64,000 nt of DNA, taken from Chloroflexota bacterium. GTDB taxonomy: Bacteria > Chloroflexota > Anaerolineae > Anaerolineales > UBA11579. Position 1 is the stretch's first letter, and each line of letters begins with the position of its first letter. The stretch lies in NCBI GenBank assembly GCA_018662365.1, contig JABJGH010000053.1:18760-82759 (forward strand). Direction: 5' to 3'. Positions 1 through 64,000 of this stretch are shown one piece after another. Under the pieces are notes generated by a model. That model did no database searches. It was given only the letters and a program-made list of their open reading frames with translations, and was not told the DNA's origin. A program made the translations under genes and the position numbers.

Positions 1-680
1 GTTACTGCGTCTTCTCCCTGAATATCCTCTAATACTGTATCCCAAATATAGTTAATCTTCGGGTTTTTGGAGGCTCTTTTTTGAAGAATCGGACTCGCCC
101 GTAATTCATCTCGTCGATGCACAACAGTCACTTTCGTGGCAAAACGAGTCAAGAATAATCCTTCTTCAACGGCACTGTCCCCTCCCCCAACCACGACTAC
201 CTCTTTATCCTTAAAGAAAAATCCATCGCAGGTTCCACAATAGGAGACGCCTTTTCCAGTAAACTCCTCTTCACCTGGAATTTCCAAATGTCTAGGATTC
301 GCGCCAGTACTGATAATTATTGTGTCAGCATTATATTCAGCACCATACGTTTTAACCTTATAAGGCTTCGAGGAGAAATCCACTTCAATAGCAGTGTCGA
401 AAACTACTTCAGCACCAAATCTTTCTGCCTGCACTTTGAACAACTCTCCCAATTCTGCACCACCCAGACCTTCCGGGAATCCTGGGTAGTTCTCAATAAT
501 ATGGGTTAAAGAGGCTTGCCCTCCTAAAGTCATGCCGGTCAATACTATCGGTTTTAGGTCTGCTCGTGCTGCGTATAATGCCGCAGCCAAACCAGCAGGC
601 CCCGAGCCAATAATTAACACTTTTACATCTTTGGGTTCGCTCTTTTTTTGCGAATCTCCAGGATTAATGCTCATTTCCAT
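1..680 (-). CDS. trxB: thioredoxin reductase, partial (C-terminus off the left edge)
   Basis: The ORF track omits this gene because it runs off the window; I translated it by hand. FAD- and NADPH-dependent disulfide reductase that keeps thioredoxin reduced in the cytoplasm. About 226 residues are visible: FAD-binding GSGPAG at residues 25-30, the TrxR-typical GGQAS and ENYPGFPEG, the redox centre CGTCDG at 148-153, and the NADPH motif GGGDSA at 165-170 followed by HRRDELRAS. The redox pair is CGTC rather than the usual CATC. The start at 680 follows AAAAGG about 10 nt upstream; a second ATG two codons later is possible. Transcribed divergently from pstS. Confidence 0.95.
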
Positions 681-845
681 TTTTCTTTTACCTTTTTATT
701 CCGTAAATTTTTATTAGTACTAATTATGACATTCTTTGTATAAGAGATTTTACCTCATCTGAATTTATGTGCCCGAAATCCTTAATAATAAAAGGGAATC
801 TAAATCTTAAATTTTTTCAATACATAGAAATTAAAATTTCAAAAA

Positions 846-854
846 TGATATAAT
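846..854 (+). promoter_or_regulatory. extended -10 promoter of pstS, likely leaderless
   Basis: TGATATAAT is a perfect extended -10 (TGnTATAAT) ending 7 nt before the GTG start of pstS at 862. Transcription would begin at or next to the start codon, and there is no room for a Shine-Dalgarno sequence. No good -35 is visible, which is acceptable for an extended -10 promoter. Confidence 0.6.
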
Positions 855-861
855 TTGCCAT

Positions 862-1749
862 GTGGTTAACAAAAAAATAATCATCCTCTTAATCCTCTTA
901 TTTACACTCCCAGGTTGTTCAGGGAGCAATTCAAATTCCCCTTCCTCAAATTCATCTGAATCTCAAATTTATATAGAAAATAAAGGCTCAGACACTATAG
1001 TGAATCTTGCCTTAGCATGGGCTGAAGAATATCAAAACATTCACCCAAATATTTCTTTATCCGTCACTGGGGGTGGATCTGGGACTGGGATTGCGGCTCT
1101 GATCAACAACACAGTGGACATTGCCAATGCTTCCAGAAGTATAAAGGATAAAGAAATTGAAAATGCGAATGAGAATAATGTAGAGCCGTTAGAATTTGTG
1201 ATTGCTCGAGATGCGATCGCCGTAATCATTAACCCTGAAAATCCTGTAGAAAAATTATCTCTTCAACAAATCTCCGATATCTATTCAGGGAAATTTACCA
1301 ATTGGTCTGAGGTTGGCGGAGAAGATCGTCCCATTGTACGGCTATCTCGAGAAACAAATTCAGGGACGCATGTATATTTCCTTGAGCAGGTATTGCGATT
1401 AGGGGACAAGGAAAACCCCACCTTTTTTAGCCCCCTTACCTTATTACTTCCCTCTTCCGAGGGAATCATCTCAGAAGTAAGCCAAAATCCTAATGCCATT
1501 GGTTACGATGGACTTGGGTATATTACGGATGAAGTAAAAGTTGTTGGCGTTTCCCAGGTGGGTTCCACTGAATACATCTATCCCTCAGTGGCAACTGTAA
1601 ATAGTGGTGAATATCCAATCGCCAGGGATTTGTATATGTACACAAATGGACAACCCGTGGGCGAAATTGAGGAATATCTAAATTGGATTTTTTCAGAGGC
1701 TGCCCAAGAGATTGTAGCTGAACTCGGTTTCGTACCGATAATAAAATAG
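862..1749 (+). CDS. pstS: phosphate ABC transporter substrate-binding lipoprotein PstS
   Basis: Captures orthophosphate outside the membrane and delivers it to PstC/PstA. 295 aa with a lipoprotein signal (hydrophobic stretch then LPGC at about residue 19) and a low-complexity Ser/Asn linker. Family motifs are visible: KGSDTIVNLALAW, the phosphate-loop GGGSGTGIAAL, DIANASR, YSGKFTNWSEVGG and SGTHVYFLEQV. The start is GTG at 862; an overlapping ATG at 860 is out of frame. First gene of pstSCAB, 12 nt before pstC. The TATAAT box directly upstream suggests a leaderless mRNA. I saw no clear Pho box. Confidence 0.95.
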   Translation: MVNKKIIILLILLFTLPGCSGSNSNSPSSNSSESQIYIENKGSDTIVNLALAWAEEYQNIHPNISLSVTGGGSGTGIAALINNTVDIANASRSIKDKEIENANENNVEPLEFVIARDAIAVIINPENPVEKLSLQQISDIYSGKFTNWSEVGGEDRPIVRLSRETNSGTHVYFLEQVLRLGDKENPTFFSPLTLLLPSSEGIISEVSQNPNAIGYDGLGYITDEVKVVGVSQVGSTEYIYPSVATVNSGEYPIARDLYMYTNGQPVGEIEEYLNWIFSEAAQEIVAELGFVPIIK

Positions 1750-1761
1750 TACAGGAATAAA

Positions 1762-2658
1762 ATGGAAAGAAAAGAAGCCTTCCAAACATTTCTCATAACC
1801 ACCTTTATCAGAATCTCCGGATACTCAACGATCTTTTTTGTTGGCATGATCTTGGTCTTCATTCTCGGACAGGGATTGCCAGCTTTAAAAGAAGTTGAAT
1901 TGAGTAGTTTGTTTAGCACCCGTTGGTATCCAATTGAAGGTTTTTTTGGCATACTGCCATTAATTGGTGGGTCCATTGTGGTGACGATTGGGGCGACTTT
2001 AATTGCAGTCCCATTTGGAATTGGCACTGCAATTTATATTTCTGAGATTGCCCCCCGATGGGCAAGAGAATTATTAAAACCCTTAGTGGAAGTTTTGGCA
2101 GGATTACCCTCTGTGGTGCTTGGTTTTATCGGTATTGTTTCCCTTTCTCCATTCATACGTGAATTTTTCAACTTACCCACCGGGCTTTCTGCACTAACCG
2201 GCTCCCTGTTATTGGGAGCAATCGCAATTCCCACAATCGTATCTGTTGCGGAGGATGCCCTTGATTCCGTTCCCAAAGAATATAGAGACGGTGCTTTTGC
2301 CTTGGGAGCCACCAAGTGGCAAACGATCTGGACGGTCACATTGCCCGCTGCGAAGTCGGGCGTATTGACGGCAATCATGCTCGGGATTGCGAGATCGATT
2401 GGGGAGACGATGACTGTCATGATGGTCACAGGAAATGCTCCAGTATTACCTACCGGTTTAGAAGCAATTGTTTCTCCCATTAGAACAATGACGGCAACTA
2501 TTGCCGCTGAAATGGGTGAAGTGGCAAATGGTGGCAGCCATTACGCAGTGCTATTTTTCATCGCAATTGTATTATTCCTAATTTCTCTAGTAATTAATAT
2601 TGCCGCATCTGCGGTTGTTTTCAGGGAGACTAAACGATCGGAGAAAATTTTATCGTGA
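1762..2658 (+). CDS. pstC: phosphate ABC transporter permease PstC
   Basis: Inner-membrane permease that forms the phosphate channel with PstA. 298 aa with about six hydrophobic segments. Typical PstC features are the N-terminal LPALKEV region, FGILPLIGGSIVVTIGATLIAVPFGIGTAIYISEIAP, and the coupling-loop EAA-like segment EYRDGAFALGATKWQTIWTVTLPAAKSG that contacts the ATPase. Lies 12 nt after pstS; its stop overlaps the pstA start as GTGA (2655-2658), implying translational coupling. Confidence 0.95.
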   Translation: MERKEAFQTFLITTFIRISGYSTIFFVGMILVFILGQGLPALKEVELSSLFSTRWYPIEGFFGILPLIGGSIVVTIGATLIAVPFGIGTAIYISEIAPRWARELLKPLVEVLAGLPSVVLGFIGIVSLSPFIREFFNLPTGLSALTGSLLLGAIAIPTIVSVAEDALDSVPKEYRDGAFALGATKWQTIWTVTLPAAKSGVLTAIMLGIARSIGETMTVMMVTGNAPVLPTGLEAIVSPIRTMTATIAAEMGEVANGGSHYAVLFFIAIVLFLISLVINIAASAVVFRETKRSEKILS

Positions 2659-3521
2659 AATCTTCAAATCACTTAATTAGAGCAAAAAGAATTGAAAAGA
2701 TTGGTATTTCATTCTTAACTGGGATTACAACTTTAACCATAATACCCATCATATTGATCGTTGGGTATATCGTTTATAAAGGTTTCCCTGCACTTTCATG
2801 GGATTTCATTAGTGATTTTCCCCAAAATGGTATGCGCGATGGCGGAATTTTACCAGCAATTGTTGGGACAATATATTTGACTCTAGGGACTGCCCTATTT
2901 GCGGTGCCGATTGGTATTGGCGCTGCGATATATTTATCGGAATACGCAAATGATAATTTTTGGACCCGCGCAATAAGAATTGCGATCATTAATTTGGCTG
3001 GCATTCCCTCAGTAGTATACGGCCTTTTTGGTTTGGGATTATTTGTCTACTTTTTAAATTTTGGGACCAGCATATTGGCCGGATCCTTGACCCTGGCAAT
3101 CATGACGATCCCAGTAATCATCAGCACAGCTGAAGAGGCAATCCGTGCCGTACCGCAATCTTTTCGAATTGTAAGTGTCTCCCTAGGTGGCACAAAATGG
3201 CAGACAATCCGTAGAGTTGTTTTGCCCCAAGCACTTCCCGGTATCCTGACTGGAGTGATTTTAGGCTTAGAAAGAGCGGCAGGGGAAACTGCACCAATTT
3301 TGTTTACTGTTGCCGCATTTTTCCTTCCGCGATTACCCTCAGGTATTTTTGATGCCACTATGGCATTGCCCTACCACCTTTTTGTAATATCTACTCAAGT
3401 CCCTGGAATGCCAATAAAAATTCAATATGGCACAGCCTTAGTCCTGCTCATTTTTGTCCTCGGTATGAATTTTGCGGCAACAATTGTGAGATCAAGAGCC
3501 AGAGCCAAACGAGAATGGTAA
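2655..3521 (+). CDS. pstA: phosphate ABC transporter permease PstA
   Basis: Second membrane permease of the Pst system. 288 aa, about six TM helices, with conserved GGILPAIVGTIYLTLGTALFAVPIGIGAAIYLSEYA, the coupling segment SFRIVSVSLGGTKWQTIRRVVLPQALPGILTGVILGLERAAGETAPI and a basic C-terminus. Starts with GTG overlapping the pstC stop by 4 nt. The ERAAGETAPILFT segment separates PstA from PstC (RSIGETMTV). Confidence 0.95.
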   Translation: MKSSNHLIRAKRIEKIGISFLTGITTLTIIPIILIVGYIVYKGFPALSWDFISDFPQNGMRDGGILPAIVGTIYLTLGTALFAVPIGIGAAIYLSEYANDNFWTRAIRIAIINLAGIPSVVYGLFGLGLFVYFLNFGTSILAGSLTLAIMTIPVIISTAEEAIRAVPQSFRIVSVSLGGTKWQTIRRVVLPQALPGILTGVILGLERAAGETAPILFTVAAFFLPRLPSGIFDATMALPYHLFVISTQVPGMPIKIQYGTALVLLIFVLGMNFAATIVRSRARAKREW

Positions 3522-3545
3522 TTTAATTTTAGAAATAAAAAACTT

Positions 3546-4316
3546 ATGGAATTAACTGAAAAACATAAAATTTTTGTAGACAATGTCAGCTTGAGATATT
3601 CTGATGGTATTGAATCTCTCAATAATGTGACGATGCCTGTCATCGCAAATAAAATCAATGTGATGTTGGGTCCTTCGGGCGGCGGGAAATCCTCTTTACT
3701 GAGACTATTTAATCGATTAAATGACCTCGCGGACGTAGATTTCGTTGAAGGAAGGGTCCTTCTTGATGGTGTCGATGTGCTCAACCCAGAAACCAATGTG
3801 ATCGAATTACGGCGTAAGGTCGGAATGGTTTTTTCTCGTGCCGTTGTGCTTCCAATGAGTATCAAAGAAAATCTCATATATGGTTTAGAATTGGCAGGAA
3901 TAAAAGATCCTAAAAAACTTGAGGAGACGATTGAAACCAGTTTGATCCAATCTGCCCTTTGGGATGAAGTAAAAGATCGATTAGACGATTCTGCATTTGC
4001 GCTTTCTGGCGGGCAAAAACAAAGATTATGCCTAGCCAGAGTATTAGCAAATGAACCAGAAGTAATTTTATTAGATGAACCCACTTCAGGCCTTGACCCT
4101 ATCTCTACTTTAAAAGTAGAGGAATCCCTCCAAACATTGAAGGAAACTTATACTATTGTGCTTGTCCCCCATTCGGTTAACCAAGCCGGTAGAACTGCCG
4201 ACCATTGTGCATTTTTCTTACAGGGTGAGCTAGTAGAATATTCTTCCGGGAAAAAAATATTTACCAATCCCGAGGACCAGCGAACGGGGGATTATATTGA
4301 AGGAAGATTCGGATAA
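3546..4316 (+). CDS. pstB: phosphate ABC transporter ATP-binding protein, PstB-type with altered Q-loop
   Basis: ATPase that energises phosphate import. 256 aa: Walker A GPSGGGKSS at 42-50, signature LSGGQ at 153-157, Walker B plus D-loop LLDEPTSGLD at 175-184, and switch histidine in VPHSVNQ at about 209. The Q-loop, normally MVFQ, reads GMVFSRAVVLPMS, so Ser97 stands where Gln is expected. I recall other PstB subgroups without the Gln here, so a lineage variant is more likely than an inactive enzyme. Twenty-four nt after pstA. No phoU follows; phoU is about 19 kb away. Confidence 0.9.
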   Translation: MELTEKHKIFVDNVSLRYSDGIESLNNVTMPVIANKINVMLGPSGGGKSSLLRLFNRLNDLADVDFVEGRVLLDGVDVLNPETNVIELRRKVGMVFSRAVVLPMSIKENLIYGLELAGIKDPKKLEETIETSLIQSALWDEVKDRLDDSAFALSGGQKQRLCLARVLANEPEVILLDEPTSGLDPISTLKVEESLQTLKETYTIVLVPHSVNQAGRTADHCAFFLQGELVEYSSGKKIFTNPEDQRTGDYIEGRFG

Positions 4317-4330
4317 AAATCCGAAAATGA

Positions 4331-4373
4331 AAAACGCCCCCCTGCATACAATTTATCGCAAGGGGGCGTTTAT
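4331..4373. terminator. bidirectional intrinsic terminator between pstB and pckA
   Basis: Perfect inverted repeat AAACGCCCCC (4332-4341) and GGGGGCGTTT (4362-4371) with a 20-nt loop. It lies between convergent genes with A/T runs on both sides, so it can serve both. Confidence 0.85.
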
Positions 4374-4392
4374 TTTAAACTTTATGGATCTT

Positions 4393-5994
4393 TTATTGAG
4401 GTCCAGCCCCAATAATTTCTGCCGATAACCCATCTGAAAATTCCCCGATATTTTTCTTGAACAAATCAACTAGATTTTTTGCTGATGCATCAAATGCATT
4501 TTTATCATCCCAAGTTTCTCTTGGATTTAATATTTCATTTGGTACATTCGGGACATTTTCGGGGACAAATAAGCCAAAGTACTTATCTTGACTCAATTTA
4601 CATTCGTCCAATTCCCCATTAAGAGCTGCAGTAATCATTGCCCTGGTGTAAGGCAAACTCATCCTCTCACCAACCCCATAGGGTCCCCCGGACCAGCCAG
4701 TGTTCACCAACCAAACCTGTGATTTATTTTCGGTAATTTTTTCCATTAGCAGGTCCCCATAAATTTTTGGATGCAGAGGTAAAAATGGAGCACCAAAACA
4801 TGCTGAAAATGTGGCCAAAGGTTCTTTCCCCAGCCCCTTCTCGGTTCCACCTAATTTGGATGTGTACCCAGAAATGAAATAATATATCGCTTGCTCGGGT
4901 GTTAATTTTGAAATTGGGGGAAGCACGCCAAAGGCGTCGGCTGTTAGAAAGAAAACGTGATTTGGATGTCCAGCTTTCCCGGATGGGACACTGTTTGGCA
5001 AAAAACCAACCGGATAAGAAGAGCGGGCGTTTTCTGTAAGAGAACCATCATCAAAATCTACCCTCCTTGTGATTGGATCAAACACAACATTTTCCAATAT
5101 CGTTCCAAATCTTTGAGATGCATCGTAAATTAGAGGCTCTAATTTTGGGTCTAATCGAATAGTCTTTGCATAACATCCCCCTTCGAAATTGAAGATTCCG
5201 TCCTTCCCCCATCCATGTTCATCATCACCGACTAATAGACGATCAGGATCTGAGGATAATGTCGTTTTCCCAGTGCCAGATAATCCAAAAAATAACGCTG
5301 TCTCCCCATCCATTGATACATTTGCAGAGCAATGCATAGGTAGGATATCTTTCTTAGGGAGCAAATAGTTCAAGACACTAAATATGGATTTTTTGATCTC
5401 CCCAGAAAAACATGTTCCACCGATCAATACTAGCCTTTTCTCAAAATTGATTACGATAAAGGTTTCAGAATTTGTGCCCTCTTCTGAGGGAATCGCATGA
5501 AAACCTGGTGCTTGAAGAACCGTAAAATCTGGCACGTGATCTGCTAATTCACTGTCCGGTTTTCGAATAAACATATTTCGGGCGAATAAACTATGGGCTG
5601 CCTCAGCAGTGATGATTCTTACATTCAATTTGTGATCTGCATGCGCCCCTGCTGTTGTGTCTTGCACAAACACATCTCTTCCTTGGAAATAAGCCGTCAG
5701 CCGCAAATATAATCGATCGAAATTTTCAGGTGAAATAGGTTTATTGATTTCTCCCCACCAGATATCGTCTCCTGTACTTTCCTCTTTAACTACAAATTTA
5801 TCATTTACCGACCGTCCAGTATGCTGCCCAGAATTAACTACAATGCTGCCCTCATGTGTCAGCATTCCCTCCCTGCGAGAAATCACTCTTTCAATTAATG
5901 CTGGTGTTGGCAAAGTCCAATAGATCATATTCAGGTTTCGTAGTCCATTGTTCTCTAGACCATATTTACTGGGGGTTCCCATTTGATTAACCAT
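4393..5994 (-). CDS. pckA: phosphoenolpyruvate carboxykinase (ATP)
   Basis: Interconverts oxaloacetate + ATP and PEP + CO2 + ADP at the TCA/gluconeogenesis junction in the cytosol. 533 aa, normal family length. Visible signatures: HTGRSVNDKF (59-68), MHCSANV before the kinase loop, P-loop GLSGTGKTTLS (237-247), GDDEHGW, FNFEGGCYAKTI and the C-terminal TGWSGGPYGVGERM. The MHCSANV and GLSGTGKTT motifs mark the ATP rather than the GTP form. ATG at 5994 follows TGGAG about 9 nt upstream. Stands alone with its own promoter and terminator. Confidence 0.97.
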   Translation of the reverse strand: MVNQMGTPSKYGLENNGLRNLNMIYWTLPTPALIERVISRREGMLTHEGSIVVNSGQHTGRSVNDKFVVKEESTGDDIWWGEINKPISPENFDRLYLRLTAYFQGRDVFVQDTTAGAHADHKLNVRIITAEAAHSLFARNMFIRKPDSELADHVPDFTVLQAPGFHAIPSEEGTNSETFIVINFEKRLVLIGGTCFSGEIKKSIFSVLNYLLPKKDILPMHCSANVSMDGETALFFGLSGTGKTTLSSDPDRLLVGDDEHGWGKDGIFNFEGGCYAKTIRLDPKLEPLIYDASQRFGTILENVVFDPITRRVDFDDGSLTENARSSYPVGFLPNSVPSGKAGHPNHVFFLTADAFGVLPPISKLTPEQAIYYFISGYTSKLGGTEKGLGKEPLATFSACFGAPFLPLHPKIYGDLLMEKITENKSQVWLVNTGWSGGPYGVGERMSLPYTRAMITAALNGELDECKLSQDKYFGLFVPENVPNVPNEILNPRETWDDKNAFDASAKNLVDLFKKNIGEFSDGLSAEIIGAGPQ

Positions 5995-6043
5995 TTATTT
6001 TCTCCATTGAAATCGAACTAAATAATATTCGTAAATTTCACTA

Positions 6044-6049
6044 ATTATA
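6044..6049 (-). promoter_or_regulatory. -10 element upstream of pckA
   Basis: Reading the minus strand, GTGTATAATTAG carries a consensus TATAAT about 50 nt before the pckA ATG, leaving a leader that contains the Shine-Dalgarno GGAG. No convincing -35 was identified. Confidence 0.45.
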
Positions 6050-6150
6050 CACCTAACAAAAATAATATAAAATAAATTATTAATAATATTAAAAAAACAA
6101 ACGTGTTAAAATTTTCATATTCTAATAATTATTAAATAAGGATTAAGGAA

Positions 6151-6600
6151 ATGTATAATTTTATTCTTGGATTCCACAATTTGTTTCGTTGGGTTGCAGC
6201 AATCTTATTGGTTTATGCTCTTTTTAGAGTTTACAAAGGCGTGTTCGCGAAATCCTCCTGGAGTGAGGCGGACAAAAAAGCTGGATTATTTTTAACCATT
6301 GGATTAGATATTCAATTTTTACTTGGACTTCTTCTTTATTTTGTTTATAGTCCGATCACAAAAATCTTTTTCAATAATATGGGTGACGCGATGAACTCTA
6401 CAGAATTGCGTTTTTATGGCATTGAACATATATTTTATATGCTCCTTACCATTGTTTTTGCCCATATCGGTTCAGCAATTGGGAAGAAGGATATTGCTGA
6501 TTCAAAAAAATTCAAAAGAGTTGCCTTGTGGTTTAGTTTAGCTTTGGTCACAATTTTATTGGGCATGCCTTGGGCACGGCCTTTCTTACCCACTTTTTAG
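6151..6600 (+). CDS. small four-helix membrane protein, cytochrome-B-annotated family
   Basis: 149 aa, four hydrophobic segments. The pattern FHNLFRWVAAILLVYALFR, then DKKAGLFLTIGLDIQFLLGLLLYF, RFYGIEHIFYMLLTIVFAHIG and KRVALWFSLALVTILLGMPWARPF matches a family common in Bacteroidota whose members are often called cytochrome B. Histidines in the first (FH), third (EH) and FAHIG segments could bind heme, but that is inference. ATG at 6151 with AAGGA just upstream. Ends 15 nt before an EamA permease, so probably co-transcribed. Confidence 0.7.
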   Translation: MYNFILGFHNLFRWVAAILLVYALFRVYKGVFAKSSWSEADKKAGLFLTIGLDIQFLLGLLLYFVYSPITKIFFNNMGDAMNSTELRFYGIEHIFYMLLTIVFAHIGSAIGKKDIADSKKFKRVALWFSLALVTILLGMPWARPFLPTF

Positions 6601-6615
6601 AAATATTAATCACCT

Positions 6616-7530
6616 GTGAGATCAGAAAGAACCACCCCATACCTAAAACTCCTTTTTGCAGTTTTTGCCTGGGGTGGTTCTTTTATTGCTACAAAAACTG
6701 CAGTTGTCCAAATCTCCCCTAATACCCTAATATGGATGAGGTTTGCAATAGGGTTAGTTATCATTGGTTTGATCGTAAAGCAAAGAAACGAATTTAAAAT
6801 TATTCCCAAAAAGGACCTAGTTCAATTTGCCATCTTAGGCTTCATCGGGATAACATTTCATCAATATCTACAATCCACTGGTTTACTCACATCTGATGCA
6901 AGCACAACGGCTTGGATCGTGGCATTGACACCGATCTTCATCGCGATATTGGGATGGCTTGTCCTAAAAGAAAAACTTAAGTGGTTTGCGATATTTGGAA
7001 TAATTTTTGCTGCCATTGGTGTAATTTTAGTAGTCACAAAAGGAAATATATCTCAAATAAGTTCAGCAGCAAGTTATACTGAAGGGGATTTTTTAATTCT
7101 ACTTAGCGCGATAAATTGGGCAGTATTTTCAATCCTTGCGAGACGGTTATTAAAGAAATACGAGTCCTCCCTTGCTCTGTTTTATATTATGGGGTTTGGA
7201 TGGTTTTTCACATCCATATCCTTTATTTATAACAAAGGGTTTTTGGAACTAACAAATCTTGACCAAAATGGCTGGACCAGTGTGCTCTTCTTAGGAATTG
7301 GAGCAACGGGGTTGGCTTATATTGCATGGTTCGATGGCTTGAAAGTGGTTCCCGCCGCTGTAGCTGGCTCATTCATTTATCTTGAACCACTATTTGCCGC
7401 TTTTTTGGCTAGCATTTTTTTGGATGAACGAATTACAAAATCTTCGATTTTAGGTGGGTTGTTAATCTTGTTTGGGGTTTGGATTGTTACATACCGTAAG
7501 AAAGATATAATAAAAACGCCAATAAATTAG
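6616..7530 (+). CDS. EamA/DMT-family permease
   Basis: 304 aa drug/metabolite transporter superfamily protein with about ten TM segments made of two EamA repeats. Features are the N-terminal FAWGGSFIATKTAV and GLLTSDASTTAWIVALTPIFIAILGWLVLKEKL in repeat 1, and SFIYLEPLFAAFLASIFLDERITKSSILGGLLILFGVWI in repeat 2. Substrate cannot be told from sequence; the family includes amino-acid and metabolite exporters. GTG start at 6616, 15 nt after the preceding gene. Confidence 0.85.
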   Translation: MRSERTTPYLKLLFAVFAWGGSFIATKTAVVQISPNTLIWMRFAIGLVIIGLIVKQRNEFKIIPKKDLVQFAILGFIGITFHQYLQSTGLLTSDASTTAWIVALTPIFIAILGWLVLKEKLKWFAIFGIIFAAIGVILVVTKGNISQISSAASYTEGDFLILLSAINWAVFSILARRLLKKYESSLALFYIMGFGWFFTSISFIYNKGFLELTNLDQNGWTSVLFLGIGATGLAYIAWFDGLKVVPAAVAGSFIYLEPLFAAFLASIFLDERITKSSILGGLLILFGVWIVTYRKKDIIKTPIN

Positions 7531-7551
7531 AAAATAATTAAGGTTTGAATT

Positions 7552-8508
7552 ATGACAGCAAAATACAATTTAGCAAAAGAAAACCTCACTTATTATCACC
7601 AAAAGGACGTGGGGATATTAAAAATTTCGGGAGAAGACAGAATTGATTTTCTTCACCGTCAATCTACCAATGACATTAACAAAGTAGATGGGAACAATAT
7701 CATTACTAGTGTTTTGACAACACCAAATGCAAGAATAATCGATGTACTCACGATATTTCAACACAAAGAAAGTTTAATTTGCATTACCTTGCCATTCCGC
7801 GGTCAATCCACGTACGAATACTTGTCTGGAAAAATATTTTTCATGGATAAGGTTGAAATCAATAATTTTAGCGATGAATTTAAAATTATTGATATTGAAG
7901 GAATTACATCAACTAGCTCTCTGGCTAATGTATTCACCCAGATTCCCGATTTAGATAAATTCACCATTCTTGAAAAATATAATGGAGGATACATTGGGGG
8001 ACAAAAGGGAATTATTAATGAACTTAGTTACCTCATCATGGTCAACAAAAATGGTTTTTCTGAACTAATTGAAGATCTTACCAATCAGTCAATTTATGAA
8101 TTAGGCTCTAAGACAAGAGAAATATTTAGAATTGAGGCAAAAGTTCCTGGGTTTGAAAATGAACTGATTGGAGATTTTACACCCCTAGAAAATAAATTAA
8201 ATTATGCGATTTCAAATAATAAAGGTTGTTACACCGGTCAAGAAATTATCGCAAGACAGGTAAATTACGACAAAATTACAAAAAATTTAGCACAGATCCA
8301 ATTGGATCAAATTGTACCCATTGGTTCAAAAATTTCTGCAAATGGGAAGAATGCTGGTTTGATCACTTCAATCATCGATTCCCCGAAATTCGATGTTATC
8401 GCACTAGCGATATTAAAACGCCCATATTTTGAAATTGATACTGAATTACAAATAGCAGAAAACAATAATCACGTTTCTGGCAAGGTTGTAAATATTTCGA
8501 AACATTAG
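7552..8508 (+). CDS. ygfZ: folate-binding YgfZ/GcvT-like protein, Fe-S cluster maturation or repair
   Basis: 318 aa. The signature KGCYTGQE is at 224-231 inside NYAISNNKGCYTGQEIIARQ, which defines the YgfZ/IBA57 family as distinct from the glycine-cleavage T protein. The family uses tetrahydrofolate and the conserved Cys to help mature or repair certain Fe-S enzymes. The N-terminal GEDRIDFLHRQSTNDI matches the family opening. A Fe-S-dependent radical SAM enzyme is elsewhere in the window, but no direct link is implied. ATG at 7552 follows AAGG. Confidence 0.88.
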   Translation: MTAKYNLAKENLTYYHQKDVGILKISGEDRIDFLHRQSTNDINKVDGNNIITSVLTTPNARIIDVLTIFQHKESLICITLPFRGQSTYEYLSGKIFFMDKVEINNFSDEFKIIDIEGITSTSSLANVFTQIPDLDKFTILEKYNGGYIGGQKGIINELSYLIMVNKNGFSELIEDLTNQSIYELGSKTREIFRIEAKVPGFENELIGDFTPLENKLNYAISNNKGCYTGQEIIARQVNYDKITKNLAQIQLDQIVPIGSKISANGKNAGLITSIIDSPKFDVIALAILKRPYFEIDTELQIAENNNHVSGKVVNISKH

Positions 8509-8596
8509 TAATAATATAATTTAAGCAAAAATTTCAATATTTATGGGGAAAAATGAAGTTTTTCAATACTGATATTAGAATAATTAAATAATTTAC

Positions 8597-8624
8597 TTGA
8601 CATTTTCAATTTAATCCCTATAAT
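8597..8624 (+). promoter_or_regulatory. sigma70-type promoter of the DUF2089/SHOCT operon
   Basis: Consensus TTGACA (8597-8602) and TATAAT (8619-8624) are separated by 16 nt. Predicted start is near 8631, leaving a 44-nt leader to the ATG at 8675. This is one of the two best -35/-10 pairs in the window. Confidence 0.8.
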
Positions 8625-8674
8625 CTTTAGATATTAGCAGGTTGTTTTTACCTTTTATAAGGTTAGGATTAAAA

Positions 8675-8872
8675 ATGTTTACTCAAAAACCATTATTCTT
8701 TAGGATCATCGGCACAAAACCCTTTGCGGTTTTAGATCAGGGAAATCTCTTAGTAAAAGAATTATCTAGTTTTATTCCTCAACTTGCTAAAAAACTCATA
8801 AAGAAATATATGCATGCCCCCACCAGACCATATCGGCAATTCTATATGGGTCATTGGGACGAAGATTGTTAG
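8675..8872 (+). CDS. small basic protein, first gene of the DUF2089/SHOCT operon
   Basis: 65 aa, no family recognised. The track begins at TTG 8642, but ATG 8675 is preferred because AGGTTAGGA lies just upstream and the earlier start would sit about 10 nt from the predicted transcription start. The protein is hydrophobic at the N-terminus, Lys-rich in the middle (LAKKLIKKY), and ends in an aromatic/acidic tail (FYMGHWDEDC). No zinc motif or clear TM helix. Twelve nt before the DUF2089 gene and behind the same promoter, so its role is probably tied to that operon. Confidence 0.6.
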   Translation: MFTQKPLFFRIIGTKPFAVLDQGNLLVKELSSFIPQLAKKLIKKYMHAPTRPYRQFYMGHWDEDC

Positions 8873-8884
8873 GAGTTTATCAAT

Positions 8885-9271
8885 ATGTATCCAGTAATCA
8901 ATGAATGCCCAGTCTGTGATGGAGAATTAATCATTACAAACCTTGAGTGCAGAGAATGTGACACAAATATCAAAGGTCGATTTATTTCTGGACCTTTTGG
9001 TGAATTAACAAATGCTCAAATTGCTTTTGTTGAACTCTTCGTACAAAGTGAAGGAAAGATCAATCGCATGGAAGAAAAGATGGACCTCTCCTATCCGACG
9101 ATCCGAAACCGTTTGAATGAAATTATTCGGGCTCTAGGTTATGAACCTGGGCAAGAAATTTACCAAGGTCTTACGGAAGATGAACACAAAAGCATTCTTG
9201 AAGATCTAGAACTTGGCAAAATTGACTATCAGGAAGCAATGAATTTACTAAAAGAAAGTGAGGAAAAATAA
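8885..9271 (+). CDS. DUF2089 protein: zinc ribbon, HTH and SHOCT-like C-terminal module
   Basis: 128 aa. An N-terminal zinc ribbon has CPVC (8-11) and CREC (22-25). An HTH-like segment follows at about 55-85 (SEGKINRMEEKMDLSYPTIRNRLNEII), then RALGYEPG. The C-terminus, residues about 103-126 (EHKSILEDLELGKIDYQEAMNLLKES), is the short helical SHOCT-like module that recurs in the next three proteins. The HTH suggests a DNA-binding regulator, plausibly of its own operon. The stop precedes the next ATG by 1 nt. Confidence 0.85.
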   Translation: MYPVINECPVCDGELIITNLECRECDTNIKGRFISGPFGELTNAQIAFVELFVQSEGKINRMEEKMDLSYPTIRNRLNEIIRALGYEPGQEIYQGLTEDEHKSILEDLELGKIDYQEAMNLLKESEEK

Positions 9272-9272
9272 T

Positions 9273-10574
9273 ATGGAGCGATTCTTATTTGAAACATCAG
9301 AATTCCCAAAAATCGTAGCTGAAAATATTAATGGAAGTTTGAGAATTAAGGGATGGGACCGAAACACTTTCCGAATTGATACAGATTCTCCCAACTCAGC
9401 TAACGTGGATCAGGACGGGAATACATTTAACGTTAATTCAAAGTCTGGATGTTTGTTTAGGGTTCCTTTAGAAAGTGAGATCATCGTTGAAAATGTAAGC
9501 GGGGATCTGACTATTAAATCAATTGAAAATTCATTAAACCTCGAAAACATAAATGGCCAAGTAATCCTCAAGAGTGTTGGATCCACTACATTAGAAAAAG
9601 TAAAAGGGAATTTCTCTTCTAAGCATATTGAAGGTGATCTCAAAATTGAATCCGCAAATGGCAATGTGATGATCCGAGATGTGGAAGGGAAAATTATCCT
9701 TGAAGATGGAAAGGGGAACTTTAATTTCAGCGGCATTAGCGGGGACGTTGATATAAAAACAAAAGGGAATGCAAATGTTACCCTTGAACTCGATTTTGAT
9801 GGCACATACAACATTGAAGCGGGTGGCAACATTGTCTGCCAAATTGAATCTACGATTAATGCAAACGTAAAATTTAGCAGCAAGGCAAATTCAATTCGAA
9901 TTGATACAAGGGATCAAAACGAAATTTTTGCAAATAAAGAATTCGAAATAAATCCTGAAGATGGAGACTGCAAGATTCAATTGACTGCAGTTGGAAAGAT
10001 CGAATATATCGAACTGGGAAAACACGATCATACTTCGAGCTCATTTGGTTTTGAACATTTAGATAACTTAAATAATGTTGGGGAAAACCTTAATTCTCTT
10101 GCTGACGGTATTACCCAACAGGTTTCTGAGAACTTGGGGAAATCGATAAATTCCATTACCGACCAGATCAGTTTGATTATGGACAATATTGGCAAGAATA
10201 AAACGGTCACAGAAAATGCACGCAAAACATTAAAAATAAAACAACGAGAATTGCGCGAATTGACCAAAGCACAACGGGATGTACTTAGGAAATCCAGAAA
10301 GGAGACTGGTTCGGACAAAAAAGGATCTAGGCATCGTAGGGATATTAGATTTCACGCATTTCACCAAGAGGAAAAAAATGTAGATCCAGTAAGTGACGAA
10401 GAAAGACAATTTATTTTACAAATGCTTCAAGACAAAAAGATTGATATTAATCAGGCTGAGGAACTGCTGGCAGCGCTAGAAGGAAAAGTACCAGAAATAC
10501 TAGAATCTGCGAAGAGTGAAAGTACCGCTGAGGGGCAAGACAACCCTGAAGAAACAAATGATGAAAGCAAATAA
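9273..10574 (+). CDS. DUF4097-like repetitive beta protein with C-terminal SHOCT-like module
   Basis: 433 aa from ATG 9273 (GTGAGG upstream is its ribosome site; the track's GTG at 9258 is five codons earlier). Residues about 5-250 are short alternating beta repeats (IVAENINGSLRIKGW, LTIKSIENSLNLENING, GDLKIESANGNVMIRDVEGKI), typical of DUF4097 putative adhesin/polymer-forming domains. Then an Asn/Ser-rich helical stretch, a Lys/Arg-rich segment (residues about 310-365) and the module ERQFILQMLQDKKIDINQAEELLAALEG at about 377-404. No signal peptide, so it is probably cytoplasmic or membrane-associated through partners. Confidence 0.75.
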   Translation: MERFLFETSEFPKIVAENINGSLRIKGWDRNTFRIDTDSPNSANVDQDGNTFNVNSKSGCLFRVPLESEIIVENVSGDLTIKSIENSLNLENINGQVILKSVGSTTLEKVKGNFSSKHIEGDLKIESANGNVMIRDVEGKIILEDGKGNFNFSGISGDVDIKTKGNANVTLELDFDGTYNIEAGGNIVCQIESTINANVKFSSKANSIRIDTRDQNEIFANKEFEINPEDGDCKIQLTAVGKIEYIELGKHDHTSSSFGFEHLDNLNNVGENLNSLADGITQQVSENLGKSINSITDQISLIMDNIGKNKTVTENARKTLKIKQRELRELTKAQRDVLRKSRKETGSDKKGSRHRRDIRFHAFHQEEKNVDPVSDEERQFILQMLQDKKIDINQAEELLAALEGKVPEILESAKSESTAEGQDNPEETNDESK

Positions 10575-10599
10575 ACCCGCCAGGATATTGGAGATATAA

Positions 10600-11361
10600 A
10601 TGTCAGATTTTATAAATATTCTCGAAAAAATCGAATCTGGAGAAATAACCGCCGACGAAGGCGCCAGACTTATGCTAGAAACAAAGAATATGGAGAATAG
10701 TCAATCCTCTGATTCTAAGGTTATTAAAGATATTGAAATATTGGATCTCATCGAAAAGGGAGAATTATCAATTGAAGAAGGGTTGGAAAAATTTAGCAAC
10801 CTAGAAGGATCAACTATATCCAATAGTCCTATGGATATTTCCTCAGATGAGAAGGGAAAGAGCGAAAATCAATCCAGCCATCAGTCCATGCCAATCACCG
10901 ATATTGAAATACGGAAATGGCAAAATTGGTGGACCATCCCAGTCTTTCTCGGCTTCTCATTTGCAACCCTTTCTGCATATTGGATGAATTCAATTTATGA
11001 AAATTCGGGTACTACTTTTTGGTTCTATTTTTCGTGGATCCCCCTATTCCTGGGCATTGCCATCATGGCATTTTCATGGCCAAGTCCGAACAGAACTTGG
11101 GTCCATATTAGGGTAAAACAAGCATATGGACAAAAACCTGAAAAGATTTCAATTAGTTTACCTATTCCACTAAAATTTGTTTCTTGGGCAATAAGAATAG
11201 CAAAAACATATGGTCCAGAAAAACAATTAGCCATGATCGATGAAGTGGCGATTGATGAATTATTATCGGGGTTTAGCAAATCTGCAAACAAAGGTACACC
11301 ATTTTTTGTAGAAGTTGCTGAGGGTGATAATGGTGAAAGAGTAGAAATATACGTTGGATAG
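10600..11361 (+). CDS. membrane protein with two N-terminal SHOCT-like modules
   Basis: 253 aa. The N-terminus carries the shared module twice: FINILEKIESGEITADEGARLMLETK (about 4-29) and DIEILDLIEKGELSIEEGLEKFSNLE (about 46-71). After a Ser-rich linker come two TM helices (about 109-129 and 139-160), then a soluble domain starting HIRVKQAYGQKPEKISISLPIPL and ending FVEVAEGDNGERVEIYVG. That C-terminal domain resembles the C-terminal half of the next protein (ISLPIPL/VNLPLSL, VEVAEGDNGERVEIYV/VDVEDLEDGEHIQVFI). Function unknown; topology suggests the modules face the cytoplasm. Confidence 0.7.
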   Translation: MSDFINILEKIESGEITADEGARLMLETKNMENSQSSDSKVIKDIEILDLIEKGELSIEEGLEKFSNLEGSTISNSPMDISSDEKGKSENQSSHQSMPITDIEIRKWQNWWTIPVFLGFSFATLSAYWMNSIYENSGTTFWFYFSWIPLFLGIAIMAFSWPSPNRTWVHIRVKQAYGQKPEKISISLPIPLKFVSWAIRIAKTYGPEKQLAMIDEVAIDELLSGFSKSANKGTPFFVEVAEGDNGERVEIYVG

Positions 11362-11381
11362 TATATATAGGAGAAGTAATT

Positions 11382-11759
11382 ATGGCAACCACAGAAGAAA
11401 GAATGAAAATATTGCAAATGATCCAGGATGAAAAAGTTTCAGCCGAAGATGGCGCAAAATTATTAGCCGCCCTTTCTGAAAGTAAAAGTCGTAGGTCTCA
11501 AAACATTAACCGCAATACCGAAGGACGCTATATGCGAGTTCGTGTTACCGACATGTCCACCGGGAAAACCAAGGTGAGCGTTAATTTGCCTCTTTCATTG
11601 GTAGATGCCGGATTAAATATCGCTTCAAATTTCATTCCTGACATGAATGGCGACAGCATGGAAGGTGTTTCAGAAGCAATTCGAAACGGAATGACTGGAT
11701 TAGTTGTAGACGTTGAAGACCTTGAGGATGGAGAACACATTCAAGTTTTCATTGAATGA
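11382..11759 (+). CDS. soluble SHOCT-like module protein, paralogue of the preceding C-terminal domain
   Basis: 125 aa. The N-terminal module ERMKILQMIQDEKVSAEDGAKLLAALSES (about 6-34) is almost the same as the C-terminal module of the 9273 protein. Then a basic linker and an alpha/beta domain (YMRVRVTDMSTGKTKVSVNLPLSLVDAGLNIASNFIP ... GLVVDVEDLEDGEHIQVFIE) that parallels the C-terminal domain of the membrane protein upstream, without the TM helices. It looks like a soluble partner or competitor of that protein. ATG 11382 follows AGGAGAAG. Confidence 0.7.
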   Translation: MATTEERMKILQMIQDEKVSAEDGAKLLAALSESKSRRSQNINRNTEGRYMRVRVTDMSTGKTKVSVNLPLSLVDAGLNIASNFIPDMNGDSMEGVSEAIRNGMTGLVVDVEDLEDGEHIQVFIE

Positions 11760-11772
11760 TCCTGGAGAAATT

Positions 11773-12315
11773 ATGCCACAAGTAGTAATTGAAAATACCT
11801 CAACAATAAAATCTGAGCGGAAGGTGACCATTACCAGCACAATTGGGGAAATGAACCATTCCCCTTCCGATTCTGACCATATCAACATTAAAGTAATTAA
11901 TCAATCTGGGTCAGTTCAACTCATTTTCGATTCCCCTCTTAAAACAATCGTAGAAACTGGCGATCATAATTCAAGGATAAATTTATTAGGATCGAATGCT
12001 GAAATTATATTAAATGATAATGGTGATAAGATCACTATTTCAAAAATATCAGGAAAAATAATTGCAAAAATCCGTGAGTTTGAGATCAATGATCAGGGAG
12101 TTGATCATTCCATCCAAAAACATTCAGCATCAGACCATATTAATATTCAATTCGACAAAACTGCAAGAAGTCAAACCTCGCCAATTGTTGTTCTAGTTCA
12201 AGCGAAATGGAACTTGTTTACAGAATGGTTGAGAAAATATCGAAATCTAATTACCCCAAAAGCAGACTTACATCATGGGGCTTCAAATATTTATCTTGAT
12301 AGATTTAATTTCTAG
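11773..12315 (+). CDS. last gene of the DUF2089/SHOCT operon, beta-rich protein of unknown function
   Basis: 180 aa from ATG 11773 preceded by TGGAGA; the track start (11713) lies inside the preceding gene. The sequence is strand-rich, with short Asn/Asp/Gly turns (INQSGSVQLIFDSPLK, TGDHNSRINLLGSNAEIILNDNGDKITISKISGKII) resembling a short DUF4097-like repeat domain. The C-terminus is basic and helical (AKWNLFTEWLRKYRNL). No SHOCT-like module. Thirteen nt after the previous stop and followed by a terminator, so it closes the operon. Confidence 0.6.
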   Translation: MPQVVIENTSTIKSERKVTITSTIGEMNHSPSDSDHINIKVINQSGSVQLIFDSPLKTIVETGDHNSRINLLGSNAEIILNDNGDKITISKISGKIIAKIREFEINDQGVDHSIQKHSASDHINIQFDKTARSQTSPIVVLVQAKWNLFTEWLRKYRNLITPKADLHHGASNIYLDRFNF

Positions 12316-12360
12316 ATCTGAAAAATTGTTTTTCACAATATGAATATAAGATTCATTATC

Positions 12361-12390
12361 AAAAAAAATGCCCAATTTTGGGCTTTTTTT
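12361..12390. terminator. bidirectional intrinsic terminator
   Basis: AAAAAAAATGCCCAATTTTGGGCTTTTTTT: stem GCCCAA/TTGGGC with a 2-nt loop as written, A-run on one side and T-run on the other. It separates the convergent SHOCT operon and the OmpR-type regulator, touching the end of the latter. Confidence 0.85.
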
Positions 12391-13135
12391 ATACATCCAA
12401 TCTATAACCAATTCCTCGAATTGTTGTGAGTAATTTTGGCTTTTTAGGGTCTTTTTCAATGGCCTCTCTTAGCCAACTAATGTGAACATCTAAAGTTCTC
12501 GTATCCCCCGTATAATTTGTACGCCAGACTTTTTTAAATAGATCATCTCGTTTCACAACTTCCCCCTGAAACTCCAATAACATTTTCAGTAGTCTCATCA
12601 ATCTTGGCGTCAGAGATGTTTTCTTGCCGTAACAAGTCACTTGCTTTCGGTCACTATTTATCTTTATGGGTCCTGCAACAACTATTTTTTTCTCATCGGC
12701 GGGCAACATCGGCTCAATCCGGTTGACCAATTTTCTCGAAGTAAAGGGCAGGACTAAATTTGTATTTGCACAATTATCGTTTCGAATATTTTTTTCTGGA
12801 TCAGAAATCATCATGATTGGCAAACCATTAGCCATTTCACGAATTGAATTACATATTCTTTTGCCACTGGTTCTCATCGATGCGGCATCAATTATCACCA
12901 AAGCAGGTTCCTCACTATCAATATAATCCAATGCCGCCTTTCCATTGGAAACAATATCCACAAAAAATCCTTTTTTGCGTAAAGAGGGAATAAAAATAGG
13001 ATCGCTTGTCCAGCGACCTTCTACCCATAATATTTTTGCTTCATTTGTCTTCTTGGATTTTTTTGGCATTCTGATATTATTTACCTTGTTTATCTTAAAA
13101 TATTGGTGAATTACCTTAAAATTTTCAAATCCCAT
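12389..13135 (-). CDS. OmpR-family transcriptional regulator with degenerate receiver
   Basis: 248 aa. The N-terminal CheY-like domain keeps an Asp at the phosphoacceptor position (VIIDA, D83), but the acidic pocket reads WVEG instead of VDD and the usual KPF lysine is Leu (LVLPF). The C-terminal winged helix at about 170-248 (TSLTPRLMRLLKMLLEFQGEVVKRDDLFKKVW ... LDVHISWLREAIE ... LTTIRGIGYRLDV) is canonical OmpR/PhoB type. No kinase gene is adjacent. Start at 13135 fits a promoter only 9 nt upstream; ATG at 13069 with weak AAGGTAA is the alternative. Target genes unknown. Confidence 0.85.
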   Translation of the reverse strand: MGFENFKVIHQYFKINKVNNIRMPKKSKKTNEAKILWVEGRWTSDPIFIPSLRKKGFFVDIVSNGKAALDYIDSEEPALVIIDAASMRTSGKRICNSIREMANGLPIMMISDPEKNIRNDNCANTNLVLPFTSRKLVNRIEPMLPADEKKIVVAGPIKINSDRKQVTCYGKKTSLTPRLMRLLKMLLEFQGEVVKRDDLFKKVWRTNYTGDTRTLDVHISWLREAIEKDPKKPKLLTTIRGIGYRLDV

Positions 13136-13144
13136 AGTGGAAAG

Positions 13145-13173
13145 ATTATACTAGAAAATTTTCCAATTTACAA
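13145..13173 (-). promoter_or_regulatory. promoter of the OmpR-type regulator, near-leaderless
   Basis: On the minus strand a -35-like TTGTAA and a perfect TATAAT are separated by 17 nt. The -10 ends 9 nt before the ATG at 13135, so the mRNA would have a leader of 0-3 nt. Confidence 0.5.
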
Positions 13174-13335
13174 ACAAATTTATATTTATTCATTCATTGA
13201 CCTTTCTTTTTTTTAAAATTCCCATATTTTTTTGTAATTAGTTGCATCAGTTCTGCAACCCATGCTAAAATAATAAGCTAGATAAAACCTTCAATTATTC
13301 AAATTACCATCCATAATTGGAATGGAGCAAAAAAA

Positions 13336-13932
13336 ATGTCCGACATGATCGAAGTTGTAATTGACAGCATCCGAGTAGGGTTGATGTCTCAACAAAGAGT
13401 GGTGATTTTAAGGGAAAAAACTGACGAAAGATACCTAGCAATTTGGATTGATCCTTATATGGCGGAACAAATTACTTTCGCCCTTCAAGAAGTTGAAGTT
13501 GCACGCCCAATGTCTCATGATCTGATGAGAAACCTTTTACAATCCCTGGACGCAAGAGTTGTTAGAGTAGAAATAAACTCCCTCTCTGGTGAAGTTTTCT
13601 ATGGAAACATCATCGTAGAACAAACCGGGGGGCATCAACTTAATATTGACTCCCGTCCTTCCGATGCTTTAGCGCTTGCAGTTCGAAGTAATGTCCCTAT
13701 ATACATTTCTAAAGATGTTTTAGATGAAGCAGGAATCACTCCAGAGGAAGACATTGCAGACGAAACAATTTCCATGGAGACGACATCTCAAGGAGACTTT
13801 GCAGATTCTAAACAAAGGGATGATGCTTCTAAAGTAGAGGAAGACCCAAGTCGGCTTTCAATATTTCAAGATTTCCTAGACGACATAGGCCCCCCTCCTC
13901 CTGAAGATGGGGATGAGAAAAAAGACGATTAA
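13336..13932 (+). CDS. bifunctional nuclease family protein (DUF151)
   Basis: 198 aa. The BFN/DUF151 domain fills residues about 5-135: VVIDSIRVGLMSQQRVVILREK, LAIWIDPYMAEQITFALQ, RPMSHDLMRNLLQSLDARVVRVEI, DSRPSDALALAVRSNVPIYIS. Plant and bacterial members have reported RNase and DNase activity; the cellular role in bacteria is not settled. The tail (about 140-198) is acidic, with DIGPPPPEDGDEKKDD, and probably disordered. Eighteen nt before dnaB, so the two are likely co-transcribed. Confidence 0.9.
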   Translation: MSDMIEVVIDSIRVGLMSQQRVVILREKTDERYLAIWIDPYMAEQITFALQEVEVARPMSHDLMRNLLQSLDARVVRVEINSLSGEVFYGNIIVEQTGGHQLNIDSRPSDALALAVRSNVPIYISKDVLDEAGITPEEDIADETISMETTSQGDFADSKQRDDASKVEEDPSRLSIFQDFLDDIGPPPPEDGDEKKDD

Positions 13933-13950
13933 AATATCGGAATATATTAA

Positions 13951-15327
13951 ATGAGTGACAATTTTTCATCTCAAACAGAAGACCAACCTACCACCCAGGT
14001 TGTTCCCCATAGCCGTGAAGCAGAGGAAGCGGTAATTGGCGCTATCCTAATTAATCCTGATGCCTATTACGATGTGGCTGAATTTTTAAATGGAGCTGAT
14101 TTTTACATCCATCGCCATAGATGGATTTGGGAAACTTTCACTCGGCTACACGAACAAAGAACTCCTATCGATTTCCTCACCGTTTCTGAGGAACTAGATC
14201 AGTTAAGCCAACTTGCTGAAATTGGCGGTCCTGCCTATCTAACGACCCTTATTAACAATGTACCTACATCCCTCCATGCTGAAGCCTATGGCAGATTGGT
14301 TGAGCAAACCGCAACACGTAGGCGAATGATAGAAGCTGCAAATAAAATTGCCAAAATTGCTTATCAAGAAGACATCACCGTTGACACCGCTTTGGACCAG
14401 GCTGAAAAAGCAGTCTTTGGTGTTAGCGAGCACCGTCTTTCAACCGACCTTCAACCTATTCAAAAAGTTCTTAGTGATTACTTTGACCAGGTCAGTGATA
14501 TGGCGGACCGTGGGGAAGACGTTTTAGGAGTGCCATCCGGTTTTACACATATTGACCGACTCTTAGGTGGTCTACAACCCTCAGATCTTTTGATCATTGC
14601 GGGTCGACCCGGGCAGGGCAAAACCAGTTTTATGCTTTCCCTCGCAAAAAATGCAGCCAGAACAAGTAAAAAACATATTGCAATATTCTCAATGGAAATG
14701 TCCAACGAACAGGTTGTACAACGTTTAATTTCACAAGAAACAGGGATTGATTCTCAAAGACTGCGGTTAGGAAAGTTAACTGAACATGAATGGGAATTGT
14801 TCACTGAGGCAGTGGATTCATTTAGTCGTACAAGGATCTTTCTAGATGATACCCCAGCAATTTCTCCAACCCAAATGCGTGCAAAATGTCGGCGCTTGCA
14901 CCTCGAACACCGTTTAGATCTTGTCATCGTTGACTATTTGCAATTAATGCGCGGGGATCAGTATAACGATAATCGTGTGCAAGAAGTATCAAATATTTCT
15001 AGAAACTTAAAAGTCCTTGCCCGCGAACTCAATGTACCTGTCTTGGCAGCTGCACAGCTCTCCCGTGCGGTCGAGCAAAGAGCCGATAAAAAACCAATTC
15101 TTTCAGATCTTCGTGAATCTGGCTCACTTGAGCAGGACGCCGATATTGTGATGTTTATCTATCGAGAAGACAAGGACAATCCTGATAGTCCAATGAAGAA
15201 TGTGACCGAAATCATCATATCTAAACATCGAAATGGACCCACCGGAAGTGCCAAGCTTGTGTTTAGAGAAGAACTTGCTCAATTTGTGGATGCAGAAATG
15301 CGATATACCGATGTATCCGAGATCTAA
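13951..15327 (+). CDS. dnaB: replicative DNA helicase DnaB
   Basis: 458 aa hexameric 5'-3' helicase that unwinds the replication fork. N-terminal domain with HSREAEEAVIGAILINPDAYYDV and FYIHRHRWIWETF; linker helix; RecA-type motor with Walker A GRPGQGKTS (about 229-237), the IFSMEMS segment, Walker B VIVDYLQLM and LRESGSLEQDADIVMFIYRED near the C-terminus. No intein. Followed after 14 nt by the DnaD-domain gene and then the tandem loader ATPase, so helicase and loading factors are encoded together. Confidence 0.97.
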   Translation: MSDNFSSQTEDQPTTQVVPHSREAEEAVIGAILINPDAYYDVAEFLNGADFYIHRHRWIWETFTRLHEQRTPIDFLTVSEELDQLSQLAEIGGPAYLTTLINNVPTSLHAEAYGRLVEQTATRRRMIEAANKIAKIAYQEDITVDTALDQAEKAVFGVSEHRLSTDLQPIQKVLSDYFDQVSDMADRGEDVLGVPSGFTHIDRLLGGLQPSDLLIIAGRPGQGKTSFMLSLAKNAARTSKKHIAIFSMEMSNEQVVQRLISQETGIDSQRLRLGKLTEHEWELFTEAVDSFSRTRIFLDDTPAISPTQMRAKCRRLHLEHRLDLVIVDYLQLMRGDQYNDNRVQEVSNISRNLKVLARELNVPVLAAAQLSRAVEQRADKKPILSDLRESGSLEQDADIVMFIYREDKDNPDSPMKNVTEIIISKHRNGPTGSAKLVFREELAQFVDAEMRYTDVSEI

Positions 15328-15341
15328 GAAAAGTATTCAAG

Positions 15342-16010
15342 ATGAAAAAATTTGAAGGTTTTCCAGTTCATTTCAATTTCACCAGAGTACCTTCCCCCTT
15401 TGTTACTGAAATTCTCCCAGAAATAGAACATCTTGGGGAGCTAATAATTTCACTTTATTATTTTTGGCGAATCGAACAAATGGAAGGGGATTTTAGATAC
15501 GTCAGAAAAAAAGATATTTTCCAAGATGAAAAACTAATTTCAAAAATAGGTATTGAGGAATTAGAAATTGGATTAAATAAAGCAGTGGATCGAGGTACTT
15601 TATTAATTTGCCAGATCGAAATTGATGGAGTAATAACTGACCTGATATTCGTGAATACCGAACGAGGGAAAAATGCTATAACGGCAATAGCAGATGGGCT
15701 TTGGACGCCAACCGGGGACCCTGAAGTGCCAATTTCGTTAGACATGGATAGACCAAATATTTTTCGGCTATACGAAGAAAATATTGGTCCCCTGACCCCA
15801 CTTATTGGGGATGCACTAAAAGATGCAGAGAAAATTTTTCCGTCTGATTGGATCATGGAAGCTATCGGAAAATCTGTCGAAAATAATGCCAGAAGTTGGC
15901 GATATGTTTTAGCAATTCTAGAAAGATGGCAAGAAGAAGGTAAAAATGTCCAAACCCAAGAAAATCGAAGAAGTTCTGAAAAAGACCGCAAAAAATATAC
16001 CGAATGGTAA
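15342..16010 (+). CDS. DnaD-domain replication initiation protein
   Basis: 222 aa. The C-terminal DnaD/DnaB2-type domain is at about 139-200: NIFRLYEENIGPLTPLIGDALKDAEKIFPSDWIMEAIGKSVENNARSWRYVLAILERWQEEG, with the family's YEENIG start and YVLAILERW end. The N-terminus (FPVHFNFTRVPSPFVTEILPEI) opens a winged-helix-like region. In Bacillus, DnaD bridges initiator DnaA and helicase loading; the position between dnaB and the loader supports the same role here. The end overlaps the next gene by 65 nt. Confidence 0.85.
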   Translation: MKKFEGFPVHFNFTRVPSPFVTEILPEIEHLGELIISLYYFWRIEQMEGDFRYVRKKDIFQDEKLISKIGIEELEIGLNKAVDRGTLLICQIEIDGVITDLIFVNTERGKNAITAIADGLWTPTGDPEVPISLDMDRPNIFRLYEENIGPLTPLIGDALKDAEKIFPSDWIMEAIGKSVENNARSWRYVLAILERWQEEGKNVQTQENRRSSEKDRKKYTEW

Positions 16011-17316
16011 GTTTGCAGATTCTCCAATTCCAATTAAATCTGTAGGCGACCCTGATTGCCCACATTGCAAAGGCTTAGGTTATTTGGGCATGGATCATCC
16101 CGTGGGTCACCCGAACTTTGGGGAAGTGGAAATTTGCTCCTGCCGCGCAGAAGAAATTTCAGAATTAAACCAAAATCGTCTTTATGCTTTAAGTAATTTA
16201 AAAGAATTAAGAGAATTAACTTTCGAAAATTTCAATCCGAGAGGAAGGGTTGGGCTCAGACCCGTTCAGGCTGAATCCCTAGAATTAGCTCATACCCATG
16301 CCAAACAATTTGCTGGCAACATGAACGGTTGGTTGGTCTTACAAGGCATTTATGGTTCGGGAAAAACTCATCTAGCCGCTGCCATTTCCAATTTTGTCGT
16401 AGACTTGGGAATTCAATCCATTTTCCTAACCGTTCCCGATCTTTTGGACACCTTAAGATTTACGTATGACAACCCAAATGAATCCTTTGAAAATAAGTTT
16501 GATGAAATTAGAAATACACCCCTCCTGATATTAGATGATTTTGGGACCCAAAATGCAACAGAATGGGCTCAGGAAAAATTATTCCAGATCATAAACTTTC
16601 GTTATATCAATAAATTACCTTTGGTTATTACAACCAATCTAGACATGAAAGATATTGAAGGGCGAATAAGATCAAGATTAGAAGATCCTGAACTAGTCAC
16701 AAAGGTAAATATTCAGGCGCCAGACTATCGAAATCCCATGGATGACCGAGGGGATAATCGACTTTCTACATTACACCTCCATGGCGATCAAACCTTTGCA
16801 AATTTTCAATCTAGAAAAAATAAGGGGCTTCCTAAAGAACATTTAACCAATTTGCAGGAAGCTATAGATCAAGCCACAAAATATGCCGAATCTCCTAATG
16901 GATGGATTGTTTTCACTGGTACATATGGTTCTGGAAAAACCCATCTCGCCGCCGCGATTGCAAATTATCAATTAGACTTAGGTTTCTCACCCTCCTTTAT
17001 TGTTGTACCAGACTTATTAGATCATTTAAGGGCCACGTTCAATCCCAAAAGTTCTGTTAGTTATGACAGATTATTCGATGACATAAAGAAAACTAAATTA
17101 TTGATACTGGATGATCTAGGTACCCAATCTGCCACCCCTTGGGCGAAAGAAAAACTATATCAATTATTCAATCACCGTTATGCAGCTAAGCTCGCAACAG
17201 TGATAACAACATCAGATTATATTAAGGAAATTGATCCAAGAATAGAAAGCCGGATGCAAGATAATAGATTATGCAAGATTGTACCAATTACAGCCCCGGG
17301 GTTCACCGGGAAATAA
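15946..17316 (+). CDS. tandem AAA+ helicase-loader ATPase (two DnaC/DnaI-type domains)
   Basis: 456 aa, about twice the core length expected of a DnaC/DnaI loader ATPase. N-terminal zinc-binding CPHC (38-41) and CSC (64-66) as in DnaI-type loaders. AAA+ copy 1: Walker A GIYGSGKTH (134-142), Walker B LLILDDFG (193-200), sensor ITTN (228-231), arginine-finger region IRSRLED. Copy 2: GTYGSGKTH (325-333), LLILDDLG (385-392), ITTSD, IESRMQD. Both copies keep all catalytic motifs. ATG 15946 is preceded by GAAGAAGGT, so the 65-nt overlap with the DnaD gene is probably real. Expected to load DnaB onto single-stranded DNA at oriC. Confidence 0.85.
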   Translation: MSKPKKIEEVLKKTAKNIPNGKFADSPIPIKSVGDPDCPHCKGLGYLGMDHPVGHPNFGEVEICSCRAEEISELNQNRLYALSNLKELRELTFENFNPRGRVGLRPVQAESLELAHTHAKQFAGNMNGWLVLQGIYGSGKTHLAAAISNFVVDLGIQSIFLTVPDLLDTLRFTYDNPNESFENKFDEIRNTPLLILDDFGTQNATEWAQEKLFQIINFRYINKLPLVITTNLDMKDIEGRIRSRLEDPELVTKVNIQAPDYRNPMDDRGDNRLSTLHLHGDQTFANFQSRKNKGLPKEHLTNLQEAIDQATKYAESPNGWIVFTGTYGSGKTHLAAAIANYQLDLGFSPSFIVVPDLLDHLRATFNPKSSVSYDRLFDDIKKTKLLILDDLGTQSATPWAKEKLYQLFNHRYAAKLATVITTSDYIKEIDPRIESRMQDNRLCKIVPITAPGFTGK

Positions 17317-17363
17317 TTTAAAGGTTTTCTTCACTTCTCCTAAATTAATAGGTTAATTAACCC

Positions 17364-18974
17364 ATGCTCCGTCTAACTGATATTCGTTTACCTCTCAACC
17401 ATCCAGAAATTGCAATAAAAAACGCAATTCTGAAAAGAATTAATATCTCTGAAAAAGATTTGGTTCAGTTTAAAATATTCAAAAGAGGATATGACGCCCG
17501 CAAACACAATGATATTAGGTTGGTATATACAATTGACATAGAAGCAAAAAACGAAAAAGGGATTTTGTATAAGTTCCGAAAAAACAATCAAATAAAAATA
17601 AAACCAGATACCCAATATAAATTAGTTGCAAAAGCTGACCCAAATGTACAGGAAAGACCAATAATCATCGGCACCGGCCCATGCGGTATTTTTGCCGGTT
17701 TGGTTTTGGCTCAAATGGGATTTAATCCTATCCTTCTCGAAAGAGGGAAAAAGGTGAAGGAAAGGACTGAAGACACCTTTGGTTTTTGGCGGAAAGGAGA
17801 GTTAAATCCAGAATCTAATGTGCAATTTGGCGAGGGCGGTGCTGGCACATTTTCAGACGGAAAATTGCATACTCAAACCAAAGATAAGAATAACCGAGGC
17901 AGAAAAGTTCTTGAGGAATTTGTTGCCGCTGGCGCACCAAATGAAATTCTTTATATTAGCAAACCCCATATAGGTACTCTAAAATTAGTTAAGATCGTTA
18001 AAAATATGAGGAACAAGATCATTGATCTAGGTGGTGAGGTGCGCTTCCAATCTAGAGTCGATGATTTGATAATTAAGGATAGTCAGGTACTTGGAGTCGT
18101 ATTAAGCAACGGAGAAGAAATTCTAAGTAAGCATGTCATCTTGGCCATTGGTCATAGTGCCAGGGATACCTTTGAAATGCTTCTTAAGAAAGATATCAAT
18201 ATTGAAGCAAAATCCTTTTCAATTGGTCTTCGCATCGAACACCCCCAGGGTCTTATTGATACTTGTCAATTTGGAGAAAATGCGGGTAACCCAATCCTCG
18301 GTGCCGCAGATTATAAATTGGTGCACCATGGCAGCAATGGCAGGTCTGTTTATACCTTTTGTATGTGCCCCGGGGGAACCGTACTTGCTTCTTCCTCAGA
18401 ACCAAATTCGATCGTCACAAATGGCATGAGTCAATATTCAAGAAATGAGGGCAATGCGAACAGTGCTATTGTCGTGGAAGTATCTCCCAAAGATTTCCCC
18501 GGGAATCCTCTTGCAGGAATTGATTTTCAAAGAAAGTGGGAAAAAGCTGCCTTTATATTAGGCGGTGAGAATTATGATGCACCGGGGCAATTACTTGGAG
18601 ATTTTATGGCAAACCGCCCTTCGAAAAATTTCGGAGATGTAATGCCTTCCTATAAACCGGGTGTAAAACTTGGGAGTTTAGATTCTTGCCTTCCCGACTA
18701 TGTACTAACTTCAATCCGAGAAGCCCTCCCCTTCTTTAATAAAAAGATCAAAGGGTTTTTATTGGACGATGCAATTCTTACTGGCGTTGAAACCCGAACG
18801 TCATCTCCCATTCGAATCATAAGAGATAAAAGCCATCAAAGTATTTCCCTAAAGGGTCTTTATCCTTCAGGAGAAGGTGCGGGCTATGCAGGGGGAATAT
18901 TATCTTCAGCCGTAGATGGAATAAAAGCCGCAGAAGCTGTTGCCTTTAATATACTAAACCTCGATATTTCCTAA
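17364..18974 (+). CDS. FAD-dependent dehydrogenase of the COG2509 family
   Basis: 536 aa. The N-terminal domain (LRLTDIRLPLNHPEIAIKNAILKRINI ... FKRGYDARKHNDIRLVYTIDIE) is typical of the uncharacterised COG2509 family. Then a Rossmann dinucleotide motif IIGTGPCGIFAGLVLAQMG at about 101-119, FGEGGAGTFSDGKLHTQTKD, SIGLRIEHPQGLID and a C-terminal LYPSGEGAGYAGGILSSAVDGIKAAEAV FAD-contact segment. The reaction is unknown. The 47-nt gap from the loader gene suggests possible read-through from the replication cluster. Confidence 0.85.
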   Translation: MLRLTDIRLPLNHPEIAIKNAILKRINISEKDLVQFKIFKRGYDARKHNDIRLVYTIDIEAKNEKGILYKFRKNNQIKIKPDTQYKLVAKADPNVQERPIIIGTGPCGIFAGLVLAQMGFNPILLERGKKVKERTEDTFGFWRKGELNPESNVQFGEGGAGTFSDGKLHTQTKDKNNRGRKVLEEFVAAGAPNEILYISKPHIGTLKLVKIVKNMRNKIIDLGGEVRFQSRVDDLIIKDSQVLGVVLSNGEEILSKHVILAIGHSARDTFEMLLKKDINIEAKSFSIGLRIEHPQGLIDTCQFGENAGNPILGAADYKLVHHGSNGRSVYTFCMCPGGTVLASSSEPNSIVTNGMSQYSRNEGNANSAIVVEVSPKDFPGNPLAGIDFQRKWEKAAFILGGENYDAPGQLLGDFMANRPSKNFGDVMPSYKPGVKLGSLDSCLPDYVLTSIREALPFFNKKIKGFLLDDAILTGVETRTSSPIRIIRDKSHQSISLKGLYPSGEGAGYAGGILSSAVDGIKAAEAVAFNILNLDIS

Positions 18975-19181
18975 TAACCAAAATCCATTTCCTCATTTAA
19001 TACTTATGATTTTATTGATATTTATTATCCAATTTGTTATAATTCAAATTATATTGATTAATTTCTAAAACTTTTAAGTTTAGGGAAATAAAAAAAATTA
19101 TAAATCCAAATTTCCTATTTAAAAATTAGAAATTTAGTTACAACTTATTCTTGTTATAAAAAATACATTGGAGAAATTACT

Positions 19182-20246
19182 TTGAAATATCTATACGTTA
19201 TTTTTACAAAATTGCCGAAAACTCTTCGTAACTCATTTAAAATATTTCCCCTCCTACTAATTTTCACTTTTCAAGTTTTCCTTTCTTCTTGTGTTTCCAA
19301 TGATATCGAAACTCAGGAGAGCCTGATTATATACTCTGGTCGGAGTGAAAGCCTAGTGGGACCAATTATTGAAAGTTTTATTGAATCGACCGGCATTCAG
19401 GTGGATGTGCGCTATGGCGGCACGGCAGAGCTAGCAGCAACGCTATTGGAAGAAGGAGATTCTTCCCCCGCCGACCTCTTTTTTGCTCAAGACCCCGGCG
19501 GTTTGGGAGCTGTTGCTGAACAAGGGATGTTATCTGCCTTACCTGAGGATATGCTAAGTTTAGTCGATCCAAGGTTTATTGATCCCTCTGGCAATTGGGT
19601 GGGCATCTCTGGTAGGGCTAGAGTCATTGTGTACAACACCGATACTCTTTCACCGGAGGATTTACCCACCGATCTTCAGGGATTCACCGATCCAAAATGG
19701 AAAGGGAAAATTGGGCTCCCCCCCACGAATACATCCTTTCAAACAATGCTCACCGGAATGCGAGAAATTTGGGGCGAAGCCGAAACTAAACTTTGGCTGG
19801 AGGGTATTTTAGAAAATGATCCGGTTTATTATGAAAAGAATACCCCTACCGTTGCAGCCGTTGCCGCGGGAGAGGTAGAAGTCGGATTTGTAAATCATTA
19901 TTACTTATATCGATTTTTAGCAGAAGAAGGGGAAAGTTTTTCCGCCCGTAATTACTTTTTGCCTTCAGGCGGTCCAGGTTCTTTGATTTTAGTATCAGCA
20001 ATTGGTGTTATTGAAAGTTCTGATAATTTCGAAAATGCAGAAAAATTTATTCAATTTTTACTTTCAAATGAAGCCCAGCAATATTTTGCTAACGAGACCT
20101 TTGAATATCCATTAATCGAGGGTATTTCTATCCCGGCAAACCTCCCTCCAATTGAAAACTTAAATTCGGTCAATATTTCCCTGGGAGACCTAGTAGATCT
20201 TGATGGCACGATAAAAATGCTTCAAGAAGTGGAAATGTTACCCTAA
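19182..20246 (+). CDS. Fe(III)-type ABC transporter substrate-binding lipoprotein
   Basis: 354 aa, FbpA/FutA-like. Lipoprotein signal with a hydrophobic stretch ending FLSSC at about residue 37. Mature domain starts LIIYSGRSESLVGPIIESF; VDVRYGGTAELAATLLEEG and NTPTVAAVAAGEVEVGFVNHYYLYRFL follow. The HYYLYR tyrosines match the iron-coordinating pair of this family. TTG start at 19182 behind TTGGAGA. The 200-nt upstream gap is very AT-rich with a TATAAT near 19039 and several short inverted repeats; no clear Fur box. First gene of a three-gene importer. Confidence 0.88.
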   Translation: MKYLYVIFTKLPKTLRNSFKIFPLLLIFTFQVFLSSCVSNDIETQESLIIYSGRSESLVGPIIESFIESTGIQVDVRYGGTAELAATLLEEGDSSPADLFFAQDPGGLGAVAEQGMLSALPEDMLSLVDPRFIDPSGNWVGISGRARVIVYNTDTLSPEDLPTDLQGFTDPKWKGKIGLPPTNTSFQTMLTGMREIWGEAETKLWLEGILENDPVYYEKNTPTVAAVAAGEVEVGFVNHYYLYRFLAEEGESFSARNYFLPSGGPGSLILVSAIGVIESSDNFENAEKFIQFLLSNEAQQYFANETFEYPLIEGISIPANLPPIENLNSVNISLGDLVDLDGTIKMLQEVEMLP

Positions 20247-20250
20247 TTTG

Positions 20251-21837
20251 ATGAAAACCAAACGACCGAGCTTAAAATCCGTTTTTGTTTTATGGATTCC
20301 CTCAATCTTGATTACTCTCGGAATTTTGCTTCCCTTGATATATCTGGTTATTCGGGCATATGATGCAAATATCGACGCGTGGTCTTTGTTATTAAAATCA
20401 AGCACAATTAAAACTTTGGGAAGAACTGTATGGCTGGCAGTTTGGGTTACCCTTTTCTCAATATTGGTAGCTTTGCCACTTGCTTGGCTAACCACCAGAA
20501 GTGATATTCCCTTTAAAAGAATGTGGGCAATTTTAACCCCCCTCCCCCTAGTCATTCCCAGTTATGTGGGCGCCTATTTACTAGTGTCCATGCTAGGACC
20601 AAGGGGAATGGTCCAACAATGGTTAGAAGGAAGCCTAGGCATTTCTAGATTACCAGAAATCTACGGTTTCCCCGGGGCTTTATATATTCTCACTGTGCTA
20701 AGTTTTCCCTTTATTTTACTGAGTATAAGATCCTCTTTACAGCGCGTAGACCCAAGCTTAGAAGAAGCTTCAAGAAGTTTAGGGAACAATGCCTGGCAAA
20801 CCTTTTGGAAAGTAATTTTTCCTCAATTAAAACCTGCCATCCTAACCGGAAGCCTTTTGGTCGTCCTGTATGTACTACGAGATTTTGGCGCAGTTTCGAT
20901 AATGAGATATAACACCTTTACCCGCGTGATTTATATCCAATACCAATCTTCATTTGACAGAAGTACGGCTGCGATCCTTTCTCTAGTACTTGTCAGCTTG
21001 ACAATAATTATTCTAATAATTAAACAAGTTAGCCAAAACAGGGCAATTATCGAAAGAAGCGATTCTAAAAACACCCGTCCCCCCCCAATTATCCCCTTAG
21101 GAAAATGGCGATGGCCAGCGTTAATTTTTTGCTCCTCAATAGTTATCGTGACTCTCATTATTCCCGGTTCTAATTTGATTTACTGGGTCCTTCGCGGCGT
21201 TCAGGCTGGAGAAAAGATCGGCAATTTATGGGAAGCTACTCAAAATTCAATACTTGCTTCAGGTTTGGCAGCAGTCCTCATTTTAATCGCCGCAATTCCA
21301 ATTGCAATTATTTCGGTCCGCTATCCAAACAAATTGAGTGGAATGATCGAGAGAACTACGTATTTATCCTTTGCCTTACCCGGCATTGTAGTAGCATTAG
21401 CCCTGGTCTTTTTCGGTTCAAATTACGTAAGCGCTCTTTATCAAAGTCTCCCTCTTCTTCTTTTTGCTTATCTCGTATTATTTCTTCCAGAGGCAGTAGG
21501 CTCCGTAAAAACTTCCTTACAACAAATTAACCCAAATTTAGAAGAAGCGGCAAGAAGCCTAGGCAGTCAACCATTTCGAGTATTTCAAAAGATCACATTC
21601 CCCCTTGTCAGGCCCGGGTTGGTGGCTGGTTTTGGCCTTGTATTCCTAACTACTATGAAAGAACTTTCCGCGACCCTGATCCTATCCCCCATCGGGTATA
21701 AAACATTAGCCATCGGAGTTTGGGACGCAGTTTCTGAAGCATTTTTTGCGAGGGCCGCAGCCCCTGCATTATTGATCATCTTAATCTCCTCAGTGCCATT
21801 AGCATTAATGACATTTAGAAAAGAAAGGAAATACTAA
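20251..21837 (+). CDS. Fe(III)-type ABC transporter permease, fused two-domain form
   Basis: 528 aa, about twelve TM helices arranged as two permease repeats, as in FbpB/SfuB. Each repeat has its own EAA coupling loop: LEEASRSLGNNAWQTFWKVIFPQLKPAILTGSLL and LEEAARSLGSQPFRVFQKITFPLVRPGLVAGFGL. The ATG at 20251 is chosen over the adjacent TTG in the track. Four nt after the binding-protein stop, ten nt before the ATPase. Together the three genes import ferric iron or a related cation complex. Confidence 0.9.
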   Translation: MKTKRPSLKSVFVLWIPSILITLGILLPLIYLVIRAYDANIDAWSLLLKSSTIKTLGRTVWLAVWVTLFSILVALPLAWLTTRSDIPFKRMWAILTPLPLVIPSYVGAYLLVSMLGPRGMVQQWLEGSLGISRLPEIYGFPGALYILTVLSFPFILLSIRSSLQRVDPSLEEASRSLGNNAWQTFWKVIFPQLKPAILTGSLLVVLYVLRDFGAVSIMRYNTFTRVIYIQYQSSFDRSTAAILSLVLVSLTIIILIIKQVSQNRAIIERSDSKNTRPPPIIPLGKWRWPALIFCSSIVIVTLIIPGSNLIYWVLRGVQAGEKIGNLWEATQNSILASGLAAVLILIAAIPIAIISVRYPNKLSGMIERTTYLSFALPGIVVALALVFFGSNYVSALYQSLPLLLFAYLVLFLPEAVGSVKTSLQQINPNLEEAARSLGSQPFRVFQKITFPLVRPGLVAGFGLVFLTTMKELSATLILSPIGYKTLAIGVWDAVSEAFFARAAAPALLIILISSVPLALMTFRKERKY

Positions 21838-21847
21838 AAAGGTTTTT

Positions 21848-22900
21848 ATGCAACAATATTCGGTCATCACAGAAAATTTAAATAAATCTTTCGATGTGGA
21901 TTCTGTATTAAAAAATCTTGATCTGAAGATTATAAAGGGTGAGATCATGGCCATTGTAGGACCAAGTGGTTGTGGAAAAACAACAACTCTCAGATTAATC
22001 GCCGGATTTGAACAACCTGACAAAGGAAAAATTATCTTGGGAGATACCATTGTCGCCGATGAGAAAACCTTTCTTCCTCCTGAAAAAAGAGGGGTTGGCA
22101 TGGTATTTCAAGATTTTGCCCTTTTCCCCCACTTAACCGTTGCGGAAAACATCTCTTTTGGTATTAAGTCTAAAGATAAAGAAAAAATAAGAGAAGAAGT
22201 AGACTCCCTACTGGAATTGGTAGCTCTAAATAATCTGGGAGATAGATTTCCCCATGAATTATCAGGTGGGCAACGTCAAAGAGTATCGTTGGCACGTGCT
22301 TTAGCACCCAAACCTGACCTAATATTAATGGACGAACCTTTTAGTAATATTGATGCCGATACACGGCTCATAATACGGGAAGAAGTAAGGAAAATACTCA
22401 AGAAATTAAAAACTACTGCAATTTTTGTGACCCATGATCAAGAAGAAGCTCTCTTTATGGGAGATCGACTCGCGGTTATGAATGAGGGAGAACTGGAACA
22501 AATAGGAACTCCAGAAAATGTATTTCAACAACCAAAATCTCGCTTTGTGGCTGAGTTTATGGGCAACACCGATTTTATTCCTGGGGTTATTTCCAAAAAA
22601 GGAATAAAAACCGAAATCGGAGAACTTGAACAAAGAATTAATCTACCGATCGGAACAAAAATTGATATAGCCGTCCGGTTTGACGATCTAAAATTAAAAA
22701 AATCAAAAAAACCAAACGCAATTGTTCTAGCTCGTCACTTTAAGGGGTCGATGAATATTTACCGATTACAACTTCCCTCAGGAAATATATTGCATGCCTA
22801 TGCCAAACATACAAAAACTATCGAACTAGGTAAATTCGTAAAGGTTAAACTAGATCCCGGTCACGATCTCGCCTGTTTCATAGGCGAAAAAGCATTATAG
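21848..22900 (+). CDS. Fe(III)-type ABC transporter ATP-binding protein
   Basis: 350 aa FbpC-like ATPase. Walker A GPSGCGKTTT (about 38-47), Q-loop MVFQDFALFPHLTV, signature LSGGQRQRVSLARALAPKP, Walker B LILMDEPFSNID, switch VTHDQEEALFMGDRLAVM. The C-terminal extension of about 110 residues after FVAEFMGNTDFIPGVI is a TOBE-like regulatory domain usual in this subfamily. Companion of the two preceding genes. Confidence 0.92.
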   Translation: MQQYSVITENLNKSFDVDSVLKNLDLKIIKGEIMAIVGPSGCGKTTTLRLIAGFEQPDKGKIILGDTIVADEKTFLPPEKRGVGMVFQDFALFPHLTVAENISFGIKSKDKEKIREEVDSLLELVALNNLGDRFPHELSGGQRQRVSLARALAPKPDLILMDEPFSNIDADTRLIIREEVRKILKKLKTTAIFVTHDQEEALFMGDRLAVMNEGELEQIGTPENVFQQPKSRFVAEFMGNTDFIPGVISKKGIKTEIGELEQRINLPIGTKIDIAVRFDDLKLKKSKKPNAIVLARHFKGSMNIYRLQLPSGNILHAYAKHTKTIELGKFVKVKLDPGHDLACFIGEKAL

Positions 22901-22975
22901 AAAGAAATCTTGCATTTATTAATTCATATTATCAAAGCATATTCTCAATCATTCGCAGAATATTTCATTCCGATG

Positions 22976-22981
22976 TATAAT
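22976..22981 (+). promoter_or_regulatory. -10 element upstream of phoU
   Basis: TATAAT in GATGTATAATTTGG lies 19 nt before the phoU ATG (23001), with GTGAGG as the Shine-Dalgarno in between. This indicates phoU has its own promoter rather than only read-through from the iron importer. No good -35 was found. Confidence 0.45.
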
Positions 22982-23000
22982 TTGGAAAAGTGAGGTTTAA

Positions 23001-23663
23001 ATGTCCAGAGAAACATTAGAACGCAAAGAAGAAGAATTATTAGATGAGATATTAATTCTTGGAAAAATGGTTGAAACCGCGATGTTAGATGCTGTCGAGG
23101 CTTTGCGTACCCGTGACATGGAAGCCTCCAAAAAGGTTTTGGAGCTTGACAAGGAAATCAATTTAAAAAGGTTTGATATTGAAAAAGAAACCTTGATCAC
23201 GATTGCCACCCAACAACCCATGGCTACTGATTTGCGAATATTGGCCTCAGTCTTTGAAGTCAGTACTGAGCTTGAAAGAATGGGTGATTATGCAAAAGGT
23301 ATCGCCAAGATTAATATTCGAATGGGTACTGAAGCTCTCTTAAAACCTCTTATTGATATTCCAAAAATGGCAAAAATTGCCCTTTCAATGCTCAATAAAT
23401 CCTTAACCGCTTTTGTTGAAGGGGACGAAAAAGCTGCTAGAATAATTTACCTTGAAGATGATAAAGTAGACGCCCTTTACGAGAAGATCTACCGTGAATT
23501 GATCGGAATTGCAGCTAAAGATCCAGAATTGGTGGATAAGGCAAATAATCTTCTTTGGGCTTGCCATAATATTGAACGTTTAGCAGACCGGGTAACAAAT
23601 ATTTGCGAAAGAACAATTTTTGTAGTCACCGGCGAACTTGTCGAATTGGCAGATGCATTTTAA
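23001..23663 (+). CDS. phoU: phosphate signalling protein PhoU
   Basis: 220 aa, all-helical, two PhoU bundles. Conserved repeats are visible: ATQQPMATDLRILASVFEVSTELERMGDYAKGIAKINIRM in the first half and LLWACHNIERLADRVTNICERTIFVVTGEL in the second. PhoU couples Pst transporter state to phosphate regulation; it acts at the inner membrane face. Here it is separated from pstSCAB by about 19 kb and no PhoR-type kinase is nearby. Confidence 0.93.
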   Translation: MSRETLERKEEELLDEILILGKMVETAMLDAVEALRTRDMEASKKVLELDKEINLKRFDIEKETLITIATQQPMATDLRILASVFEVSTELERMGDYAKGIAKINIRMGTEALLKPLIDIPKMAKIALSMLNKSLTAFVEGDEKAARIIYLEDDKVDALYEKIYRELIGIAAKDPELVDKANNLLWACHNIERLADRVTNICERTIFVVTGELVELADAF

Positions 23664-23737
23664 AAAATAATAATTTCTTCAAGTTATTATAAATTTGAAT
23701 TTTCACCTGCTATCCCACTGAAAAGGAGGTGTTGCTA

Positions 23738-23797
23738 ATGATTAGTTTCTGTACCAAAACAGGCACTGTGGCAACCCTTCTTCTCTCAGATAATTAG
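23738..23797 (+). CDS. putative 19-aa leader peptide
   Basis: ATG at 23738 preceded by AAAAGGAGGTG, the strongest Shine-Dalgarno seen in the window, 6 nt away. Encodes MISFCTKTGTVATLLLSDN then TAG. Codons 9-12 form the 5' arm of the 10-bp hairpin, so translation would open that hairpin. No strong run of one amino acid; three consecutive Leu and several Thr codons. Too short for the ORF track. Existence of translation is inferred. Confidence 0.4.
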   Translation: MISFCTKTGTVATLLLSDN

Positions 23798-23817
23798 GGA
23801 AACCACAGTGCCGAATT

Positions 23818-23847
23818 GAGTGTCGCCCATGGCGGCACTCGTTTTTT
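23818..23847 (+). terminator. intrinsic terminator upstream of the HI0933-family flavoprotein
   Basis: GAGTGTCGCC (23818-23827) pairs with GGCGGCACTC (23831-23840) over 10 bp with one G-U pair and a CAT loop, followed by GTTTTTT. Lies 26 nt before the ATG at 23873. Confidence 0.75.
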
Positions 23848-23872
23848 ATTAACAAAGAATACACATAAAATT

Positions 23873-25117
23873 ATGGATAATTTCGATCTAGTAGTCATTG
23901 GTGGAGGAGCGGCCGGCTTTTTCGCAGCAGTCTCAGCTAAAACAAAGAATTCTAATCTCAATATTTTGATCATTGAGAAAAGCAATAAATTACTATCAAA
24001 AGTATTGGTTTCAGGTGGTGGAAGATGCAATTTAACCCACGCATGTTATGAGCCTGCAAAATTAGTCGAAAATTATCCCCGGGGCTCAAAGGAATTGCTA
24101 GGCCCCTTTTTTCAATTTCAACCTGCCGATACGATTGAATGGTTTGACGGCCATGGCGTTAAAACGAAGGTCGAAAAAGACGGGCGTGTTTTCCCTGCGT
24201 CGGATAAATCCTCAACAATCGCAAATTGTCTCATGGATCAGGCTACTAAACTCAATATCAGAGTCTACGAAAATTCTCATGCGAATTCCATAAATTATCA
24301 AAGCAAAAAATTCGAGATTCATTTATCCAATAATTCCGTAATTTCCGCCAACAAGGTTTTGATAGCTACCGGGGGAATATCAAAAAATGCTCATGAATTA
24401 ATTGATAATTTTGGACATACCATTATCCCCCCCGTTCCATCATTATTTACTTTTAATATTCAAGATCCACGAATTGAAGGCCTTCTTGGCATATCGGTTC
24501 CTGAAGTAGAATTAAAGATTAGTTTCATTTCCACGAAAAATAAATCAAAGGAATTTATATCTAAGGGACCCTTACTGATTACTCATTGGGGGATTAGTGG
24601 CCCAGCAGTATTAAAACTTTCAGCCCTAGCCGCAAGATATTTGCATGAAGAAAACTACAAGTCCACGGTAAGTATCGATTGGATTCCCCAGATTCCTAAA
24701 ACTGAAGTATTAAACTACCTATATGAAGAAAAGAAGATCCATCCCAAGAAGAAAGCCGAAAGCACCAATATCAATGGTTGGATGCCCTCCCGATTATGGA
24801 AAAGACTTATCCATGCAACAGGAATTCAGGCAGATCAAACTTGGGGAGAAATATCTAACACCAAATTACAAAAATTTTCAGAGCAACTGAAAAACGGGAT
24901 ATTTAATATATCAGGTAAGGGAATATTTAAAGAGGAGTTTGTAACCTGTGGTGGGGTGAAACTAAGTGAAGTGAATTTTAAAACTATGGAAAGCAAAATC
25001 CAGCCAGGATTATACTTTGCTGGAGAAATTTTAGATATTGATGGATTAACCGGGGGTTTCAATTTCCAATCTGCCTGGACGACCGCTTGGATTGCTGCTC
25101 AATCAATAGGAAATTAG
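23873..25117 (+). CDS. HI0933/BaiN-family flavoprotein
   Basis: 414 aa. N-terminal FAD motif LVVIGGGAAGFFAAVSA, then LLSKVLVSGGGRCNLTHACYEP, the characteristic family block, RVFPASDKSSTIANCLMD, LLITHWGISGPAVLKLSA, and the C-terminal TCGGVKLSEVNFKTMESKIQPGLYFAGEILDIDGLTGGFNFQSAWTTAWIAAQSIG. Members are NAD(P)/FAD oxidoreductases of mostly unknown substrate; BaiN was implicated in bile-acid dehydroxylation, which need not apply here. The track start (23816) would read through the terminator hairpin, so ATG 23873 is chosen; its ribosome site is weak. Confidence 0.88.
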   Translation: MDNFDLVVIGGGAAGFFAAVSAKTKNSNLNILIIEKSNKLLSKVLVSGGGRCNLTHACYEPAKLVENYPRGSKELLGPFFQFQPADTIEWFDGHGVKTKVEKDGRVFPASDKSSTIANCLMDQATKLNIRVYENSHANSINYQSKKFEIHLSNNSVISANKVLIATGGISKNAHELIDNFGHTIIPPVPSLFTFNIQDPRIEGLLGISVPEVELKISFISTKNKSKEFISKGPLLITHWGISGPAVLKLSALAARYLHEENYKSTVSIDWIPQIPKTEVLNYLYEEKKIHPKKKAESTNINGWMPSRLWKRLIHATGIQADQTWGEISNTKLQKFSEQLKNGIFNISGKGIFKEEFVTCGGVKLSEVNFKTMESKIQPGLYFAGEILDIDGLTGGFNFQSAWTTAWIAAQSIGN

Positions 25118-25174
25118 CCAATCTGATTTCGACTATAATTATTCGAATAGAATAAAATAACAGAAAGGAAATTT

Positions 25175-25735
25175 ATGAATTTAAAAATTAAGAAATGGGA
25201 AATTGCCGGAATTATATTTATTATTGGGTTTGGCACAACCCTACACTTTTGGTTTGAATGGACAAATTATTGGCGCCCGATGGCCTTAATTGCCGCTGTA
25301 AATGAGAGCACTTGGGAGCATTTTAAAATGGCCTTTTGGCCAAGCATATTTTTTGGAATAGTTGAATATTTCTGTCTAAAAATAAATGCAAATAAATTTC
25401 TGTTCGGTAAATTATTAGGATTAATCACGATGCCTATTGTTACCTTCGTATTGTTTTACAGCTATACGACGATTACCGGACATCATTACCTTTGGGTTGA
25501 CGTGATTATTTTTATGCTATCGGTAATCGCCGGGCAATATGTCAGCTATAAAATATTGGTAAATGAAAAGACATATCCTTCCTCAACTGGCCAGTTAGCC
25601 ATGGTGGGTATTGTCGTCATGATCGCTGCATTTTCATTATTAAGTTATTACCCGATGAAAAACTTCATTTTCGAACATCCAGACGGACATGGAGAATATG
25701 GCATTCTTGATCATTACGGTGATCACGATCACTAA
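25175..25735 (+). CDS. DUF6512 membrane protein
   Basis: 186 aa, about five TM helices. The block TLHFWFEWTNYWRPMALIAAVNESTWEHFKMAFWP is the family hallmark (VNES-WEH). The C-terminus is His/Asp-rich (HPDGHGEYGILDHYGDHDH) and could bind a metal; that is inference. No function is assigned to the family. ATG 25175 behind AGAAAGGA. Confidence 0.75.
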   Translation: MNLKIKKWEIAGIIFIIGFGTTLHFWFEWTNYWRPMALIAAVNESTWEHFKMAFWPSIFFGIVEYFCLKINANKFLFGKLLGLITMPIVTFVLFYSYTTITGHHYLWVDVIIFMLSVIAGQYVSYKILVNEKTYPSSTGQLAMVGIVVMIAAFSLLSYYPMKNFIFEHPDGHGEYGILDHYGDHDH

Positions 25736-25804
25736 TATTCTCAATAATTAACAGAAACTATTTTAAAAATATAGTCATAGACAAAATATATTTGAGGATC
25801 TAAC

Positions 25805-26695
25805 TTGGTATCGTTTAAGACTACAAAAATTAGTTCATGGTGGATGGCTATCCGCCCTCACACTCTTCCAGCTGCGATTTCCCCTGTTATTGTGGCTTGG
25901 AGTATCACCTATCAGCAAAAATCATTTTCTTTGCTGCCCGCACTCGCTGCTATGTTTTCTGCATTAATGATCCAGATCATTAGCAATTTAGTGAATGACG
26001 TAATGGATTTTAATAAAGGGGCGGATACAGAACAGCGGCAGGGTTTTAAACGAGTCACCCAATCAGGCTTATTATCCCAAAAGGAAGTTTGGGGCGGGGT
26101 TGTCCTCGCCATTATTCTTGCATTTTTGGCAGGGAGTTATTTAATTTGGCTTAGGGGATATTGGGTTTTATTGATAGGTGTTATTTCGATCCTTTCGTCT
26201 ATCGCCTATACCGCTGGTCCATTCCCCTTAGCCTATAACGGATTTGGAGATCTATTTGTCTTAATATTCTTTGGATTTGTAAACCTTTGTGGATCTGTTT
26301 TCGTGATCATGTCCACAATCCCAAGTATAAGTTGGGTAATGGCCTTTAATATGGGGGCTTTGATCACAGCTATCTTAGTAGTCAATAATATTCGAGATAT
26401 TGAGAGCGATCGGAAAGCAGGTCGGCGTAATATTCCGATCGTTTATGGATTGAAGGTGGCATTTTGGGAATACCGAGCTTTGATAATCCTTCCCTATATT
26501 TTGTTATTGTTCACAGCGATTTTTTCTCGACAATTTTTCCTATTAATGCCCTTTTTATCGTTTCCCTTTGCCATCCAACTTTTACGGGACTTGCCTAAAA
26601 CCAAGGGGGCACAGTTAAACAAAATATTAGGCCAAACCGCCCAACTTGTTCTTCGTTATGGAGTCTTACTCGCGATAGGTTTTTTACTCAGCTAA
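25805..26695 (+). CDS. menA: 1,4-dihydroxy-2-naphthoate prenyltransferase
   Basis: Attaches the polyprenyl tail to DHNA to give demethylmenaquinone; integral membrane enzyme. 296 aa, about nine TM helices. Opens WWMAIRPHTLPAAISPVIVAW; first Asp-rich motif NDVMDFNKGADTEQRQGFKRVTQSG and second NNIRDIESDRKAGRRNIPIVYG bind the prenyl diphosphate and Mg. TTG start behind GAGG. Its last 12 nt overlap the end of menG on the opposite strand. Indicates menaquinone-based respiration. Confidence 0.93.
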   Translation: MVSFKTTKISSWWMAIRPHTLPAAISPVIVAWSITYQQKSFSLLPALAAMFSALMIQIISNLVNDVMDFNKGADTEQRQGFKRVTQSGLLSQKEVWGGVVLAIILAFLAGSYLIWLRGYWVLLIGVISILSSIAYTAGPFPLAYNGFGDLFVLIFFGFVNLCGSVFVIMSTIPSISWVMAFNMGALITAILVVNNIRDIESDRKAGRRNIPIVYGLKVAFWEYRALIILPYILLLFTAIFSRQFFLLMPFLSFPFAIQLLRDLPKTKGAQLNKILGQTAQLVLRYGVLLAIGFLLS

Positions 26696-27394
26696 TTTGT
26701 TTCCCCAATGAATTGCCATTGTTTTAAACATTTTCTTCCAATACCCCACTTCCACAAATCCCGCTAATTCAATTTTTTCACTTAGTTTGTCCGCGTCCAA
26801 AAATTCCTGAGTTGAATCAGACAAATATTTATACGCAAACGAATCTCCCACGATCAAACGTCCCATAAGAGGAATAATCATATTGAGATAAATATTAATA
26901 AATGGGGCCAGCCAATTTCGTTCTGGGGGAGTGGTGTCCAACGAGGCCAACTTAGCCTTCTTTCGCCCCACTCTAAATTGTTCCACCAAAGTTTTCTCAA
27001 TACTTGGAACATTTCGAAGTAAAAACCCACTTATAACTGCATCGAAGGACTCTTTTTTAAATGGCAATTTTTGAGCATCTGCGATACACCAGTGAATATC
27101 TGGGTCTTCGGTTTCGCTCGCCCCCAAGAAAACCATTTCAGGTGTAAAGTCAGCGGCAAATACTACAGAGTCCGGGTGCTGTCTTCGAACTTCTCGGGAG
27201 AGGTCCCCAGTCCCACATCCTATATCTAAAACCACCGGATTAGTATTAAGGGATATTTTTTTTACTAAAATCTTTCTCCACCGAATATCCTGCCCAAAGG
27301 TCATTACACGATTGAGTAAATCGTATCGAGGAGCGATTTTGCCAAACATTTCCTTTACATGCTTTTTATCTTTTGGGTTTTCGTTGCCTTTCAT
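26684..27394 (-). CDS. menG: demethylmenaquinone methyltransferase (MenG/UbiE)
   Basis: SAM-dependent C-methylation of demethylmenaquinone, the step after MenA. 236 aa; N-terminal VKEMFGKIAPRYDLLNRVMTFGQDIRWRKILV and the SAM motif VLDIGCGTGDLSREV match UbiE/MenG, as do IADAQKLPFKKESFDAVISGFLLRNV. Converges with menA with a 12-nt 3' overlap. The start ATG overlaps the stop of the permease fragment upstream as ATGA. Confidence 0.92.
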   Translation of the reverse strand: MKGNENPKDKKHVKEMFGKIAPRYDLLNRVMTFGQDIRWRKILVKKISLNTNPVVLDIGCGTGDLSREVRRQHPDSVVFAADFTPEMVFLGASETEDPDIHWCIADAQKLPFKKESFDAVISGFLLRNVPSIEKTLVEQFRVGRKKAKLASLDTTPPERNWLAPFINIYLNMIIPLMGRLIVGDSFAYKYLSDSTQEFLDADKLSEKIELAGFVEVGYWKKMFKTMAIHWGNKLAE

Positions 27395-27666
27395 CTAAGA
27401 TCCTTATCATCCACAAATTGCCAGGGGCAAAGTTTTCTTTGTAAAATATCTATCATCAGATATAAACCAAGTCCCATGACTGCCATCATCACCACTCCTG
27501 CAAACATATTCGGATAATTGAACATTGTGCTACCTTGAATATAAATATAATACCCAAGACCCACCTGGGTAGCAATCAATTCTGTGATGTATAACACTGC
27601 CACTGCTGTCCCCACAGATTGGCGTAAAGCTGTCAAAATTCCAGGGAGGCTCATTGGCAAAATCAT
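27391..27666 (-). pseudogene. C-terminal fragment of an ABC transporter permease
   Basis: 91 aa matching only the C-terminal third of SsuC/TauC-type inner-membrane permeases: LPMSLPGILTALRQSVGTAVAVLYITELIATQVGLGYYIYIQGSTMFNYPNMFAGVVMMAVMGLGLYLMIDILQRKLCPW. The first roughly 150 residues are missing, and an in-frame TAA lies directly before the ATG. No partner ATPase or binding protein is nearby. It may still be translated and coupled to menG through the ATGA overlap. A remnant of a lost nitrate/sulfonate/taurine-type transporter is the simplest reading. Confidence 0.75.
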
Positions 27667-27714
27667 TTATTCATATTTAACGCAAATATTATTTTTGTTT
27701 GAAGGCTATTTCCA

Positions 27715-29046
27715 TTACCCATCGACAGCAAAATCGAATTGATCAGGGTAACAGAGGTCCACCTTTAACTCTTTTAATTCCAGACCATCTTCATTTGGAT
27801 GCATAATAAAAGAAGAAATGCCCACTTCGATATCCATTCCCTTTAGCTCTTTGATCTTATGCACCTGGAATTCAAGATAATCTTGTTCTTCATTAATTTT
27901 AAATTTTGCCCCCTTAGACTGCCGAAGCTTCTTTTGAACAAGGGGGATATCCTCTCCAAAGACTTTTGCTGATTTCAAAAAATAATCATTTTTTGAAAAA
28001 TAATTGATCTCGGGATACCCCTCCGTTTTATTCTGTTGGTAGATCTGTGCAGTTTGCTTATTTTCAAGGGAGCAGTAATGCACGCCTATGCTTAATCCCT
28101 CGTCAAGCGCAAACTCAACAAGTTTCAAACAATCCAATTCGCTCTGGCTGACTGGCAGCCCCCCCGCATACCAATAATTGTATAACACCCTAAAAGGATG
28201 TTTTTTTATTTTGAAGTTTCTTTCATTAAAAATTTCAGAATTGAAATAAGGGTAACAAAATTCCAAGAGATTGATAGAAAATATCTCCAATTGATTCAGT
28301 TCTCTTAATACATCCTTCATCCTCTCTAATTCGTAGGGAACAACCGGCATTTCTACCATCACGAAGGGGATGAATTTTTTTGCCAATTTTATGCGGTCTA
28401 ATGTATGCTTGATCCCCTGCTCTTGGTCGTGTAATCGAACACTGAATCGAATTTCATCGAGACCGGCATCTTTCAATTCCTGAAGCAGTTCTTCATTGAT
28501 ATGATCTCCAGAAGTATATAACCTCGTATACCCATCTGGATACAATTTTTTCGCATGATTGAAAAATTCTACTGCCTCTTCTTTATACAACAAAGGTTCT
28601 CCCCCGGTTAGTGCAATGTGACGGAGTTCTGAGCCTCTATCTTTCGCATTATTTAATTCCGATATCAAATTTCGTTCGTTCTTGGGCTGTGAAAAATGGT
28701 CAAAACCATCTTGATTTGGATTAAAGCAATAAAAACACTTTCGGTGGCATCGCAAAGAAATGAAATAAGTCATACTTCCTTTTCCTGTTTGGCAGGCAAT
28801 ACAGGAAGGGGAAATAGAATTAGCACAAATACTATTAGACCTATTTCGGAGGATCGCTCCTTTTTGATCTGCCCGTTTTATGATCTCTTTACATTCTTCT
28901 TCAAAACTCTCTGAATCGATCTCAATGCCAGATTTTTTGACAAACGCCAAAAATTCATCATAATAATTTACAAAATCTGCGGCATATTTTCGAAATACTG
29001 GATTTTTAATTTCATCTAGCTTATCTGAATTAATATTTATAATCAT
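27715..29046 (-). CDS. radical SAM protein of unknown function
   Basis: 443 aa. Fe-S/SAM motif CHRKCFYC (C100, C104, C107) in MTYFISLRCHRKCFYCFNPNQDGF, then LRHIALTGGEPLLY (SAM-contacting GGEP). A second Cys set just upstream (C74, C82, C85 in CANSISPSCIAC) may hold another cluster. The first 70 residues are a helical domain. The remainder is TIM-barrel-like plus a C-terminal domain I do not recognise, with CSLENKQTAQIYQQNK. Not one of the common cofactor or anaerobic-RNR activases as far as I can tell. A 38-codon ORF overlaps its start. Confidence 0.8.
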   Translation of the reverse strand: MIININSDKLDEIKNPVFRKYAADFVNYYDEFLAFVKKSGIEIDSESFEEECKEIIKRADQKGAILRNRSNSICANSISPSCIACQTGKGSMTYFISLRCHRKCFYCFNPNQDGFDHFSQPKNERNLISELNNAKDRGSELRHIALTGGEPLLYKEEAVEFFNHAKKLYPDGYTRLYTSGDHINEELLQELKDAGLDEIRFSVRLHDQEQGIKHTLDRIKLAKKFIPFVMVEMPVVPYELERMKDVLRELNQLEIFSINLLEFCYPYFNSEIFNERNFKIKKHPFRVLYNYWYAGGLPVSQSELDCLKLVEFALDEGLSIGVHYCSLENKQTAQIYQQNKTEGYPEINYFSKNDYFLKSAKVFGEDIPLVQKKLRQSKGAKFKINEEQDYLEFQVHKIKELKGMDIEVGISSFIMHPNEDGLELKELKVDLCYPDQFDFAVDG

Positions 29047-29159
29047 CTATTTATTCTCGTTTTTTCAATTTTTTCCGTGGAAGGAATTTTACTTGAAAAA
29101 TGATAATCCTGCCTAAATCCGATGATCCCCTTGCGAAACAAAAGCCCAAATTTCCACAT
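29043..29159 (-). CDS. possible tiny ORF overlapping the radical SAM start
   Basis: 38 aa, ATG at 29159, stop overlapping the radical SAM start codon (ATGA). Sequence MWKFGLLFRKGIIGFRQDYH... then a charged tail ending KTRINR. No good Shine-Dalgarno was seen, so it is only a candidate. The rest of the gap up to the GGDEF gene (29160-29405) is AT-rich and I see no other gene in it. Confidence 0.25.
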   Translation of the reverse strand: MWKFGLLFRKGIIGFRQDYHFSSKIPSTEKIEKTRINR

Positions 29160-29405
29160 GATAATATTAAGAATTTGAACATCCAGATTTTTCCTTCAAA
29201 TGGAGGTTATGCGTTCAACTCGTATCTGGGCGAATAGCTTCAATAAACGATTTTTTCAATGCATTGATCCAAGCTGGACTATACTATATTGTAAGGTTCA
29301 GAAATGCTATTTTGGTTAAAATAATAGAATAGTAGAAAAGAAAATAGTTCGACCCGCAAATTGAAGAAGGATTTTAAATATACAAAATATGGAAGAATTG
29401 AACCA

Positions 29406-31148
29406 ATGACTTTTTCTCATACGCCTCACAGCCAGACTCAGTCATCTCTAATACAAAAGATAAAAGATCTCGTTTTACGTTCAGCTGAACCTAATGTGAG
29501 AGTGTCCAGCAAAGACTACTACAAATTCCAGTTACTCACATATTTGTTGATGACCTTGATTCCTTTAGGTGGAATAGCATTCGGACTAACCTTGCTAGAT
29601 CAGTTGCAAAACAATAATCCTGATAGCAAAATACTCCTATATTTAGTCCTGGTTGCAGTGCTTTTTCTTAGCTTAGCATACATTATAAGCCGGACGAAAT
29701 ACTATCACCTGACATCCTCAGTCGTTGTAGGAGTTATTGTAGGGGCTGTTCTAGCAACCTCATGGATACAGGGCAGCACCACTGACTTGCAGTATCTCGC
29801 TGTTGGCATCTTAGTCAGCAGTCTTTTTCAATCAACTGGCGGCACATTATCATGGTTGGGGGTAATTATGGCCGGGACGTTTTTGTTATCCTTTTCTATC
29901 CCGAATTTAAGTTCGTATGTATTGCTTGAAAATGTATTTTTTACGCTAACGATCGGTGCGATTGCCGTAGTTTACACATCGATCCAAAGACGCTATCTAA
30001 ACCTAATTGAGGAAAGGTCCAATGTTTTGGCGGCAAGTGAGCAGGCCTTACGCGAGACGCGAGACCATCTTGAAATGCGCGTGGCAGAGCGCACCATCGA
30101 ACTGGAAGAGGTCAATAGCAAGTTGCAAACCTCGGTTGGAACTCTAGAGAAACAAAATCTGCAAAAAGGATTATTAGCCGAATTAGGGGAACTGCTTCAG
30201 GCTTGTAAGAACACAGGAGAAGCTAACAAGGCTATTGAACAGATGATCCCGCAGCTCTTCCAAAATATCTCCGGTGTGCTTCTTTTACTTAATTCATCTC
30301 GCGACAACATGGAGAGCATCATCAGCTGGGGGAATCTAGATATAGAGCTGAACCAATTGAAATTTGATCCAGAACAATGCTGGGCGCTGCGGCGTGGTCG
30401 TCCACATCGGACGGAAGGGCTTTGTACGGGTACTTTGTGTAAAATTTTGCCTAAATCACACGGTTTTATATGTGTGCCCCTGGTGGCTCATGGCGAGATG
30501 ATGGGTGTGCTTCATTTGAGAACTGAGGTAGCCGAAGATAACTCGCCCGAATATGAAATATTGAATGAGCCCTTAGCTATTACCACTGCCGAAAACATTT
30601 CCCTGGCGCTGGCTAACCTCAAATTAAGCGAGACATTGCGGCACCAATCCATCCGAGATCCACTCACGGATCTTTACAACAGACGTTTCATGGAGGAGAC
30701 TCTGAGCCGCGAGATCCAACGGGCTGCACGCTCTAAGATGCCTTTAGGGGTTATCATGCTTGATATTGATCATTTCAAAAATTTCAACGATATGTTCGGT
30801 CACGATGCAGGGGATGCGGTATTGCGGGAACTTGGAGTATTTCTAAAAAGTCATACACGCGGTAGCGATATTGCCTGCCGGTACGGTGGAGAAGAGTTTA
30901 TTTTGATCTTGCCTGAGACACAGTTGGAAGTCGTACATGAGCGTGCCGAAACGATACGTTCTCAAGTGAAAAACATATCTATACACCACCGGGGACAATC
31001 GTTGAAGTCAATATCCCTCTCACTAGGTGTTGGTGTTTTCCCCGAACATGAGACAAACACAGACTCTTTAATTCGTTGTGTGGACCAAGCCCTTTATCAA
31101 GCCAAAAAGACTGGCCGTGATAAAGTAGTCGTTGCTAAATGCGTTTGA
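29406..31148 (+). CDS. membrane-bound diguanylate cyclase (TM, GAF, GGDEF)
   Basis: 580 aa. Synthesises cyclic di-GMP from two GTP. About six TM helices (residues 30-190), a coiled coil (EERSNVLAASEQALRETRDHLEMRVAERTIELEEVNSKL), a GAF-like domain (about 245-400), then GGDEF with DPLTDLYNRRFMEETL, LDIDHFKNFNDMFGHDAGDAVLREL and active-site GGEEF at 494-498. The RxxD inhibitory site is present as RGSD. ATG 29406 with GGAAG upstream is preferred to the track's TTG at 29361. Richer in G/C than its neighbours, consistent with transfer. Confidence 0.92.
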   Translation: MTFSHTPHSQTQSSLIQKIKDLVLRSAEPNVRVSSKDYYKFQLLTYLLMTLIPLGGIAFGLTLLDQLQNNNPDSKILLYLVLVAVLFLSLAYIISRTKYYHLTSSVVVGVIVGAVLATSWIQGSTTDLQYLAVGILVSSLFQSTGGTLSWLGVIMAGTFLLSFSIPNLSSYVLLENVFFTLTIGAIAVVYTSIQRRYLNLIEERSNVLAASEQALRETRDHLEMRVAERTIELEEVNSKLQTSVGTLEKQNLQKGLLAELGELLQACKNTGEANKAIEQMIPQLFQNISGVLLLLNSSRDNMESIISWGNLDIELNQLKFDPEQCWALRRGRPHRTEGLCTGTLCKILPKSHGFICVPLVAHGEMMGVLHLRTEVAEDNSPEYEILNEPLAITTAENISLALANLKLSETLRHQSIRDPLTDLYNRRFMEETLSREIQRAARSKMPLGVIMLDIDHFKNFNDMFGHDAGDAVLRELGVFLKSHTRGSDIACRYGGEEFILILPETQLEVVHERAETIRSQVKNISIHHRGQSLKSISLSLGVGVFPEHETNTDSLIRCVDQALYQAKKTGRDKVVVAKCV

Positions 31149-31221
31149 TTTTTACGGAAAAGGCAGCATAAGTTAGGTAAAATTCCTAAACGCTTAGTTT
31201 TAAACTCAATTGATGATTAAT

Positions 31222-31454
31222 TTATTTTGGGCTAAATCGCTTATCTACTGATTTCAAAGCGCGGTCTAGGTATTCATTGAAAAAGTCGATCTCTACCAGC
31301 CAAACTTAGCCTATCTTTTTACCACAAGACGGCCCATCCGTAAAAACCGCCGAATATCTTGCATGCTATGCTCAAAACGAAGCAATTCCAAGAACCGCTC
31401 AACACCAATCTGCTGTCCTTCGGGATGGATTTCAGCTGTTATCCCCAAGTGTCG
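31222..31454 (-). pseudogene. decayed ORF remnant beside the islet boundary
   Basis: On the minus strand, HLGITAEIHPEGQQIGVERFLELLRFEHSMQDIRRFLRMGRLVVKR runs from the inner end of the 31440-31531 repeat to a TAG at 31311. A shifted frame then continues as VEIDFFNEYLDRALKSVDKRFSPK to TAA at 31222. The codon-like character and charged helical composition suggest a former gene, truncated at the repeat and frameshifted. No family recognised. The rest of 31149-31617 is the repeat and AT-rich sequence. Confidence 0.45.
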
Positions 31455-31553
31455 AAAGTAGAATTAATAATGATAGAGTTTCCGAAGCAAACTCTTAAAC
31501 GCAAAACCTGCTAATAGCAGGTTTTCTGTAGTACCCCTAAGGTGACAAACTCC
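31440..31553. repeat. distal copy of the tRNA-Glu 3'-end/trailer repeat (attachment-site-like)
   Basis: A 92-nt unit (31440-31531) closely matches the unit next to tRNA-Glu (32954-33045), both 92 nt long: GAGTTTCC...AAACTCTTAAAC then AAAACCTGCTAATAGCAGGTTTTCTGTAG, followed by a new tRNA-3'-like start TACCCCTAAGGTGAC. Same orientation as the proximal copies, so the two form direct repeats around the cysteine-synthase-like gene. Confidence 0.75.
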
Positions 31554-31617
31554 AAACCACACCCTTCCCTAACATCAGGGGGAAATATTTGCGTGTTTTG
31601 TTCAACCAATGCTGTAA

Positions 31618-32553
31618 TTAACTAATCCGGTATAAATCCGTGCTGAGGTATTTCAACCCAGAGTCAATCATGAGTGTAACAACAGTCGCACCCTGACCAA
31701 GTTTTTCAGCTACTCTCAAGGCTGCCACGACATTCGCTCCGGAAGATGTACCTGCAAATAGAGCTTCCTCGCTAGCAAGACGTCTGGCCATTGCCTTGGC
31801 TTCCTCTGTAGTTACGCATAGGACCTCATCAACACTATTCGCATCCCATAGTGGAGGTGTAAACCCAATACCTATACCTTCGATATTGTGAGCTCCTGTT
31901 CCACCTCCAGATAGTATTGCGGACTCTGCTGGCTCAACAGCAAAGATCCTCGCAGATGGTTTTTTTTCTTTTAAGACTTTAGAGATGCCTCGGATCGAAG
32001 CAGCAGTACCTACACTTTGCACAAATGCATCCACCTGACCGTCAGTTTGCTTCCAGATCTCCTCCCCCAATGAATGATATCCGGCGATATGGTCATAATT
32101 ATTAAGTTGATCAGTCCAGTATGTATTGGTTTCATTGCTCATCCTGCGAGCGACCTCGATCATCTCCTTGATTAGCTTCTCTGTCGTTCCCCCACCCTCA
32201 CTTGGTACTAGCGTCAGTTCAGCCCCAAGGGCTTTCATGTGGTCGCGTTTTTCTATACTGAATGCATCAGAAGTCACGATTTTTAGTCTATAACCCTTAG
32301 CTGCACAAATAAGTCCAAGCGAAGTGCCTGTGCTTCCGCCAGTGTATTCGACCACTGTACCTCCAGGCGGCAGCCGTCCATCTTCTTCCGCTCGATAAAT
32401 CATCGATTGCGCCATTCTGTCTTTCATACTACCTGTAGGATTTGACCACTCTAGTTTGACGAATATGTTGGCCGAATTAGGAGGAACTACTTTCCGCAGT
32501 TGAATAATGGGTGTATTCCCTATTGCATGAAGAATGTCGTTTGCCACCAACAT
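31618..32553 (-). CDS. cysteine synthase/cystathionine beta-synthase family PLP enzyme
   Basis: 311 aa from ATG 32553, which has an AGAGGAG ribosome site; the track's TTG at 32574 lies upstream of that site. Family features: GNTPIIQL, PLP lysine in NPTGSMKDRMA (about residue 45), phosphate-loop-like SVGTAASIRG, and GTSSGANV near the C-terminus. The substrate loop, normally TSGNTG in CysK, reads TGGSTG, so O-acetylserine sulfhydrylase activity is uncertain; desulfhydrase or another beta-replacement reaction is possible. Bracketed by tRNA-derived direct repeats, with no cysE or sulfate genes nearby. Confidence 0.85.
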   Translation of the reverse strand: MLVANDILHAIGNTPIIQLRKVVPPNSANIFVKLEWSNPTGSMKDRMAQSMIYRAEEDGRLPPGGTVVEYTGGSTGTSLGLICAAKGYRLKIVTSDAFSIEKRDHMKALGAELTLVPSEGGGTTEKLIKEMIEVARRMSNETNTYWTDQLNNYDHIAGYHSLGEEIWKQTDGQVDAFVQSVGTAASIRGISKVLKEKKPSARIFAVEPAESAILSGGGTGAHNIEGIGIGFTPPLWDANSVDEVLCVTTEEAKAMARRLASEEALFAGTSSGANVVAALRVAEKLGQGATVVTLMIDSGLKYLSTDLYRIS

Positions 32554-32742
32554 TTGAAATCTCCTCTTGGTCAAGTTTGGTATATGCTAATAAAATTCCT
32601 AAACGCACCACTTGATGCTAAGCAACAGAATTACAAGATTTTCACCATTTTTTAAAAATTATACAGTAAATGCACCTGATAATATTACTGCTCTATTAGC
32701 AAACCGTCCAGTTTCCCTTTCTGATCAAAACTTATCATAGTA

Positions 32743-32768
32743 AAAAACCGCTCAATGATAATGAGCAG
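32743..32768 (-). terminator. intrinsic terminator at the end of the tRNA-Glu trailer array
   Basis: On the minus strand CTGCTCATTATCATTGAGCGGTTTTTT: arms CTGCTCA and TGAGCgG, then six T. It follows the last trailer repeat and would stop transcripts running out of tRNA-Glu. Confidence 0.65.
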
Positions 32769-32777
32769 TTCCAGTTG

Positions 32778-33045
32778 TACCCTCACAGGTCACAAATCTA
32801 ACTAATAAAGATAGAGTTTCCGAAGCAAACTCTTAAAAAACCTGTTTTTTGTAAGTTTTATGCTGTACCCTCATGGGTCGCAAATCTAACTAATAAAGAC
32901 AGAGTTTCCGAAGCAAACTCTTAAAAAACCTGCTTTTTGCAAGTTTTATGCAGTACCCCCACAGGTCGCAAATCTAACTAATAAAGACAGAGTTTCCAAA
33001 GGAAACTCTTAAACAGAAAACCTGCTAATAGCAGGTTTTCTGTAG
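32778..33045 (-). repeat. three tandem copies of tRNA-Glu 3' end plus trailer
   Basis: Units 32778-32865 (88 nt), 32866-32953 (88 nt) and 32954-33045 (92 nt). On the minus strand each has a UUCG-type hairpin (AGAGTTTGCTTCGGAAACTCT or a variant), the conserved TCTTTATTAGTTAGATTTGCGACC and a piece like the tRNA 3' terminus (GTGGGGGTAC). A C/G-rich stem (CTTGC/GCAGG or CCTGC/GCAGG) followed by T-rich sequence acts as a terminator-like element in each. They look like repeated duplication of the tRNA 3' end with its trailer. Confidence 0.85.
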
Positions 33046-33118
33046 TACCCCCACGGGGAGTCGAACCCCGGTTTCAGCCTTGAGAGGGCTGCGTCCTAGG
33101 CCACTAGACGATGAGGGC
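33046..33118 (-). tRNA. tRNA-Glu (anticodon CTC)
   Basis: 73 nt on the minus strand: acceptor GCCCTCA, D-arm GTCTAGTGGCCTAGGAC, anticodon stem CAGCC/GGCTG with loop CTCTCAA (anticodon CTC), T-arm CGGGG-TTCGACT-CCCCG, 3' acceptor TGGGGGT with two G-U pairs, discriminator A. CCA is not encoded. Reads GAG. Its 3' end is duplicated several times downstream. No clear promoter could be picked out upstream. Confidence 0.93.
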
Positions 33119-33287
33119 AATCTACTTCTCTATCCTCTACTCTTGTCGATGGTCCGCGTACTGAGTTCTTTCAAGACAGTTTCAAGAAATGCGTTCTTGG
33201 TTGATCAAAAAAGTCATCAGTTAACCAAAAAACACAACGTTTCACATTATAAATCATCATCACATTAAATACCAGAATTTTATATTT

Positions 33288-36200
33288 TTACATAATTATT
33301 TCAAAGAACGCGTCAACCACCTCAGGGTCAAAATGTTTGCCAGATTGTTCCCTCAAATGATCTAAAACTTTCTCCTTTGGCCACGCATCACGGTAAGGAC
33401 GATTTGACATTAATGCGTCCCAAACATCGATAATTGCAAAGATCCTAGCTGCTATAGGAATTTCTTTTCCACTCAGGCCTTCCGGATACCCTGACCCATC
33501 CCATTTTTCATGGTGGCGATGTGGAATATCCAATGCTGGTTTTAAGAATTCAATGGGGGCAAGAAGCTTGTAGGCCAAAACTGGATGTTCTTTCATTTGC
33601 TTCCATTCTTCATCATCCAGATCTCCTGGTTTATGCAAAATCTTATCGGGTATTGCCATTTTCCCAATATCATGCAGTAAAGCCCCCCGACGAATATGGT
33701 CAAGTTCTATGCCATCGATTCCCATTAATTGAGCTAATTTGACGGTCATGTCAGTTACACGTTCCGAATGACCCCGAATTTCATAATCACGCATTTCTAA
33801 TGCACGCGACCAGCCTTCAATCGTTTTATCATAAGCCAACTTGAGTTCTTCATTGGATTTTTTAATCCCCGTAATTAAATAACTGTTCTCAATGGCTCTA
33901 GCGGCTTGGCTGGTGATTGTTTCTAAAAAGGCGAGCCATTCAGGATTAGGGCTTAGAAAGGATCTAGAATACACCTCAATCACTCCAAAAATATTTTCTT
34001 TAGTGATTATCGGTAACCCAATGAAAGAAACGAAATTTTCTTCACGGAGCATTTTCCTGAATCCGGTAAACCGCTTTTTGGGCGGGAAATTTTTTGATTG
34101 GATGGTTCTTTTTTCATTATAAACTGTTCCAGCAAAACTTTTTCCTAATTTCATATTTGTTTCTACTACCGCTGAAAGAGAATAAAAACCACCCCCTGCG
34201 GCAAATTTCAATTTGTTTTGCCCTTCATCCTTTAATAATATAACCACACCGTCTACATCCAATAGGGAAAGAACCTGGGCAACAAGGATTTCAAAAATAT
34301 TTTGTAATTCAAGATTGCTGGTGGCGGCTAATTCAATAGTTTGTAATGTATCCATTTGCTCTTTATTTTTTTCTTGATCAGTGATGTCTTGCATAATACC
34401 TATCATGCGAGTCGGCATCTTATTTTTGAAACCAAGAAATTTCCCTTTTATGAATACCCATTTCAGCGTTTTATCCACACATATAATTCTGAGTTTTATT
34501 GAGAAATCGGAATGATGTTTAGTCGCTTGTTCTAATTGATAATCATAGTTTTCTATATCTTCAGGATGAACATGTGATCTGACTAATTCATAAGACCTCC
34601 CAACATTATCGGGGCTATACCCTAATATTCTACACATCTCAACTGACCAGAAAAACTTTCTTGTAACCCTATCCCACTCCCAGCTGCCCATTTTTGCCAC
34701 AGTTTGTGCTTCCCTCAATCGGGATTGAGAACTAATTAATTCTTCTTGAAACTTCAATATTTCTTTTTCTTTATTTATTCTCTCGCTTACATCTTCATGG
34801 GTGATGACGATATTTGTTACTTTTCCATCTTCATCTTTTAGAGGATATATTCGGGTTGATAACCACCGGATTCGGCCTTTTCCTTGCGCTTCTGTTTCCC
34901 CCCTTGGGTCATATTCATATTCGGGAACAACCACCGATTCCCCTAAATAGGCTCTTTTGATATACTCAATCAGCCCAGATTTCACAACTTCCTGACTTTT
35001 GAGCACATTGAATTTTCCGACTGTATGGCTCGCTGGAAACCCCCATAAATCTTCATAAGCCTTATTCACACTCACTTGTACACCATCCAAATCATATACC
35101 TCATAAATAGAAGGAGAGTTATTAATGGTTAATTGGAATCTTTCCTCTGTTTTTAGAAGTGCTTCCTCTCTCAGTTTTCTTTCTGTAATATCTTGGATTG
35201 TGCCGTAAAGTTTATTAGACTTTCCATTAAGCGGTCCTGTTTTTCCGATTGTACGAATCCAAATATTTTTGCCCTTCGCAGTAATAAATGGCAGCTCTAG
35301 ATCATAGGGAATATTATTTTCAAATGCATTTATTACAGCCTCAGAGATGATGGGGCGGGCCTCAGGAGCATAAAACTCAATCCCTTTTTCTAAAAGCGGA
35401 GGATCCTCATAAGGCAATTCATATATATCCAAAGTGCCATCCGTAAAATTAGTTTCTAAAGTATTGAGGTCTATTTCCCATCCCCCAAATTTAGCAAGCT
35501 GTTCGGCTTCGCGTAGAATTAAATTGGTCCTTTTGATTTCATCTTCAGCCTGTTTCTGTTCTGTGATGTCAATTACTGTTCCGAGAGACCTGACCGGTTT
35601 TCCAAGATCATCATAATACGTTTCACATTGTTCTTGAACGATTCGTACTTCTCCGTTAGGTCTGGTAATTCGGTGAACAATGTTGTAGGGTGTTTTATTC
35701 TTAACAGAGTCCCCAAAAGCTTTACTGACCCATACTCTATCTTCAGTGTGAATTGTCGCCAGAAAAGCATCGAGATTGGCTTCAAAGCTGCCGGGGTCTA
35801 AACCAAAAATATGAAATATCTGCTCAGACCAAATCAATTCATCTTTTAACAGATCCAATTCCCAATGACCTAAATTAGCAATTCTTTGGGCTTCTTTTAG
35901 CTTCTCATTATTTTCTCGGAGTGTTTCCTCAGCCTCTATTCGATCAGTAATATCAATAATTATGGCTGTTTTTAACAACTCCTCCCCATCAATATTCGAA
36001 CTTAAATAAACTTCAGCACTAAATTTACTCCCATCTTTTCTACATCCAATAATTTCATGGGGATCAGTTAAACTACCTGAATGTTCATCCAGGTCTCTTC
36101 CCAACAATTCATCTGTTTGTAAGACCCGTTGTAAAGCTAATCCATAAAACTCTATCTTTGAATAGCCAAAGGTTTTTTCTGCTTGTTCATTTGTGAATGT

Positions 36201-37079
36201 AATATTCTTGTGCTGATCAAAGACAATCACACTGCTGGGGGCAGCATAGAATAAAGCCTGAAACCGCTCTTCACTCATCAAACGAGCTTGCTCTGATTGC
36301 CGAAACAATACAAAGATATCTACCATTGTGCCGGATAATATCAACAAATAACTAGCAATTTTCATTAGATGGGAAAGATTATACATAGGATCGAAAAGCT
36401 GCTTTGAAAATGGCATGAATAAACTATGGATAGCTGTACTGATGATTAAGGCCATCACCAATCTGTGTTCGAAAGCATCCACTTTCCACAGCCCTTTTCT
36501 AAGATATAAGATCAAGGCGGACAAGAAAAAAATACCGGGTAAAAATTCCCTTGGTCTGGGGATCAAACTATCAGGTTGAATTATTTTAGGTAAAGGAGCC
36601 AACGTGAAGAACAAGATAGTGGCTAATGTGGCGATAAAAATAAATCCAAAGACTAGCTTGTCTGTAACTTTCTTAACCACTGTCTCATTTAGCGGATGCC
36701 CACTAATTAATAAAAGACCGGATAAAAAAACCCGGGGCACAAACCAACTCCAAGTCGAAATGGAAGTGGGCACGGAATGAAAATTGGTGACAAAGTAACT
36801 GGATGTAAATAGTAGGTGATATCCTTCTAATATAAAGGTGCCTACAAACGCACTCCCAAGAAAGAGAAAAGAAGCATTCTTTTTACTGTAATAACGAATT
36901 AGGATTATTACCCCAATGAACAAAGCCGAGATCATCGATATAACTTCTATGACTGTATGAAACTCTGGGGTACTTTGCCAGTCAATTTCTCGAAAAGAAA
37001 AAGACAAAAGTATGAGAAACAAAAATATAGCTATGTATATTAATCCCCGCCGTTTCGTTTTTGAAAAATCTATTGTCAT
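33288..37079 (-). CDS. large membrane receptor with PAS repeats, GAF and HD-GYP output
   Basis: 1263 aa. N-terminal membrane sensor with about seven or eight TM helices (1-265), then about five PAS/PAC units (starting near 280, 400, 525, 645 and 790; e.g. RFQALFYAAPSSVIVFDQHKNITFTNEQAEKTFGYS), a GAF domain (about 925-1075) and an HD-GYP phosphodiesterase. The HD is LLHDIGKMAIPDKILHKPG and the GYP is HHEKWDGSGYPEGL; both are intact, so c-di-GMP hydrolysis is expected. Architecture parallels the divergent gene at 37964. The ligand is unknown. Very long multi-PAS layout suggests integration of several signals. Confidence 0.92.
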   Translation of the reverse strand: MTIDFSKTKRRGLIYIAIFLFLILLSFSFREIDWQSTPEFHTVIEVISMISALFIGVIILIRYYSKKNASFLFLGSAFVGTFILEGYHLLFTSSYFVTNFHSVPTSISTWSWFVPRVFLSGLLLISGHPLNETVVKKVTDKLVFGFIFIATLATILFFTLAPLPKIIQPDSLIPRPREFLPGIFFLSALILYLRKGLWKVDAFEHRLVMALIISTAIHSLFMPFSKQLFDPMYNLSHLMKIASYLLILSGTMVDIFVLFRQSEQARLMSEERFQALFYAAPSSVIVFDQHKNITFTNEQAEKTFGYSKIEFYGLALQRVLQTDELLGRDLDEHSGSLTDPHEIIGCRKDGSKFSAEVYLSSNIDGEELLKTAIIIDITDRIEAEETLRENNEKLKEAQRIANLGHWELDLLKDELIWSEQIFHIFGLDPGSFEANLDAFLATIHTEDRVWVSKAFGDSVKNKTPYNIVHRITRPNGEVRIVQEQCETYYDDLGKPVRSLGTVIDITEQKQAEDEIKRTNLILREAEQLAKFGGWEIDLNTLETNFTDGTLDIYELPYEDPPLLEKGIEFYAPEARPIISEAVINAFENNIPYDLELPFITAKGKNIWIRTIGKTGPLNGKSNKLYGTIQDITERKLREEALLKTEERFQLTINNSPSIYEVYDLDGVQVSVNKAYEDLWGFPASHTVGKFNVLKSQEVVKSGLIEYIKRAYLGESVVVPEYEYDPRGETEAQGKGRIRWLSTRIYPLKDEDGKVTNIVITHEDVSERINKEKEILKFQEELISSQSRLREAQTVAKMGSWEWDRVTRKFFWSVEMCRILGYSPDNVGRSYELVRSHVHPEDIENYDYQLEQATKHHSDFSIKLRIICVDKTLKWVFIKGKFLGFKNKMPTRMIGIMQDITDQEKNKEQMDTLQTIELAATSNLELQNIFEILVAQVLSLLDVDGVVILLKDEGQNKLKFAAGGGFYSLSAVVETNMKLGKSFAGTVYNEKRTIQSKNFPPKKRFTGFRKMLREENFVSFIGLPIITKENIFGVIEVYSRSFLSPNPEWLAFLETITSQAARAIENSYLITGIKKSNEELKLAYDKTIEGWSRALEMRDYEIRGHSERVTDMTVKLAQLMGIDGIELDHIRRGALLHDIGKMAIPDKILHKPGDLDDEEWKQMKEHPVLAYKLLAPIEFLKPALDIPHRHHEKWDGSGYPEGLSGKEIPIAARIFAIIDVWDALMSNRPYRDAWPKEKVLDHLREQSGKHFDPEVVDAFFEIIM

Positions 37080-37963
37080 CGTATTGCTCCAGTATCACTA
37101 ATCTAGAGGTAAGGAATTGTTTATTGGTGATCCTCAATAGAGGACGGCAATTAAATCTCCAGTATCAGTCTTGGTAAAACCACATATCTGAGATTTCTCT
37201 TTCCTAACTTTGGACAGTAGAATTGTATGAGTGTATTGATTTGATAAGGTCAATAATAGTTAAACCCTGTTTCCAGATATTTCTATCTCTTAAATCAGGA
37301 TTCAAATTTTAAATATCCTAAGGAACTAGTTTTGCTTTTTAAAAAATTAAAATTCCTTAAATCTTTTTCAGCGATTTAATTGTTTATTTTACTCTGATAT
37401 ATCCATTTGGAAATTCCAGAAGATTCTTTAAACTTAATGGATACTATTAATATTATCCATATTATATAAATAAACAATAAAAATTATTTAAATTTCCCTT
37501 CAGCAGTTTTTTGTAAAGTTTACTTTCTTTTAATTTAGAATAGCCTGGAATTTGAGTAAAACATTGGTAATGAGCAGAAATTATTATGATTTAAGTCGCA
37601 CAACCTTTCAGGCTGTTGAAAAAACATATTTCAAGACCAAAGATGAAGATAGAGATAGGTGGCTGTCATAAAAAGCAACAATATCCCCCGATTCGTTCAT
37701 AACTATGTTCAGAGGCTTTAGGTATCATCATAATAAGAACGTTAACTAAAGAGATCTTGGAAACCAGAACAATTATTCTAAGAAACATAGTGACGAAACT
37801 TATTGGAAGCAATGATATTGATTTTATTATGTTCGAAAATAATTATTGTTTACCTGTAATATCAGTTAAACAAAGTCTTTAGGCTTAGACCCTAGCAAGG
37901 ACCCCCAAAATTGCTGTCATCCTACTCAAGGGGAGTAATGAATAGTTCATTCGAAGTGAAGTG
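37080..37963. other. 884-bp AT-rich gap between divergent HD-GYP genes
   Basis: No ORF, tRNA or clear riboswitch recognised. Rich in A/T tracts, with promoters presumably facing both ways. GGCTGTTGAAAAAAC near 37610 resembles the ends of some IS elements, but no partner end or transposase remnant was found. The last 100 nt before 37964 contain GTGAAGTGATG, which includes a weak ribosome site. Confidence 0.4.
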
Positions 37964-39973
37964 ATGAAAAAATCTTTTGCTGTCCCAGGTACTTTTAAAA
38001 CCATTAGTATCAGTTTGGTTATTTTTTACGGGCTGTATCTGACTAGCTTATACAATTACCTTCTTTTCCACAATATAGCTGAGCTGTCCAGCATAGTCAT
38101 TGCCGTTGGTGTGTTTATACTTGCGTGGAACACCAGGCATTTGTTGGATAGTCATTATCTCCTAGTTCTGGGAATTAGCTTTCTTTTTACAGGGAGCTTA
38201 GATTTGGTCCACACAATGGCCTATAAAGGCATGAACATATTTCCAGGATATGATGCTAATTTACCAACCCAGCTTTGGATCGCTGCCCGATATCTACAAA
38301 GCATATCTTTTCTGATTGCTCCCATATTTCTTCGCCGAAAGTTAAAAATAAACCTCACATTTATTGGATACTCTGGAGTCTTTTTCTTCATTCTTGTATC
38401 AACTCTTTATTGGGAAAATTTCCCGGTATGTTTTGTCCAAGGGGTTGGATTAACCTCGTTCAAGGTAATTAGCGAGTACATCATATCCCTGATCCTTGTA
38501 GGCTCTATTGTCCTACTATATCTGAACCGCGATGAATTCGATACAGATATATTACGATTGCTGGTCTTATCTATCGTTATGGGAATTGGTACTGAATTGG
38601 CGTTCACCTTTTATATTGACGTATACGGCCTATCTAATCTGGTCGGACACTTCTTTAAAATTCTTTCTTTCTATTTAATTTATCAAGCCATAATTCAAAC
38701 AGGCATTAAAAACCCCTTTGACTTACTTTTTAGAAATCTAAAGAAAAGTGAGGAGGCTTTACGTAAATCGCACAGCGAATTAGAGAGGCGAGTTCAAGAG
38801 CGGACAACTGAATTATCGGATGCTAATACAATGCTGCAAAACGAAAATATCCAGCGGAAAAAGGCAGAGGAAATGCTTCAGTATCAACTAAAGAATTTGG
38901 CCGCTTTGCGTGAAATTGATATGGCGATTACAGCTAGCCTTGATTTGAGAGTCACTTTAAAAGTCATCTTGAATCAAGTTACTTCGAGATTGAAAGTAGA
39001 TGCGGCGAGCATTTTATTATTAAACCAACATACCCAGGTTCTCGAATTCTCTGAAGGGAGGGGCTTTCGAACTGAAGTTATCGAACAAACCTCTCTTCGG
39101 ATTGGAGAAGGAGAAGCTGGCCGCAGCCTCCTTAAGCGAAAGAACATTGATATCCTTAGGTTGGATGAAACGATGCCTCCTTTTGCCCGAACATCATTGC
39201 TGAAGGAGGAAGGCTTCATTAGTTATCATTGCGTTCCACTAATCGCAAAAGGCAAGGGGATTGGAGTGCTTGAAGTTTATCATCGCTCACCTCTTGATCG
39301 TAATAAGGAGTGGAAAGATTTCCGAGATGCGTTGGCGGGACAAACAGCAATTGCGATAGAAAATGCCGGTCTTTTTAATGATCTACAGGAATCTAACGTT
39401 GAATTGAGGTTGGCTTATGACAGAACCCTCGAGGGTTGGGTGCGGGCCTTGGCTTACAAAGATGAGGAAACCGAAGAACATTCCCATCGGGTCACTGACA
39501 TGACTTTACGTTTGGCAAAAAGGATGGGAGTTAGTGATGATTTCCTTGTTCATGTGAATCGCGGAGCTTTACTTCATGATATCGGAAAAATGGGAATTTC
39601 AGAGAGTATCTTGCTAAAACCCGGGAAATTAACTGCCGAGGAACGAAAGATCATTGAAAAACACCCTGTGTATGCCTATGAATGGCTTTCCCCAATTGAA
39701 TATTTGGGGCCAGCCTTGGAAATCCCATACTGCCACCATGAAAAGTGGGACGGCACGGGATACCCCAGGGGTCTTAAGGGAGAAGCAATTCCACTGTCAG
39801 CTCGAATATTCTCGGTAATTGATGTGTGGGATGCACTGAGTTCTGACCGTCCTTATCGTAAAGCCTGGGCAAAGAAAAAAGTGCTTGACTATATCAAAGA
39901 ACAAAGTGAGAAATATTTTGATCCAAAGGTAGTAGGGGAATTTCTTAGTTTGCTTTCCCAGGCAGATGAATGA
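37964..39973 (+). CDS. MASE3-GAF-HD-GYP cyclic di-GMP phosphodiesterase
   Basis: 669 aa from the ATG at 37964 (track uses GTG three nt earlier). N-terminal MASE3 sensor of about eight TM helices with the diagnostic LVHTMAYKGMNIFPGYDANLPTQLWIAARYLQS; coiled coil (residues about 265-310); GAF (about 315-475, VTSRLKVDAASILLLN); HD-GYP from about 480 with LLHDIGKMGISESILLKPG and HHEKWDGTGYPRGL. Catalytic motifs are complete. A shorter relative of the 1263-aa receptor on the other strand. Confidence 0.93.
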   Translation: MKKSFAVPGTFKTISISLVIFYGLYLTSLYNYLLFHNIAELSSIVIAVGVFILAWNTRHLLDSHYLLVLGISFLFTGSLDLVHTMAYKGMNIFPGYDANLPTQLWIAARYLQSISFLIAPIFLRRKLKINLTFIGYSGVFFFILVSTLYWENFPVCFVQGVGLTSFKVISEYIISLILVGSIVLLYLNRDEFDTDILRLLVLSIVMGIGTELAFTFYIDVYGLSNLVGHFFKILSFYLIYQAIIQTGIKNPFDLLFRNLKKSEEALRKSHSELERRVQERTTELSDANTMLQNENIQRKKAEEMLQYQLKNLAALREIDMAITASLDLRVTLKVILNQVTSRLKVDAASILLLNQHTQVLEFSEGRGFRTEVIEQTSLRIGEGEAGRSLLKRKNIDILRLDETMPPFARTSLLKEEGFISYHCVPLIAKGKGIGVLEVYHRSPLDRNKEWKDFRDALAGQTAIAIENAGLFNDLQESNVELRLAYDRTLEGWVRALAYKDEETEEHSHRVTDMTLRLAKRMGVSDDFLVHVNRGALLHDIGKMGISESILLKPGKLTAEERKIIEKHPVYAYEWLSPIEYLGPALEIPYCHHEKWDGTGYPRGLKGEAIPLSARIFSVIDVWDALSSDRPYRKAWAKKKVLDYIKEQSEKYFDPKVVGEFLSLLSQADE

Positions 39974-40549
39974 TAGATGAACTGAATGCGAAATATATTC
40001 AGCGATTTGTTCCTTTTGGTCTCATAATATACAATAATCCACCTGTTTAGAACATTGTAATTACAAAAACTTACTAATAAACATTGTGTTTGATGGAATA
40101 CAAAAAAGACCGATTTCGTGGGCCGTGTGTTGTTCAACTAAAAATGCAAATCTGTTTTTAGTGAACATATTCCTATCTTGGACAGAATGAATTCACTCAA
40201 TTTGGGGGGCTATAAACTACGTTGAACCGATCTGTGATCGAAAGAAAATTGCTCAAATCAACTCTTGCTTTATTAGAACACCTGTGCTACAATAGCCTTG
40301 TCGGGGAATAATTTCATGGGTGGTTTTATAGATATATTATTGAGCACTGAAGGATACCATCCAAAAATATTTCATTTATTTTAGGCTACAAAGGCGGAAT
40401 TTCAAGCCTCTCATATTTGAGGAAAACCAATGGCATTTCAAACTAGTCCAGCAATTACAAAGATTCTAGTCATTTTTATTGCAATATTAAGCAATGTTAT
40501 AATTTTTAAAAAGTTACACACCCCAAATACTCATCAATGGAGAATATGG
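39974..40549 (+). promoter_or_regulatory. intergenic region with two promoter candidates for the mutase gene
   Basis: No convincing gene. Promoter 1: TTGCTT (40265-40270), 17-nt spacer, TACAAT (40288-40293), giving a leader of about 250 nt. Promoter 2: extended -10 TGTTATAAT (40495-40503), about 47 nt before ATG 40550. The 40430-40549 part of the track ORF reads as a hydrophobic stretch unlike any mutase N-terminus and is treated as leader. No cobalamin riboswitch was recognised. Confidence 0.5.
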
Positions 40550-42232
40550 ATGTTTGATAGTAAAAAACTCGACGAGATCAAAACTAACAAAAATAAGTGG
40601 GAAGAAACAACGCTAAAAGAGAATCTATCCCGTTTCCCCGAACGAAAAGAAAAATTTATCACCACCTCCTCAGAAGAAATTAATCGGCTGTACACCCCAG
40701 CAGATATCCCAAACCTTGACTACACGCAAGACCTCGGTCTCCCCGGTGAGTACCCCTATACCCGTGGTGTGCACCCCACCCTGCACCGCGGCAAACTCTG
40801 GACAATGAGAATGTTCGCCGGGTTTGGCATGGCAGAGGAAACAAATCAGCGGTTTAAATACCTATTAGAACAAGGTCAAACCGGTCTATCGATCGCCTTC
40901 GACCTCCCCACACTCATGGGCTACGATTCAGATGCACCTGAAGCCCTGGGGGAATTCGGTAAATGCGGGGTCGCGATTTCCTCACTCAAAGACATGGAAG
41001 TCCTCCTCTCCGATATTCCATTAGACAAAGTATCCACCAGCATGACCATCAATTCTCCTGCGTCTATCATCTGGGCAATGTACATCGTTGCAGCCGAAAA
41101 ACAAGGCATCCGCCCTGATCAATTACGGGGTACCACCCAAAATGACATTCTCAAAGAATTCATTGCCCAAAAAGAATATATTTTCCCCCCAGAACCTTCC
41201 ATGCGTCTGGTCACCGACACCATCGAATTTGGTACCCATAATTTACCCCAATGGAACACCATCAGCATTTCTGGATACCATATCCGCGAAGCCGGATCCA
41301 CCGCTGCCCAAGAATTAGCCTTCACCCTCATTGATGGTCTAGAATATGTGCGCTGGGCAGTAGATCGTGGTCTAGATATCGATGATTTTGCGCCCCGACT
41401 TTCATTCTTTTTCAATGCCCATAACGACTTTTTCGAAGAGATCGCCAAATATCGGGCAGCCCGAAGAATTTGGGCACGAGAAATGAAGGAAACATTTGGG
41501 GCCAAAAATCCCCGCTCCTGGCTAATGCGTACCCACTCCCAAACAGCCGGGGCATCTCTTACCGCTCAACAGCCCGAAAACAATGTCGTCAGAGTAGCTA
41601 TCCAAGCCCTGGCCGCGGTTTTAGGGGGCACACAATCATTACATACCAATAGCCTCGATGAAGCCCTGGCATTGCCATCTGAAGATGCTGTGACGATTGC
41701 GCTCAGAACCCAACAGATCATCGCCGAAGAATCTGGCGTCACAAATACGATCGATCCTTTGGGTGGTTCATATTTTATTGAATCTTTAACCAACCAGATC
41801 GAAGAACAGGCCCTGGCATATTTTAGAAGAATAGAAGAAATTGGCGGGGTTTTACCGGCGATTGAAAAAGGCTTCTTCCAAGGTGAAATCGCTGATGCGG
41901 CTTACAGATATCAAATAGAAATTGACAAAGAAGACCGTTATATTGTAGGTTTAAATAAATATGTGCACGCAGACGAAAAAATCAAGATCCCGATCCTCAA
42001 AATGGATCCGGAAGGATTTAAAAAACAGGTGGAACGTCTTGAAAAAGTTCGATCTGAAAGAGATAATGCAGCTGTTGGACAAAAACTAGATCAATTGAGA
42101 ATTGCCTGCCAAGGCACTGAGAACACAATGCCTTATATTATGGACGCTGTTAGGGCATACGCCACCCTGGGTGAAATTACCGACATCATGAGAGAAGTCT
42201 TTAGCACCTATGAAGAAAGAACAATTATTTAA
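40550..42232 (+). CDS. mutA: methylmalonyl-CoA mutase, large (catalytic) subunit without B12 domain
   Basis: Isomerises methylmalonyl-CoA and succinyl-CoA using adenosylcobalamin; propionate/branched-chain catabolism. 560 aa from ATG 40550, which has TGGAGA upstream; the track start adds 40 spurious residues. TIM-barrel mutase domain: [117 protein letters not shown]. Ends after [13 protein letters not shown], so the cobalamin-binding domain must be a separate subunit; it is not in this window, nor are epimerase or MeaB. Confidence 0.92.
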
Positions 42233-42266
42233 TTTTATCCATTAAGATAAAGATGGAGATGGAATT

Positions 42267-43424
42267 ATGAGAATTGGAATATTAACCGGTGGGGGAGATG
42301 TACCTGGATTAAACCCTTGTATTAAGGCTTTGGTATACCGCGCCATCGATGAAGGGCATGAGGTCATCGGTTTCAAACGAGGATGGTGGGGACCACTCAA
42401 TTACAATTCGGATGACCCTGAAAGTCTTGAAAAATGTACGATCAAATTAGACAAAATAAATACAAGAACAATTGACCGATCTGGGGGAACATTTTTACAT
42501 ACGAGTCGGACAAATCCAGGAAAAGTAAAAGAGGATGCAATTCCCCCACACCTTAACTCTTCAGATTTCGAGAACAGTGGAGAAGGATTATTCGATACGA
42601 CCAGCCAAGTATTAAAAAACCTTGAAGCCTTAGAAATAGATGTCCTTATCCCAATTGGCGGGGATGATACCTTAGGGTATGGAGCTCGAATCTACGAAGA
42701 AAACTTTCCAATAGTTTCAATTCCAAAAACAATGGATAATGACGTTTATGGTACAGATTATTGCCTGGGGTTTTCCACGGCTGTCACGCGGAGTGTTCAA
42801 TTTATTCATCAACTAAGAACTTCAATTGGATCTCATGAACGTCTTGCTGTAATTGAATTGTTTGGCAGATATTCGGGGCAAACCGCGCTCATCTCGGCTT
42901 ACCTCGCCGGGGTAGACCGTTGTATCATTTCTGAAGTCCCCTTCGATGTAAACAAATTAGCTAATTTTATGATCGAAGATCGGGCATCCAACCCAAGCAA
43001 TTACGCCATTTGTGTGATTTCCGAAGGGGCGCAATTCATTGATGGGGAAGTCGTTCAAACAGGCCAGGAAGATGCCTTTGGACATAAAAAGCTGGGGGGC
43101 ATCGGGGTTATGACTGGGGAAAGACTGAAAGAAATAACCGGGGCGAATATCATTAATCAAAGAATTGCCTATCTAATGAGAAGTGGCGCTCCAGACTCTC
43201 TGGATCTAATGGCAGCCAATACCTTTGCAAATATGGCAATGGATCTAATCTTAAGGGGAAATTTTGGAAATATGATTGCTTTGCAAGATGGTTTATATAC
43301 CTATGTGCCAGCTGATATTGTGAGAAATGGTGCTCGCCAGGTTGACATTGACGAACTTTATGATGTGGAAACCTACCGACCAAAAATCCGCAAGGCCCGT
43401 GGAAAACCAATGTTCCTTTATTAA
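42267..43424 (+). CDS. phosphofructokinase family, pyrophosphate-type signature
   Basis: 385 aa. Phosphorylates fructose 6-phosphate. The donor-determining residues are GGDD (131-134, in [10 protein letters not shown]) and PKTMDND (153-159). In this family Asp at the second position of the GGDG/GGDD pair and Lys in PKTxDND are associated with pyrophosphate use, while ATP enzymes have GGDGS and PGTIDND. A reversible PPi enzyme is therefore expected. 34 nt after the mutase gene. Its stop is followed by a terminator shared with the ATP-type paralogue converging from the right. Confidence 0.88.
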
Positions 43425-43428
43425 ACAC

Positions 43429-43466
43429 CAAACGCCCAATTAATAGTCAATTGGGCGTTTTTTTTA
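43429..43466 (+). terminator. intrinsic terminator between the two phosphofructokinase genes
   Basis: AACGCCCAATT (43431-43441) pairs with AATTGGGCGTT (43449-43459) followed by a T-run. Strong for the plus-strand gene; the minus-strand side has a weaker T tract. Confidence 0.85.
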
Positions 43467-43473
43467 TTCTTTA

Positions 43474-44454
43474 CTAAAATGCAAGCATTCGCGCCATTTC
43501 ATAATATTCTAAATTGACTGTTCGGTTCTTTGAGACAACTTTCTCTAATGGCACTAACTCGATCTTGCTGCCCCTCAAACCGACCATCTCGCCAGATATC
43601 CCTTCAGCAAGGGATTCAACAGCCTTTACCCCTAGCCGAGTAGCCAAAAGACGATCAAAGGCAGTGGGTCTCCCCCCTCTCTGAATATGCCCCAAAATAG
43701 TGACTCTGGTTCTAAAGCCCACATCCATTTCATCTAATTTCATTTTTAGATCTTGGGCACCTATCTCAGCACCTTCTGCGATCACAATAATTGAATGATT
43801 TTTTCCTCGAGTATATGCAGCTTCAATCACACCAGCGGCTTCCTCCACAGATGTATCCACTTCTGGAAGCAAAATCATTTCCGCCCCACCAATGATTCCT
43901 GCCATTGCAGCTAAATACCCACATCCTCTTCCCATTACCTCAACCAAAAAGGCACGATTATGGGAAGACGCGGTATCGCGCAAATTATCAATTGCCACAA
44001 GAATAGTGTTTAGGGCAGTATCCACCCCAATTGACATATTCGTTCCCCAAATATCATTGTCAATTGAAGCTGGAACGCCAATCACTTTTACATTTTTATT
44101 TGCCAATGCATGCGCACCATGTAAAGAACCATCCCCCCCTATGACAATCAATCCTTCAATCTCTTTCTCATTCATTTGGCGAATTGCTTCCCGTTGCCCC
44201 TTGTCAGTACGAAAATAATCACTCCGCGCGGTTTGTAAAATTGTGCCCCCCCGTTGCAAAATGCCGCCCACACTCCGCGGGGTTAATTCACGCATATCCC
44301 CGCGAATCAATCCTTCATAACCCTCGCTAATTCCCGCTACTTCCACCCCATAATGGCTGGCAGTTCTAACTACTGCCCGTATGCAAGGGTTCATTCCTGG
44401 GGAATCTCCACCAGAAGTCAATAAACCGATTTTTTTAACTTTACTTTTTTCCAA
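43474..44454 (-). CDS. pfkA: 6-phosphofructokinase, ATP-type signature
   Basis: 326 aa, the usual bacterial PfkA length. Motifs: IGLLTSGGDSPGMNPCIRA, donor site GGDGS (106-110) with Gly as in ATP enzymes, PASIDND (128-134), EVMGRGCGYLAAMAG, GHIQRGGRPTAFDRLLATRLG. The usual PGTIDND Gly is Ala, a mild variation. Convergent with the pyrophosphate-type paralogue 49 nt away, so one locus encodes both donor specificities. Confidence 0.9.
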   Translation of the reverse strand: MEKSKVKKIGLLTSGGDSPGMNPCIRAVVRTASHYGVEVAGISEGYEGLIRGDMRELTPRSVGGILQRGGTILQTARSDYFRTDKGQREAIRQMNEKEIEGLIVIGGDGSLHGAHALANKNVKVIGVPASIDNDIWGTNMSIGVDTALNTILVAIDNLRDTASSHNRAFLVEVMGRGCGYLAAMAGIIGGAEMILLPEVDTSVEEAAGVIEAAYTRGKNHSIIVIAEGAEIGAQDLKMKLDEMDVGFRTRVTILGHIQRGGRPTAFDRLLATRLGVKAVESLAEGISGEMVGLRGSKIELVPLEKVVSKNRTVNLEYYEMARMLAF

Positions 44455-44614
44455 TTTTCACTTCCATAAAACACTCTATCCGACTCTCTGCGTGTTATAA
44501 ATTTAATCCATAAAGCTCTAATCAAAAATGATACAACGAAATAAACACAATAACAAGGTTATTTTGAAATATACCTTCTCGCCACTTTGGTTTTATTTAC
44601 ATAATTACGATTTA

Positions 44615-44669
44615 TTGACAATCTCGGTATCAACGAGATACAATACAGATAATATTTAGGTATGCCTAA
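44615..44669 (+). promoter_or_regulatory. dtxR-family gene promoter with two palindromic operator candidates
   Basis: TTGACA (44615-44620), 18-nt spacer, TACAAT (44639-44644). Palindrome 1, ATCTCG-gtatcaa-CGAGAT (44621-44639), fills the spacer. Palindrome 2, TTAGG-TATG-CCTAA (44656-44669), sits just after the predicted start site and resembles DtxR/IdeR half-sites (TTAGG...CCTAA). Both positions would block polymerase, fitting autoregulation by the gene product. The operator identity is inferred. Confidence 0.65.
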
Positions 44670-44682
44670 TTAAGAAAAATTT

Positions 44683-45360
44683 ATGAAAAATCAAACTTCA
44701 CAATCTATAGAAGATTATTTAAAAGCTATCTATGAACTTTCCATAAAGGATGGCCGGGTAGCTACTACTCACCTGGCAAAACACCTTGGCATCTCCCCAG
44801 CCTCTGTCACCGGGATGATAAAAAAATTATCCCAAATGGAACCCCCCTATTTAAATTATCAGAAACACCAAGGAGTTTTCCTTACCGAAGCTGGAGAAAG
44901 AATCGCCTTGGAAACGTTGAGACATCATCGATTATTAGAAGTATTTCTCCACGAAATTTTAGGTTTTCCATGGGATGAAGTTCACGAAGAAGCGGATAAA
45001 CTTGAACATGTAATTTCAGAAAAATTTGAAGAGCGGATGGCTTTTGTCCTGGGGAATCCCGAGCATGACCCGCATGGAGATCCCATTCCGAATAAAGAGT
45101 TAAACGTACCCAAAGCGACAATGATATGCCTAAGTGACCTAAGGCCTCACCAAAAAGCTATTATTAAGCGGGTAAGAGACAAAGACCCAAAGTTACTCAG
45201 GTTTCTAAGTGATCTCGGCTTAATCCCAAATGCAGAAATCGAAATCAATGATTATTCTGAATTTGATGGGAACATACACTTAGCTGTAAAAAATTCATCA
45301 AAAAATGTAGTCCTCGGGCCGAGAATTACAGATCAAATTCATGTTTCAATCCTAAATTGA
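44683..45360 (+). CDS. DtxR/MntR/IdeR-family metal-dependent transcriptional regulator
   Basis: 225 aa. N-terminal winged helix (SQSIEDYLKAIYELSIKDGRVATTHLAKHLGISPASVTGMIKKLSQM), metal-binding/dimerisation domain (ALETLRHHRLLEVFLHEILGFPWDEVHEEADKLEHVISEKFEERM, with the family's HHRLLE, E-H and EEAD-LEH), GNPEHDPHGDPIP, and a C-terminal SH3/FeoA-like domain (about 145-225). Iron or manganese sensing repressor; metal identity cannot be read. The iron importer at 19-23 kb is a plausible target but I found no matching palindrome there. Confidence 0.93.
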   Translation: MKNQTSQSIEDYLKAIYELSIKDGRVATTHLAKHLGISPASVTGMIKKLSQMEPPYLNYQKHQGVFLTEAGERIALETLRHHRLLEVFLHEILGFPWDEVHEEADKLEHVISEKFEERMAFVLGNPEHDPHGDPIPNKELNVPKATMICLSDLRPHQKAIIKRVRDKDPKLLRFLSDLGLIPNAEIEINDYSEFDGNIHLAVKNSSKNVVLGPRITDQIHVSILN

Positions 45361-45510
45361 TTGAATATTTTTCTTATTTTTCTCTATAATTCTCTATTCC
45401 TTTTCAATGATATACTCACTGTTTAGCCAAGAAAATAATATCAAAATTATTATTTCGGGATGTTTTAAACGGAAATTTCTTCTTTCGAAAATAAATAATA
45501 GGTATCAATA

Positions 45511-46701
45511 ATGACCACTAGATTTAGAAATTATATTTTTGTAATATTACTTATTGTAATTCTGTCTATTTCTGCTTGCGGGGGTGGAAATTCTCCAGGT
45601 CAAGAACTGGAAAGTCAAAATAATTCAATTTTCGAGAGTGAAATAAATGTAGTAAGCGCTACCGGCAAGGTTGTACCAGAAACCTGGGTAACGATCAGTT
45701 CACCATCTGCTGGAATTGTTGTTGACCTGCCGATCGCTGAAAATCAAATTGTTAATGAGGGAGAAACACTTCTTAAACTAAGTGGATCAGAGCAAATTTC
45801 TGCCTTGGTCAGCGGCGCAAAATTAGAACTTCTCCAAGCTGAACAAGTTTTATCAGATTTTCTAGAAATTGCTCCAATAGTTACCGCCCAGGCGCAACAA
45901 AAATTGGCGGACTCAAAAAATATTTTAAATACTGCAGAACTTACTCTTGACTATTTGATAAATGGTGCAAAACAATCCACGATTGATCAAGCGGAAGCCA
46001 ATAAGATCCTTCGTCAAGATCAGCTAGAAAAAGCCCAAGAAAACTTTGAGAAGTATGAAGATAGGCCAAAAGATGATCTGGTAAGAGCAAATTTACAGTC
46101 ACTTTTAGGTCAGGCTCAAGCAGATTATGACAATGCCTTAAGGTATTACAATAATTTAATCTCAAACTCAAATGCTATTGAACTAGCTCAAGGTGAGGCA
46201 GATTTAGCGCTCGCCCAAGCTGGTGTGAATCTGGCTCAAATTGAATACAATAAGGTCGCAAATGGCCCCGATAAAGATACCCTTATTCTTTTAGAGGCAA
46301 GAATTGAAAATGCAAAGGCTCAGTTAAATGCTGCTCAAACCGCTCTAGAAGATCTCTCCTTAACCGCCCCATTTTCAGGTACTGTGAGCCACCTATATAT
46401 CCATCAAAATGAATGGGTTAACCCAAGCCAACCCATTTTGGTCATTGGGGATCTCGTCAATCTTCAGATTGAGACGACCGATCTAAATGAAATTGATGTG
46501 TCCTTCATTGAAATCGGTCAAAAGGCTACGGTAATATTTGACGCCTTAAAAGATGTTGAGGTATCGGCTATGGTGGTCGATATCTCCTCTAAGGCCTCTT
46601 TAGGAACAGGGGTGAATTACAAAGTAACACTCGCATTAGATGAAATCCCAACCGGTCTTTTTTGGGACATGACAGCATTCATCGATATTAATATTAATTA
46701 A
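45511..46701 (+). CDS. HlyD/RND-type membrane-fusion lipoprotein
   Basis: 396 aa. Lipoprotein signal (IVILSISAC at about 23). Barrel-sandwich start VSATGKVVPETWVTISSPSAGIVVDLPIAENQIVNEGETLLKL, a long Ala/Gln-rich coiled-coil hairpin (about 95-275), LTAPFSGTVSHLYIHQNEWVNPSQPILVIGD closing the lipoyl-like domain, and a beta-barrel domain. Such adaptors serve MacB-type or RND exporters, but the neighbouring genes encode no transporter, so the partner must be elsewhere. Confidence 0.85.
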   Translation: MTTRFRNYIFVILLIVILSISACGGGNSPGQELESQNNSIFESEINVVSATGKVVPETWVTISSPSAGIVVDLPIAENQIVNEGETLLKLSGSEQISALVSGAKLELLQAEQVLSDFLEIAPIVTAQAQQKLADSKNILNTAELTLDYLINGAKQSTIDQAEANKILRQDQLEKAQENFEKYEDRPKDDLVRANLQSLLGQAQADYDNALRYYNNLISNSNAIELAQGEADLALAQAGVNLAQIEYNKVANGPDKDTLILLEARIENAKAQLNAAQTALEDLSLTAPFSGTVSHLYIHQNEWVNPSQPILVIGDLVNLQIETTDLNEIDVSFIEIGQKATVIFDALKDVEVSAMVVDISSKASLGTGVNYKVTLALDEIPTGLFWDMTAFIDININ

Positions 46702-46718
46702 TCTTCCAAAAAGGCATT

Positions 46719-47366
46719 ATGAAAATTACAACTATCTTTTTCGATCTCGATGGCACCTTATATCCTCACAATAATGGCGTGTGGGGCGCCATTGCAGAAA
46801 ATATGGATCGATATATCGTTGATAATTTTGGTATTAATGAAGATAAAGTTGCTAAGCTAAAACAAGATTATTTTATCGAGTATGGCACAACATTACGAGG
46901 ATTACAAAAGAATTTCGAAGTAGATACGTTAGATTATTTAGCTCATGTCCATGATATTCCATTAGAAAAATATTTAAAACCTAATTCTAAACTAAATGAT
47001 ATTTTGACACAATTGCCTCAAAAAAAATGGATTTTAACGAATTCTGATTACCCACATAGTGAGAGAGTTCTAAATCAGTTGGGTATTAAACAGCACTTTG
47101 AGGGGATTATCGATGTATGGACCACAAAATTTTTACCCAAACCTGACCCCTTTGCGTTCAACAAGGCTTTAGAAATAGCAGGCCACTTGAATTCGTCTGA
47201 TTGTTTATTTGTAGATGATATTCCAAAAAATATTGAAGGAGCAAAAACACTTGGGTTTAAAACTGTTTTGGTAAGCGACATTAAAACAGAGGTAAGCCCA
47301 GACTTTCAGATTTCTCAAATTCATGATCTTTTGATCGAAATTCCAGAATTAGCGACTAATAATTAG
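46719..47366 (+). CDS. HAD-family hydrolase, pyrimidine 5'-nucleotidase-like
   Basis: 215 aa. HAD motif I FFDLDGTLYPHNNGVWGAIAENMDRYI with the LYP...G insertion typical of Sdt1/Phm8-type nucleotidases; motif II ILTNSDYPHSERVLNQLGI; motif III/IV KPDPFAFNKAL and CLFVDDIPKNIEGAKTLGFKTVLV. Predicted cytosolic phosphatase of pyrimidine nucleotides or a related metabolite. Seventeen nt after the lipoprotein gene. Confidence 0.85.
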   Translation: MKITTIFFDLDGTLYPHNNGVWGAIAENMDRYIVDNFGINEDKVAKLKQDYFIEYGTTLRGLQKNFEVDTLDYLAHVHDIPLEKYLKPNSKLNDILTQLPQKKWILTNSDYPHSERVLNQLGIKQHFEGIIDVWTTKFLPKPDPFAFNKALEIAGHLNSSDCLFVDDIPKNIEGAKTLGFKTVLVSDIKTEVSPDFQISQIHDLLIEIPELATNN

Positions 47367-47374
47367 GAAAGGTA

Positions 47375-47614
47375 ATGGAAAATTCAAGTTCAACTATATG
47401 GATAATTGGAATTATTTTAGGATTGGTAATTTTCTTTAATTTTGCAGCAATTTTTATGGCAAAAAATAACCAGGAAAAACTTAATAAAAGATTTGATAAT
47501 TATGGCAAAGTATTCAATGGTATTAGGAATCCTTATAAAAAAGAAGAGAAAGATTTTGAAAAATTGGCGAGTCTAGTTAACAAAATAAGGGAAGAAAATG
47601 AAGATGAAAAATAA
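47375..47614 (+). CDS. small single-pass membrane protein of unknown function
   Basis: 79 aa. One TM helix (IWIIGIILGLVIFFNFAAIFMA, about 8-29) followed by a Lys/Glu-rich cytoplasmic tail likely helical. No family recognised. ATG 47375 behind GGAAAGG, 8 nt after the HAD gene and 38 nt before the S41 protease gene, so it is probably part of the same transcript. Confidence 0.6.
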   Translation: MENSSSTIWIIGIILGLVIFFNFAAIFMAKNNQEKLNKRFDNYGKVFNGIRNPYKKEEKDFEKLASLVNKIREENEDEK

Positions 47615-47652
47615 CAGCCTTCTCATTTCTAGTCCCCCTCATTGGAGATTTA

Positions 47653-49149
47653 ATGGATAACAACAGCGCACCTCGAAACCGAAGCTTACTGTACATCATT
47701 CTTGGAATTTCAATTACACTCGTAATTTGTGTGGGCGTATTTGCCTTTGCAGGATTTGGATTGTCTCAATGGTTTGATAAATCGAGTATTGATCTCAATA
47801 ACCTAGCAGAAATTATTGAAAACCCAGTAGATATTCTACAGGAAAATTCCTCACAAGAATCTGCAGAGTTAGATCTCGAAAATATATTTATTCCATTCTG
47901 GGAAAGTTATGAGCATCTTCATCACTTTTTTATTGATCAACCGATTAACGATAGCATGTTATCTGATGGAGCCATTGAAGGTGTTCTAGCCTATCTGGAT
48001 GAGGAAAATATCGACATTGATTTAATTATTGTTCCAGAAGATGCCCCTAGTCCAGGATCTTTATCAAAACAGGCAAAAACGCCCAAGGATGCTAAGGATG
48101 CATTTTTATCTTTTTGGGAAGTTTGGCAAAAATTATTATACGCGGATATAGAAGATAATTTATCTTACGACTTCGTAATGCAATATGCCTTAAGTTATAT
48201 GGCATTAGCCTTAGACGATCCATACACCTCTTATTTAGACCCGGTTCAATATCATATGAACCAGGAAGTTTTAGACCCTGCTGGTTATGAGGGAATTGGT
48301 GCCTGGGTCGATACCACAACCGAATATATTACGATTATCAGCCCAATGGATGACTCTCCTGCTGAAAAGGCAGGGCTTCGTCCGGATGATAAGATCATTG
48401 CGATTGACGGGGAAGACATGACCGGTGTGGATGGAAGTTTAGCCCTAAGAAAAGTATTGGGCCCAGCGGGTTCGATCGTCACTTTGAGAATCCTCAGGGC
48501 TGACCTAGATCCATTTGATGTTGAGATTAAAAGAGCTAATATTCAAACTCCTGCGATTCGCAGCGAAATACTTGAAAATGATATTGCTTACTTAAGAATT
48601 TTTTCCTTTTCTGTCAATAGTCCTGAAGAGGTTCGGGCTACTTTAGAAGATTTGCTTGCAAATGATCCTAAAGGATTAATTTTGGATGTTCGATTTAATC
48701 CTGGTGGTTATGTCAATCAAGTCATCCAAATTACATCCGAATTTTTGACCTCCGGGAATGTATTGTTTGAGCAATATGGGGATGGAGCGAAAGATACATT
48801 TGAAGTGCTTCCAGGAGGGATTGCTCAAGATATCCCCATGGTTTTATTGGTAAACGAAGGGTCTGCCTCAGCCTCAGAAATTTTAGCTGGCGCCTTGCAA
48901 GATCAAAATCGAGCGATACTTGTCGGAGAAACCACTTTTGGGAAAGGCTCAGTTTTGGTCAACGTGCCGTTGTCCAATGAACAGGGGTCCATAAGCATTA
49001 CCGTAGCAGATTGGCTTTCCCCAAATGGCCGACATATTCAAGATGTCGGTATCGATCCTGATTATTTTGTTGAATTTACTCAAGAAGATGCAGATGCTGG
49101 GATTGATCCCCAACTAGACAAAGCAATTGAGTTACTTAGTACACCTTAA
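47653..49149 (+). CDS. ctpA: S41 C-terminal processing protease with duplicated N-terminal domain
   Basis: 498 aa membrane-anchored serine protease. TM at about 13-36; PDZ domain (about 211-293, GYEGIGAWVDTTTEYITIISPMDDSPAEKAGLRPDDKIIAIDGEDM); catalytic Ser in NEGSASASEILAGALQD (about 404) and Lys431 in TTFGKGSV. The N-terminal helical domain seems to occur twice: FWESYEHLHHFF...SDGAIEGVLAYLDEEN (about 82-119) and FWEVWQKLLYAD...MQYALSYMALALDDPYTSYLDP (about 154-197). Substrates unknown. Confidence 0.9.
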   Translation: MDNNSAPRNRSLLYIILGISITLVICVGVFAFAGFGLSQWFDKSSIDLNNLAEIIENPVDILQENSSQESAELDLENIFIPFWESYEHLHHFFIDQPINDSMLSDGAIEGVLAYLDEENIDIDLIIVPEDAPSPGSLSKQAKTPKDAKDAFLSFWEVWQKLLYADIEDNLSYDFVMQYALSYMALALDDPYTSYLDPVQYHMNQEVLDPAGYEGIGAWVDTTTEYITIISPMDDSPAEKAGLRPDDKIIAIDGEDMTGVDGSLALRKVLGPAGSIVTLRILRADLDPFDVEIKRANIQTPAIRSEILENDIAYLRIFSFSVNSPEEVRATLEDLLANDPKGLILDVRFNPGGYVNQVIQITSEFLTSGNVLFEQYGDGAKDTFEVLPGGIAQDIPMVLLVNEGSASASEILAGALQDQNRAILVGETTFGKGSVLVNVPLSNEQGSISITVADWLSPNGRHIQDVGIDPDYFVEFTQEDADAGIDPQLDKAIELLSTP

Positions 49150-49177
49150 TATTATTGACTAATATATGGAGATAAAC

Positions 49178-49864
49178 ATGTTTTTCAGTTTTAATTATTG
49201 GCTTTTTATGCTTCCAGCAATGATCCTTATGTTTGCGACCCAATGGTATGTAAATTCTACCTATAAAAAATGGAACAAAGTGAAGAATTATCGCGGTGTC
49301 TCAGGGATGGAAGCTGTCCAGCAGATGATTCGATCTGCAGGCCTTTACGATATTTCGGTAGAAGAAGTTGGGGGGAAATTATCTGATCATTATGATCCCA
49401 GAAAGAAGGTCCTAAGACTTTCTTCTGGTGTTTCCCAAGGAAACTCAGTTGCTTCTTTGGCTATTGCTGCTCACGAATTAGGGCATGCACAACAAGATCA
49501 GGAAGAATACTTACCCTTAAAATTACGAGCAGCAATGGTGCCGATGGTCAATATTGGGTCTTACCTCGGTTGGATTTTAATTTTTGCAGGACTATTATTG
49601 AATTTCCTAAATTTATCTTATTTGGGATTGCTAATTTTTGCGGGTGGTGCGGCATTCGCTTTACTCACATTGCCCGTTGAATTAAATGCGTCATCTCGTG
49701 CAAGAAAAATCCTCACAGATTCTGGATTAGCGGTCGATGACGAAGAACTTCGGGGCGTGGGAAGTGTGCTCAATGCCGCCGCCCTAACTTATGTAGCTGG
49801 ATTAATTACCGCAATTCTTCAATTACTATATTATGCGTCCCTAATTTCAGGTAGACGACGATAA
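49178..49864 (+). CDS. zinc metallopeptidase of the YugP-like family
   Basis: 228 aa from ATG 49178, which has GGAG 7 nt upstream; the track's ATG at 49166 contains that ribosome site. Membrane protein with an N-terminal TM helix, then GMEAVQQMIRSAGLYDISVEEVGGKLSDHYDPRKKVLRLSSGV, zinc motif AAHELGHAQQDQ, and three further TM segments. LPVELNASSRARKIL carries the third-ligand glutamate region typical of PF04298. Role unknown. Follows the S41 protease after 28 nt. Confidence 0.88.
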   Translation: MFFSFNYWLFMLPAMILMFATQWYVNSTYKKWNKVKNYRGVSGMEAVQQMIRSAGLYDISVEEVGGKLSDHYDPRKKVLRLSSGVSQGNSVASLAIAAHELGHAQQDQEEYLPLKLRAAMVPMVNIGSYLGWILIFAGLLLNFLNLSYLGLLIFAGGAAFALLTLPVELNASSRARKILTDSGLAVDDEELRGVGSVLNAAALTYVAGLITAILQLLYYASLISGRRR

Positions 49865-49879
49865 AAAGGGAGTGGACTC

Positions 49880-50215
49880 ATGACAATATTATCATTGACA
49901 GAATATCAACAATTTGCAGCTAGAACTGCTGGGGCTGGAAAAAGTGGGGACGAACGTTTGATCATTGCAGCCTTAGGGTTGGCGGGTGAAGCTGGAGAAT
50001 TTGCAAACCTCATCAAAAAGAAAACGGCTCACGGCCATGATATTAAAAATGAAGAAATAGCTGAGGAACTAGGAGATGTACTCTGGTATTTAGCAGAAGC
50101 GGCCACCTCATGCGGATTAGATTTGTCAGAGATAGCCCAAAACAACGTGGAAAAATTAAAATCTCGCTACCCAGATGGCTTTTCTCAAGAGCGTAGTATA
50201 AATAGGGAAAAATAA
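49880..50215 (+). CDS. MazG-like nucleotide pyrophosphohydrolase
   Basis: 111 aa single MazG domain: LIIAALGLAGEAGEFANLIKKKTAHGHDIKNEEIAEELGDVLWYLAEAATSCGLDL, with the EAGE and EELGDVLWYL metal-binding motifs. Hydrolyses NTPs or dNTPs to monophosphates, a house-cleaning role. Sixteen nt after the Zn peptidase gene with an AAAGGGAG ribosome site. Confidence 0.88.
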   Translation: MTILSLTEYQQFAARTAGAGKSGDERLIIAALGLAGEAGEFANLIKKKTAHGHDIKNEEIAEELGDVLWYLAEAATSCGLDLSEIAQNNVEKLKSRYPDGFSQERSINREK

Positions 50216-50253
50216 TAGCCATTAAATATAATTACATTGAAATTTTTGGGGGA

Positions 50254-50631
50254 TTATTCTGCGTGAATCTTTTCAACCAAGCGCAACGTATCAAGCAACT
50301 GTTCGGGGGCAATTTTCTTTTCCAAAATAAATTTTATTCCAATTCTAGAAAGAGCCAGTTCTGTTGCAGCATCCACAACTGCTGCCAACACAATGATGAT
50401 CATGGAGGGCAATAATTCTTGGAGAGCAGCCAAACTATCGATGCAAAGATTCCCATTGACATATGGATCAATTAATAAGATTTCGGGTTTACACAATAGA
50501 ACATGACTCTTAGCCTTGTCGAGGGTAACAGCTTTACAAAGCTCAAAATCAGTTTCCTGAACTAATAAATTTTCTATTTGTTGAAGAACACCTTGGTGAT
50601 CATCGACAATTAATACATGTGTTTTTCGCAT
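50254..50631 (-). CDS. stand-alone response-regulator receiver domain
   Basis: 125 aa, CheY-like. VLIVDDHQGVLQQIENLL provides the acidic pair, ILLIDPYVNG the phosphoacceptor Asp (about residue 54), and FILEKKI the conserved Lys region. No output domain. The same-strand neighbour upstream is a NarL-type histidine kinase (50758-52113), so it may accept phosphate from that kinase and act as a sink or signalling partner. Confidence 0.85.
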   Translation of the reverse strand: MRKTHVLIVDDHQGVLQQIENLLVQETDFELCKAVTLDKAKSHVLLCKPEILLIDPYVNGNLCIDSLAALQELLPSMIIIVLAAVVDAATELALSRIGIKFILEKKIAPEQLLDTLRLVEKIHAE

Positions 50632-50757
50632 ATATTGTTTGACTTCTAAAAATTATTTTATGAGTATATCTTTTAAAAAGTATAGCTACTCCCCATGAAA
50701 TTTCTATAGAGGCAGATGTCCTTAGTGAGAGGGGACAAACATCCTGATAAATAAATA

Positions 50758-52113
50758 TTATTTTATTGGAATATTGAGATAAACTTCTGTTCCCCCACCC
50801 TCGAACTGACCCACACTAATTTCCCCATTTAATATTGAAGCCCGTTCAGACATATTTTTCAAACCATTTCCACTTGAATTTCTCAAAGCATCTTCGTGTA
50901 TCGAGACGCCATTATCTCTAATCCGCATTTCAAATCTGCCATTATTATTTTCGAGGGAGATATCGAGGCTGGAAGCCCGAGCATGCTTTTGAACATTGGT
51001 TAATGCTTCCTGAGCAATTTGCAAGATTTCGATAGTTTGCTCCGAGGATAATTTTTCTGGATCGATTTCATCAATATCCACATCAACGTTCATGAAGGTA
51101 TTTGCTCGCAAAGCCCTAGCTAACTCTTCAATTCCCTGAACTACATTTCTACCTTGAAAATGCTGGGGTCGAAGATCTAAAATATAATTTCTAATATCGC
51201 TAATTGCATTATTTAATGAAATGATAGACTGCGTAATTTTTTCCTTGGAACTTTCAGGCTCAGAAACTAAACGCCTTTTCACATCCTCCAATATTAATCC
51301 GACCGCATAGATCGATTGGATGGTGCCATCATGCAGGTCCATGCCAAATCTTTCACGTTCCTCGAGCACCGCTAAGTCTTGAATTTGGCGGTATAACCTC
51401 GCATTTTCAATGGCGATAGCCGCTTGAGTTGCAAACATTTCCAATACTTGCTGATCTTCCTGAGTATAGGGGATTACTTTAGGGTTTTTTGAATAGGCAT
51501 CGTCCAGTTTTTCAGAAAGATACAGATCCCCGATCACTTTCCCTTTTATCCTCACTGGCACACCTACCAGGTTATCCATTTTAGGGTGAGCTTCTGGAAA
51601 TCCAGAATGTTTTTCGTGGGAAACAATATCGTCTACTAAAAGAGGTTTCCCTTCTTGCATTAAAACCTTAAACAATCCTTTTCCATGGGGAGGTTCTCCG
51701 ATGGTGTTTTTTTCATCTAAGGAAATACCAGAGGTGATAAATTGTTCAAAATATGTCCCATCTTCATTCAAAACACCCAGGGCACAATATCGAGAATTAA
51801 TTAATCCTCGGCTAATATCTACGACTTTTTGCAATACTAGACTGAGATCCAATTCGGTGGTTAGGGCCAATGAGGCTGAATTTAAAGCTTCTAATTGTTT
51901 TGCTCTTCTTCTGATTTCCTCTTCACGGTTATCAATAAATCCGAAAACCCAGGTTGAGAATACTCCTGCACCGAGAGAAATCACGAGTAAAGCTGATAAT
52001 ATCCCCCAAAATGAAAAATAACCTTTAAAAAAATAGTCAATTGTTGATAGAAGAGCGACAAAAAAACCAACGGGCAAAACAATGGTCAACCATCTCAATA
52101 GACGTTTATTCAT
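50758..52113 (-). CDS. NarL-type sensor histidine kinase with GAF domain
   Basis: 451 aa. Two N-terminal TM helices (about 8-27 and 36-58), a coiled linker, GAF domain (about 88-242), then a HisKA_3 dimerisation domain with LEERERFGMDLHDGTIQSIYAVGLILEDV (phospho-His in DLHDG), and a HATPase with LQIAQEALTNVQKHA, MRIRDNGV and GNGLKNMSERA. Partner is the divergent LuxR-type regulator starting 91 nt away. The GAF may sense a small molecule or heme; no ligand is evident. Confidence 0.92.
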   Translation of the reverse strand: MNKRLLRWLTIVLPVGFFVALLSTIDYFFKGYFSFWGILSALLVISLGAGVFSTWVFGFIDNREEEIRRRAKQLEALNSASLALTTELDLSLVLQKVVDISRGLINSRYCALGVLNEDGTYFEQFITSGISLDEKNTIGEPPHGKGLFKVLMQEGKPLLVDDIVSHEKHSGFPEAHPKMDNLVGVPVRIKGKVIGDLYLSEKLDDAYSKNPKVIPYTQEDQQVLEMFATQAAIAIENARLYRQIQDLAVLEERERFGMDLHDGTIQSIYAVGLILEDVKRRLVSEPESSKEKITQSIISLNNAISDIRNYILDLRPQHFQGRNVVQGIEELARALRANTFMNVDVDIDEIDPEKLSSEQTIEILQIAQEALTNVQKHARASSLDISLENNNGRFEMRIRDNGVSIHEDALRNSSGNGLKNMSERASILNGEISVGQFEGGGTEVYLNIPIK

Positions 52114-52139
52114 TCAAATTCCAATTAATAATCATTTAA

Positions 52140-52148
52140 TGCTATAAT
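52140..52148 (+). promoter_or_regulatory. extended -10 promoter of the NarL-type regulator
   Basis: TGCTATAAT matches TGnTATAAT, about 56 nt before the ATG at 52205. It lies in the 91-nt divergent gap with the kinase gene. Confidence 0.5.
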
Positions 52149-52204
52149 CCAATTCGGACAAATTATAGCGTCTTAATCCTATCAGGTCAAACAAAACATA
52201 AAAA

Positions 52205-52873
52205 ATGCTAAAAATACTACTAGTTGATGATCACGAAGTCGTAAGGTTAGGCTTGAATGCATTACTTTCAAATTATCCCGGATTTGAAGTTGTAGCGGAA
52301 GCAGCTAACGCTGACGAGGCCTTAGAAAAAGCTGAAGAATACAAGCCAGATGTCATCATTATGGATGTGCGGTTACCTGGAAAAAACGGAATTGAGGCAA
52401 CTAAAAATATTTTAAAGGTACTCCCCGATACCAAGGTGATCATGCTCACTTCGTTTGCTGAAGATGAACTTTTATTCGATGCAATTAACGCGGGTGCATA
52501 TGGGTATGTATTGAAGCAAATTGGCAGTGATGATCTAATTAGGTCTTTAGAAGCAATTGGACGGGGTGAAGCTTTGATTGACCCCGCTATGACCCAAAAG
52601 GTCTTTAAACGTGTGCGTGAGGCCTCTAGAAGGGCAACGGATGAGGCTTTTTCATCCTTAAGCGATCAAGAAATACGAATTCTTGCCCTTATCTCAAAAG
52701 GACATACAAATAAAGAAATAGCCGCCCAGATTTTCTTAAGTGAAAAAACTGTAAGAAACTATGTGAGTTCAATTCTTTCAAAACTCAATCTTAGGACTAG
52801 GTCTGAAGCTGCGGCTTATGCGGTCACGCACGATATTGCCGATCACTTACCCCCGACTATTCAAAAAAGTTAA
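52205..52873 (+). CDS. NarL/LuxR-family response regulator
   Basis: 222 aa. Receiver [19 protein letters not shown] with phosphoacceptor in [13 protein letters not shown] (D about 54) and LKQ lysine; C-terminal LuxR HTH ([55 protein letters not shown]). Partner of the adjacent divergent kinase. Followed by an intrinsic terminator. Confidence 0.93.
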
Positions 52874-52878
52874 TTTCT

Positions 52879-52906
52879 AAAAAGACTACCTTCGGTAGTC
52901 TTTTTT
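52879..52906. terminator. intrinsic terminator between regulator and CBS gene
   Basis: AAAAGACTACCTTCGGTAGTCTTTTTT: stem AAAGACTAC/GTAGTCTTT closed by a UUCG-type loop, A/T runs on both sides. It lies between convergent genes. Confidence 0.85.
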
Positions 52907-52908
52907 CA

Positions 52909-53334
52909 TTAATCTTCAAAAGTTTCAAGAATTACCTTAAAAATATCAGAAACAGTAATAATTCCCACAAGTTCTCCATCATCTACAACTGGCACCCCCC
53001 CGATCTTCCTGACCAACATTAATTCAGCCAACTTTCGAATAGTATCCCCAGAAGAAACTGTGACTGGTTCATTTGTCATCACATCAGAAACCTTCAAACC
53101 AGATAATAAAAAATCTGTCTCATATTTTCCAAGGGAACTTACATCCGAGGGTCCGGCTTCGCGAATATCTCCATCGGTAACAATTCCTATCAATTTTCCA
53201 TCTTCTACAACAGGAAGACGCCGGATATCAGATTCCTTCATTAAAATTTCTGCCATCGATAAATGCATGCTTGGGTTGGCTGAATATGGGTTTGGTGTCA
53301 TCCAGTCTTTTACAAATACATTTTTCCTACCCAT
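52909..53334 (-). CDS. two-CBS-domain protein
   Basis: 141 aa consisting of one Bateman pair: VKDWMTPNPYSANPSMHLSMAEILMKESDIRRLPVVEDGKLIGIVTDGDIREAG and VSDVMTNEPVTVSSGDTIRKLAELMLVRKIGGVPVVDDGELVGIITVSDIFKVILETFED. CBS pairs bind adenine nucleotides and regulate partner proteins; no partner domain is fused. AGGAG ribosome site before the ATG. Confidence 0.9.
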   Translation of the reverse strand: MGRKNVFVKDWMTPNPYSANPSMHLSMAEILMKESDIRRLPVVEDGKLIGIVTDGDIREAGPSDVSSLGKYETDFLLSGLKVSDVMTNEPVTVSSGDTIRKLAELMLVRKIGGVPVVDDGELVGIITVSDIFKVILETFED

Positions 53335-53433
53335 CCTACAACTCCTAAAAAAAACACTTCAAAAAATATATACAAATTAGTACACAATGATGTTTTGCTT
53401 ATATATATCACAATCAGACAAGCTGAACAAATA

Positions 53434-53469
53434 AAAAGACCTTATGAAATTCATCTCATAAGGTCTTTT
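53434..53469 (-). terminator. intrinsic terminator downstream of the heme-oxygenase-fold gene
   Basis: AAAAGACCTTATGA and TCATAAGGTCTTTT form a 14-bp perfect stem with an 8-nt loop. On the minus strand it is followed by TTATTT. It separates the two same-strand genes. Confidence 0.8.
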
Positions 53470-53487
53470 ACTAAATATTCTTATATA

Positions 53488-54081
53488 TTAATGAAGAATT
53501 TGTTCCTCGTCGATACCGGTTAAACCATCCCAGAGTGCTTTGCTCATCTCTTCACATGCCATAATGGCTTTTTCTTGGTCTTCTTTGGATAAACTTTCCA
53601 TAAGATTGATCAATTTTTCGGCCTCATGGTGGTTATGAGTATGTTCAATAAAATATTCATCTGCTTCACTAGATAAGTCATAGAATTTCCTTAACCCATC
53701 TAGTTTTGAAGTAGCAGTTTCTGGTTGTTGAACTTCAAATGCATACAATGCGCCAATGGCCGTCTCGGGAGAATTAAATAATTTATTTGTAGAATCGATA
53801 AGACTTTGGATTTCATTGATTTTCGATACCCCGATCTTGGTACCTAATGAATTTGCAAATTTTTCCCAAAGTTCAATGTGTTCTTCTTCTTCCTCTACCG
53901 TATGATGGTCATTTAATGTTTTCCAGCCCATTGGCATTAAACTTATAAATGCACCATATTCTTCTGCATATCTCTTTAACTTCTCAACAGGCATTTTACC
54001 CTCACTCCATTTTTCATAAAAGGGATGTGACAAAATGCGATATTGGTCAACCTTTTGGTCTAATTTTTCTTGAATTGACAT
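53488..54081 (-). CDS. TenA/PqqC/CADD-like heme-oxygenase-fold protein
   Basis: 197 aa from ATG 54081, which has GGAGG 6 nt upstream; the track's start at 54153 adds 24 residues. HPFYEKWSEGKMPVEKLKRYAEEYGAFISLMPMGW is the family opening of PqqC/CADD-type proteins. Possible metal ligands: EEEEEHIELWEKF, ALYAFEVQQPE and EHTHNHHEAEKL. The last differs from the H-xxx-D-xx-H pattern I expect of CADD, so a dimetal site is uncertain. Options are a CADD-like p-aminobenzoate synthase, a TenA relative, or a metal-free homologue. Confidence 0.7.
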   Translation of the reverse strand: MSIQEKLDQKVDQYRILSHPFYEKWSEGKMPVEKLKRYAEEYGAFISLMPMGWKTLNDHHTVEEEEEHIELWEKFANSLGTKIGVSKINEIQSLIDSTNKLFNSPETAIGALYAFEVQQPETATSKLDGLRKFYDLSSEADEYFIEHTHNHHEAEKLINLMESLSKEDQEKAIMACEEMSKALWDGLTGIDEEQILH

Positions 54082-54165
54082 GTCATCCTCCAACAGTTTT
54101 AGTTTTTGATGGGTTAATATTACCAAATTTGTCCGAATTATCAATGGAATCAAGTCTTTGTTAAA

Positions 54166-54190
54166 TAAAAAAAGCTCAATTCTTTGAGCT
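54166..54190 (-). terminator. intrinsic terminator of the polyprenyl synthase operon
   Basis: AGCTCAA-ttct-TTGAGCT (54173-54190) with an A-run on the left, which becomes a T-run on the minus strand after the polyprenyl synthase stop at 54218. Confidence 0.75.
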
Positions 54191-54217
54191 ATTGGTAATA
54201 TTTTTTTATTAAATTAA

Positions 54218-55183
54218 TTAAAAATCTCGGTCGACGATATACCTAGCTAAATCCTCTAATGCTTTACGCTCTTCGCTCATCGGTAATTCGTTGAGAGAAG
54301 CTAAGCCTCGACTTACATATTTTTTAGCTTGACTTAGGGATTTTTCAACTGCCCCACTTTCCCTGATCGAACTGACCAAACGAGTCATTAGCGCATCATC
54401 CCCGTTTCCACCATTCAGCGCTCGCATAAAATCTTCATCATTGGGGTTTTCTTCAATATATATTAAGGCTGGCAAAGTCACTAGTCCCTGCCGTAAATCT
54501 GAGGCAACAGGTTTTCCCACATTTGCTTGAGCGCCGGTGAAATCTAAAATATCATCCACGATCTGGAAAGCCATACCAATTTCATAACCAAAGGTTTTCA
54601 TAATTGATGATAATTCATCTTTGCCTTCACTCAGGTATATTGGGGCTACCGTTGCTAATTCAAACATTGAAGCAGTCTTGGCATATATCCTTTCAAAATA
54701 ATCATCCCGGCTTACCAAACCACGGCTTTTGAACATCTGAGTAATTTCACCATTCACAATATCCGAAAGGGTTTGAGCAAATAAATTCATTACTTCGATC
54801 GAGTCGGTTTCAGCCGCTAACTTTGCTGCCCGTGCAAAAATAAAGTCACCCGTTAAGATGGTTGCCGCTGGGGACCATTTTGAATTAAGCGTAGGATTAC
54901 CTCTTCGCAATAAAGCCCCATCGATCATGTCATCATGCACCAGAGTTGCAGTATGGAGCATTTCAACGGCTGCAGCTAAGGTGATCGTTCTTTGTAAATC
55001 TGACCCTAGCATTTCGCCAGCTAATAAACATAATATCGGGCGGACTCTTTTTCCGCCGGAAGCCAATAAGTGTTCAACTGCGGATTTTAGGTCGGGATGA
55101 TGTCCCACAGATTGATCGCGCATTCTTTCTTCCACTTGCGGAAGATATTGTTGGACTGGGGTTTTAAAATTGATCGTTGTCAA
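54218..55183 (-). CDS. polyprenyl diphosphate synthase
   Basis: Chain-elongating trans-prenyltransferase; could supply the menaquinone tail. Motifs: GGKRVRPILCLLAGEM, first Asp-rich DDMIDGALLRRGNPT, second Asp-rich FQIVDDILDFTGAQANVGKPVASDLRQG. The chain-length class (C15-C50) cannot be fixed from sequence. The track extends to 55282 and overlaps tatD by 95 nt. A TTG at 55183, 5 nt after the tatD stop, gives a 321-aa protein starting LTTINFKTPVQQYLPQVEERM, which is the usual family start; the ribosome site is weak, so the start is provisional. Confidence 0.82.
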   Translation of the reverse strand: MTTINFKTPVQQYLPQVEERMRDQSVGHHPDLKSAVEHLLASGGKRVRPILCLLAGEMLGSDLQRTITLAAAVEMLHTATLVHDDMIDGALLRRGNPTLNSKWSPAATILTGDFIFARAAKLAAETDSIEVMNLFAQTLSDIVNGEITQMFKSRGLVSRDDYFERIYAKTASMFELATVAPIYLSEGKDELSSIMKTFGYEIGMAFQIVDDILDFTGAQANVGKPVASDLRQGLVTLPALIYIEENPNDEDFMRALNGGNGDDALMTRLVSSIRESGAVEKSLSQAKKYVSRGLASLNELPMSEERKALEDLARYIVDRDF

Positions 55184-55187
55184 AGAA

Positions 55188-55985
55188 TTAATTCCAATTA
55201 AATAGTTTTTCAGCATTCTCGGCTGTTTTATTGGCAACTTCCTCGATAGAAAGCTCCCTAATTTCTGATATTTTGTTCGCAATAAAACTTACATAGCTGG
55301 GTTCGTTTCGTTGACCTCGAAAACGCTGCGGTGTAAGATACGGCGAATCTGTTTCAATTAATAATTTTTCAATGTCACATCTTGCAACAACTTCTCTAAG
55401 AATTTTAGCATTTTTATAAGTTACTGGGCCAGAAATGCTTAGAAAAAAGTTTATTTCATTCGCCTGTTTTGCATCCTCAACATTTCCAGAAAAGGAGTGA
55501 AGTACTCCTGGTCTCGAAACCAGGTCGGATTCAGATTCGGTCAGTTTTGCAAACCATCGCTTTAGCATGGCCAATGTATCCTCTGTAGCTTCTCGATTAT
55601 GGATTACAACGGGTAGATCCATTTCCATCGCAAGCTCCAACTGCTGAAAGAAAATCTTGGCTTGTTTTTCTTTGGGAGTTTTGTCCCAATAGTAATCAAG
55701 ACCAATTTCTCCAATCGCAACCACTTTAGGATGCGAAGCCATTTCTTCTACTTCTTTTAAAGTTCTGTTTGTCCATCCCATCCCACTGTTGGGTTGCACC
55801 CCTACTGCTACAAAAATTTGAGGATACTTATCTGCCAATTCCAACGCCGATCGACTTGTTTCAATATCAATCCCAGGAATTAAAAACCTTTCAACCCCAA
55901 CATCAAATCCTCTTAAAATTACTTCCTCACGATCCTTATCAAATTGATCTAGGTTTAGATGACAATGCGTATCAGTTAACCGCAT
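55188..55985 (-). CDS. tatD: TatD-family metal-dependent deoxyribonuclease
   Basis: 265 aa TIM-barrel hydrolase. Metal ligands and motifs: TDTHCHLNLDQFD, GEIGLDYYWDKTPKEKQ, PVVIHNREATEDTL, GVLHSFSGNVEDA, LLIETDSPYLTPQRFRGQRNEP. Family enzymes have 3'-5' DNase activity. Four nt after the phosphohexomutase gene and close to the polyprenyl synthase, so the three probably form an operon. Confidence 0.92.
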   Translation of the reverse strand: MRLTDTHCHLNLDQFDKDREEVILRGFDVGVERFLIPGIDIETSRSALELADKYPQIFVAVGVQPNSGMGWTNRTLKEVEEMASHPKVVAIGEIGLDYYWDKTPKEKQAKIFFQQLELAMEMDLPVVIHNREATEDTLAMLKRWFAKLTESESDLVSRPGVLHSFSGNVEDAKQANEINFFLSISGPVTYKNAKILREVVARCDIEKLLIETDSPYLTPQRFRGQRNEPSYVSFIANKISEIRELSIEEVANKTAENAEKLFNWN

Positions 55986-55989
55986 TGAT

Positions 55990-57411
55990 CTATTTTAAAC
56001 CTGCTATGCGCAATCCATCTTCAAGGATAGCTTGAACCAAATCCCCATGGGTCGTTTCACAATATACTCGTAATTTTGGCTCCGTACCAGAGAATCTGAT
56101 CAGCAGCCATCCACCATCTTCCAAATAATATTGGAAGCCATCGGTATCATTCAAACTTGTTACCTTCAGTCCACCAATTGTTTCTGGTTTCGCATTTTTC
56201 ACTGTGTTTCTAATTTCTTCGCGATCGCCACTAAATAGGGTGTCAATGCGATCATAATAATGTTCGCCAACCTTGCTGAATAATACATCTAATAATTCGG
56301 TTGGTTTCATTTTCATTTTGACCATCATATCTAAGAAATACAGACCACCCAAAATACCATCTCTCTCTGGCACGTTCCCCCTAAAAGCATAACCACCAGA
56401 TTCTTCCCCACCAATTAAGGCATCGGTTTCGATCATTTTTGGTGCCACATATTTGAAGCCAACACCGGTTTCGTGTACTGGTACATCGTAAATCTCACCA
56501 AGTTTATTAAGCATTTTCGTGGTCGAAAGAGTTTTAACAATCGGTCCTCGCTCTCCACGTACCTCGAGCATATAATATGCGAGCAACCCAAAAACTCGTA
56601 ATTGATTTACAAAGTTACCTTTTTCATCCCCAATGCCCACACGGTCTGCGTCGCCATCCAAGATCAAGACTACATCACCTTGATTAGCTTTCGAAAATTT
56701 CAACCCCGCATCCACGTTTGGGGGAATCGGCTCTGGTCTCAACATTTCAGGAAATGATGGGTTTCGTTCATTATGAATTTCTAATACTTTCGTTCTTCCA
56801 CCCTTCAACAATCTCGTAAACCAGCCTGCGCCATTACCCCACATTGAATCGACCACCACCATTAAACCAGCTTCTTTAATGGGACCTAGATCAATTAATT
56901 TTTTTATGTGTTTTATATAGTCGATAGAGGCATCAAATTTTTCGATCAATCTCTGAAGATCAGCATCCTCATATGAAAGAAACTTTATGTCTTCAACAAG
57001 ATCTGGTATAGCGGCTTCAATTTCCTTCAACCCATCCGGATCGACCGCTCCCCCCATTTCATCGCGAACTTTGAAACCATTATCCTGAGGTGGATTATGG
57101 GAAGCTGTAATATTAATCGCCCCTATTGCCCGCTTAGCTACAACTGCGTATGAGATCACCGGGGTCGGCGTAGCTGTCTCTGTTAGGAATACTTTGAATC
57201 CATTTCCTGCAAGCACCTCAGCAACCGAGGTCGCAAATTTTTCACCTAAAAAGCGCTTGTCATATCCAACTACGATTGCTCTCCCCTTATTTCCTTTATT
57301 CAAATGATAGGTCGCAAAACCTTGCGCACATCGTTTTAAATTTTCAAATGTATATTCTCTGGCGATCATTCCTCGCCATCCATCCGTACCAAAAATTATT
57401 TTATAAACCAT
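55990..57411 (-). CDS. phosphoglucomutase/phosphomannomutase family protein
   Basis: 473 aa alpha-D-phosphohexomutase. Start [19 protein letters not shown]; catalytic phosphoserine in [15 protein letters not shown]; metal loop [13 protein letters not shown]; sugar-binding [20 protein letters not shown]; phosphate-binding [15 protein letters not shown]. Specificity for glucose, mannose or glucosamine phosphate cannot be settled. First gene of the pgm-tatD-polyprenyl synthase operon. Confidence 0.92.
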
Positions 57412-57530
57412 TAAAACTCCAAAAAATCAGATAAATATCTGTGATATTTAGAACGAAATTTATTATATCAGGAATTGATAATTTATTCGAAAAAAATATT
57501 TCATTCAGGGGTCAAATCTATAAAAACAGT

Positions 57531-57536
57531 TATAAT
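57531..57536 (+). promoter_or_regulatory. -10 element of the cysteine desulfurase gene, likely leaderless
   Basis: TATAAT ends 7 nt before ATG 57544, the same spacing as at pstS. No Shine-Dalgarno can fit. The -35 is not convincing. Confidence 0.5.
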
Positions 57537-57543
57537 CGGTGTG

Positions 57544-58716
57544 ATGATGTCTAAAAACCCTAAAACATACCTAGATTATGCTGCAACCACCCCATTGGAT
57601 CCCAGAGTTTTTGACGTAATGGGGCCCTTCTTTACCTCGAAATATGGCAATCCATCCTCAGTTCACACCTTTGGGCAACAAGCGGAAGCAGCCGTTGAAA
57701 CCGCCAGAGAATCTCTTGCTGAATTTCTAAATTGTTCTCCAATGGAGGTCGTTTTTACCTCTTGCGGATCAGAAAGTGATAATTTAGCTTTACGCGGTGC
57801 GGCTTTTGCCGCCCGACAAATTCGAAAAGCTAATCATATCCTGATTAGTCTAGTGGAGCATCACGCTATATCTCACACAGCCGAACAGTTATCAAATGTT
57901 TTTGGTTTTGATTTGGAGTATTTACCCGTAAATGAATATGGTCAAGTAACGGGAGAGTCCGTAAAAGAAAGACTTAGAGAAGATACTGCAGTCGTTTCAA
58001 TAATGTTTGCCAATAATGAAATTGGGTCAATTAATCCTATTCGCGAAATTGGAGAAATTTGCCGAGGAAAAAACATTCCCTTTCATACGGATGCAGTCCA
58101 AGCCGCGGCTCATCTGGCTATTGACACCAGCACATTGAATGTCGATTTGTTGTCTCTCGGTGCCCATAAACTTTATGGTCCAAAAGGGATTGGTGCGCTA
58201 TATATTCGCCAGGGGACGCCTATTTTGACAACTCAAACTGGGGGTGGGCAAGAAAATAATTTTCGGGCTGGGACTTCCAATGTTGCATTTATTGTCGGGC
58301 AGGCTGAAGCATTTCGTCTATCCAAAGAAGAGCAACTAAATAATCATGCACATCTTATTCCTCTTCGAGATAGGCTGATCAAGGAAGTTCTCCAAATTAT
58401 TCCCGACGTTAAATTAACTGGTCATCCAACAGATCGCCTTCCAAATCATGCCAGTTTTGTATTTAAAAATGTGGGTGGCAATGAACTATTGATGATGCTT
58501 GATAACGCAGGATTCGCCTGCTCATCAGGATCTGCATGTAAAACAGGAAACCCTGAACCCTCGGAAGTATTAAATGCGATTGGATTATCAAGAGATTGGG
58601 GTCTGGGTTCCCTCCGTGTGACTCTAGGTAAATACACAAAAGATGAAGACATATCCCGATTTATAGAGATTCTCCCTCAATTGATCTCTGATAACCGAAA
58701 AATGAGGGGCTTTTAA
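57544..58716 (+). CDS. iscS: cysteine desulfurase (IscS/NifS family)
   Basis: Mobilises sulfur from cysteine for Fe-S clusters and thiolated tRNA; PLP enzyme. 390 aa from ATG 57544 (57547 also possible); the 23 upstream residues in the track are not family-like. Motifs: YLDYAATTPLDPRV, TSCGSESDNLALRGAAF, HTDAVQAAAH, PLP lysine in LSLGAHKLYGPKG, catalytic Cys in CSSGSACKTGNPEPS. Directly followed by mnmA, 2 nt later, which uses its persulfide sulfur. Confidence 0.93.
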   Translation: MMSKNPKTYLDYAATTPLDPRVFDVMGPFFTSKYGNPSSVHTFGQQAEAAVETARESLAEFLNCSPMEVVFTSCGSESDNLALRGAAFAARQIRKANHILISLVEHHAISHTAEQLSNVFGFDLEYLPVNEYGQVTGESVKERLREDTAVVSIMFANNEIGSINPIREIGEICRGKNIPFHTDAVQAAAHLAIDTSTLNVDLLSLGAHKLYGPKGIGALYIRQGTPILTTQTGGGQENNFRAGTSNVAFIVGQAEAFRLSKEEQLNNHAHLIPLRDRLIKEVLQIIPDVKLTGHPTDRLPNHASFVFKNVGGNELLMMLDNAGFACSSGSACKTGNPEPSEVLNAIGLSRDWGLGSLRVTLGKYTKDEDISRFIEILPQLISDNRKMRGF

Positions 58717-58718
58717 TC

Positions 58719-59843
58719 GTGAGTACAAAGGGAAAAAAAGTAGTTATTGCCATGAGCGGCGGTGTAGATAGCTCGGTTGCTGCGGCGATGCTGGTTGAAC
58801 AGGGTTACGAAGTCGTGGGCATGATGCTGAGACTTTGGAGTGATCCAGGCTCAGAAGTTTACAACCGCTGTTGTACACCTGCTTCTATGTCCATGGCGCG
58901 TAGAATTGCAGCTCAACTTGAAATTCCGTTTTATGCCGTCGATGCAAAAAATGTATTTAAAGATCAGGTGGTTGATTACTTTATCGAGGGTTATTCCCAG
59001 GGTGTCACGCCAAATCCTTGTTTAATGTGCAACCGACATATTCGTTGGGAATTTTTATTAAATAAGGCATTATCTCTAGATGCTGAATATATGGCCACAG
59101 GACATTATGCAAGAGTAATTCATGAAGAAGGGCAACCGGTTCAGTTGTTAAAGGGAATTGATGAAAGCAAAGATCAATCTTATGTCCTGAGTGTATTGAA
59201 TCAAAGTCAATTATCCCGAGCTTTATTTCCACTCGGCGAATTCACCAAAACTGAAATTCGAGAAATGGCAGAAAGTTATAAATTACCCGTTGCAAAAACT
59301 AAAGATAGTCAAGACCTTTGTTTTTTGGGGGGAAGTAATTATGCATCTTTCTTGGAAAAATATGCACCTAATACCTCCACCCCAGGGCAAATAATTCAAA
59401 AAGATGGGAACCAACTCGGAGAACATAATGGCCTTGCTTTTTACACGATTGGACAAAGAAAAGGTTTAGGATTATCCTCTCCTGTTCCCCTTTATGTGAT
59501 CGAGAAAGATATTCAAAATAACCAGATCATTGTCGGTCCGATGGAAGAATTAGGCCGATCAGAACTCTCAGCGGGAGCAGTAAACTGGGTAACGGGTGAT
59601 GTTCCGGATTCTCCTTTTGCAGGCGAAATCAAGATCAGGTATCAGGCGAGTAATTCTACAGGCGTGGTTACTCCGATAGATAGCGATAAGTTTAATATTG
59701 CCTTTGACCAACCTCTTCGCGATATTACCCCTGGGCAAGCTGCTGTCGTATATCAGGGGGAGGAAGTGATCGCAAATGGAATCATTGAAGGTGAAAATGA
59801 ATTGGCAAGGGATATTATTCCCGTTGAACTAGTGAGTAAATAA
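58719..59843 (+). CDS. mnmA: tRNA-specific 2-thiouridylase MnmA
   Basis: Thiolates U34 of tRNA-Lys/Glu/Gln. 374 aa: PP-loop IAMSGGVDSSVAAAML, GMMLRLW, catalytic Cys pair in NPCLMCNRHIRW and DSQDLCFLGG, plus GQRKGLGLSSPVPLYV. GTG start at 58719. Co-transcribed with the cysteine desulfurase, its likely sulfur donor. Confidence 0.95.
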   Translation: MSTKGKKVVIAMSGGVDSSVAAAMLVEQGYEVVGMMLRLWSDPGSEVYNRCCTPASMSMARRIAAQLEIPFYAVDAKNVFKDQVVDYFIEGYSQGVTPNPCLMCNRHIRWEFLLNKALSLDAEYMATGHYARVIHEEGQPVQLLKGIDESKDQSYVLSVLNQSQLSRALFPLGEFTKTEIREMAESYKLPVAKTKDSQDLCFLGGSNYASFLEKYAPNTSTPGQIIQKDGNQLGEHNGLAFYTIGQRKGLGLSSPVPLYVIEKDIQNNQIIVGPMEELGRSELSAGAVNWVTGDVPDSPFAGEIKIRYQASNSTGVVTPIDSDKFNIAFDQPLRDITPGQAAVVYQGEEVIANGIIEGENELARDIIPVELVSK

Positions 59844-59845
59844 AA

Positions 59846-60121
59846 ATGACAATTCCAGGTATCTTATTTGGGTTTTTAATATCAAGTTTTTATGGGTTAA
59901 TTTTTCACTTTTGGCGCGGGGGAAATGGTGGTCGCTTATTTTTATATTTGATCTTTTCTTGGATTGGGTTTTGGATCGGTCATACATTAGGTAATTCCTT
60001 CGGATGGACCTTCTATTCTTTTGGAGTTCTTAGGGTGGGCATGGCCACTATTGGGAGTATTGTTTCTCTAGCCCTTGGCTATTATCTGAGTCTTATTGAT
60101 ACAGGGGAAATTAGTTCATGA
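59846..60121 (+). CDS. small three-helix membrane protein
   Basis: 91 aa, three TM segments (about 4-22, 28-50, 58-82), with a Gly/Arg-rich first loop (HFWRGGNGGRLFLY). No family recognised. Starts 2 nt after mnmA and its stop overlaps trmI as ATGA, so it is embedded in the tRNA-modification operon. Confidence 0.65.
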   Translation: MTIPGILFGFLISSFYGLIFHFWRGGNGGRLFLYLIFSWIGFWIGHTLGNSFGWTFYSFGVLRVGMATIGSIVSLALGYYLSLIDTGEISS

Positions 60122-60942
60122 CCATTAAACTTCAACAAAATTCATCAAAATTAAAAATTGGTGACCTTGTTCATCTCGTTGGAGAAAAAAACCGCGGATA
60201 TGTAATTTCTTTGACTCCGGGAAAAGAGATGCAATCCCATTTAGGAATCATCTGCCATGATGATCTGGTAGGACTCACCTGGGGAGAACGAGTTCAAACC
60301 CATCTGGGCAGTGTATTCATGATTCTCCAACCTGCTCTGGACGATCTATTAAGAGATATCAAACGTCAAACTCAGATCATGTACCCTAAAGATATTGCGT
60401 ACATCCTAGTGACAATGGGGATAGGTGCTGGAAGCGTGATATTAGAATGCGGCACAGGTTCGGGGGCTTTCACCACTGCTCTTGCTTTTACAGTTGGCAA
60501 AGAGGGCAAGATATATTCGTATGAAAACAGAGAACAAAATCAAAATACTGCAAAAAAAAATCTTGAACTTTTTGGTCTATCAGAACAGGTTGAATTCAAG
60601 GTTGGGGATGCAATCGATGGTTTTCAGGAAAGAAATATTCCAGCGATATTTTTAGACTTGCCGGATGCCCACAAATATATCCCCCAGGTCAGGGAGTCCT
60701 TAATTCCTGGTGGATTTTTTGGTTGTCTTCTACCCACCACTAATCAAGTATCAGAAATGATTACTGCCTTGAAAAAACAAAATTTTGCATTTATTGAAGT
60801 TTCTGAAATCTTACACCGTTATTACAAACCAAGTGCAACAAGATTAAGACCGGCAGATAAAATGGTTGGGCATACTGGATTTCTAGTTTTTGCAAGACGA
60901 ATTACGCATTATCATGAAAACAATAAGGATTTCGATTTTTAA
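60118..60942 (+). CDS. trmI: tRNA (adenine-58-N1)-methyltransferase TrmI
   Basis: 274 aa. N-terminal beta domain (KIGDLVHLVGEKNRGYVISLTPGKEMQSHLGIICHDDLVGLTWGERVQTHLG), the family's RQTQIMYPKDIAYIL, SAM motif VILECGTGSGAFTTALA, IYSYENREQN and AIFLDLPDAHKYI (active-site DxP region), ending HTGFLVFARR. Methylates A58 in the T-loop using SAM. Confidence 0.93.
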   Translation: MTIKLQQNSSKLKIGDLVHLVGEKNRGYVISLTPGKEMQSHLGIICHDDLVGLTWGERVQTHLGSVFMILQPALDDLLRDIKRQTQIMYPKDIAYILVTMGIGAGSVILECGTGSGAFTTALAFTVGKEGKIYSYENREQNQNTAKKNLELFGLSEQVEFKVGDAIDGFQERNIPAIFLDLPDAHKYIPQVRESLIPGGFFGCLLPTTNQVSEMITALKKQNFAFIEVSEILHRYYKPSATRLRPADKMVGHTGFLVFARRITHYHENNKDFDF

Positions 60943-60959
60943 GCTATTAATCAAACATT

Positions 60960-61574
60960 ATGGTCGATATTGAAAATTTAACCCCGAGCAATATTAGCAA
61001 GAATTTAAACGCCAATTTAAATGGATCCTCAGCGATTGTAGATTTTCCCAAAGAACTACTAGAGGGGAGTCCTAGAAAGGCATCTGTTTTAATTCCCCTC
61101 CAACACAAAGAGGATGGATGGCATGTACTCTTCATTCGGCGGACTTCCATTCCGGGAGATTTTCACAGTGGACAGGTTGCTTTTCCTGGAGGATCCGAAG
61201 ACCCAGAGGATAAAAACCCCATCGATACCGCTCTCAGGGAAACATGTGAAGAAATTGGGATTGAACAGGAAAATATTGAGGTATTGGGAGAAATGAATAA
61301 ATTTCTTACGATCTCAAATTTTTTGGTTACGCCAATCGTTGGCATCATCCCCTGGCCAGCTAAATTTATTCCTTCGGAAGATGAAGTAGATCGGATTTTC
61401 ACCATTCCCCTATCATGGTTATTTGATAAAAATAATCAAGAAAAAAAAGATCGAAAATTGCCAAATGGCATTAAGTTATCGGTTACATATTTTGAGGAAT
61501 ATGATGGGGAAGTCCTCTGGGGAGCTAGTGCAAAAATCTTAGAAGTATTCATGGAAGTTATCAATATCTTTTGA
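60960..61574 (+). CDS. NUDIX hydrolase, CoA-pyrophosphatase-like
   Basis: 204 aa. VAFPGGSEDPEDKNPIDTALRETCEEIGI holds the Nudix box, preceded by HVLFIRRTSIPGDFHSGQ and SVLIPL. The layout with FPGG and late REtxEEIG resembles NudL/Nudt7 coenzyme A diphosphatases. Starts 17 nt after trmI with no visible Shine-Dalgarno. Followed by a bidirectional terminator. Confidence 0.85.
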   Translation: MVDIENLTPSNISKNLNANLNGSSAIVDFPKELLEGSPRKASVLIPLQHKEDGWHVLFIRRTSIPGDFHSGQVAFPGGSEDPEDKNPIDTALRETCEEIGIEQENIEVLGEMNKFLTISNFLVTPIVGIIPWPAKFIPSEDEVDRIFTIPLSWLFDKNNQEKKDRKLPNGIKLSVTYFEEYDGEVLWGASAKILEVFMEVINIF

Positions 61575-61660
61575 GAACACATTTCCTTTATCAGATTATA
61601 AAATTATTGTACAAATCCGTATTTTGCAGAAAAATTATATCCAGTGGAATCCTTCTATAC

Positions 61661-61697
61661 AAAAAAAGCTCTGTTGAAAAATCAACAGAGCTTTTTA
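61661..61697. terminator. bidirectional terminator between NUDIX gene and rplY
   Basis: AAAAAGCTCTGTTGA and TCAACAGAGCTTTTT form a 15-bp perfect stem with a 4-nt loop, A-run left, T-run right, between convergent genes. Confidence 0.9.
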
Positions 61698-61723
61698 TAT
61701 TTAGATAATGTATTTTGGGAAGA

Positions 61724-62383
61724 TTATTCTTCTTCTTCTCCCTTCCCTTTCTCAATCACTTCTGGTTCAGCATCCCCATCCAATTCTTCTTCACCTTCAA
61801 GGAGTTCTTCCTCTTCCTCTTCCTCAATGATGACAGGTGCTGTAGCCACAACCAACATATCATTGGTTTCAACCAGACATTCGACACCCTCGGGCATCAC
61901 AAGATCAGAGACATTAATGCTATCCCCAATTTTCCCAAGAATTGAAACATCTAATTCGATACTATCTATTAAATTTGAAGGCAACGCTTCAATTTCAATT
62001 TCAGTTAAACCTGTCATTAAGACAGCCTCAAATTCCTCAATTGCAGGAGCCACACCAACCATTACCAAAGAAACCATGGTACGAACTGTTTCTTTGAGGT
62101 TTAGAGCAAGAAAGTCAAGATGCAAATATTGTCCGCGGATTACATCACGTTGTACATCACGTAAAAGGACTGCTATTTCTTCTCCATCAAGATCGAGAAA
62201 AATCATCGTTGAAGATCCAACCCCCCGCATAATCTTAGTGGTCTCACTTAAACTCATTGTGATTGGAATGGGTGTGTCCACATTTCCATAAATTACCGCA
62301 GGGAGTTTTCCCTCTGCTCGAAGATATTTTACTTTTTTCCCCACTACATCCCTTTTTGATATATTTAAAACAATTTTATCCAT
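61724..62383 (-). CDS. rplY: 50S ribosomal protein L25, TL5/CTC type
   Basis: 219 aa. Binds 5S rRNA. N-terminal L25 domain (ISKRDVVGKKVKYLRAEGKLPAVIYGN ... VLLRDVQRDVIRGQYLHLDF), C-terminal CTC beta domain (TEIEIEALPSNLIDSIELDVSILGKIGDSINVSDLVMPEGVE) and an acidic tail EEEEEEELLEGEEEL. The long two-domain form is standard outside enterobacteria. AAGGGAAG ribosome site. Preceded by a structured leader. Confidence 0.95.
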   Translation of the reverse strand: MDKIVLNISKRDVVGKKVKYLRAEGKLPAVIYGNVDTPIPITMSLSETTKIMRGVGSSTMIFLDLDGEEIAVLLRDVQRDVIRGQYLHLDFLALNLKETVRTMVSLVMVGVAPAIEEFEAVLMTGLTEIEIEALPSNLIDSIELDVSILGKIGDSINVSDLVMPEGVECLVETNDMLVVATAPVIIEEEEEEELLEGEEELDGDAEPEVIEKGKGEEEE

Positions 62384-62397
62384 AATTATCTTCCCTT

Positions 62398-62486
62398 GGA
62401 ACGTCTCTCACCATTATTTTATGGTTACCCTCGTTCCTCTAGATTTTTTCCGGGTTTTCCCAGACGACACGCTATTTTACTCGTCT
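62398..62486 (-). promoter_or_regulatory. structured 5' leader of rplY
   Basis: Two hairpins on the minus strand. Upstream: AGACGA/TCGTCT (62462-62467 and 62481-62486), 13-nt loop. Proximal: outer arms GGAACG/CGTTCC (62398-62403 and 62432-62437) with a perfect inner stem ACCAT/ATGGT, separated by internal loops. The proximal hairpin ends about 15 nt before the ATG, next to the Shine-Dalgarno. It could be an autoregulatory r-protein leader. Confidence 0.5.
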
Positions 62487-62634
62487 AAACCAAATTTGCC
62501 AAGGATTTGACTGCCCCTATATCTCTATTTACAAAAATCCATTGACATTTTTATAGTTTTTTCAAAATTCCTTATTTAGGCATACATCTTGCAATGTAAA
62601 AGGTACACGTACTCTTTTGAGGATTGGAGAAAAT

Positions 62635-62961
62635 ATGAATACATTACAAAGACCAGATATTTTTTTACTAATGATCACCGCTTTTTTCTTTTTAGGCATC
62701 ACTACCTTTGTGATGGGAATTTTTGTCTTGGTTGGAAGGGCAATAATGAGTAAAGATATTCGAACCCTCACCAAGCAAACTGCCCATATCGCCCAAAAAG
62801 GGATTAGTGGAAATATGTCAGGACTTGTTGGAAACGCATCAGCAATCATTGAAGCGTTAATTCAAATGGTAAGGACAACTGCAGGAATTGGAATTTTCCT
62901 TTCATTGGTCGGTTTAATAATGATGGGCGCCTCCTATTGGTTACTACTCCAAGTTAGCTAA
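62635..62961 (+). CDS. small two-helix membrane protein
   Basis: 108 aa from ATG 62635 with TTGGAGA upstream; the track's TTG at 62617 lies before that ribosome site. Two TM segments (about 9-32 and 82-105) flank an amphipathic region (DIRTLTKQTAHIAQKGISGNMSGLVGNASAIIEALIQMV). No family recognised. TTGACA at 62542-62547 may be its -35, but no matching -10 is clear. Confidence 0.65.
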   Translation: MNTLQRPDIFLLMITAFFFLGITTFVMGIFVLVGRAIMSKDIRTLTKQTAHIAQKGISGNMSGLVGNASAIIEALIQMVRTTAGIGIFLSLVGLIMMGASYWLLLQVS

Positions 62962-62976
62962 TCAAAAAGAGGAACT

Positions 62977-64000
62977 ATGAATAACAATCTAATTATTAAG
63001 TTAAAGAATTGCCTGCCAGAAGCGTCCCTGCCTACAGTTATTAGCTCCCTGAGACAAGATAAATTAATTTGGAAAAAACTGCAAGACGAAGAATTTTCCA
63101 AAACTGCGATCAATAAATTAGGCGAGGCCCCCCTCTATTGGACACCGATAAATATTTGTCTGCTCGATACTGTCTATGCGCAATTCATTTTCGAGAAAAA
63201 TTCTCCCCTTCAAATCAGCGAAGAAGGACAAGTCTCCGCAAATGAGGCTTTTGAAAATTTCTCAAAAGATTATGACGGCATTCAAATTCTCACACTTGAA
63301 AAAGCGGCCTTCTTTGCAGTTGCTCTAAAAAACAAACACAATAAATCTGGAAATTGGGAATTTTTAAATGAGCAAATAAATTTTGCACAAACTTCCATGT
63401 GGCTGCCAGTATTTGCATGTCTTTTTGGACTTTCAGAAAATCCCGAAAGTTTGCTCGATTATCTCCTCACCCAAAATAAAGAAGATATGTATGTTGATCT
63501 TGGTTTACATGGTCTATTATCCAATCAATTCGAATTGGACGACCAAGTAAATTTAATAGATCAAATCCTTTTGAATATCCCTCTCTCTACTCAGGTAAAC
63601 ATCCTTCAAATAATCGCCAAAAGATATTCTTTATTATCGAAATCAATTGCAATGAAATTACTCGATCAGATTGAGAATGACGGTGAATCCCAATTTGTAG
63701 CGAATGAAAAAATTGAAGATTTAATTAATATTTCGGAAATATACAAAATTAGTGGCGACACCTCAAAATCGATCCCCCTATTAGATGCAGCCTGGAATCT
63801 CACAAGGAAATATCAGATCAACTTGGCGACTGAACTGGCGAATGCTTCAGTGGTTAATAATGATATTTCTACAGCTAGAACAGCTATGAAAAGGGCTGCA
63901 GAACTAAATCCAAAATTTGAAAAGTCACAAGCTGAATTTGCATTAGGTCAATATCAATCAGGAAAATTAGATCCAAAACATTTTAAACATACAAATGAAA
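62977..64000 (+). CDS. partial helical-repeat (TPR-like) protein, 3' end off the right edge
   Basis: Open reading frame of at least 341 codons, absent from the track because it has no stop in the window. ATG 62977 behind AGAGGAAC, 15 nt after the small membrane protein. Starts MNNNLIIKLKNCLPEASLPTVISSLRQDKLIW; all-helical; the C-terminal part visible (SIPLLDAAWNLTRKYQINLATELANASVVNNDISTARTAMKRAAELNPKFEKSQAEFALGQYQSGKLD) is TPR-like. No signal peptide or catalytic motif in the visible part. Function unknown; likely co-transcribed with the membrane protein upstream. Confidence 0.75.
   Translation, partial: MNNNLIIKLKNCLPEASLPTVISSLRQDKLIWKKLQDEEFSKTAINKLGEAPLYWTPINICLLDTVYAQFIFEKNSPLQISEEGQVSANEAFENFSKDYDGIQILTLEKAAFFAVALKNKHNKSGNWEFLNEQINFAQTSMWLPVFACLFGLSENPESLLDYLLTQNKEDMYVDLGLHGLLSNQFELDDQVNLIDQILLNIPLSTQVNILQIIAKRYSLLSKSIAMKLLDQIENDGESQFVANEKIEDLINISEIYKISGDTSKSIPLLDAAWNLTRKYQINLATELANASVVNNDISTARTAMKRAAELNPKFEKSQAEFALGQYQSGKLDPKHFKHTNE

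Follow-up and report, generated by a model that had tools for sequence, protein, structure and literature searches.

Why should a DNA-binding protein, a membrane protein and two further proteins, encoded side by side, all bear the same small helical module? The question is raised by an operon in the window, i.e. the whole 64,000-nucleotide stretch of Chloroflexota DNA that was analysed. The best explanation as a whole is a one-component, autoregulated cell-envelope stress operon, a reading that is put forward tentatively and with a little less than even confidence. The features are the following, with the encoded proteins numbered P1 to P6.

8597..8624, forward strand: operon promoter TTGACA-N16-TATAAT of the sigma-70 type, 12/12 to consensus, with putative operator half-sites (from the sequence; conserved in relatives).
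8597..8609, no strand assigned: putative operator core TTGA-N5-TCAA (TTGA 8597-8600, TCAA 8606-8609), overlapping the -35 box (from half-site counts across promoters).
8675..8872, forward strand: P1, a leader small protein of 65 aa with no SHOCT module, in the same place as small ORFs preceded by a Shine-Dalgarno (SD) sequence in most long-leader relatives.
8885..9271, forward strand: P2, a DUF2089 regulator with a zinc ribbon, an HTH and a C-terminal SHOCT-like module at about 9173-9250 (Pfam; profile-profile comparison).
9273..10574, forward strand: P3, a Toastrack beta-solenoid (about 9273-10022), a long helical hairpin (about 10077-10319) and a C-terminal SHOCT-like module (about 10392-10478), as predicted from AF2, Foldseek and PF22746.
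10600..11361, forward strand: P4, two N-terminal SHOCT-like modules (about 10612-10674 and 10732-10797), a two-TM hairpin (about 10915-11076) and a C-terminal domain shared with P5 (about 11101-11355), from PF22746, alignment, AF2 and profile search.
11382..11759, forward strand: P5, an N-terminal SHOCT-like module and a soluble C-terminal domain homologous to that of P4 (PF22746 at 38.5 bits; alignment).
11773..12315, forward strand: P6, a beta-rich protein in a slot that holds a second Toastrack gene in 19 loci (neighbourhood comparison).
12370..12390, no strand assigned: bidirectional intrinsic terminator at the operon end, GCCCAATTTTGGGC followed by T7 on the forward strand and mirrored on the reverse strand.

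The five module segments quoted in the initial annotation were all found in frame, one each in P2, P3 and P5 and two in P4, and they form one SHOCT-like family: in profile-profile comparison, all pairs of the five module profiles reach a probability of 98.4-99.4%. The Pfam family PF22746 (SHOCT-like_DUF2089-C) scores 38.5 bits in P5, 32.3 bits in P4 (over two stretches), 26.7 bits in P3 and 15.6 bits in P2; with the cut-off at 27 bits, P4 and P5 lie above it, P3 0.3 bits below it and P2 below it as well. Within the aligned families, PF22746 is matched by 34/34 members for P3, 31/31 for P4, 43/43 for P5 and 42/45 for P2. A six-frame search of the whole 2.8 Mb genome (E < 0.01) returned the five window copies together with the C-terminus of a second DUF2089 protein. 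The Pfam matches, the pairwise probabilities and the genome-wide search together exclude a chance resemblance of the five segments, which was therefore rejected as an explanation. Members of the P4 family have one or two N-terminal modules. The second P4 copy is the weakest when taken alone (E 0.15, profile-profile) and is missing from many relatives; in close ones it aligns with a clear second module. The description as a six-gene operon built around the module holds for the four consecutive proteins that bear it, but not for the first and sixth ORFs (P1, 8675-8872, and P6, 11773-12315), which are without it. An orphan DUF2089 protein (L088:5425-5799; G000:C41:41927-42295) is 59% identical to P2 and has a SHOCT-like module of its own; its gene stands without the operon and without a consensus promoter, and relatives hold similar orphans.

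P2 has both parts that define a DUF2089 protein, the zinc ribbon (PF22747, E 1.3e-12, 48.0 bits) and the HTH (PF09862, E 1.6e-19, 69.8 bits), each above the Pfam cut-off. P3 starts at the ATG at 9273. In its AF2 model (overall pLDDT 82.7), residues 1-250 form a beta-solenoid at a pLDDT of ~97, followed by a long helical hairpin and a two-helix module. The best PDB match in Foldseek is 4qrk (E 1.3e-5, probability 1.0), and the matches 4qrk, 3pet, 4ygu and 4opw have probabilities of 0.96-1.0 at low TM-scores (<=0.34 on query length). As 4qrk is named as a Toastrack-fold structure by Ravi et al. (PMC11237479), the earlier label 'DUF4097-like' proved right by fold. Judged by its model, P3 fits the right-handed single-stranded beta-solenoid fold of Toastrack (DUF4097/DUF2154/DUF2807). 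At the sequence level, P3 itself has no Pfam DUF4097 match, and 14/34 aligned family members do (best E 3e-15). Compared with PDB sequences, the profiles of P3 and P5 gave nothing beyond helix-driven or chance matches.

For P4, the AF2 model (pLDDT 80.6) predicts a two-helix membrane hairpin. The C-terminal domains of P4 and P5 are homologous by profile search and belong to no Pfam family; the shared domain stays without a name, as the P4 model has no Foldseek match in the PDB with E < 0.001. The P5 family alignment has a mean column identity of 53%, and no relative of P5 was found among plasmids. P6 is without significant similarity. A decayed second Toastrack was considered for it and not accepted, the second-Toastrack profile giving only 8 bits. 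In several loci (L069, L074, L082, L085, L087, L093 and L094) the sixth gene is replaced by one for a short protein, which by its motif may be of the DUF309 type. Convergent to the operon, a gene for an OmpR-type response regulator lies at 12389-13135 of the window on the reverse strand; its receiver match is partial only.

The gene order DUF2089, Toastrack, two-TM protein and soluble paralogue recurs among 60 regions of relatives, some with extra inserted genes; this set includes one orphan copy from the window's own genome. A second set comprised 80 loci from named Anaerolineae and Chloroflexota genomes, some of which are common to the first set, so that the two are not fully independent. 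Here, a Toastrack gene together with a two-TM or soluble-paralogue gene was found in 52/68 loci with enough downstream sequence, and 13 loci are orphan DUF2089 genes. In other Chloroflexota classes, a Toastrack gene lies close downstream in 18/18 regions with a called DUF2089 gene, often accompanied by a soluble SHOCT protein. No two-TM protein of the P4 type was seen in these 18 regions, and the two-TM component is thus a feature of the Anaerolineae in the sample examined. The DUF2089 gene adjoins the Toastrack gene in the window and in most relatives. As judged from these comparisons, the gene set is kept across the Anaerolineae and its core across the Chloroflexota. The initial annotation was to be given up if the segments were unrelated or the genes not conserved together; the segments turned out to be related and the genes to be kept together.

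The operon had been placed from 8597 onwards, which coincides to the base with the start of the -35 hexamer. The 2.8 Mb genome contains TTGACA-N16-TATAAT with exactly this spacing at 10 sites, one of them the operon promoter. In the second set, 56/64 operon loci carry a promoter of at least 11/12 in the leader, compared with 0/12 among the orphan DUF2089 genes (Fisher p 4e-9, which is nominal because the loci are related). Leaders contain 1.44 sites/kb, 50 times the density of 0.029/kb in the remainder of these loci. The HTH motif is the same in orphan DUF2089 proteins, whose genes are without such a promoter.

Counting from the first base of the -35 box as position 0, a TTGA/TCAA starts at +9 in 19/58 non-redundant promoters, at -12 in 19/58 and at -21 in 16/58. 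At -12 or +9, about 0.7-0.8 would be expected and the maximum in 1000 shuffles is 5, an excess of about 25-fold. The -35 hexamer itself starts with TTGA, so that one half-site is the -35 box; since the promoters were chosen by their hexamers, evidence for an operator that is independent of this choice comes only from half-sites counted outside the hexamers. In the window copy, the +9 half-site is exact and the -12 half-site is degenerate (TAAA). An operator is predicted at the promoter, with half-sites that are supported by comparison.

Repressed promoters usually combine consensus boxes with a protein-binding site that covers the -35 box. With this layout predicted here, the DUF2089 protein is favoured as an autorepressor. 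It is likely, judging from the linkage only, that P2 is the protein binding the predicted site, and repression rather than activation is reasonably probable. With the opposite sign, DUF2089 would be an activator kept at the membrane by its SHOCT partners until stress frees it. The lia-like model of Ravi et al. also allows it, as transduction to a transcriptional output is proposed there with the sign left unfixed (PMC11237479). The half-sites at -12 and -21 would further agree with an activator, lying upstream of the -35 hexamer where activators bind. However, with -35 and -10 both at consensus in most loci there is little need for one, and the location of one half-site in the -35 box itself also speaks against activation, which is regarded as improbable.

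Across 61 genomes of the order, 8 sites match the exact 28-bp pattern TTGACANNNTCAAN9TATAAT, and 0 match a reversed-pattern control. Three of the eight sites precede DUF2089 operons and 2 precede MFS genes (the C6 copy in the window's own genome and a copy in G009); the remaining three lie before a FabD-like gene, a small glycine-rich membrane-protein-like gene and a hypothetical gene (named by eye). By its N-terminal sequence, the G009 MFS resembles, by eye, MFS genes inside or adjoining other DUF2089 operons. Seven other loci (L219 among them) have an MFS gene of the C6 type ahead of DUF2089, at a distance of 10-186 nt, and in five of these a promoter of at least 11/12 is positioned upstream of the MFS gene. 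The cargo of other operons consists of a DrrA-like ABC ATPase with ABC-2 permeases, an MFS or a GNAT acetyltransferase. Retention of the element at all MFS paralogues is not general: most of that type in the family are without it, and a general conservation of the operator across MFS paralogues was rejected on this ground. A regulon of the operon itself and exporters is predicted, with support from comparison. In one genome of the order, the exact pattern around 1500-2050 of L176 precedes a gene for a small glycine-rich protein, a possible further regulon member.

These counts also bear on a reading without any operator, in which a strong constitutive promoter serves an abundant structural complex, the half-sites reflect UP or spacer preferences of the promoter, and DUF2089 acts elsewhere. 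Other perfect promoters of the genome indeed precede housekeeping-like ORFs (aminoacyl-tRNA synthetases, an RNA polymerase subunit; read by eye), and spacers show position-specific A/T preferences. It is given a low probability: the fixed-position excess over shuffles argues against it, as do the tracking of the operon start by the element even when an MFS gene is in front and the concentration of exact matches before DUF2089 operons and MFS genes.

In leaders with more than about 200 nt between promoter and DUF2089, the promoter is usually followed by a small ORF of roughly 40-90 codons with an SD-like sequence. As the one ORF with the best SD was taken per leader, the choice is biased towards finding one, and the independent sign that these ORFs are genes is a motif common to most copies, G-x2-[LM]-[IV]-x2-G-x2-[LI]-[KQ] near the C-terminus. 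P1, the copy in the window, has diverged and is without the G-x5-G motif. No Pfam match was obtained for the leader protein, P1 included. An amphipathic helix was discarded as its general trait, the helical moment being clearly above shuffles in some copies only.

The reading of the locus as a membrane-to-transcription system had been offered together with the remark that no defined function was known for the whole set. The reading agrees with a published proposal, and the remark needs correcting. Ravi et al. 2024 describe DUF2089 as ZnR-HTH-SHOCT-like proteins in Toastrack contexts, for which a lia-like membrane-to-transcription role is proposed, with Toastrack as sub-membrane platform (PMC11237479). 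The core idea of signalling through DUF2089, Toastrack and SHOCT-like modules is thus already known from that work. Their contexts and the window operon have in common the split into zinc ribbon, HTH and SHOCT-like module, the Toastrack neighbor and the proposed role. The partner differs: LiaI-LiaF-TM, B-box or PspC in those contexts (PMC11237479), a double-SHOCT two-TM protein with a soluble paralogue in the window, where no Pfam match to LiaI-LiaF-TM, B-box or PspC was found in P1-P6. This lack marks a different variant within a family whose variants are described in PMC11237479. Compared with the main text of Ravi et al. (PMC11237479), the window operon adds the leader protein, the conserved putative operator-promoter and the exporter linkage. 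No earlier report was found of the operator-promoter, of the same element before MFS exporters or of the leader-protein pattern; within the searchable literature, no paper deals with an operator for DUF2089.

LiaX/LiaXYZ of enterococci and YvlB (yvlABCD) of Bacillus likewise combine SHOCT-like helices and Toastrack in one protein and have an envelope-stress role (PMC10269926, PMC9239133, PMC11237479). The module order is reversed: Toastrack precedes a C-terminal module in P3, whereas LiaX and YvlB have N-terminal SHOCT-like helices and a C-terminal Toastrack. LiaX works with the LiaFSR two-component system (PMC10269926, PMC9239133, PMC11237479); the window operon contains no LiaFSR system, no kinase and no PspC. 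With the classical Psp system (PspA/PspBC), the operon shares the broad theme of sub-membrane envelope stress. Membership was rejected, as PspA/IM30 is without a match in the operon's own genome (0 for PF04012 at 94% completeness; controls matched). Three PspC-domain genes (L259, L260 and L261) occur in this genome, where PspA was not detected, on other contigs than the operon. In leaderless bacteriocin clusters, a DUF2089-family protein also lies beside ABC exporter genes; these proteins are shorter (89-98 aa) and the tables examined list no Toastrack (PMC7332713, PMC10707071). Unlike those clusters, the window operon is without bacteriocin peptides (PMC7332713, PMC10707071).

Overall, comparison supports the gene set, the modules, the predicted fold, the promoter, the putative half-sites and the exporter linkage. 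In the proposed mechanism, P2 would bind TTGA/TCAA half-sites over the -35 box of the perfect sigma-70 promoter and thereby repress the operon; an MFS exporter would be governed by the same site, too, in some genomes. P3 (Toastrack), P4 (two-TM anchor) and P5 (soluble paralogue) would build a sub-membrane complex. Since P2 bears the same SHOCT-like module as these three, the complex could dock P2 at the membrane, either directly or via a common partner. A disturbance of the envelope would draw P2 off the operator and let the strong promoter fire; the complex would then be made in larger amounts, together with exporters of the MFS or ABC-2 type, according to lineage. Judging by the exporters in the cargo, membrane-active or toxic compounds may be the signal, and membrane or xenobiotic stress is somewhat favored.

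For the module-based docking of P2, the chances are considered even. One canonical SHOCT domain was negative in a homo-oligomerisation test (PMC3581485), which calls for caution about direct contacts between modules; docking could instead go through a common partner or the membrane surface. The same result would suit modules that are membrane-surface anchors only, as proposed by Ravi et al. (PMC11237479). In that case, the modules would not bind each other, and P2 would be tethered to the membrane and meet the DNA there. P4, however, bears one or two modules in addition to its two TM helices, and in this protein anchoring alone would be redundant. Such an anchor-only role is rather improbable, and it can be true alongside the operator part of the stress-operon reading.

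Several points count against the envelope-stress operon with P2 as its repressor. Orphan DUF2089 proteins could act in trans or at other sites, the +9 TCAA/TTGA is exact in just 19/58 promoters, most MFS paralogues of the family are without the element, and the consensus promoter could mean merely high constitutive expression. A more complete scheme is more speculative and rather doubtful: a phosphorylation-free envelope-stress switch, in which SHOCT-tag docking onto a membrane Toastrack/two-TM complex would remove the small DUF2089 repressor from its dedicated TTGA/TCAA operator, with a portable exporter regulon across the Anaerolineae and with the leader small protein acting as a further sensor or as an anti-repressor.

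Regulators of the DUF2089 family occur widely, as do SHOCT-like tags, and the searchable literature gave neither a DNA target nor a mechanism for DUF2089. A predicted operator, a predicted regulon and defined tagged partners turn the proposal of Ravi et al. into specific questions, namely whether TTGA/TCAA is bound by DUF2089, whether the effect is repression, and whether the tag brings the protein to the membrane. If true, the operon would be a candidate PspA-independent envelope-stress system for the Chloroflexota.
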